Positions 1-34,604 of a stretch of 34,604 nucleotides of DNA are shown here, in pieces. Origin of the DNA: a bacterium. GTDB lineage: Bacteria; Sumerlaeota; Sumerlaeia; MVZB01. The stretch spans positions 11,537-46,140 of the forward strand of contig JAMCWS010000139.1 in NCBI GenBank assembly GCA_023480605.1. Reading direction: 5' to 3'. The notes below the pieces were generated by a model. The model saw only the letters and a list, made by a program, of their open reading frames with translations, had not been told where the DNA came from and ran no database searches. Within the stretch, counting starts at the first letter, position 1. Each line of letters starts with the position of its first letter. The position numbers and the translations under genes were made by a program.

Positions 1-531
1 AGTTTTCGCTCCCAGCGCTCGGTGGCCACGGCGCTCGAATCGTATTACGTCGACTGCAACCGGTATCCGCCTGAAGGCAATCCGTGCGATCCGACCGGCG
101 TGCAAGGCGTCTCCGTCAGGCCGCAGGCCCAATGGCCCCTGATCCGCCTAACCACGCCGATCGCCTACATCACTACGACCGAGGCTCTTCGCGACCCGTT
201 CTTTACCAATTCCCGCATGTATACGCCCACGACGGGAACCTACAGCAACGTGTCCCACATGTTCTACGGCAACTATACCGACTTCGCGGTCACCCGTCTT
301 AGTGATCCCAAGGCCTTGAAATTCAACGCTTGGTATCTCTCCAGCCTGGGCCCCGACCATCTCGACAGCGCCCCCGGCTGGCGCGTGTGGCATTTCTGCA
401 ATGGTCAGCAGCTCAACGCCTTGGCTTGGGGCACTTACGATCCCACCAACGGCACGATCAGCTTCGGCGATATTTATCGGTGCGGCGGCGAAGTGCCATC
501 GCCGGCCCTCATCGTCATGGGTTTCAAATAA
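1..531 (+). CDS. Type II secretion/type IV pseudopilin-like protein, C-terminal fragment (5' end outside window)
   Basis: Frame open from base 1 (SFRSQRSVATALESYYVDCNRYPPEG...); 'ALESYYVDxNRYP' and 'LTTPIAYI...TYDPTNGTISFGDIYR' are typical of GspG-like pseudopilins and match the C-terminus of the 29452-31239 protein. Confidence 0.75.
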   Translation, partial: SFRSQRSVATALESYYVDCNRYPPEGNPCDPTGVQGVSVRPQAQWPLIRLTTPIAYITTTEALRDPFFTNSRMYTPTTGTYSNVSHMFYGNYTDFAVTRLSDPKALKFNAWYLSSLGPDHLDSAPGWRVWHFCNGQQLNALAWGTYDPTNGTISFGDIYRCGGEVPSPALIVMGFK

Positions 532-562
532 GTTTCGAGGAACATAACCGCCCGTTTACGGG

Positions 563-598
563 GGCTGCCGCTCGGTTCAGCGCGCAGCCTTTTTTTTT
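563..598 (+). terminator. Rho-independent terminator of the pseudopilin gene
   Basis: GGCTGCCGCT-CGGTTC-AGCG(C)GCAGCC stem-loop followed by T9. Confidence 0.85.
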
Positions 599-1206
599 CC
601 GCGGGCACGCGATCATGGATGTCGCGAGCACGAGGCGTTTGTGCCCGCCCCGGGCTTCAAGAGAGTTTCGAAATGAGATTCCGCGGATATGCTGGGAGCG
701 AAAACTACTCTTCGATTCTGAGTCATCGAGTGAGCATCGCGCCCCGATCGCGCGTGGCCCACTGGCGGGGCGGTTTGACGGCCACAGCCTTCGGCTTGCG
801 TTTACGCCACGACGCTCACGATGACCGCTGCGCCGGCTCTTGCGTGCGCGCTCCAGGGCAGCCGGTAAATCCCCGTCGGGCGTATACATGCAGGGCTTCC
901 AGGACGCGGCGGAGGTAAAAAACCTCGTCCGCCTGCTCAACTTGGGTCCATATAAACAGGTTGGGTTGTGGTAGGATCGGCATGGCGGTTGAAGACTCGT
1001 GCGGTGTGTCGTGTGTATTGTTTTAACGAATGAATACGACACGGACGCCGGGCGCTTTGGCACGCCTTATCGCATCCGGGGTCGTTCGGGGGGTAAAAAG
1101 TCGTTTTCGCGTGTTTTCGTGGCTGATGCCGCTTTTCGCGAGATCATGCGTTCGCGGCCGGCCTTTCGCGCGCCGCCCCCCCGCTTTTTGATCAAGGAAG
1201 GTCGCC

Positions 1207-2526
1207 ATGAACCCAAAGATGATTGAATGGCTTTACGGCGAGCTGCCGGGGCTGGTGGCGACGGGCGTGCTCGACGAGGCGAGCGCCGCCGGTCTGCGCG
1301 CCCACTACGGCCCGCTCGCGCCCCGCCGGTCCGGGCGTCTGGCCGTGCTGATCTTCGGCATCCTGGGGGCGGTCCTCATCGGCGCGGGCGTCATTCTGCT
1401 CCTCGCGCACAATTGGGACGACCTCACCCGGCCGGCGCGGGCCGTTCTCTCGTTCCTGCCGCTGCTCCTCGCCCAAGGGCTGGCGTTCTGGGTCCTGGCG
1501 CGGCGGCCCGCCAGCGGCGCCTGGCGCGAGGGGGTTTCGGCATTCCTCTTCCTGGCGATCGGCGCCAGCATCTCGCTGGTGGCCCAAACCTACAACATCT
1601 CCGGCGACCTGCCGGCCTTCCTGCTGACCTGGTCGCTGCTGGGGCTTCCCCTGGTTTATCTCCTCGACGCCGTCGTGCCCGGGTTGTTTTATCTTTGGGC
1701 CATCACGGAGTGGACGTGCCACGTGCGCTGGACTGACGGCTACGCCGCAGGTTATTGGCTGTTGCTGGCGGGCCTCGTTCCCTATGCCGCCGTGTTGCTG
1801 CGTGCCGGCCGCTACCAGCCACGCCCGGTCGTGCTTTTGTGGGCCGGTTGCATCAGTGTCGCGGTGGCGGCCGGCACGACGACTGAGCGCGTGCTGCCCG
1901 GTCTGTGGATCGTTCTCTACGCCGGACTGTTCGCGCTGATGTTTCTGGCGGGCGAATTCTGGTTCGGCGAAGGCGAGGGCTTCTGGGTCCGGCCGCTGCG
2001 CCATATCGGCGCCGGCGGTGTGCTGGTGCTCGCTTTCCTCCTGACCTTCGAGTGGCCGTGGCACGAGGTCGGCTGGCACTATCATCGCTGGGCGTTGGTG
2101 GCCGACAAGCCCTGGCGGCTCCTGCCCGACGCCGTGCTGGGCGGGCTGGCGCCACTGGCGGCGATCGTCCTGCTCGCGACCACGTGGCGGCGCAAACGGC
2201 CCCTCGGCCTGGTGATGGGCCTGGCGCCGGTGACGGCCGTGCTCGGTTACGCACTCGCCAGCGGAACCCACGCCGGCATGGCCGCGGGCCTGTTCGACCT
2301 CTATCTGCTTGCGGCGGGCCTCTGGCTGCTGGCGACCGGCCTGCGCATATCCAGCCGGAGTCAGACGAACATCGGCCTGCTGGCCGTCTCGGCCCTGATC
2401 GCCGCGCGCTTTTTCGACACCGACCTCGATTTCCTGCTGCGCGGTTTGCTGTTTATCGCGCTGGGCGTCGCGTTTCTCGTGACCAACCTCATACTGATTC
2501 GCCGGAAAGGAGCGGCTCATGTATAA
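1207..2526 (+). CDS. DUF2157-type multi-pass membrane protein
   Basis: 439 aa; N-terminal 'EWLYGELPGLVATGVLDEASAAGLRAHYG' plus many TM helices; translationally overlaps a GDYXXLXY-like gene, the usual partner. Confidence 0.8.
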   Translation: MNPKMIEWLYGELPGLVATGVLDEASAAGLRAHYGPLAPRRSGRLAVLIFGILGAVLIGAGVILLLAHNWDDLTRPARAVLSFLPLLLAQGLAFWVLARRPASGAWREGVSAFLFLAIGASISLVAQTYNISGDLPAFLLTWSLLGLPLVYLLDAVVPGLFYLWAITEWTCHVRWTDGYAAGYWLLLAGLVPYAAVLLRAGRYQPRPVVLLWAGCISVAVAAGTTTERVLPGLWIVLYAGLFALMFLAGEFWFGEGEGFWVRPLRHIGAGGVLVLAFLLTFEWPWHEVGWHYHRWALVADKPWRLLPDAVLGGLAPLAAIVLLATTWRRKRPLGLVMGLAPVTAVLGYALASGTHAGMAAGLFDLYLLAAGLWLLATGLRISSRSQTNIGLLAVSALIAARFFDTDLDFLLRGLLFIALGVAFLVTNLILIRRKGAAHV

Positions 2527-3091
2527 GAAACCCTTGCTGCTTCTCGGCCTCGCGGCGGCCTCCCTCGCGCAACTCGCCGTGCCGGGCTGGATGATCGTCC
2601 GGCGCGAAATCACGCTGCGCGAGGGGGAGTTGTTTAAATTTTCCACCGCGCCCGTGGACCCGGCCGACGCCTTCCGCGGTCGTTACGTCTGGCTGCGGCT
2701 CGAACCGGATCGCGTGACCGTCCCCGGCGGCGCCGCCTGGCCCGACAACCGGCGCGCCTACGCCGTCCTCGCCGCCGACGCCAACGGCTTCGCGAAGGTC
2801 ATCCGCCTCGACCCGACGCTTCCCTCCGACGCGCCGGCGATTCCCGTGCGCGTTCTCTGGTCCGATTCGCGAACCGGCGAAGTTCACATCCGCTGGCCGC
2901 TCGACCGATTCTATATGGAAGAAAAAAAGGCCCCCGCCGCCGAAGCCGCCTATCGCAGTCGCAGCCGACGTGATAACCGCGATTGCCACGTGACCGTCCG
3001 GGTCCACGACGGCAACGCCGTGCTCGAAAACCTGTTCATCGACGGCCAACCGATCCGCGATTACCTCAATGTAACAGGCAAGAGTTATTGA
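2519..3091 (+). CDS. GDYXXLXY domain protein
   Basis: 190 aa; N-terminal TM, 'VDPADAFRGRYVWLRLE' motif; overlaps the upstream DUF2157 ORF by 8 nt. Confidence 0.75.
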   Translation: MYKKPLLLLGLAAASLAQLAVPGWMIVRREITLREGELFKFSTAPVDPADAFRGRYVWLRLEPDRVTVPGGAAWPDNRRAYAVLAADANGFAKVIRLDPTLPSDAPAIPVRVLWSDSRTGEVHIRWPLDRFYMEEKKAPAAEAAYRSRSRRDNRDCHVTVRVHDGNAVLENLFIDGQPIRDYLNVTGKSY

Positions 3092-3329
3092 ATTCACTCC
3101 CGAGACGCCGAGAAGACAAACATTTATAAGCGAAATTTCGGGTGCCGCATTATTACGTATAGTGTGAATGTCTATATCGACTCATAGATAGCCAAAAGGC
3201 CTTGTTTTACAAAGATTACGTGGCTTTGCGCCTCTGTGCCTTTGTGTGAAACTTAATTTTCATAGTAAACTATTGGTTTTTAAATATAATACGCGCGTGG
3301 CGCCAACTCTTATGACATGTTTTCCGTCT

Positions 3330-4376
3330 TCAGGCCGTATGAAACGGATGTTCGTGCTCGAAGTCGGGGCGGTAGTGATCGGGGGCGTCGGCGGGGTTCT
3401 GGGCGAGGATCTCGCGGAAGCCCAGGCCGACGGCGAGGTCGATCACGCGCGCATATTCGCGCGCCGTGGCGCGCCGGGCCAGCAGGGGGTGGCGCAGGGC
3501 GTGGTGTGCCGGAAAATATTGCGCCATGAGGCTCAGCGTCGCGCCGGGCGCGGCCTCCCGCAGCCAGCGCAGGCTGGCCTCGGAGTCGGCCAGGTCGTTG
3601 GGCAGCACGAGGTGGCGCACAATGACGCCCCGGCGCGCCGTGCCGTCCTCCCCCAGGCGCAACGCCCCCCCCTGGCGCCACATCTCGACGATGGCGGCGC
3701 GCGCGTGGGCCGGGTAATCGCGCACTCGGCTGTAACGGCGCCCCGTCTCGGCGTCGCCATACTTGAGGTCGGGCAGCCAGACGTCGACGATCCCCTCCAG
3801 CAGGCGCAGCGCCTCGGGCGAATCGTAGGCGTTGGTGTTGTAGACGATCGGCAGGCGCAGGCCGCGCGCCGCCGCCAGCGCGACCGCCTCGGCCATTTGC
3901 GGCGCGAAGTGGGTGGGCGAGACGAAATTGATGTTGTGGCAGCCGCGCGCCTGGAGCGCCAGCAGAACGGCGGCCAAACTCTCCGCCGTCAGTTCTCCCT
4001 CGCCGGCGCGGCCGGTCGGATCGGCTTCAGAGAACCGGCGGAATCGCTGGCTGATCTGGTGATTCTGGCAATAGACACAACGCAGGTTGCAGTTGGCGAA
4101 AAAAACGGTGCCCGAGCCGCGCGTGCCCGAAAGGGGCGGCTCCTCGCCGTGGTGGTCGCACCACGAGGCCACCTGGGCGCGCCGGCCACTGAAGCAGGCC
4201 CCGATCCGGTCCGACAGTCGCTCGGCGCCGCAGCCCCGCGGGCAGAGGCGGCACGGTTCGAGAAGCGTCCGCAGGCGCTCCACGCGCCGGCTTAACTCGC
4301 CCGTCTCGGCCAGGCCCAGGTAGCCGGGCCGCCAAGGGGCGGGCGCGCCAGGGCGAGTGTCAAATACGTTACTCAT
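3330..4376 (-). CDS. PflX-like radical SAM protein (pyruvate formate-lyase activating enzyme homolog, COG1313 type)
   Basis: 348 aa; 'LLEPCRLCPRGCGAER' and radical SAM motif 'CNLRCVYCQNHQIS'. Confidence 0.85.
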   Translation of the reverse strand: MSNVFDTRPGAPAPWRPGYLGLAETGELSRRVERLRTLLEPCRLCPRGCGAERLSDRIGACFSGRRAQVASWCDHHGEEPPLSGTRGSGTVFFANCNLRCVYCQNHQISQRFRRFSEADPTGRAGEGELTAESLAAVLLALQARGCHNINFVSPTHFAPQMAEAVALAAARGLRLPIVYNTNAYDSPEALRLLEGIVDVWLPDLKYGDAETGRRYSRVRDYPAHARAAIVEMWRQGGALRLGEDGTARRGVIVRHLVLPNDLADSEASLRWLREAAPGATLSLMAQYFPAHHALRHPLLARRATAREYARVIDLAVGLGFREILAQNPADAPDHYRPDFEHEHPFHTA

Positions 4377-4457
4377 AAAATTGATGTCATAATCATATAT
4401 TGGCGACGGCGAACGAGCACGCCGCGCGCGCCAAATCCATTCCGCCTGTCCGCCGAC

Positions 4458-4838
4458 TTACGAGTCCTTGCCGGCCGGATCTTCGGGGGGGGCGCCGGGC
4501 CTGTCGCCGTCGGGGTTCTGGCCGTGCCAGCCGTGACCGGCCACCCGACTGAAGAATCCCGTGCCCAGCCCGGCGGCCACGAAGACGACGGCCGCCACGA
4601 CGATCCCCAGGACCGACCGATAGCCCACCGCATCGAGCGCATCGTTGAACAGCAGCCACAAAACCAGGTTGGCGGGGCCGGCCAAAAAAAGGATCAGGCA
4701 GTTGCGCCGCAGGCGGCGCGACATGCGGCCGCCTTCCTGCGCGGCGGCCCAATGGCCCGCGAGGCCGATGAGGGTCGCCAGCACCGGCGTGGCGACGGCG
4801 ATGATGATCCAGATGTTGCGAATCGCGAGGTCGTCCAT
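4458..4838 (-). CDS. Small predicted membrane protein
   Basis: 126 aa with about 3 hydrophobic helices and a polar C-terminal tail; no family recognised. Confidence 0.5.
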   Translation of the reverse strand: MDDLAIRNIWIIIAVATPVLATLIGLAGHWAAAQEGGRMSRRLRRNCLILFLAGPANLVLWLLFNDALDAVGYRSVLGIVVAAVVFVAAGLGTGFFSRVAGHGWHGQNPDGDRPGAPPEDPAGKDS

Positions 4839-5280
4839 GGCATCTCCCGTGACGGCGTTGTCGGTCTCCCCATGAATCCTATACCCGCGGCCGGCGCGAC
4901 GAAACGAAATTCCACGCGGGGCGCCATCGTCCGCCGCTTAACGCTGCCTTGTCATAAATTACTCTGTTCAAAGGATTTAGCCGCCCGATAACCCGAATGG
5001 CCGCGTCTCGCTGCGCCGGCAGGGTCGAGCAGCGGGCTATTCGAGCGCGCATCGAGGTGGATTTTTTGTTGACATTTCGGATGGGCGCCGCCAGAATTTG
5101 CCCGTTTTAAAGTGGCCGAATTCCTGGCGCCTGTCATCCTCGGGCGCTGCCCTAAAAAATTCTCTCGATCGGCCGATAAGTCTTAACACTTAACTCGTTA
5201 CTCGCCGCTGGGCGACGACACAAAGAAAACGCGGCAACCGATACTTGATACGTCCATTTTGTTCAACGGATAGCGGATTT

Positions 5281-6336
5281 TTGAAACAAGCGGTTCTACC
5301 ATTTCTTTTGTTGGCGCTGGCGGTTTTGTGCGCCACAACCGTGACCACATGGCCTAATTACGCCACGGCGGGCACCGTCACGGCAACGCACAGCCCCAAG
5401 ACGCGCACGGTGCCGGCCATCGTTCAGGACGCCAATGCATCGCTGAGCCATCCCTTGCTCCTGCGTTATGCCTTCGAAGAACTCGGCCTGCAACTGGTCG
5501 GCGTGGCCTTCTTCCAGGGCAAAGCCACCTGCTTCATCAAACATCCCGGCAACTCCACCCACATGATTTACACCGTCGGCGACGTGATCGACGGCCATCG
5601 GATCGCTGCCATCCAGGACAATTCGGTCACGTTCGAGCGCGAGGGCGTGCAGTTCTGGCTCATGCTCAACGACCCCGGCGAGAGCGACCGCGATCCAGCC
5701 GAAACGACCGAATATGCGCTTGACGCCCCCGAAGCGACGGCCGGCGTCGACCCGAGCGCCGGCGTGCCCGACCCCATCATCGCCAAAATCGACAATATCT
5801 TCGACACGGCTCCGCAACTTAAGTCTCGAACCTCAAAGTACGAATCGGCCCAATTGATCGAGGACGCCGGTGACGACAGCCGCGATGGTTCTCGCAGCCG
5901 CGACGATTCGCGCAGCCGCAAAACCTCCTTTACGACCGCCCGCTCGATGAAGTTCATCATGCCCATCGACGGTGAGCTGACCTCCTCGTTCGGTTACCGG
6001 CGCGACCCCTGGGGCGGCGGCCGGCGTTATCATTACGGCGTGGATCTGGCCGCGCCTTACGGCACATCGGTCCATGCCGCCGCCGACGGCGTCGTGACGC
6101 AGGTGCGCAGATCGTTCACGCGGGGCCGTTACGTCACCATCCGCCACGACAACGGCTACGAGACGCTTTACCTGCACCTCTCGAAGCAGATGGTCGAAGA
6201 GGGCGACCGCATCAAGCAAGGCGGGGTGATCGGCCGCGAGGGCAGCACGGGCCGCTCGACCGGCCCTCACCTGCACTTCGAGATTCACCACAATGGCCGC
6301 GCCATCGATCCTTCCACTCATTTGAAAATCAAGTAA
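5281..6336 (+). CDS. GspC/PilP-like periplasmic domain fused to M23 metallopeptidase (start could be TTG 5281 or TTG 5245)
   Basis: 'LQLVGVAFFQGKATCFIKHPGNSTHMIYTVGDVIDGHRIAAIQDNSVTFEREG' resembles the GspC HR domain; C-terminal 'YHYGVDLAAPYGTSVHAAADGVV...HDNGYETLYLHLS...TGPHLHFEI' is M23. Confidence 0.8.
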   Translation: MKQAVLPFLLLALAVLCATTVTTWPNYATAGTVTATHSPKTRTVPAIVQDANASLSHPLLLRYAFEELGLQLVGVAFFQGKATCFIKHPGNSTHMIYTVGDVIDGHRIAAIQDNSVTFEREGVQFWLMLNDPGESDRDPAETTEYALDAPEATAGVDPSAGVPDPIIAKIDNIFDTAPQLKSRTSKYESAQLIEDAGDDSRDGSRSRDDSRSRKTSFTTARSMKFIMPIDGELTSSFGYRRDPWGGGRRYHYGVDLAAPYGTSVHAAADGVVTQVRRSFTRGRYVTIRHDNGYETLYLHLSKQMVEEGDRIKQGGVIGREGSTGRSTGPHLHFEIHHNGRAIDPSTHLKIK

Positions 6337-6607
6337 TCGCGCCGTTTCCGTCGGTTGCCGGTTTCGGTCGCCGCGCGGAGCGCCATCGTGAAGTCTCCCG
6401 GGCGGCCGCGCGCCGCCGCCGTTTGGCTTGCCAAGGGAGCCGGCGCCCCTGCGCATATGGTGACAAATCGTTTTCCGGGAGCCTTTGGGGGCATTGACGG
6501 TGGATGACTCTTGCCTTATGATCGGGATGGTTCTGTGTGGCCAAACGCGGGCGAACGAGCCGGGCCACCCGGCGCGCGTAACTTCCCAAGGCACAGGGAT
6601 TATTCAA

Positions 6608-8542
6608 ATGAAACAGAAACAATGGCTTTTCGCATTGCTCGCCGGGCTGATTCTGGCCGGTTTCCCAGGGGCGGGAACGGCGTGGGGCGACACGATTTAT
6701 CTCAAAAACAAAAAAACCGTCGAAGGCATCATTCTCAGCAATGAGCCCGACAGCCAGTTCGTCGTGATCCGGATTCCGGCCGGACCGCTTAAAATTCCCC
6801 GCGACAACATCGAGCGCATCGACCAGCAGAAAAACATCGACTTCACCGAATCAACCGGCGACCTGGCCGTGACCGACAATGACCTGGACCGCGCCATGCA
6901 GCTCTATCAAAAGGCGCTCAAGGACGATCCTGGTAACAAGCGCCTGGCCGACAAGATCGAGAAGGTGCGCAAAAATATCGCGGATCGCGATCAGCGCGTC
7001 TACGGCACCTCGTTCGAGAAAATCGAGAACCTGCTCAAGAACCGCGAATTCCAACCCGCCATCGACGAAGCGCAGAACCTCTATGACCGGGTCAAGGAAA
7101 GCTCGGCGCGCGACCGCTGCAAGCAACTCATCGCCGAGGCCCACATCGGCATCGCCCGCGACTTCAAAGACCGCGTCGATTACCCCAACGCCGAAAAGCA
7201 CTACCTGCTGGCCAAGCAGGAATATCCCAAAAATCCCCTGGCCGCCATCGAACTGGCCGACATGTTGGCGACGGGCCGTAAACCCCAGGCCATCGAACTC
7301 TACAAGGAAGGCATTCAATTGGCCAAGGAGAATCCCGGCTCGCTGGGCCCCAATCACGACGCGAAGCTGCTCGATTACCAGTTCAAACTGGGCCGGCTTT
7401 ACTTCGAGGACAAGCAATATCGCGCCGCCGCCGACGCCTTCGTCGAGGTGACCCGCGACGACAAGAATTTCACCAAGCCCGAGGCCGTCGATTACGCCGT
7501 CGAGGCCTACTCCAAGATTCAAACCAGCGCCATTAAGGGCGACATCAATCACATCATCGAAAACCTCAAGGCCATCATTGCGATGCGCCAGCGCGAGGAT
7601 CGCGCCTCCCTGCTGCTGGGCCGCATCTACTTCGACCAGGGCGACTGGGCCCACGCCGCTGAAACGCTCAGTCAGGCCGTCGCCAGCCCCCCGGTCGCCG
7701 CCGCTTCCAACCTGCCTTACCAGGAAGCGCTTTACTACCTCGGGATCAGCTACCGCAAACTCAACCAGGTCGACAAGGCCGCCGAGGCTTTCCAGAACCT
7801 GGTCAACCAGAAGACGGGCAACTACGACGCCTACTGCGAACTGGGTGAAGTTCGCCTGCTCCAGGCCGCCTATGCCCAAGCCAAGGATGCGTTCGATCAG
7901 GCGCTCGCGCTCGATAAAGACAAGTACCGCGCCTGGCTCGGCAAGGGACGCGCCCTGCAGAAGCTCACCCCCCCGCAGTATGACGAATCGCGCGAGTGCC
8001 TGAAGGAAGTGGTGCTGCGCGACCCCGGCAACCTCGACGCCCAGCTTTCCATCGCCACTTCGTATATCGACGAGCAGAGATGGAACGACGCGACCCGCGA
8101 GCTGCAGAAGACGATCGACATGTCCAGGGACAAGTCCGAAGCCGAGCGCAACAAGGATGAAATCAAGCAGGTCCTTGCCCAGGCCAACACTTTCCTGGGC
8201 ACGGCCAATCTCAACCTGCTCAAGACCAACGTCGCGCGCGAGAACTTCCAGCAGGCCCTCAACATCATCTCCACTTACGCGCCGGCGATGGATGGCATCG
8301 GCAAAACCTACCAGGCCGAAGGGATGCAAAAGGAAGCCGAGACCAACTTCATGAAAGCCATCGAGGCCGACCCGAAGAATCCCGACTATTATCTCAGCCT
8401 GGGCATCAACTGGCATAAGTATCGGAAGAATTACGCCAAGGCACTGACCTATTATATGAAATACCTTGAACTGGGCGGCAAGGATCCCAACGTCCGGCAG
8501 TGGATCCGCGAGTGCGGCGGCACGCCCCCGCCCGAAAAATGA
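6608..8542 (+). CDS. Secreted TPR-repeat protein
   Basis: Signal peptide (MKQKQWLFALLAGLILAGFPGAGTAWG), many TPR-like repeats. Confidence 0.8.
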   Translation: MKQKQWLFALLAGLILAGFPGAGTAWGDTIYLKNKKTVEGIILSNEPDSQFVVIRIPAGPLKIPRDNIERIDQQKNIDFTESTGDLAVTDNDLDRAMQLYQKALKDDPGNKRLADKIEKVRKNIADRDQRVYGTSFEKIENLLKNREFQPAIDEAQNLYDRVKESSARDRCKQLIAEAHIGIARDFKDRVDYPNAEKHYLLAKQEYPKNPLAAIELADMLATGRKPQAIELYKEGIQLAKENPGSLGPNHDAKLLDYQFKLGRLYFEDKQYRAAADAFVEVTRDDKNFTKPEAVDYAVEAYSKIQTSAIKGDINHIIENLKAIIAMRQREDRASLLLGRIYFDQGDWAHAAETLSQAVASPPVAAASNLPYQEALYYLGISYRKLNQVDKAAEAFQNLVNQKTGNYDAYCELGEVRLLQAAYAQAKDAFDQALALDKDKYRAWLGKGRALQKLTPPQYDESRECLKEVVLRDPGNLDAQLSIATSYIDEQRWNDATRELQKTIDMSRDKSEAERNKDEIKQVLAQANTFLGTANLNLLKTNVARENFQQALNIISTYAPAMDGIGKTYQAEGMQKEAETNFMKAIEADPKNPDYYLSLGINWHKYRKNYAKALTYYMKYLELGGKDPNVRQWIRECGGTPPPEK

Positions 8543-9465
8543 ATCGCCCACCCGCCCGGCAACGTTGGATCTGGACCGGAACGCCGGCGCTGGCCTGCCT
8601 GTTGTGCCTGGCGGCCTGCGCCAGCGCCCCGCCGCGCGCGCCTTATCCCCATGAATCGCTGTTGACCGTCGTCGCCGAACTCAAGCTCTACCTCAACCAG
8701 GATCCTTATCGCCAAAGCCCGGGGCAGGATCTGGAAGGCCAGAACATCTTCCGGGTGTCGCTCAAGCGCCTCGACGCGCTCAAGGAACTGGCCGCCGCGC
8801 AATACGCCGACGTGCTGTCTTTCGCGCGCGGCGAGTGCCTCGAACGCCTGGGCCGGTGGCGCGCCGCGCAGGAGGCTTTCACGGCGGCGGCAGCCGCCGG
8901 TACGAGCCTGGCCCCCGCCGCGCGGACGCGCGCCGCCAACGCCGGCCGCATGGCCGATCTGACCGATCGCGCCGCTTTCGCCAAGAACCTGCAAGGTTAT
9001 CTAAACGATCTCGAGGCATTGCAACAGCGCCTCAAGGGCTGGATCGACGAGCACCCCCCCTATCCCTATGAGTCCTACGCGCGGGCGGAAACCGAGCGAA
9101 CCCTGGCCGAGGCCGCGCGGCTCTATTTCGACAACCGCATGGTGCTGGCCGACGGGGCGGCGCGCGGAATCGATTTGGTTCGCCGACTCGTCGACCAGAA
9201 TGAGGCCAGTCACCGCGTCTGCGAACACTGGCTCCTGGCCGGCGAGATGTATGAAACCCTGGCGCGCGACCTGGCCGGGCAGGTCGATCCCGACGGCCTG
9301 GATTTCGCCGATGTTCAGAAGTCCTGGTCGGCCTACGTCGGGCAGGCCCGCGAGGCTTATCGCCGCGTCGCCCAGGCCGACGGACAGCCGGCCAAGCTCG
9401 AAGGCCAGGCCCGCCTGCGCGCGCTCGACGCCTACGACCTGCGGCTTCAGGCCCAGGCGCGCTGA
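8539..9465 (+). CDS. Putative lipoprotein
   Basis: ATGA overlap with the TPR gene stop; lipobox-like CLLCLAAC|ASAPP. Confidence 0.75.
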   Translation: MNRPPARQRWIWTGTPALACLLCLAACASAPPRAPYPHESLLTVVAELKLYLNQDPYRQSPGQDLEGQNIFRVSLKRLDALKELAAAQYADVLSFARGECLERLGRWRAAQEAFTAAAAAGTSLAPAARTRAANAGRMADLTDRAAFAKNLQGYLNDLEALQQRLKGWIDEHPPYPYESYARAETERTLAEAARLYFDNRMVLADGAARGIDLVRRLVDQNEASHRVCEHWLLAGEMYETLARDLAGQVDPDGLDFADVQKSWSAYVGQAREAYRRVAQADGQPAKLEGQARLRALDAYDLRLQAQAR

Positions 9466-9523
9466 TGCCCGCCGGCGATTACACGTAATATGCGGGACGA
9501 GGAGCGGCGTCGCCGGCCCCGTT

Positions 9524-10036
9524 CTATAGCCCGAGCCCCTTGAGGCTGGTCAGCGGGCTGGCAGAGGGTACCGTGCCGGCGTACGCCCGGATGCGGCGCA
9601 CCGTCTCGTCCAGTGGCTCCAGGCGCAGCGCCAGAGTGAACTCCTCGAACGCTCCCGGACATTGACCCGGCCATTCGGCCAGAATGACCGCGTCTTCCCC
9701 GAAGCAATCTTCCAAACCCACGCTGGCCAGATCGTCGTCGCCGCTCAGGCGATAGAAGTCCAGGTGATGTAGTTTGAGCCCGCGCGGGCTCGCATACGTG
9801 CGCAGGATGACGTAGGTGGGACTGATCAGGGGTCCTTCGATATTCAGGCCGCGGGCGATGCCGTTGGCCAGGCAGGTCTTGCCCGCGCCGAGGGGGCCGT
9901 CGAGCAGGATGATTTCGCCCCCACGGCAGGCGCGGCCGATGGCCCGACCGACCCGGATCGTCTGCGCCGGGCTGGCGCTCCGGTATTCCCACAAAAGGGG
10001 AAAAGGCGGCGGCTTGCTCACGATAGGGATTTCCAT
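9524..10036 (-). CDS. tsaE: tRNA threonylcarbamoyladenosine biosynthesis ATPase TsaE
   Basis: 'GEIILLDGPLGAGKTCLANGIARGL...SPTYVILRTYASPRGLKLHHLDFYRL' = TsaE Walker A and signature. Confidence 0.9.
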   Translation of the reverse strand: MEIPIVSKPPPFPLLWEYRSASPAQTIRVGRAIGRACRGGEIILLDGPLGAGKTCLANGIARGLNIEGPLISPTYVILRTYASPRGLKLHHLDFYRLSGDDDLASVGLEDCFGEDAVILAEWPGQCPGAFEEFTLALRLEPLDETVRRIRAYAGTVPSASPLTSLKGLGL

Positions 10037-10132
10037 GGAAATGCAGGGACGGCCGCGCGCCTCAAATGCCCCCTCGGCGCCGCGCGGCCCGTTATCCACT
10101 CACGGCCCAATTGACCGACCGTGCGGCCTAAT

Positions 10133-10186
10133 GCTCGTTATCGTTATCGCATTTACAATCGTGATGGTTCTCGTTCTCGTTCCCGA
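10133..10186. repeat. Hexamer-periodic intergenic repeat copy (imperfect)
   Basis: GCTCGTTATCGTTATCGCATTTACAATCGTGATGGTTCTCGTTCTCGTTCCCG. Confidence 0.65.
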
Positions 10187-10237
10187 CGCTCCCAATCCGC
10201 CATAATCAATCCTATTTGACTCGGTGCCGCGCGTCTC

Positions 10238-12095
10238 TCAACGCATCGTCAACTTGGTGTAGGTCACCGGGATGTCGCTTTCCCGGGTCTCGATTGCCGC
10301 CAGCGTTCCCGAATGGATGAGGACGTTGTTGACCAGGCCCATCAATTGCTGCTGCGCCGATGGGGTCTGGTTGTTCAAAAACATGGGCAGATACGTGCCG
10401 AGTAGGCTGACGATCTGACTGATATCGACAGCGCTGTAGGAGTAAAGGGCGGGGTTGTTGCCGGCCAACCGGGCGAGTTCCAGGTAGGCGGGCGAGGCGC
10501 CGATCGAAGGGCTTTGCCCCCCGGCGCGGCTCACCGCGGCGGCCACGCTGGCGGTGTTCAGGCCGATCAGCACGTAGTCCTTCAGGATCGTGTAACTGGG
10601 CGCGAAGCCCTGCGAGAAGGGAAGCGTGCGAATCTGCGCGCCGCCGGCCTGGACGCTCTGGAAGGTCAACGCCGCCTGCGGGTCGGGTCCACCCGCGGCC
10701 GCACCGTCAGCGACGCCCATCGCGCCCGCCTGCGGGCCGGCCGCGCTCCGGACCTTCTGCTCCATGTATTTTTCCAGTTTGATCATGATCGCGGCCATTT
10801 TGGCCGGATCCTTCAGCTTCACGCCGATCGAAAGGTCGACCGTGGGGAAGGGTAGAAAGCCGATGGTGGACGTGTTGGTCATGTCCACCTTGTTGAAACC
10901 GAAGGTGAATTCGCCCCCCAACGCCGGAATCAGTTCCTGCTGGACCGAAACGCCGGTGGCCTGTTCAAAACGAAGGATTGGGTCTCCGGCGGACGAACCG
11001 GGGCCGCCCATCACACCGGGCATGGCCTTGAGCATGGTCAGTTCGCTGTTGATCATGCCGGGGTCGAACAACCCGTAGACCACCGCCGCCAGCGGATTCT
11101 GGGCGACGAAGGCAAGACCCTCGAGCTTGCCGGGCTTGATGTCGGGCGAACGTTTGGCCGGATCGGCCGTTGTGGCCGCCTTGACGAACAGGCCGTCGGG
11201 AACGACGTTGATCGCCCAGGCGATTTTATTGCTCGCCGCGACCCCCGGCATAGCCTTGAGCATGCCGCCGTATGGGGTGTAACGCACCAGGTAGTCGGCG
11301 TCGAACCAGCCGACGAGGTCGGCCTTCCGCGTCGGCAGACTGTTGGTCAAGCGGACATAATCGGCGTTTTTCGTGATCGGCACGGCGCCGGAAGCCAGCC
11401 CCGTGAGTGCGCGGTTCAGCGCCGCCTGGCGGTTGCTGAAGAGCAACCGGTCGCCCGCCAGCGTGTAGAAGCCCTCCTGCCCGGCGCCGCTTTCGTCGCG
11501 ATAAATATAATGAGAAACCGACACGCCGCCCACGGTCAGCTTTTCGAACGTCGAGGGTTTGGCCGGCGCCACCGGCAGAGATCCGGTGGTCGGCGCCACG
11601 GCGCTCGCCGTCACGGCGCTCGCCGCCGCATAGTCCTTGTTCTTCTGGTCGAGCACTTCGATCAGTTTGGCGGCCTTGGCCCTGTCGCCCGCCGTCATCA
11701 GGAACACGACCGACGGCACTTTTTCCCCGGCTGCGGCCGGCGTGGCGTAAAAGAGCGCGTTCTTGAACACGCCGCTCATGAATTCTCCGACCGTCGCCGG
11801 ATACCCGAGGGTGGCCTCCAGTTTCCTGCGCTCCAGGTCAAAGGCCTGGTATTCCAGATCCTGGGCGACGGCGGGGCTCTGGAGGTATTGCGTCAGCGAA
11901 TTGACCAGGGGCAGCGTCCGTGACTTGTTCCACAGGCCGGCCGTGTCCGAAGCGCCCAGCACCATCACCGCATCCGCCGGAATCTGGTCGGCGAAGGGCA
12001 ATTCCGCCCGCGCGGGGGGGGATCGCCGCCGCGCCTAGAGCGATCGCCAGAAGCAGTAACCATCCCGTCCGGTTGCTTGTCGGGTGAATCATCAT
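10238..12095 (-). CDS. DUF3352-like secreted protein, apparently frameshifted at a C8 run near 12015-12022 (downstream ORF alone = 10238-12001)
   Basis: Main frame 10238-12001 starts only at a TTG with no signal peptide. A signal peptide (MMIHPTSNRTGWLLLLAIALGAAAIPP) with RBS (AAAGGA) lies just upstream in another frame; deleting one C gives ...AAIPPARA|ELPFADQIPADAVMVLG. Confidence 0.75.
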
Positions 12096-12282
12096 CAATT
12101 TCCTTTGGGTGGGTTGAATGACAAGGCGAATAACCGCAATCTTGCATGCGCCGTGCGGCGGCGCCGTCCCCGGTCGCCGTTCGCGCCCCTTTGCATCCGG
12201 CCGCCGGCCGCAAGTCCTCAAGGATTCTAATCGGAACGGGCCGCCAATTCAATGAATCTGGCGATTGGGGGGAACAAAACAG

Positions 12283-12318
12283 AAAAAGGGGGCGCCGCAT
12301 TTTGCGTGCAGCACCCCC
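12283..12318 (-). terminator. Rho-independent terminator, minus strand, downstream of the TIGR04073-like gene
   Basis: Minus strand GGGGGTGC-TGCA-CGCAAAATGCG-GCGCCCCC followed by TTTTT. Confidence 0.75.
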
Positions 12319-12426
12319 ATGATACGGTTCCGCATTGGCGCACAATGCGCCGGCACATGCCGGGCCGGATTTCAGCGGATCCGGCCTCAATCCGGTCTCT
12401 GGCGCGCTGGAACTACCCCGCCGTCC

Positions 12427-12879
12427 TCAAAAGCCGAACTGTTGCGGATAGATCGGCGTCCCCTTGGGATGATCCGGGTCGTTGGCGTAGATGTCGGTGA
12501 GCCCCGGAATCGGATCGCCCCAGATGTCGGTGATGACGAACTCGGGGTCAAGCATCGACACGTAGCCGGGCGGCACGGGAAAGGGGAAGGTCACCGTGTC
12601 GTAGACGCCCGTGGCAAAGCGGGCAAAGCCCCAGCCCACGCCCTGGACGGTGCCCATGATGAAGCCGGTGACCGGGTCGGTCCGCTCCCACTCGATGGCG
12701 ATGTTGCGCGGCACCTCGACCCAGCACGTTAGAACGTTGGTCACCCCGCGTCCCAATTTGTGCATCATCTTGGCCGCGTCGGATTGCTCGCGGTAAAGTG
12801 GGTCAGACCCCGCGAAAGCCGTCCCCATGGCGAACGTGAAGACAATCGCGGCCAGACAAGCATACTTGGTCCATTTCAT
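12427..12879 (-). CDS. Exosortase system-associated protein, TIGR04073-like
   Basis: Signal peptide MKWTKYACLAAIVFTFAMGTAFA; 'KLGRGVTNVLTCWVEVPRNIAIEWERTDPVTGFIMGTVQGVGWGFARFATGVYDTVTFPFP'. Confidence 0.8.
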   Translation of the reverse strand: MKWTKYACLAAIVFTFAMGTAFAGSDPLYREQSDAAKMMHKLGRGVTNVLTCWVEVPRNIAIEWERTDPVTGFIMGTVQGVGWGFARFATGVYDTVTFPFPVPPGYVSMLDPEFVITDIWGDPIPGLTDIYANDPDHPKGTPIYPQQFGF

Positions 12880-12944
12880 GGCGCTCCAACTCCTTTGAGC
12901 ATGAATCTGAAATTCGGCGCGTGGACGCGCGGCGGTTGGCGTTC

Positions 12945-13397
12945 TCAATGAAGGTATTCCATAAAGACGACTTCGGGCTCGATATAGGGTTGATAGTGAT
13001 TCTTGGTCGGGCAGTAAAACGTGGCCACTTCCCACACGCCGATGGCCAGGCGCTTGCTGCCCTTGATCACGCCCTTCCAGACGCCGACCACCGCCCCGCT
13101 GACGGGCGACGTGCGGTAGGCTTCCTGGAACATCTGGTTGGGTATTTCGGCCACGCACAACGTGACGTTGGCCACGCCGCGGGCCAGCTTGCGCGCCGCC
13201 AGCTCGCTGGTGCTCTGGTAGTAGTAGGGTCCCTTGGTGGTCGACGGCTCGATCGACATCGACGACTCGCCCTTGAGCGCGTCGCCCCCGGTGGCCACGC
13301 CCGGTCCTTGTTGGGGCTGATCGGCGGCGTGTGCGGCCGCGCCCAGGGCCACCAGGGATAAAATAAACACCCAGCCGATTATTCTGCTCACGATCAC
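12945..13397 (-). CDS. Exosortase system-associated protein, TIGR04073-like (tandem paralog)
   Basis: Signal peptide; '[59 protein letters not shown]', aligned to the neighbour. Confidence 0.75.
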
Positions 13398-13718
13398 AAC
13401 CTCCCTGGCCGACAGACGGATATCAAACGGCTTCAGCGTTGGCCATCTCGAAGACCTGCCACTTCAATCTGGATCGACCCTAACAATCGAAATCCACAAA
13501 ATCAAGCAAATCCTTTCAATCGAACCACCTGCATTTGGAATTATTTTTACGGCCCCCCGGGGTTTCCGTCGAGGTTCCCCAATGGCCGCTTTTTATTGTT
13601 TTTCCCCCTGTTTTCTGGCATTATGACAGAGCGAGCGAGGCGCGGGAAGGCATCGCCTCGCCCGAAGCGGTCCATCACAATCGAGTGTTGGTCAATTTTC
13701 CACGAAGGAGAAAAAAGC

Positions 13719-14300
13719 ATGAGTATCCGAGTAACTTCGCCAGCCCCCAAATTCACCGCCCAGGCCGTCATCGACGGCGAAATCAAGGAAATCCGTTTTG
13801 ACGATTATGCCGGCAAGTGGGTGGTCCTGTTCTTCTGGCCGCTCGATTTCACTTTCGTCTGCCCGACCGAGATCACCGCTTTCAGCGACAACGTCGCCGA
13901 ATTCAAGAAACTCGGCGCCGAACTGATCGGCGTTTCGGTGGACTCCCCCTACTCCCACCTGGCCTGGACGCAACTCGACCGCAAGAAGGGCGGGCTGGGC
14001 AAAATCAACTTCCCCCTGGTCTCCGACCTTGACAAGTCGCTCTCCAGCGCTTACGGCGTCCTGCTCGATTCGGGCGTGGCCTTGCGCGGCCTCTTCCTGA
14101 TCGACCCCAAGGGCATCATCCGCCACTCGACCGTCAACGACCTGCCCGTGGGGCGCAGCGTCGCCGAAACCTTGCGCATCATCAAGGCCTTCCAGTTCGT
14201 CGACAAGCACGGCGAAGTCTGTCCGGCCAACTGGAACGAGGGTCAACTGACCATCAAGCCCGATCCCGTCGACGCCCAGGAATATTTCGCCAAGGTCTGA
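13719..14300 (+). CDS. 2-Cys peroxiredoxin (AhpC/TSA family)
   Basis: 193 aa; '[20 protein letters not shown]' peroxidatic Cys and 'GEVCPANW' resolving Cys; RBS GAAGGAG. Confidence 0.95.
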
Positions 14301-14312
14301 TGGTTCGGCATT

Positions 14313-14443
14313 CAAGCTTCAGCTTGCATTTGCCAGCGCGGGCATTTCCTATCAAACGAAATCCCCCGGATCCGCTGGTGCGGATCCAGAGATTTTTTTT
14401 ATGGGCGCTTACGCGATGTTTACCATATGCAAGCTGAAGCTTG
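14313..14443. repeat. 17-bp perfect inverted repeat flanking the terminator
   Basis: CAAGCTTCAGCTTGCAT at 14313-14329 and its exact reverse complement ATGCAAGCTGAAGCTTG at 14427-14443. Confidence 0.9.
14368..14400 (+). terminator. Rho-independent terminator of the peroxiredoxin gene
   Basis: GGATCCGC-TGGT-GCGGATCC stem-loop followed by AGAGA and T8. Confidence 0.8.
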
Positions 14444-14465
14444 GACTCCGAACAAGCCGACAAGC

Positions 14466-15407
14466 TTACGCCTTGAACGCCCCCGAGGTGACTCCCTGAA
14501 TGAAGGGCTTGGTCGCGTACGTGAACATGATCAGCAGCGGGATGCTGGCGATCATGTAGGCGGCGAACAGGGTGCTCATGTTCTGCGCGTGGACCGACGT
14601 GGCCAAAACGTATAAGCCCGAGGCGATCACGTGATACTTGGCGTCGGTGTTGGTGATGAACGGCCAGAGGAAGTTGTTCCAGGTGCCGATGACGTTCATC
14701 ACCAGCACGACGCTCATCACCGGCTTGGACAGGGGCAGCACGATGTTCCAGTAAAGCTGCATGTGGCCGGCCCCGTCGATCCGGGCCGATTCGAACAGGT
14801 CCTCGGGCAGGCCGTCGAAAAAGCTCTTGAAAACGAAAATCGCGAAAACCTGGCCGCCCGCCACGTAGGGCAGCACGAGCACCCAGTAGGAGTTGAGCAG
14901 GTGGAGGCTCTTGACCAGCAGGTAGGCCGGCACGAGGGTCAGCACCCCGGGGAACATCATCGTGCTGATGATGAAAAAGAAGATGGCCTTGGAGCCGAAA
15001 AAACGATAACGCGACAGGATGTAGGCGCTGATCGACCCCAGCAGCAGCACCCCCGTGGCCGTAACCAGGCAGACGAGGATCGAGTTGAGCATATAAGGCC
15101 GGATCAGCGTCCACGATTGCCGGTAACTCTTGGTCAGCCGCATCCAGGCGTAGTGGACGGCCTCGCGGGCCTCGACGACGATCGGCTCGTCGTTTTCGTC
15201 GACCGTCTCGAAGATGGCCGCGGGATTGGTGAAGGTCGCCGCGCCGGCGTTGATCAGGACCCCCAGCGCCTCGGGCAGGCCGAAAAACTTGTGATAAAAC
15301 TCCGTGTTGTTGCGCATGGAGTTGTTGATGACAAAGGCGAACGGGGTCAGCGTCAGCGTTGAGAAGAAAATGATGACAAGGTGGATGTACCAGTGTTTTT
15401 TCTTCAT
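14466..15407 (-). CDS. Carbohydrate ABC transporter permease (MalG/UgpE type)
   Basis: 'EDLFESARIDGAGHMQLYWNIVLPLSKPVMSV' EAA-loop; ATGA overlap with upstream permease. Confidence 0.9.
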   Translation of the reverse strand: MKKKHWYIHLVIIFFSTLTLTPFAFVINNSMRNNTEFYHKFFGLPEALGVLINAGAATFTNPAAIFETVDENDEPIVVEAREAVHYAWMRLTKSYRQSWTLIRPYMLNSILVCLVTATGVLLLGSISAYILSRYRFFGSKAIFFFIISTMMFPGVLTLVPAYLLVKSLHLLNSYWVLVLPYVAGGQVFAIFVFKSFFDGLPEDLFESARIDGAGHMQLYWNIVLPLSKPVMSVVLVMNVIGTWNNFLWPFITNTDAKYHVIASGLYVLATSVHAQNMSTLFAAYMIASIPLLIMFTYATKPFIQGVTSGAFKA

Positions 15408-16336
15408 TGGATTGCCTGGATTTCTTCCGACGATTTGAAGTATTTGAAATTCAGAACGGTCAGCCCGAAAATCAGCACGAACAGCAGCACGCCGATCGCG
15501 CAGGCGTATCCCATCCGCTGGAAGCTGAAGGCGTTGTAATACATCCAGAGGCCCGGCACCGTGGTTTCGAAGCCCGGCCCGCCCTTGGTCAGGATCAGCA
15601 TCCCCTCGAAGCCCTGGACGCCGCCGATGATCGTCAGCATCAGGATCAGTTTGAGCTGGCTCAAGACCATCGGGATGTCGATCTTGAAGAATTTGCGGAT
15701 GCCGACGCAGCCTTCGAGCAGGGCCGCCTCGTTGACGCTGTCGGGTATGCCCGATAGGCCGGCGTAGTAGATGAGCACCTCGAAACCGCCGATCCAGGGG
15801 AAGCCGACGAACGCGCACGAGATCAGCGCCGTCGAGGGATTGCTCAGCCAGCCGTGAGTCCAGTTGCCGCGGCCCAGCGCCATGAGCGCCTCGTTAAGCA
15901 AACCCTTGTCGGCGTAGATCAATCCTTGCCAGATGAGTTGAACCGCCACGCCCGGCACGACGATCGGCACCAGGAAGAGAATGCGGTAAAAATAACGCCA
16001 TTTTTCGTGGCGAACCGAGTGAATCAGTTTGGCGACGATCAGCGGCATCGACAGGCGCACGCACACGGCGAAACTCGTCAGGAACAGCATGTGGCCGAAC
16101 GACGGCCAAAGCGTGGGGTCGTTGAAAAACTCCCGGTAATTGCCCAGCCCGACGAATTGCGAGTCCCCGCCGATCTCGAACTGATAAAGCGATTTCGTGA
16201 ACGCCCACGCCACCGGCAAGTAGATGAAAACGGTCAACAGGATGACGGTGGCGGCCAGCAATCCGTAACACCCCAGCGTGAACCAGAGGCGATAATGGCG
16301 GTCACGATAGATGTCGGTGCTATCGGTAGGCTTCAT
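15404..16336 (-). CDS. Carbohydrate ABC transporter permease (MalF/UgpA type)
   Basis: 'GIPDSVNEAALLEGCVGIRKFFKIDIPMVLSQLKLI' EAA-loop; six-TM pattern. Confidence 0.9.
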   Translation of the reverse strand: MKPTDSTDIYRDRHYRLWFTLGCYGLLAATVILLTVFIYLPVAWAFTKSLYQFEIGGDSQFVGLGNYREFFNDPTLWPSFGHMLFLTSFAVCVRLSMPLIVAKLIHSVRHEKWRYFYRILFLVPIVVPGVAVQLIWQGLIYADKGLLNEALMALGRGNWTHGWLSNPSTALISCAFVGFPWIGGFEVLIYYAGLSGIPDSVNEAALLEGCVGIRKFFKIDIPMVLSQLKLILMLTIIGGVQGFEGMLILTKGGPGFETTVPGLWMYYNAFSFQRMGYACAIGVLLFVLIFGLTVLNFKYFKSSEEIQAIQ

Positions 16337-17933
16337 CGGGAAGATCCTTCATTTTGGCGCGCGCGGGCGCCTTGCTGTCCCAACTGCGTTGCAGTTCCGC
16401 CCAGTCAGGCGGCTTGCGCAACTCGATGTTCTGGCAGGCCTGTTCCAGGCTGGTCTCTATCCACCAGATGAATTCGTCCAGCGTGATGCCGTCGTTGAGA
16501 TACAGATCCAGCATCCGCAGGAGCGTTTCGGAAAATTTGAGATCGAACGTAAACATCCATTTGGAGGAGGAATAATCCCGTTTGAGGAAATCGTCGAAAG
16601 GCTGCAAGGGGGGCTGGACCGGCACGCCAATGATGTTGGTCAGATAGCGGGGGGTTTCGTTGACGACCTTGATGTAATTTTGGGGCGCCATCAGGAAATA
16701 CAGGAAGTCGCCCACGCGCTTCAGGCGTTCGGAGGTCTCGGGATTGCCGGTGTCGCTGATGGCGCTGTTGGTGATTTCGTATTGCGTGCCGGGCCCGCCG
16801 ATGACGCACATCGGATGGCCGTCGGCATACTTGGACGTGGCCTGGGTGAAAGCCGGCATATAGAAGATGCCCCAATCGAATCCCAGCTTCTTGTCGACCA
16901 TCAGGTGATAGGTAAACGGGCTGGCCGCCCAATACATCGCCCCGCTCTGGGTGACGAATTCGCGGATCGGGTCGATCGTGGTCAGATTGCGGTTGGCCAT
17001 CTGGCGGAAACGATACATGACCTTGAAAACCTCACGCCAGCGCGGATCTTTTTTGCCAAAGAATCCCTTCTTGCGCAGGAAGCTGATTTCGTCCCAGTCC
17101 AGATAGTGCTTGAGGTAAAGCTCGCGTTCGGGGTCCTGGCCGGCCGACAGGTCGATGCCCGGCGTGATTTGCGCGTAAAACTGATCGAAGAACAGATCCA
17201 GGCACCAGTCGGCCATGGTCCATTGGCCCAGCAGAATGGGAGTGTAAGGATGCTCCCCCTTTTCATTCGTGTAATCTTTGATTTTCTGGCAGATGCGCAT
17301 GAAATCTTCAAAGTCTTTCGGCTCTTCGACGCCGACTTTCCTGAAGATATTCTTGTTGTAATAGATGCCCGTCTCGACCATGTCGTAGCATATGCAGTAA
17401 TAATTGCGGTCGGGGGCCGCCGTGCCGCGGCTGATGCCCGGGTATTTGATCTGATCCCACCACCGGACGCTGCCCGGCTCGCCGGGCTTGACGTACGGGT
17501 TGGGTGAATCAAGCAGTTTGTTGAATTTCACGTACCAGTTTTTCTGGATGTCCTGCCAGACGTCCTCGACGTTGACATTGATGATTTCAGGCGCCATGCC
17601 GCTGATGAGTTGCGTCACCAGGTATTCGCGCACGCCCACCGGCGCCGTCACCAGTTCGATGTGGGTGTCGGGATGGAGTTTCTCGTAGTCGGCGACGACG
17701 TCGGCCAGTCCCTTGAGCGGGCTGCCGATGCCGTCGGGCGTCATGCCGGGCAGGTAGGAGTTGCCGGGTGAAAAGCGGATGGTGTATTTGACGCCGGCGC
17801 GCGGGCCGCCGGGAGCTTCGGCCGCCGCGGCGCCCGCCGTCTCTCCTTCGTCGGAGGGGGGCCAAAGGAGCCACGTCCCCACTGCAAGGATGACAATCAA
17901 CGAGACAAACTTGAATATTTTGCGTGCATTCAT
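16320..17933 (-). CDS. Extracellular solute-binding protein (sugar ABC transporter)
   Basis: Hydrophobic N-terminus, 'VVADYEKLHPDTHIELV...GMAPEIINVNVEDVWQD'; directly upstream of and overlapping two permeases. Confidence 0.85.
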   Translation of the reverse strand: MNARKIFKFVSLIVILAVGTWLLWPPSDEGETAGAAAAEAPGGPRAGVKYTIRFSPGNSYLPGMTPDGIGSPLKGLADVVADYEKLHPDTHIELVTAPVGVREYLVTQLISGMAPEIINVNVEDVWQDIQKNWYVKFNKLLDSPNPYVKPGEPGSVRWWDQIKYPGISRGTAAPDRNYYCICYDMVETGIYYNKNIFRKVGVEEPKDFEDFMRICQKIKDYTNEKGEHPYTPILLGQWTMADWCLDLFFDQFYAQITPGIDLSAGQDPERELYLKHYLDWDEISFLRKKGFFGKKDPRWREVFKVMYRFRQMANRNLTTIDPIREFVTQSGAMYWAASPFTYHLMVDKKLGFDWGIFYMPAFTQATSKYADGHPMCVIGGPGTQYEITNSAISDTGNPETSERLKRVGDFLYFLMAPQNYIKVVNETPRYLTNIIGVPVQPPLQPFDDFLKRDYSSSKWMFTFDLKFSETLLRMLDLYLNDGITLDEFIWWIETSLEQACQNIELRKPPDWAELQRSWDSKAPARAKMKDLPDEAYR

Positions 17934-18170
17934 GAACGGACGGATTTCCGGTGACTTGGTCGTATGTTGGGTGTCGCCATCGCGTGGCCGGCGCAATCAA
18001 TGAGGGCGCCGGAGATCGGTCTGGACGTAAACGACCACCATATATAGATGATTCCGCCCGATTTGTCATGCCAAATCGAAAGTGGCGGGCCGGCGCGATG
18101 GCGAATCGATGGAGCGCGTCCCGCGCAATCGCGGAGCGGCCTGCGAGTAATGCGATCCGAATCCCGCAAC

Positions 18171-18230
18171 GTCATGCTCGTGCCCACGCTCGTGATCGTA
18201 AACGTGATCGTGATCGTGATCGTAATCGAT
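18171..18230. repeat. Hexamer-periodic intergenic repeat copy
   Basis: GCTCGTG...GATCGTAAACGTGATCGTGATCGTGATCGTAATCGAT. Confidence 0.8.
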
Positions 18231-18258
18231 ATTGTTTGCCCACATTCGATACGATACG

Positions 18259-18283
18259 AAAAGAGCCGGCATCAAAGCCGACT
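18259..18283 (-). terminator. Probable rho-independent terminator downstream of efp
   Basis: Minus strand AGTCGGC-TTTGAT-GCCGGCT-CTTTT. Confidence 0.55.
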
Positions 18284-18412
18284 CCATCGCAAGCCTCATT
18301 CATTCAATAGCATCAAGGCCGATTTGACCGGCCGATATCCGCCTTCACCCGTCCCTCGACCCGGTTCGCAAATATTACCAATGCGCGGCCGCCGTGTCGC
18401 CTTGCGTCAATC

Positions 18413-18982
18413 TCAGGCCCGCTCGACGTAAAGGCCGGTTTCGGTGTTGACGAGCACTTTTTCGCCGTTCTTGATGAACGAAGGCACCTGGATCGTCAAT
18501 CCGGTCTCCAGCGTGGCGTCTTTCGTGATGTTGCCCGAGGAATTTCCCCGTGCCACCTCGTCGACCGTGTCCACAATCCTGAACGCCATCTTAAGCGGCA
18601 GTTCCAGGCCGATCGGCTTGTCGTTCCAATACGCCACCTGCACCTCGGCGTCGGGGATCAGGTAGTTGGCCTGCGCCCCGATGAAATCGGCCGCCAGCGC
18701 GAACTGGTCGTAGGAGGCCATATCCATGAAGTGAAATCCCATGTCGTCATTATATAGATACTGGCAGGTGCGCGTGGCGACGTCGGCCTGCTGGGGCCAG
18801 TCGGCCGAGCCGCGGAAAGTTTTCTCGATCACGCGGCCATCGGCCAGATTCTTGACCTTGCAGACGACGAAGCTGCGCAGGTTGCCGGGCGTGCGCAATT
18901 GCCAATCGGTGACAACCCAAAGCTGGTCGTCGAGGACGATCTTGTGGCCGGGCCGCAATTTACCAGGATCAATGGTGGGCAT
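18413..18982 (-). CDS. efp: Elongation factor P
   Basis: 'MPTIDPGKLRPGHKIVLDDQLWVVTDWQLRTPGNLRSFVVCKVKNL...CQYLYNDDMGFHFMDMASYDQFAL...SGNITKDATLETGLTIQVPSFIKNGEKVLVNTETGLYVERA'. Confidence 0.93.
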   Translation of the reverse strand: MPTIDPGKLRPGHKIVLDDQLWVVTDWQLRTPGNLRSFVVCKVKNLADGRVIEKTFRGSADWPQQADVATRTCQYLYNDDMGFHFMDMASYDQFALAADFIGAQANYLIPDAEVQVAYWNDKPIGLELPLKMAFRIVDTVDEVARGNSSGNITKDATLETGLTIQVPSFIKNGEKVLVNTETGLYVERA

Positions 18983-19263
18983 GGCATTCACTCTTGGATA
19001 AGGTTGTGGGGCGGTCCAAATGACCAATCCATCATTGCCCGGACGCCGCCTTGGCGCCGCGCAAACGATATATTACATGACAAATGGTTCGAATCGTCAA
19101 GGAGTTTGGGCGGTACTTTCGGGCTCGTGCGCCGCGCATCAATCTTTGACAAACGCCCATCAAATAAGATACAAAATCAACGTATGCCCAAAGGCCGGCC
19201 GCGGCGGGAAGTCGCGACGACGGCGGCGCGCGTTGTCCATGTCAATAGGATTTTCGTTGTTCC

Positions 19264-20229
19264 ATGGCTCCCAAGTATTACCTGCCGGCCCTGGCGCGAA
19301 ACCCGCTGGTGCGCCTCAAATATCACCTGCTCAACCGGCGGCGCCCCTTGCCCGATGGCCCTCTCCATGCCCAGATCCAGACGGTCACGGGCTGCAACGC
19401 CAACTGCATTTTCTGCCCCAACAAGAAAACCGAGCGGACAATCCAGCCCGGCCTGTTGATGGACATGAGTTTGTTTCGTTCGATCGTCGACCAGTGCGTC
19501 GATTGGGGTGTCATGCGCTTTTCGCCCTACCTGATGAACGAGAGCATGCTTGATCCTCGCCTGCCCGAGCGCATCGCTTACATTACCCGGCGCAAACACC
19601 CCGGCCAGTTCAGCAAGATCAATTCCCACGGAGGCCTGCTGACCGAACGGATGGCCAAGGGCCTGCTCGACGCCGGGCTGGACCGCCTTAATTTCTCCGT
19701 CCAGGGGCTCGACCCCGGGATTTACCAGCAGACGATGAACCTGCCCCTGCGCAAAACACTCGACAACATCGATCGCTTCCTGGAACTCAAGCGCACCGGA
19801 GGCTACAAGCGGCCCCGCGTCCGCGTCTGCATGCTGGTGACCAAATACATCGAGCCCCAGATCCCGGCGATCAAGGCCTACTGGGGCGAGCGCGGCGTGA
19901 TAGTCAATTTCAACGCCCTCGAAAACCGCGGCAACCACAAGGCCATCCAAGCCAATTCGATCGCCAGCCGCCGGATGCGCCCGTTCAATTGGTGCAACCG
20001 GTTGTTCGATCAAATATATATCCTCCAAGACGGCCGCATGGTCATGTGCTGCGCCGACTGGGAACAGACCGCCGTCATGGGCGACGCCCGTCGCGAGTCT
20101 CTGCGCGACATCTGGCAAGGCTCCCGATACGACGGCCTCCGCCGTCGTTTCCTGTTGGGCGACGTCAAGGGAACGATCTGCGACGGCTGCACCAAGGATT
20201 CGATCGGCGCCGATGACCGCGATGATTGA
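19264..20229 (+). CDS. Radical SAM protein with SPASM-type C-terminal domain
   Basis: 'TVTGCNANCIFCPNKK' radical SAM Cys motif; C-terminal CN...CCADW...CDGC cluster. Confidence 0.9.
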   Translation: MAPKYYLPALARNPLVRLKYHLLNRRRPLPDGPLHAQIQTVTGCNANCIFCPNKKTERTIQPGLLMDMSLFRSIVDQCVDWGVMRFSPYLMNESMLDPRLPERIAYITRRKHPGQFSKINSHGGLLTERMAKGLLDAGLDRLNFSVQGLDPGIYQQTMNLPLRKTLDNIDRFLELKRTGGYKRPRVRVCMLVTKYIEPQIPAIKAYWGERGVIVNFNALENRGNHKAIQANSIASRRMRPFNWCNRLFDQIYILQDGRMVMCCADWEQTAVMGDARRESLRDIWQGSRYDGLRRRFLLGDVKGTICDGCTKDSIGADDRDD

Positions 20230-20818
20230 CCTGCCCGGAACCGTCGGCATGGTCGTAACCACGCGCGCCCATGCCACGCGAATCGTCCGCCCCCGGCCGA
20301 AAAAAATTTTTACGCTCCTTGATTTTTCACGGGATCGAGCCCTTACCATCTTGACATATGTCACTATCTTCAGGACTCGAATGCTGTTGGCCTTCGTTAT
20401 ACGCGTGTTTTACTCCGGTCACCACGAGTTATTCATGTCTGCACCCCGGGTCCGATATCTGGAACCATTGATCGACCGGGATGAATCCAATGCATTGCCT
20501 TTCACGGTTAGTGTATACACGGAAACTCCGGGAGAGCCGGCCTCCGGGGCGTATCCCCAAACGGCAGGGACGCTTCATAAGGACACCATGTTGGGATCAT
20601 CATTTTTACTCCGGTGTATGATCACGGTTGCCCTTAGGCGCGTTTGCCCGTCCTTGATTTGCCGTCCCCGATTCTGGTAAAAGGTTGATCTGACTATGGC
20701 TTCGGCGGGGCGGCGGGATTTCGCGGCCCCCAAGCGCCCGGACCCGGCGTCGATGTGGCCGCCCGGCTCGCCGTCCGCCCGCGCCGCATCACCGGATACC
20801 GAATACGGGGAGAAAAAC

Positions 20819-22447
20819 ATGGGTTCCGCACAACGCCTGCTCCTGAGCGGCGACGAAGCCGTGGCGCGGGCTGCCCTGGCCGGGGGTATCGCCCTGGGCA
20901 CCGGCTACCCCGGCACGCCCTCGACCGAAATCCTCGAAACCTTCTCCGCCCTGGGCGGCAAGGCGCAGTGGGCGCCCAACGAAAAGGTGGGCCTCGAAGT
21001 CGGACTGGGGGCCGCTTTCGCCGGCGGGCGCGCCCTGGTGACGATGAAGCACGTCGGCCTCAACGTCGCCGCCGATCCGCTCTTCACGGCCGCCTATACC
21101 GGCGTCGACGCCGCCCTCGTCGTCGTTTCGGCCGACGACCCCGGCATGGCTTCCAGCCAGAACGAACAGGACAACCGCCGTTATGCCGAAGCCGCCGCGT
21201 TGCCGATGCTCGAGCCTTCCGACTCGCAGGAAGCCTATGGCTTCACCCTGGCCGCGATCGAATTGTCCGAACGCTGGCGCATGCCCGTTCTGCTGCGTCT
21301 GACCACGCGCGTCTGCCACTCTAAGACGGTGGTTTCACTCGATGGCGCGCCGCCGGCCGCGCCCGACGGCGCGCCCCATTTCCGGCGCGACATCAAGGGG
21401 CGCGTCATGATCCCCGCCAACGCGCGACCGGCCCATCGCCGCCTGCGCGCCAAGCTGGCCGAGATCGCCCGCTGGGGCGAGACATGCCCGCTCAACCGGG
21501 TGATCGAAGGGACCGGAAAGCCCGCCGGCCTGGGCATCATCGCCTCGGGCATCGCCTGCGTCCACGCGCGCGAGGCCGCCCCCGAGGCGGCGGTCCTCAA
21601 ACTGGGGCTTACCTACCCGTTGCCGCTGGGCCTCATCCGCGCCTTCGCCGCCGCCCACGCCCGCACGGTCGTCGTCGAGGAGGGCGACCCGTACCTCGCC
21701 AACGCGATCCGGGCCGCCGGCGTGGCCGTCGAATCGGCGCCCGAAATTTACCGCTTCGGTGAACTGAACGTCGGCCGCGTCCGGCGCCTCCTGGCCGGCG
21801 ACGCCACCCCCGAAGCCGCGCCGCCCCCCGGTAAACCACCCCAACTCTGCGCCGGCTGCCCCCACGGCTTCGTCTTCGAATTGCTCCGCAAGCACGGCTG
21901 CATCGTCGCCGGCGACATCGGCTGTTACACGCTGGGCGTGCTCCCCCCTCACGAGGCGATGGACACCTGCGTCTGCATGGGCGCCGGCATCACCGTCGGT
22001 TTGGGGATGCGTCACGTCCTGCCGCCGGCGGAGGCCCGACGCGTCGTCAGCGTCATCGGCGATTCGACCTTCGTCCACAGCGGCATCACCGGCCTGGTCG
22101 AAATGGTATACAACAAACCCCCCACGGGGCACGTCGTCCTTATCCTCGACAACGGCACCACGGCCATGACCGGCCAGCAGGAGCACCCCGGCACGGGCCG
22201 GGCACTCGACCATGCCCCGGCCGGCAAAATCAGTTTCGAAGACCTGGCCCGCGCCCTGGGGATCGCCAACGTCCGCGTCTTCGACCCGACCCGCGAGACC
22301 GGCGCGCTCGACCGCGCGCTGACCGACGCCCTGGCCGCCGACGACCTGACCGTCATCATCACCCGCCGGCCCTGCCTGCTGGCCGCCGGCAAGATCCGCC
22401 AATACGAACGCGCCGCGGGAGCCTGCCATGAACAGCCCGAATCATGA
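20819..22447 (+). CDS. iorA: Indolepyruvate ferredoxin oxidoreductase alpha subunit (lacks C-terminal ferredoxin domain)
   Basis: 'GGIALGTGYPGTPSTEILETF...MKHVGLNVAADPL...GDIGCYTLGVLPPHEAMDTCVCMGAGITVGLGM...DNGTTAMTGQQEHPGTG' TPP-binding motifs; followed by iorB. Confidence 0.9.
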   Translation: MGSAQRLLLSGDEAVARAALAGGIALGTGYPGTPSTEILETFSALGGKAQWAPNEKVGLEVGLGAAFAGGRALVTMKHVGLNVAADPLFTAAYTGVDAALVVVSADDPGMASSQNEQDNRRYAEAAALPMLEPSDSQEAYGFTLAAIELSERWRMPVLLRLTTRVCHSKTVVSLDGAPPAAPDGAPHFRRDIKGRVMIPANARPAHRRLRAKLAEIARWGETCPLNRVIEGTGKPAGLGIIASGIACVHAREAAPEAAVLKLGLTYPLPLGLIRAFAAAHARTVVVEEGDPYLANAIRAAGVAVESAPEIYRFGELNVGRVRRLLAGDATPEAAPPPGKPPQLCAGCPHGFVFELLRKHGCIVAGDIGCYTLGVLPPHEAMDTCVCMGAGITVGLGMRHVLPPAEARRVVSVIGDSTFVHSGITGLVEMVYNKPPTGHVVLILDNGTTAMTGQQEHPGTGRALDHAPAGKISFEDLARALGIANVRVFDPTRETGALDRALTDALAADDLTVIITRRPCLLAAGKIRQYERAAGACHEQPES

Positions 22448-22937
22448 AGTCGTCAACGTCGTCATTGCCGGCTTGGGCGGACAGGGAGTGCTCAAGGCCT
22501 CCGACATCCTGGCCGACGCGGCATTCCGCAGCGGCCACGACGTCAAAAAGGCCGAGGTCCACGGCATGAGTCAGCGCGGCGGCTCGATCGCCAGCGACGT
22601 GCGGTTCGGCGCGCGAGTCCTCAGCCCCATGGTGCCCGAAGGCGAGGCCGACTTTTTACTTGTCCTGTCGCCCGATCAGGTCGAACCCAACCGGCATCAT
22701 CTTCGTCCCACCGGACCCGGCCGGCCGGGCGGCTCGCTCATCACGCCCGAGGCAATTGATCCCGCCGCCCTCCCCAACCGGCGCGCCGTGAACGTGGCGT
22801 TGCTCGGCGTCCTCAGCCGCCGCCTGCCGATCGACGAAACGGCCTGGCAGGACGCCATTCGCGCCAACCTGCCCGAAAAACTCCACGCGGTCAACCTGCA
22901 GGCTTTCGCCCTGGGCCGCGCGACGCCGCATCCTTGA
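22428..22937 (+). CDS. iorB: Indolepyruvate ferredoxin oxidoreductase beta subunit
   Basis: 'VNVVIAGLGGQGVLKASDILADAAFRSGHDVKKAEVHGMSQRGGSIASDVRFG'; overlaps iorA. Confidence 0.9.
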   Translation: MNSPNHEVVNVVIAGLGGQGVLKASDILADAAFRSGHDVKKAEVHGMSQRGGSIASDVRFGARVLSPMVPEGEADFLLVLSPDQVEPNRHHLRPTGPGRPGGSLITPEAIDPAALPNRRAVNVALLGVLSRRLPIDETAWQDAIRANLPEKLHAVNLQAFALGRATPHP

Positions 22938-22962
22938 GACAGCAGGATAACCCTGTCGTTTG

Positions 22963-23202
22963 TATCGTAATCGTAATCGTGATCGTACTCGTGATCGTAA
23001 TCGATGTTTGACCAACGGCGACAAAAGCACTGCTTTCGCGGCTGCGGCTGCTGAAGGGCAATCTCGACGATACAGAAATGGCCCAGAGACTTGCGTCTCA
23101 TCGTATCGCGAAGGTCGCGCCAAACCGGGCACGAGCACGATCACGATCACGAGTACGATCACGATCGCGATTACGATCACGATAACGATTACGATAACGA
23201 AT
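22963..23202. repeat. Hexamer-periodic repeat in large inverted arrangement (intergenic)
   Basis: ATCGTGATCGTACTCGTGATCGT at 22976-22998 and exact reverse complement at 23143-23165, each embedded in a longer TCGTNA-type array. Confidence 0.9.
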
Positions 23203-23370
23203 AGAAGTTGGTCTCCAGCCTCCAGCCTCCAGTCTTCTCTTTCCCATGGCGCGCAGCGGGTGGTTTGTGCTTAATTGATGGCCACACAACGCACGCGCGC
23301 GACTGCGCCATCATCCCATCTCGGGCGCCCGCCACACGGCCGGCGCCCGGTAAAGACGAGATCCGGTCCC

Positions 23371-24714
23371 ATGAGCGAGACGACGACCGAGCTTTGGAGC
23401 GACACCACGGGTGGCTTTCACCCCGCCAGCGTCCCCGACTACCTGCCGGCGCGCCAGATCCGCGAGCTTCAAATCCGTCGACTGCGAGCGGTCGTCCGGC
23501 GCGCTTACGATCACGTGAAGCTCTTCCGCCAGCGTCTTGACGAGCGCGACCTCCTGCCCGAGCACATCGAGCGCCTGGACGACATCACCCATCTGCCGTT
23601 CACCGTCAAGGCCGACCTGCGCGACACGTATCCTTTCGGTCTGTTCGCCAGCCCGATGAGTGAGGTGGTGCGACTGCACGCCTCCAGCGGCACCACCGGC
23701 AAGCCGATCGTCGTCGCCTACACCAAGGAGGATCTCGAAGTCTGGACCAACGTCATGGTGCGCAGTTTTGCCGCGTGCGGCCTTCATCGCGGCGATGTCA
23801 TCCAGAACGCCTACGGTTACGGCCTCTTCACCGGCGGCCTGGGCGCCCATTACGGCGCCGAAGCCCTGGGCGCCACCGTCATCCCCATCTCGGGTGGCAA
23901 CACCGACCGCCAGATGATGGTCATGAAGGATTTTGGCGTCACGGCCATCTGCTGCACGCCCAGTTATTTCGTCCACCTGATCGAGCGCGCCCAGGAAATG
24001 GGCATGAATTTCCGCCGGATGCCCCTGCGCGCCGGCATCTTCGGCGCCGAGCCCTGGACCGAAGCCATGCGCCGCCACATCGAGGAGGCCAGCGGCATCA
24101 AGGCCTATGACATCTACGGCCTCTCGGAAATCATCGGCCCCGGAGTCGGCATCGAGTGCCAGCATCAGGACGGCCTGCACATCTTCGAGGATCACTTTTT
24201 CCCGGAAATCATCGACCCCGAAACGGGCGAGCCCCTTCCCGACGGCGAGGAGGGCGAATTGGTCCTGACGACCCTGAGTAAACAGGCCATGCCGGTGATC
24301 CGCTATCGCACGCGCGACATCACGGCCATCAACCCCGAGCCCTGCTCCTGCGGAAGGTCCCTGCGCCGCATCCGGCGCATCTCGCGCCGCAGCGACGACA
24401 TGTTCATCATCCGCGGGGTTAACGTCTTCCCATCGCAGATCGAGACGGCCCTGCTCGCCGTCGAAGGCACGCTGCCCCACTACCAGATCCTCCTGACGCG
24501 CGAAAAGGGCCTGGATCAGCTTGAGGTCCAAATCGAAGTGACGGCCGAGGTCTTCAGCGACAAGGTGCGCGCCCTCGAAGACTTGCGCCGCCAGATCGGC
24601 CTCTCGCTCGAACACACCCTGGGCCTGCGCGTGGGCGTCCGCCTGGTCGAACCACACACGATCCAGCGCAGCGAAGGCAAGGCCCGCCGCGTCATCGACC
24701 AGCGGAACATATAA
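23371..24714 (+). CDS. paaK: Phenylacetate-CoA ligase family protein
   Basis: '[20 protein letters not shown]...[34 protein letters not shown]' AMP-binding signature; beside iorAB. Confidence 0.92.
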
Positions 24715-25020
24715 CGGGCGGCGGCAATCGCGATCAGTGCCGGTGCTTCGTCACGCACCTATGGCCGGTAACGCGGCCTCATGCCCCTCATCGTATTCGT
24801 GCTCGCGCTCGATATTCTCTTATTCGCTGTTCTACAGTGTAACGCGTTTTTTCCGAAGTGAATTCGCGAACGAACTTTATTTCGTGTGTTTTCGTGTGCT
24901 TTCGTGGCTAAATATCGTTTTCGCGGGTTTTGCGGCTCTGTTGAAAATCTCTCGCTCCAGGGCGAATTTCGGGATATGATGCGTGGCGAAGAATATACGA
25001 AGCAAGGGGGCGCCCGTCGA

Positions 25021-27447
25021 ATGTCTTCCGCCAAACAGCCCGATCACCCCAGCCATCGCCCCGCCGCCCGCGCGACTGATGACGGTTCCGCCATCGAGGA
25101 CGTCCTCGCCAAACTGCGCTCGGCCGGTCGCCAGCGCGGCAATATCGTCCACTGGCACACGATCGAGGCGCGCGAGGCCCAATACGCCCCTTTCCCGGCC
25201 AAGCTGGATCTCGAAATCGTCCGCGTCCTGAAAGACAAGGGCATCGGCCGGCTCTACACCCACCAGGCTGACGCCATCGAGCACAGCCTGGCCGGCCGGC
25301 ACGTAGTCGTCGTCACGCCCACGGCCTCGGGCAAAACCCTCTGCTATAATATTCCCGTCCTCCAGCGCATCCTGCGGCGGCCCGAGTCGCGCGCCCTTTA
25401 CCTCTTCCCCACCAAGGCCCTTTCGCACGACCAATACCGCGGCCTTTATGACCTTACCCAGGCGCTCGGACGCGAAATCAAGGTTTACACCTTCGACGGC
25501 GACACGCCCGCCGCCGCCCGCAAGTCCATCCGCGCCGCCGGCCAGATCGTCGTCACCAATCCCGATATGCTGCACACGGGCATCCTGCCCAACCATACCC
25601 GGTGGATCAAGCTCTTCGAGAACCTGGAGACGGTCGTCATCGACGAACTGCACCAGTATCGCGGCGTTTTCGGCAGCCACGTGGCCAACGTCATCCGCCG
25701 CCTGCGGCGGATTTGCGCCTTCTACGGCTCGCACCCCAACTTCATCTGTTGTTCGGCGACCATCGCCAACCCCGGCGACATGGCCGAGCGTCTCATTGAA
25801 GAGCCCGTGGACCTGATCGATCGCAACGGCGCCCCATGCGGCCGGCGCGAGGTTATCTTTTACAATCCGCCGGTGGTCAACCGCGAGTTGGGCATCCGCG
25901 CCAGTTCCGTCAAGGAGGCGCGCCGCATGGCCCTGCGCTTCCTTGAACGCGACCTCCAGACGATCGTCTTCGCCCGCTCGCGCGTGCGGGTCGAAATCCT
26001 GACCACCTACCTGCGCCGCGCCATGGCCCGCATCGGCCGCGACCCCCGGCGCATCCAGGGTTACCGCGGCGGCTACCTGCCCAACGAGCGCCGCGCCATC
26101 GAGCAGGGGATCAAGTCGGGCGAAATCCTGGGGGTCGTCTCGACCAATGCCCTCGAACTGGGGATCGACATCGGTTCGCTTCAGGTGGCCATCCTGACCG
26201 GCTACCCAGGGACGATCGCCTCGGCCTGGCAGCAGGGGGGGCGCGCCGGCCGCCAGCGCCAGACGGCCGTGATGATCATCATCGCCAACTCCTCGCCGCT
26301 TGACCAATACCTCATGGAGCATCCCGAATATTTCCTCGGCGCCTCGCCCGAAAACGGCATCCTCAATCCCGACAATGTCCTGATCCTGGCCGGACACCTC
26401 AAATGCGCCGTCAACGAGTTGCCCATGCCTGACGGCGAGCGCTTCGGCCCGGCCCACCCCGCCGCCCTGCTCGAATATCTGGCCGAACAGCGTGTCGTCA
26501 AGCACTCCGGTGGCCAATATCACTGGTCCAGCGACAGTTACCCCGCCGAGGAAATATCGCTGCGCACAGCCACCGCCCAGAATTTCATTATTCACAACCT
26601 TTCGGATGGCGGCCGGGTCCTGGGCGAAATGGACTACGAATCGGCCCAGGAGCTTCTCCATCCCCAAGCGATCTACATGCACCAGGGCACCACGTTCCAC
26701 GTCGACCAGCTCGACTGGGAACGGCGCAAGGCTTTCGTCCGCGAAGTCAAGGCCGACTACTACACCGACGCCGTTCCTAAAAGCGATCTGTTTGTGTTGC
26801 ACGTTGACGAAACTGAAGTTATAGCCCGGCCTGACATTGCGCCGGCGTTTCAGCCCGGGCATGGGACCACTGCCAAACCCGCTCCGCCCGTCGCCGAAGC
26901 TTTCCATCCCCTCCTTTCGCGTAACTTCGGCGATGTGCGGGTCGATATCACCGTCCCCAAGTTCAAGAAAATCAAGTTTGAAAGCCAGGAAAGCATCGGC
27001 TACGGCGAGATCGACCTGCCCCAATACGAACTCCACACCCAGGCCGCCTGGTGGACTCTGCGCGCCGAGACCAAAGAATGGCTGGAAAGCCGGAGTCTCG
27101 ACTTGGGCGCCGCCCTCAAGGGATTGGCTTGGCTCGTGGGAAACGTTGCCTCGCTTCATGTTATGAGCGACCGCCGCGACCTGCCCTGCGTGGCGATGGT
27201 GCGCTCGACCTTCGACGGCCTGCCGGCCCTTTACCTTTATGATCGCGTCCCCGGCGGCATCGGCCTGGCCCGGCGCGCCTACGGGCTGGACCGCCAGATC
27301 TTCCGCGCCGCCCGCGATGTCGCCGCCGGCTGCGGTTGCCGCGAGGGGTGCCCGTCCTGCGTCGGACCGGTGCTGGAGATGGGCGAACGGGCGCGGACAT
27401 CGGCTCTGACACTCCTCGACGGCATCCTGCTTACAGCCGCTCGGTGA
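25021..27447 (+). CDS. DEAD/DEAH-box helicase with DUF1998 C-terminal Cys cluster (MrfA/YprA-like); alternative start near 24975
   Basis: 'THQADAIEHSLAGRHVVVVTPTASGKTLCYNIPVL', 'VIDELHQY', 'CCSATIANP', C-terminal 'CGCREGCPSCVGP'. Confidence 0.9.
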   Translation: MSSAKQPDHPSHRPAARATDDGSAIEDVLAKLRSAGRQRGNIVHWHTIEAREAQYAPFPAKLDLEIVRVLKDKGIGRLYTHQADAIEHSLAGRHVVVVTPTASGKTLCYNIPVLQRILRRPESRALYLFPTKALSHDQYRGLYDLTQALGREIKVYTFDGDTPAAARKSIRAAGQIVVTNPDMLHTGILPNHTRWIKLFENLETVVIDELHQYRGVFGSHVANVIRRLRRICAFYGSHPNFICCSATIANPGDMAERLIEEPVDLIDRNGAPCGRREVIFYNPPVVNRELGIRASSVKEARRMALRFLERDLQTIVFARSRVRVEILTTYLRRAMARIGRDPRRIQGYRGGYLPNERRAIEQGIKSGEILGVVSTNALELGIDIGSLQVAILTGYPGTIASAWQQGGRAGRQRQTAVMIIIANSSPLDQYLMEHPEYFLGASPENGILNPDNVLILAGHLKCAVNELPMPDGERFGPAHPAALLEYLAEQRVVKHSGGQYHWSSDSYPAEEISLRTATAQNFIIHNLSDGGRVLGEMDYESAQELLHPQAIYMHQGTTFHVDQLDWERRKAFVREVKADYYTDAVPKSDLFVLHVDETEVIARPDIAPAFQPGHGTTAKPAPPVAEAFHPLLSRNFGDVRVDITVPKFKKIKFESQESIGYGEIDLPQYELHTQAAWWTLRAETKEWLESRSLDLGAALKGLAWLVGNVASLHVMSDRRDLPCVAMVRSTFDGLPALYLYDRVPGGIGLARRAYGLDRQIFRAARDVAAGCGCREGCPSCVGPVLEMGERARTSALTLLDGILLTAAR

Positions 27448-27821
27448 GCGGGGATAGCCGTTGCCCGGCAAAGTCTTGGCCATCCTGAGTGAAATCGGTT
27501 GCACATTCTGCGGAGTGTATTAATAATTGGACAGGCTGAGACTGGATCCACAATCGCGAGTCCCGCGCAGAATCGTACTGGTTGAATTGGAAGTCCTATG
27601 ATATCATATTTCTATCTGCGATATCGCTGTTCCGGAATACGTCAATCCTGACCATCGGTCTTTTCATCCATGGCAATCGTTTTCAACGCCCACTCCGCGG
27701 AATAGCCTAAACATGCGGTCGTTTCTGCCGATAAGGTATATGAATAGGTGTCTGGTTGAAAAAGATTGCAGATGACACGAGTCACCAAGCCGGCACGCTG
27801 AGGTCGGGATGAGGCATCGCG

Positions 27822-29237
27822 ATGACGTGGGACGAGCCGTTTAAATTAATGATTGTGGATGATGAGAGCGAGCGCCTGGCCCAGCACCTCGCCGAAGCGC
27901 TCGAGCCGGCAGGCTTCAAAACGACCATCGTCCGCGATGTCGCCGCCGCCCAGCAGGTGCTCGCGCGCGAGCCTGTCGACTTCCTCGTGCTCAGCTTCAA
28001 CGGCCAGGGCGCCCTCAATCTTCAACCCCTCCAATCGTGGCTCAGTTCCCTGACGCAGACGCGCACGGTGGCCCTGCTGAGCGAGTCGCTCGAAAGTTAT
28101 GAGGACCTGCTCCACCAGGCCGGGGTGGGCCTGATCATTCCGCGCCGACTGAATCCGCGCCAGATCGCCCAAACCCTCATCAACCAGGGCGAGTTGCGCA
28201 ACCTCGAGGAACAGAACCATCGTCTCCGCCAGATGGTCGATACCCGCACCGCCTACGAAAACCTTCTGGGCGGCTCGGCCCCGATGCGGGCCATGTATCG
28301 GCTCCTCGACCAGATCGCCCGCACCGACGCCCCCGTCCTCATCACCGGCGAGGACGGCACCGAACGAGTCGACGTGGCCCGCGCCATCCATCAGAAAAGC
28401 GAGCGGGCGCAACAGCCCCTCGTCGCCATCGACTGCCGCAAGATGGCCGAGGACCGGACCGGCGCGGCCGTTTTCGGCCCGCTGGGCAACGGTTCTTATT
28501 CCACGGGTCCCAGCCTCCGCCATTCGGCTTTCGCCCGCGCCGGCAAGGGCGCCATCGTGCTGCACAACATCGAGACGATGCCGCCCGAGGTTCAGCGCCG
28601 CCTGGTGGATTTCTTCCACCGGCCTTTCTTCCAGAACGAAACCCCCGGTTCGCCCCAGCCGCTGGCCCGCATCATGGCCACCGCCGGCCCCAACCTGCTC
28701 GGCAAGGTCGAGGCCGGCGAATTCCAGCGCGAACTGTTTTATCGGCTCAACATCCTCCAGGTGCGCGTTCCCCCGCTGCGCGAACGGCGCGAAGACATCC
28801 CCATGCTGGCCCAGCATTTTCTGCGGGCCGCGGCCCGTCGCCTGGGCGTGCGCGCCACCGTCGGCGGCCTGACCTTTTCCAGCAAGGTGCTGCTGCGCCT
28901 GTTCCAATACGACTGGCCCGAAAATCTCGAAGAACTCGAACGCACGGTCGCCGAAATGGCCACCCACGCCCAGGACGGCCAGCTCGAAGTCGAAAACCTG
29001 CCCCCCGCTCTCCAGCAACTCGACGAGAGCGCCAACGGCGAATCGATCAAACTCAACGGCAAAAGCACCATCCCTTTGAAGGAAGCCAAACGCCTGTTCG
29101 AGACCGAATACTTCACCGGCCTTTTACGGCGCACCCATGGCAATATGGCCATGGCCTCGCGCTACAGCCACGTCGGCCGCCCTTATCTCTATAAGAAAAT
29201 CCGCGAATACGGCATCGAACCCGAGGAATTCCGCTGA
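27822..29237 (+). CDS. NtrC-family response-regulator-like protein with degenerate receiver and AAA+ domains and intact Fis-type HTH
   Basis: VDDE receiver start; degenerate Walker A GEDGTERV, degenerate Walker B GAIVLHNI; conserved LFYRLNILQVRVPPLRERREDIPMLAQHFL; C-terminal GNMAMASRYSHVGRPYLYKKIREYGI. Confidence 0.9.
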   Translation: MTWDEPFKLMIVDDESERLAQHLAEALEPAGFKTTIVRDVAAAQQVLAREPVDFLVLSFNGQGALNLQPLQSWLSSLTQTRTVALLSESLESYEDLLHQAGVGLIIPRRLNPRQIAQTLINQGELRNLEEQNHRLRQMVDTRTAYENLLGGSAPMRAMYRLLDQIARTDAPVLITGEDGTERVDVARAIHQKSERAQQPLVAIDCRKMAEDRTGAAVFGPLGNGSYSTGPSLRHSAFARAGKGAIVLHNIETMPPEVQRRLVDFFHRPFFQNETPGSPQPLARIMATAGPNLLGKVEAGEFQRELFYRLNILQVRVPPLRERREDIPMLAQHFLRAAARRLGVRATVGGLTFSSKVLLRLFQYDWPENLEELERTVAEMATHAQDGQLEVENLPPALQQLDESANGESIKLNGKSTIPLKEAKRLFETEYFTGLLRRTHGNMAMASRYSHVGRPYLYKKIREYGIEPEEFR

Positions 29238-29324
29238 CCCTCCATCAGGCCTATTGATTCGTCGCGCCTGCTGATTCGTCACGCCCGAAGTGACGATCGA
29301 CGCCGCCTTTGCATCGTTCATCTA

Positions 29325-29358
29325 CTCGTTATCGTTATCGTGCTCGTACTCGTGCTCA
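29325..29358. repeat. Hexamer-periodic intergenic repeat copy
   Basis: CTCGTTATCGTTATCGTGCTCGTACTCGTGCTC. Confidence 0.8.
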
Positions 29359-29451
29359 TATCTCCCATTGATCCCTCCCGACGCGCCCTCCATTGACACG
29401 CGAGGGCGCCACCCGACTCGCACCAGCGACTCGACTGACGCCGCCTGCCGA

Positions 29452-31239
29452 TCACTCCTGGATACGCCAGACGTCACCCGGGCTGACCGTTCCATTGGTC
29501 GGGTCATAGGTGTGTTCGGCCAGGAATGGCGAGGGGGGCGGAATGTTAACCGGATCATATGCCTGGGCGATATTGTCTCGCGTCAGGTCATACTTGCCGT
29601 CGGGCCCGGCGCTCCAGAGGATCCATCCCTGGTTGCCGTCGTCGGGGGCGTAATAGTAATAAGGAGCCGGCGGCTGGCCCTGAGGCGCGAAAACTTCAGG
29701 CATCACGCGCGAGAGGTAAGCGATCGGCGTGGTGAGTTGGTGCACGGTTTTCGGATAAACATTGGTGTCGATTTTGTAGGCTTCGAGGGCCGTTTGCATC
29801 GTCCGTAAATCGGCCCTGACCCGCGATACTTTCGCGCGGGTCTGCGCCTCGAGGAAGTTGGGCACGGTGATGGCCGCCATGATCGCCACCGGGGCCGCCA
29901 GCGCCGCCCCCAGGATGCGGGCGCCGCTCTCCGCCGAGCGATTGACGATCAGGATGCCGTCGGGCTGGTTGATGCGCACCGAAATCTCGCCGGTTGTTTT
30001 CCCTTCCGCATTCAGCAACCGAGATAGCACCCGCTGGCGGGCCGCGTTGGCGGGCGGGCCTCCGCCGGCGGTCTGCGCGGCGGCCTGAGCGTTGTTGATA
30101 ACCGCCTGCATCACCTGCTGGATCATCGTCTTGAGCCGCGCGCTGACGAACAGCATCCCGTTGCCCTCGGTCGGCAGGCCGGCCCTCAGCATCTGGAACT
30201 CCTCGGCGTTGGTCAACCTCTCGCCCTCGGGGATGGGCGCGGTCAATTTCTGGAGCAGTTCGCCGTGGGTCGCCAGGTAGCAGTAAGCGCCGTCGGTGGC
30301 CACAAGCGGATTCATCGGCCACACGGGGTTGGGCGGCACGGTGACGGGCACCTTGCGCAGGTTCCCCTCGGTGCTTTCCGGACCGGCCGCGCCAGGCTGG
30401 GCCAACAGCGCGATCAGGGATTTATAGAGCGTATCATCCTTGACGCGGATCATGATTACGATCCGCGGCGCGGGCAGGCTGAGCGGCGCGCCCGCGATGG
30501 GCAGGACCATCTGCGCCGCAGGATCCTGATCGGCGACGACGATGAATTCACCGCCCAGTGAGGCGATGATCTGCGGTATGTTGACGTTCATCCGCGTGTC
30601 GATTTCCGTCAACCGCTCATCGAGTTGCCCCAGGGCCTGCTGACCGCCCAGGTCGCGCACGACTTCGCGCAAAAGGTTCCAGGCCGCCGGCGCGTCGAAA
30701 TCGCTGGCCGCCAGCAGCATGGCGTCCTTGGGAATGCGGTCCTGAAATGCGAAGGGGTGCGGCTGGCCGCCGGCCAGCGCCAGCAGGCCGCGCGGCCCCT
30801 CCGGCGTTCCGATGAAAATCTTGCCCCGCTGCAAGCCCTGGTCGCTGACCACGCTCATGCCGAGGTCGGAGATGCCGTAAAGGCCCAGCCGCTCGATCAC
30901 GAGGCTGGCCGCGGCGTAAGCCTGGCTGGCCTTCGGCGGCGCGCCCGGCGCCTGCGCCAGCGGCGCCAGTTCGTCCATCAGGCCACGCAGCAGGTCCTTG
31001 ACGTCGGCATACAGATAAAACGACCCGCCTGGATCGAGTTTGGCCTGGACATCGTAAAAGCGTTCGTTGGGTCCGCGCGCCTCGGCGACGGGGCTGGGTG
31101 TGGCGACCGCGGTCGCCGCCGGCGTCGCTCCAACCGGCCCCGGTCCGGCCGCCTCCTCCCGGCCCGGCTTCTGGCACGCGATGGCCATGCACAACGCCGT
31201 AAACACCCATAAACGCCCGGCATGAAAAAGGTTTGTCAT
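29452..31239 (-). CDS. Lipoprotein: DUF3352-like region fused to C-terminal pseudopilin-like domain
   Basis: Lipobox-like CMAIAC; mid region with 'IIASLGGEF'; C-terminal 'AAPVAIMAAITVPNFLEAQTRAKVSRVRADLRTMQTALEAYKIDTNVYP...TYDPTNGTVSPGDVWRIQE'. Confidence 0.85.
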   Translation of the reverse strand: MTNLFHAGRLWVFTALCMAIACQKPGREEAAGPGPVGATPAATAVATPSPVAEARGPNERFYDVQAKLDPGGSFYLYADVKDLLRGLMDELAPLAQAPGAPPKASQAYAAASLVIERLGLYGISDLGMSVVSDQGLQRGKIFIGTPEGPRGLLALAGGQPHPFAFQDRIPKDAMLLAASDFDAPAAWNLLREVVRDLGGQQALGQLDERLTEIDTRMNVNIPQIIASLGGEFIVVADQDPAAQMVLPIAGAPLSLPAPRIVIMIRVKDDTLYKSLIALLAQPGAAGPESTEGNLRKVPVTVPPNPVWPMNPLVATDGAYCYLATHGELLQKLTAPIPEGERLTNAEEFQMLRAGLPTEGNGMLFVSARLKTMIQQVMQAVINNAQAAAQTAGGGPPANAARQRVLSRLLNAEGKTTGEISVRINQPDGILIVNRSAESGARILGAALAAPVAIMAAITVPNFLEAQTRAKVSRVRADLRTMQTALEAYKIDTNVYPKTVHQLTTPIAYLSRVMPEVFAPQGQPPAPYYYYAPDDGNQGWILWSAGPDGKYDLTRDNIAQAYDPVNIPPPSPFLAEHTYDPTNGTVSPGDVWRIQE

Positions 31240-31478
31240 CGTCCGCCGCTCCTTCCGGATACGCTCATTGCATCCGCTCGTAATCGCGCTTGATGGCGCA
31301 TGACTTGCTGGTTTGTGAGTCTGACACCATTAGTACCATCACGGCACACTATCGGCAAGAAAAAAGCCATCCCGCGCACTCGGACTCTTTGCCCCCGCGA
31401 CAAAATCGATATTCGGTATCCCGGGTATAATACGGCGGTTTCCAAAGGCGGCCCCTCCAGGTGGGACACGCCCCGGAG

Positions 31479-31498
31479 CGCCGGCCTCCGTGCCGGCG
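31479..31498. repeat. GC-rich hairpin, CGCCGGC-CTCCGT-GCCGGCG, no T-tract
   Basis: Perfect 7-bp stem in intergenic DNA with a 'GGAGCGCCGGC..CCGTGCCGGC' phrase. Confidence 0.6.
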
Positions 31499-31656
31499 TA
31501 ATCGGTCGTTCCACGACCCATGGCCATCGGGAAAACACATGGCGCCGTCACGACGGCCGTTACTCCGAAGGAGTTGGTTGATCCTACTCGTAATTTTATG
31601 GATAACTTATTTATTACCCTATCGTCCCGCGCCCTAATCGGCCGGTTTTTTCGGGT

Positions 31657-33585
31657 TTATGGTTTCAGCAGGGGGTCGAGCGACTTGAAGATCTCATCCT
31701 GCACGCGAGGCAGGTAGAGGTTGCCCAGGTGGCCGCCTTCCTTGAAGCGCAACAGGCGGGGTCCAAGTACTTTGCCCAGCCAGTCGATGTCAATGGCGCG
31801 CAAGAGAAAGTCGTTTTCGTTGATCGAGACGCGCAGTTTGGGATTGGCCGTCAGGTCGGCGCCGATCGACCATAGGTTGGTCTTGGTCAGCATTTCTTCG
31901 CGGTTCACCGGCTGGTTCGTATATTTGAGGTAATAGGGTATCACGAAATCGTTCACGTACCGGATGTAAGAAAACTTCATGATCTCGTTGTAAACCGGGT
32001 CGCGTCGCATCGAGCGCGGTTTGTGCTGTAAAACTCCCATGTTCAGCCGCCGCTGGCTGCTGTAAATGATGTCGCGCAGGATCAGGCGGTAATTCAGGCC
32101 GATCAGATACCTGGACTCGATCTCGCTGAAAGGCAGCGCCGCGCTGGGGGTCAGGTCGTTCGAGGGGACGCTTTCGCTCTGGCTGATCCGGACGGCCTTC
32201 ATAAGCGTGTCCATCGTGCGCTGCGTGCGCACGGCGGGATTCCACTCCATGGGCGCATTATAATAGGCGTCGATCTGCTTGAGGGCGTAAATCAGATCCA
32301 CGGGCGGATTGACCGCGATGTAATGGTCGAAGTGCAGGTCGCGCTGGCGCCCGGTCACCTCAAAGCTGGAAATGAACAGCGTATGCAGGCCCCCCAGCGA
32401 AAAACCCACCAGGGCCGTCTTCGTGAATCGCTCGCGGTAGCGCTCTATCAGGTCGTTATACACCGCGTTGAGCGCCACGTAGGCATCCCAGGCGTCGATG
32501 GGTGCGTAGCCGGGCACCGCCACCGACCCCGCTGTCTCCATGAACTCCCAGTTCATCGCGCTGCTGATCGTCACCACCGACATGCCCCGCTGGTAAATCA
32601 TTTCGGCCAGGGCCATGGTCGACTCCGACATGCGATGGCTGGCCACGCCGGGCAGCAGGAAGACCAGCGGCGCCGGCTTGTCCTGAATCCAAAGGGAATA
32701 GGGCATTTTGCGTCCCGTCGTCGGCACCTTGGCTTCGTATTCGGCCGCTCGATCGGGGAACTCGGGGTCTTTGACGTTGAGAAAGAGCACTCCGAGGGTC
32801 TGCGAGGGATGGATGTCTTCGGCCGTCTGGAGTTCGAAATCCATCACGTCGGCCTGGCGCTCCAACGCCCACAGTTCGCGCACCCAGAAATACGGATCCT
32901 TCTCCACCACCCGCATCTGCTCGTAGGCCGGCAGCACGAAACTGAACTTGTTAAGGCTGAAGAGGACGCCTCCGGCATACGTGGTCCCGTCAGTCGCCAG
33001 ATTGAACGGCAGGGCCAACGTGTCGCGCCCGCTGTCGGGCCCCAGGATGGGCAGCGTCAGAAAGAAACCCGGTCCCGATCCCCAGGCGCCGAAGGCCTGT
33101 CCCCAGTCTTCCTCATAAGGATTCATCCCCATGCGGCTGGCGGGATCGAAAAAGCCCAGCAATCCGACGGTGGTGTTTATCATGAAGCGACCCGTCTCGA
33201 CCGCCGCCCCTTTCCACCTGGCTTGCAGCAGGTTGCCGAAAAGACGCTTGGGCCAGCCCAGGTTGAGGCCCGCCTTGCGGACGCTCTTGCGGACCGGCAG
33301 GTTGGTGATCGCCCGCCAACCCTTGGCCGCCGGATTGGCGATCCCTTGGATGAAGACGTCGTTGAACGCGTATATCGAGCGATTGAACGGCTCGATGGGG
33401 TCGTTGATGACGGCGGGAAACGGCACTTCCTCCGCGGGGGAGACGGGATCCAGCGTTTCGGCGGCGGCGAACATCGGATTGGCGACCGGCGCGACGGGAG
33501 GGGTCGCGCTCTGGGCGCCAAGTGTCGGCGCGCCTACCGTCAGTATTGCCGTCGCCAGCACGAACATCACGAATTGCTTCAACAT
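31657..33585 (-). CDS. MlaA/VacJ domain fused to alpha/beta hydrolase domain
   Basis: N-terminal 'NDPIEPFNRSIYAFNDVFIQGIANPAAKGWRAI...GRFMINTTVGLLGFFDPASRMGM...EDWGQAFGAWGSGPGFFLTLPILGPDSGRD' = MlaA; C-terminal 'PLVFLLPGVASHRMS...TALVGFSLGGLHTLFI' = hydrolase nucleophile elbow. Confidence 0.88.
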   Translation of the reverse strand: MLKQFVMFVLATAILTVGAPTLGAQSATPPVAPVANPMFAAAETLDPVSPAEEVPFPAVINDPIEPFNRSIYAFNDVFIQGIANPAAKGWRAITNLPVRKSVRKAGLNLGWPKRLFGNLLQARWKGAAVETGRFMINTTVGLLGFFDPASRMGMNPYEEDWGQAFGAWGSGPGFFLTLPILGPDSGRDTLALPFNLATDGTTYAGGVLFSLNKFSFVLPAYEQMRVVEKDPYFWVRELWALERQADVMDFELQTAEDIHPSQTLGVLFLNVKDPEFPDRAAEYEAKVPTTGRKMPYSLWIQDKPAPLVFLLPGVASHRMSESTMALAEMIYQRGMSVVTISSAMNWEFMETAGSVAVPGYAPIDAWDAYVALNAVYNDLIERYRERFTKTALVGFSLGGLHTLFISSFEVTGRQRDLHFDHYIAVNPPVDLIYALKQIDAYYNAPMEWNPAVRTQRTMDTLMKAVRISQSESVPSNDLTPSAALPFSEIESRYLIGLNYRLILRDIIYSSQRRLNMGVLQHKPRSMRRDPVYNEIMKFSYIRYVNDFVIPYYLKYTNQPVNREEMLTKTNLWSIGADLTANPKLRVSINENDFLLRAIDIDWLGKVLGPRLLRFKEGGHLGNLYLPRVQDEIFKSLDPLLKP

Positions 33586-33644
33586 ATTCCTCGTCGACTC
33601 CACACGACTGACCCGGCGCCGATGCAACGCGCCGCGGGACATCT

Positions 33645-34604
33645 TCACGCCCGGTTCCCGATCAACGCCTCGATCCGGTCCCAGATCCAGGCGGCCACCT
33701 GCCGCTTGGCGGCGCGGGGCGACTCGACCGGCTCCCCGGCGGCCGCCACCAGCAACACCCGGTTCTCACCGGCTTCAAAGCCGATGCCGGCCTCGCCGAT
33801 GGGATTGGCGCAAATCAGGTCTAACCTCTTTTCGGCTAGTTTACGCTGGGCGACGGCCAGCAGGTCGACACTCTCGGCGGCGAAACCCACCAGCACCTGA
33901 CCGGAGCGGCGATGGGCGCCCGCCCAGCCGGCGATGTCGGGCGTGCGTCGCAACTTGAGCGTCAGATCATCGCCCCCCTTTATTTTCGTATCGGCCGGCG
34001 CCGCGCTTTCATAATTGGCCACCGCGGCGGCAAAAATCGCGAGGTCCACTTCGTCCCACCGGCTCTGCACGGCCGCCAGCATCTCCCGGGCGCTTTCGGC
34101 CGCGATTGGCTCGACCCCTTCGGGCAGCGGCACCGTGAGCGGGCCATGCACGAAAAGCACGCGCCCTCCCCTCGCCAGCGCCTCGGCGGCCAGTTCGGCG
34201 CCCATCCGGCCGGTGGAACGGTTGCTGATGAAGCGGATCGGATCGAGCGCCTCGCGCGTCGGTCCGGCCGTCACCAGCACCGTCTTGCCGTGCAGCGCGC
34301 CGTTCGCGCCGCACCCCGCCAGCGCTTCGGCCAGCGCGCCCACGATCGCCTCGGGGGCCGCCATCCTCCCCTCGCCCACCTCGCCGCAGGCCAGGCGCCC
34401 GGCCTCGGGCTCGAAGACGCGCACGCCCCGCGCCCGCAACTCGGCCATGTTGCGCTGCGTGGCCGGGTGGCGCCACATGGCGGTATTCATCGCCGGCGCG
34501 ATCCACATCGGCCCTTCCCAGGCCAGCAGCAGCGTCGTGGCGGCGTCGTCGGCCAGACCGTGGGCCATCTTGGCCAGCAGGTTGGCCGTGGCCGGGGCGA
34601 CGAC
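33645..34604 (-). CDS. coaBC: CoaBC: phosphopantothenoylcysteine decarboxylase/phosphopantothenate-cysteine ligase (5' end outside window)
   Basis: Open to window edge: 'VVAPATANLLAKMAHGLADDAATTLLLAW...PAMNTAMWRHPATQRN...VLVTAGPTREALDPIRFISNRSTGRMGAELA'. Confidence 0.93.
   Translation of the reverse strand, partial: VVAPATANLLAKMAHGLADDAATTLLLAWEGPMWIAPAMNTAMWRHPATQRNMAELRARGVRVFEPEAGRLACGEVGEGRMAAPEAIVGALAEALAGCGANGALHGKTVLVTAGPTREALDPIRFISNRSTGRMGAELAAEALARGGRVLFVHGPLTVPLPEGVEPIAAESAREMLAAVQSRWDEVDLAIFAAAVANYESAAPADTKIKGGDDLTLKLRRTPDIAGWAGAHRRSGQVLVGFAAESVDLLAVAQRKLAEKRLDLICANPIGEAGIGFEAGENRVLLVAAAGEPVESPRAAKRQVAAWIWDRIEALIGNRA

Follow-up and report, generated by a model that had tools for sequence, protein, structure and literature searches.

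A single-chain MlaA-hydrolase protein from Sumerlaeota with a predicted MlaZ/MlaY-like function

A gene in the window (the whole 34,604-nt stretch of DNA that was analysed) encoded an MlaA domain followed by an alpha/beta hydrolase domain in one polypeptide. Homology, structural modelling and analogy suggested that the product is an exported one-chain protein working like the MlaZ/MlaY pathway of Pseudomonas aeruginosa, with a predicted hydrolase; we place the probability of this reading at roughly 75%. According to PMC11131202, PMC11977310 and PMC12569750, which cite Guest et al. 2023, P. aeruginosa MlaZ (PA3239) is proposed to remove outer-leaflet phospholipid and transfer it to MlaY (PA3238), a described phospholipase with the catalytic triad Ser187, Asp388 and His415, which degrades it. 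Like the fusion, that pathway pairs an MlaA-family protein with a homologous exported alpha/beta hydrolase bearing an equivalent Ser-Asp-His triad, and the proposed logic (extract, then degrade) is the same. However, MlaZ and MlaY are two proteins encoded in the order Y then Z, whereas the fusion is one chain with MlaA first. A preliminary description of this DNA had suggested that the fusion couples extraction to hydrolysis, an idea already published for the two-protein MlaZ/MlaY system. It was the best-supported reading here, given the homology to MlaY and the conserved triad, for an activity that is predicted. The positions of the gene and its parts are listed in Table 1.

Table 1. Features of the MlaA-hydrolase fusion gene (window positions)
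Feature	Position	Strand	Details
MlaA-hydrolase fusion gene	31657..33585	minus	one ORF, 642 aa (P0001); ATG at 33585, stop ending 31657
Probable signal peptide region	33508..33585	minus	residues 1-26, assigned by eye; lipobox cysteine absent
MlaA domain, PF04333	32851..33405	minus	residues 61-245; Pfam E = 5e-47
Linker, lower model confidence	32746..32850	minus	residues 246-280
MlaY-like alpha/beta hydrolase domain	31660..32745	minus	residues about 281-642
Ser396 codon, predicted nucleophile (GFSLG)	32398..32400	minus	aligns with MlaY Ser187
Asp592 codon, predicted triad acid	31810..31812	minus	aligns with MlaY Asp388
His619 codon, predicted triad histidine (GGHLGN)	31729..31731	minus	aligns with MlaY His415

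The single reading frame was conserved over its whole length in two further genomes from the same family (47-50% identity), ruling out a chance ORF or frame artefact, and the recurrence of the fused architecture in several phyla added to the case. A suitably spaced GAGGA Shine-Dalgarno-like motif lay a few bases 5' of the ATG. The alternative start, an in-frame GTG at 33648 that would add a charged leader, was less likely.

The N-terminal half matched PF04333 with 160.5 bits against a cut-off of 25, covering profile positions 2-194 of 195, and also matched solved MlaA chains by sequence. In the AlphaFold2 model (29-row alignment; pLDDT 87.9, pTM 0.87) this part superposed on solved MlaA 5nur_B with a TM of 0.81 and an rmsd of 2.7 (Foldseek), consistent with the ring-shaped MlaA fold. 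The fusion thus shares its PF04333 domain and fold with canonical MlaA (VacJ) of the MlaA-MlaC-MlaFEDB system. Unlike canonical MlaA, it has an added hydrolase and no lipobox, and MlaC was found neither in its genome nor in three relatives.

The C-terminal half was 28% identical to P. aeruginosa MlaY over 354 aa (blastp, E = 2e-33) and is, on this alignment, a diverged MlaY homologue. The preliminary description had noticed both domains in one continuous ORF, which these matches bore out. The substrate could differ from that of MlaY, since the identity is only 28%. A Pfam domain search returned PF04333 for the N-terminal half; no hydrolase family exceeded its cut-off in the C-terminal half (Abhydrolase_6, E = 0.029). 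Pfam and NCBIfam named neither this hydrolase domain nor, at cut-off, P. aeruginosa MlaY itself, showing that the fusion architecture is invisible to those libraries.

The published triad numbers agreed exactly with the MlaY sequence used for the alignment. The GFSLGG elbow reported earlier with no strand given was located at residues 394-399 of the minus-strand product. All 20 aligned sequences, from several phyla, had the triad serine. Of those extending to the other two sites, all 19 had the acid (Glu in the Fusobacterium protein) and all 18 the histidine. In the confident AlphaFold2 model, the serine was placed between strand 387-395 and helix 397-411, the aspartate after strand 584-589 and the histidine after strand 611-614. 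These are the canonical alpha/beta hydrolase positions, so that a Ser-His-Asp triad, whose absence from a model would have counted against an enzyme, is predicted in the expected topology. The hydrolase might instead be catalytically inactive and serve only as a structural lid or partner; this is highly improbable, as the triad was conserved in every sequence spanning it, across several phyla.

For the non-MlaA part of the model, the Foldseek matches were to alpha/beta hydrolases, among them 6i8w, a membrane phospholipase A. The likeness to this PlaF-type enzyme was a weak one at the level of the fold only, and 6i8w has no MlaA domain. Since acetyltransferases (2vat) stood beside esterases among the best matches, and the GxSxG fold does not separate the two, the domain could be an acyltransferase or thioesterase-like transferase (for example one that moves an acyl chain onto a different lipid of the envelope) rather than a phospholipase. 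We consider this quite unlikely, because, among relatives whose function has been reported, MlaY is the closest, and it is described as a phospholipase.

In the MlaZ/MlaY-like reading, the MlaA ring would occupy the inner leaflet of the outer membrane, giving mislocalised glycerophospholipid of the outer leaflet a way down. The periplasmic hydrolase tethered to it (Ser396-Asp592-His619) would then deacylate the lipid locally rather than hand it on to MlaC. Four elements of this reading are inferred: export, location in the outer membrane, a phospholipid substrate and the direct passage of lipid from the pore to the active site. On the 'Rosetta stone' logic of gene fusions, the single chain supports the proposal of 2023 that a periplasmic lipase receives lipid directly from an MlaA-type extractor, and it offers an object for structural study of the lipid hand-off.

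PldA (OMPLA) is an outer-membrane beta-barrel enzyme that destroys outer-leaflet phospholipid. The preliminary description had compared the fusion with it; the comparison held for the purpose, which the proposed role of the fusion shares, but was mechanistically loose, as PldA is a barrel of unrelated fold, and MlaY was the right comparison. PldA (PF02253) was not detected in any of 39 Sumerlaeia genomes, the class of the source genome.

Four of these 39 genomes carried the fusion: the source genome (G000) and G001, G002 and G013. The periplasmic carrier MlaC (PF05494) was found in none of the four, although the genomes searched were mostly incomplete MAGs (G000 72% and G001 95% complete), which weakens claims of absence; the same search found MlaC in six other genomes of the class. 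Accordingly, MlaC was present in six of seven Sumerlaeia genomes with plain MlaA and in 0/4 with the fusion. The sole plain-MlaA exception (G033, locus L012) was 66% complete and had a diverged plain MlaA, with neither MlaC nor MlaD found. Outside Sumerlaeia, MlaC was found in 7/7 sampled plain-MlaA genomes and in 1/15 genomes with a fusion or split pair. The one positive genome, G042, had an additional plain MlaA immediately preceding MlaC, and its fusion lay on another contig. Overall, MlaC was detected in 13 of 14 plain-MlaA genomes and in 0 of 18 in which the fusion or same-order pair was the sole MlaA; the pooled p of 4e-8 for this contrast, like the one-sided Fisher p of 0.015 within Sumerlaeia, ignores relatedness and MAG incompleteness and comes from genome samples that are not phylogenetically independent.

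These counts bear on a further explanation, in which the MlaA half keeps up retrograde transport by passing lipid to an MlaD bridge of the MCE type, and the hydrolase has a housekeeping role or attacks some other ester of the envelope. Inner-membrane homologues were present in fusion-bearing genomes (MlaE in the source genome and MlaD in its three relatives), as expected from the wide distribution of MlaEFD (PMC10665443), and leave some room for lipid transport through an MCE system. In Veillonella, MlaEFD can function where MlaA and MlaC are absent (PMC10665443). However, MlaEFD of this kind is proposed to bridge to the outer membrane unaided, leaving no need of MlaA. Moreover, MlaC went undetected wherever the fusion or pair was the sole MlaA, and the hydrolase gene lay beside or inside an MlaA-family gene in all cases examined. 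We therefore regard an MlaD bridge as unlikely.

A broader proposal, to which we give somewhat less than even odds, is that a single MlaA-lipase chain, assembled independently of MlaZ/MlaY, replaces MlaC-dependent retrograde transport for the clearance of outer-leaflet phospholipid in Sumerlaeota, Planctomycetota, Verrucomicrobiota, Lentisphaerota and Gastranaerophilales. The data suggest two functional kinds of MlaA protein, MlaC-coupled and hydrolase-coupled, and the fusion takes predicted lipase-coupled MlaA into phyla in which the Mla system has hardly been studied. P. aeruginosa differs in that canonical MlaA and MlaC are present besides MlaZ/MlaY.

The phylogenetic distribution of the architecture, which the preliminary description had named as a check, extended well beyond Sumerlaeota. 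A contig scan recovered 14 fused loci (one being that of G013) and two split pairs in the same gene order. The fused or same-order paired loci came from Planctomycetota, Verrucomicrobiota, Lentisphaerota, Gastranaerophilales and unclassified bins. In both split pairs (L044 and L051) the N-termini of the hydrolases resembled separate signal or membrane segments, which makes these pairs resemble an unfused version with the gene order kept. Two Gastranaerophilales (Melainabacteria) MAGs carried the fusion (L105:3797-5989 and L066:3872-5536), with MAG contamination possible; they contrast with the reported total absence of MlaA from diderm Terrabacteria (PMC10665443). No report of the fused form was found in the open literature searched, in which Guest et al. 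2023 was covered through citing papers only. Within the literature available, the one-chain form with reversed order and its exclusion of MlaC appear to be new.

In Pseudomonas and Skermanella, the relatives were two adjacent genes, annotated on plasmid records as a hydrolase and a VacJ protein (tblastn); these plasmid genes were equated with PA3238 and PA3239 because their products agreed and the published triad numbering fitted exactly. Close to mlaYZ on P. aeruginosa pHOU1-1 (L015:8975-10144) lay genes for a patatin-like phospholipase and a lipid A acyltransferase. Fusobacterium vincentii had an unannotated mlaY-mlaZ-like gene pair (L016:3761-5798) in which the predicted triad acid was Glu, not Asp.

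The hydrolase tree had two sides, one made up of the split Y-Z proteins (100/100) and the other of all Z-Y proteins, fused or split. In the MlaA tree, which was built on a short alignment with long branches and small sampling, three MlaZ proteins lay inside a proteobacterial group of plain MlaA (100/96) that excluded all fused MlaA domains. By this tree test, the MlaA half of the fusion is tentatively not an orthologue of MlaZ. As the MlaA half groups apart from MlaZ, MlaA and hydrolase may have been brought together independently, on two occasions. A simple fusion of a Pseudomonas-type mlaYZ operon was disfavoured by the opposite gene order and by both trees.

The preliminary description had noted that a lipobox was missing, unlike in classic MlaA lipoproteins. 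This stood for the Sumerlaeota fusions: P0001 and its two close relatives contained no cysteine anywhere in the protein, precluding a lipobox in P0001, and the fourth had none in its N-terminal signal region. It did not extend to most other fusions, as lipobox-like motifs occurred in the majority of those from Planctomycetota, Verrucomicrobiota and Lentisphaerota, which are probably lipoproteins judging by these motifs. P. aeruginosa MlaZ also had no cysteine near its N-terminus, showing that a lipobox does not define the whole MlaA family, whereas MlaY, unlike the Sumerlaeota fusion, had a lipobox-like cysteine. Loss of the anchor in the Sumerlaeota fusions is plausible, since the MlaA ring itself would sit in the membrane.

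The neighbours of the fusion gene gave no functional clue, and no shared neighbours were seen by eye around the genes of its relatives; no mla operon lay within the window. The upstream neighbour, also on the minus strand, was coaBC, and the downstream neighbour was a DUF3352/pseudopilin-like gene. Another minus-strand gene of the window (10241-12001) matched DUF3352. The minus-strand gene at 29455-31239 resembled it by eye and, unusually, combined this with a T2SSG (pseudopilin) match at the C-terminus. The plus-strand gene at 27822-29234 encoded a sigma-54 activator whose N-terminal region matched no Pfam receiver domain, yet whole-length response-regulator models aligned with it.
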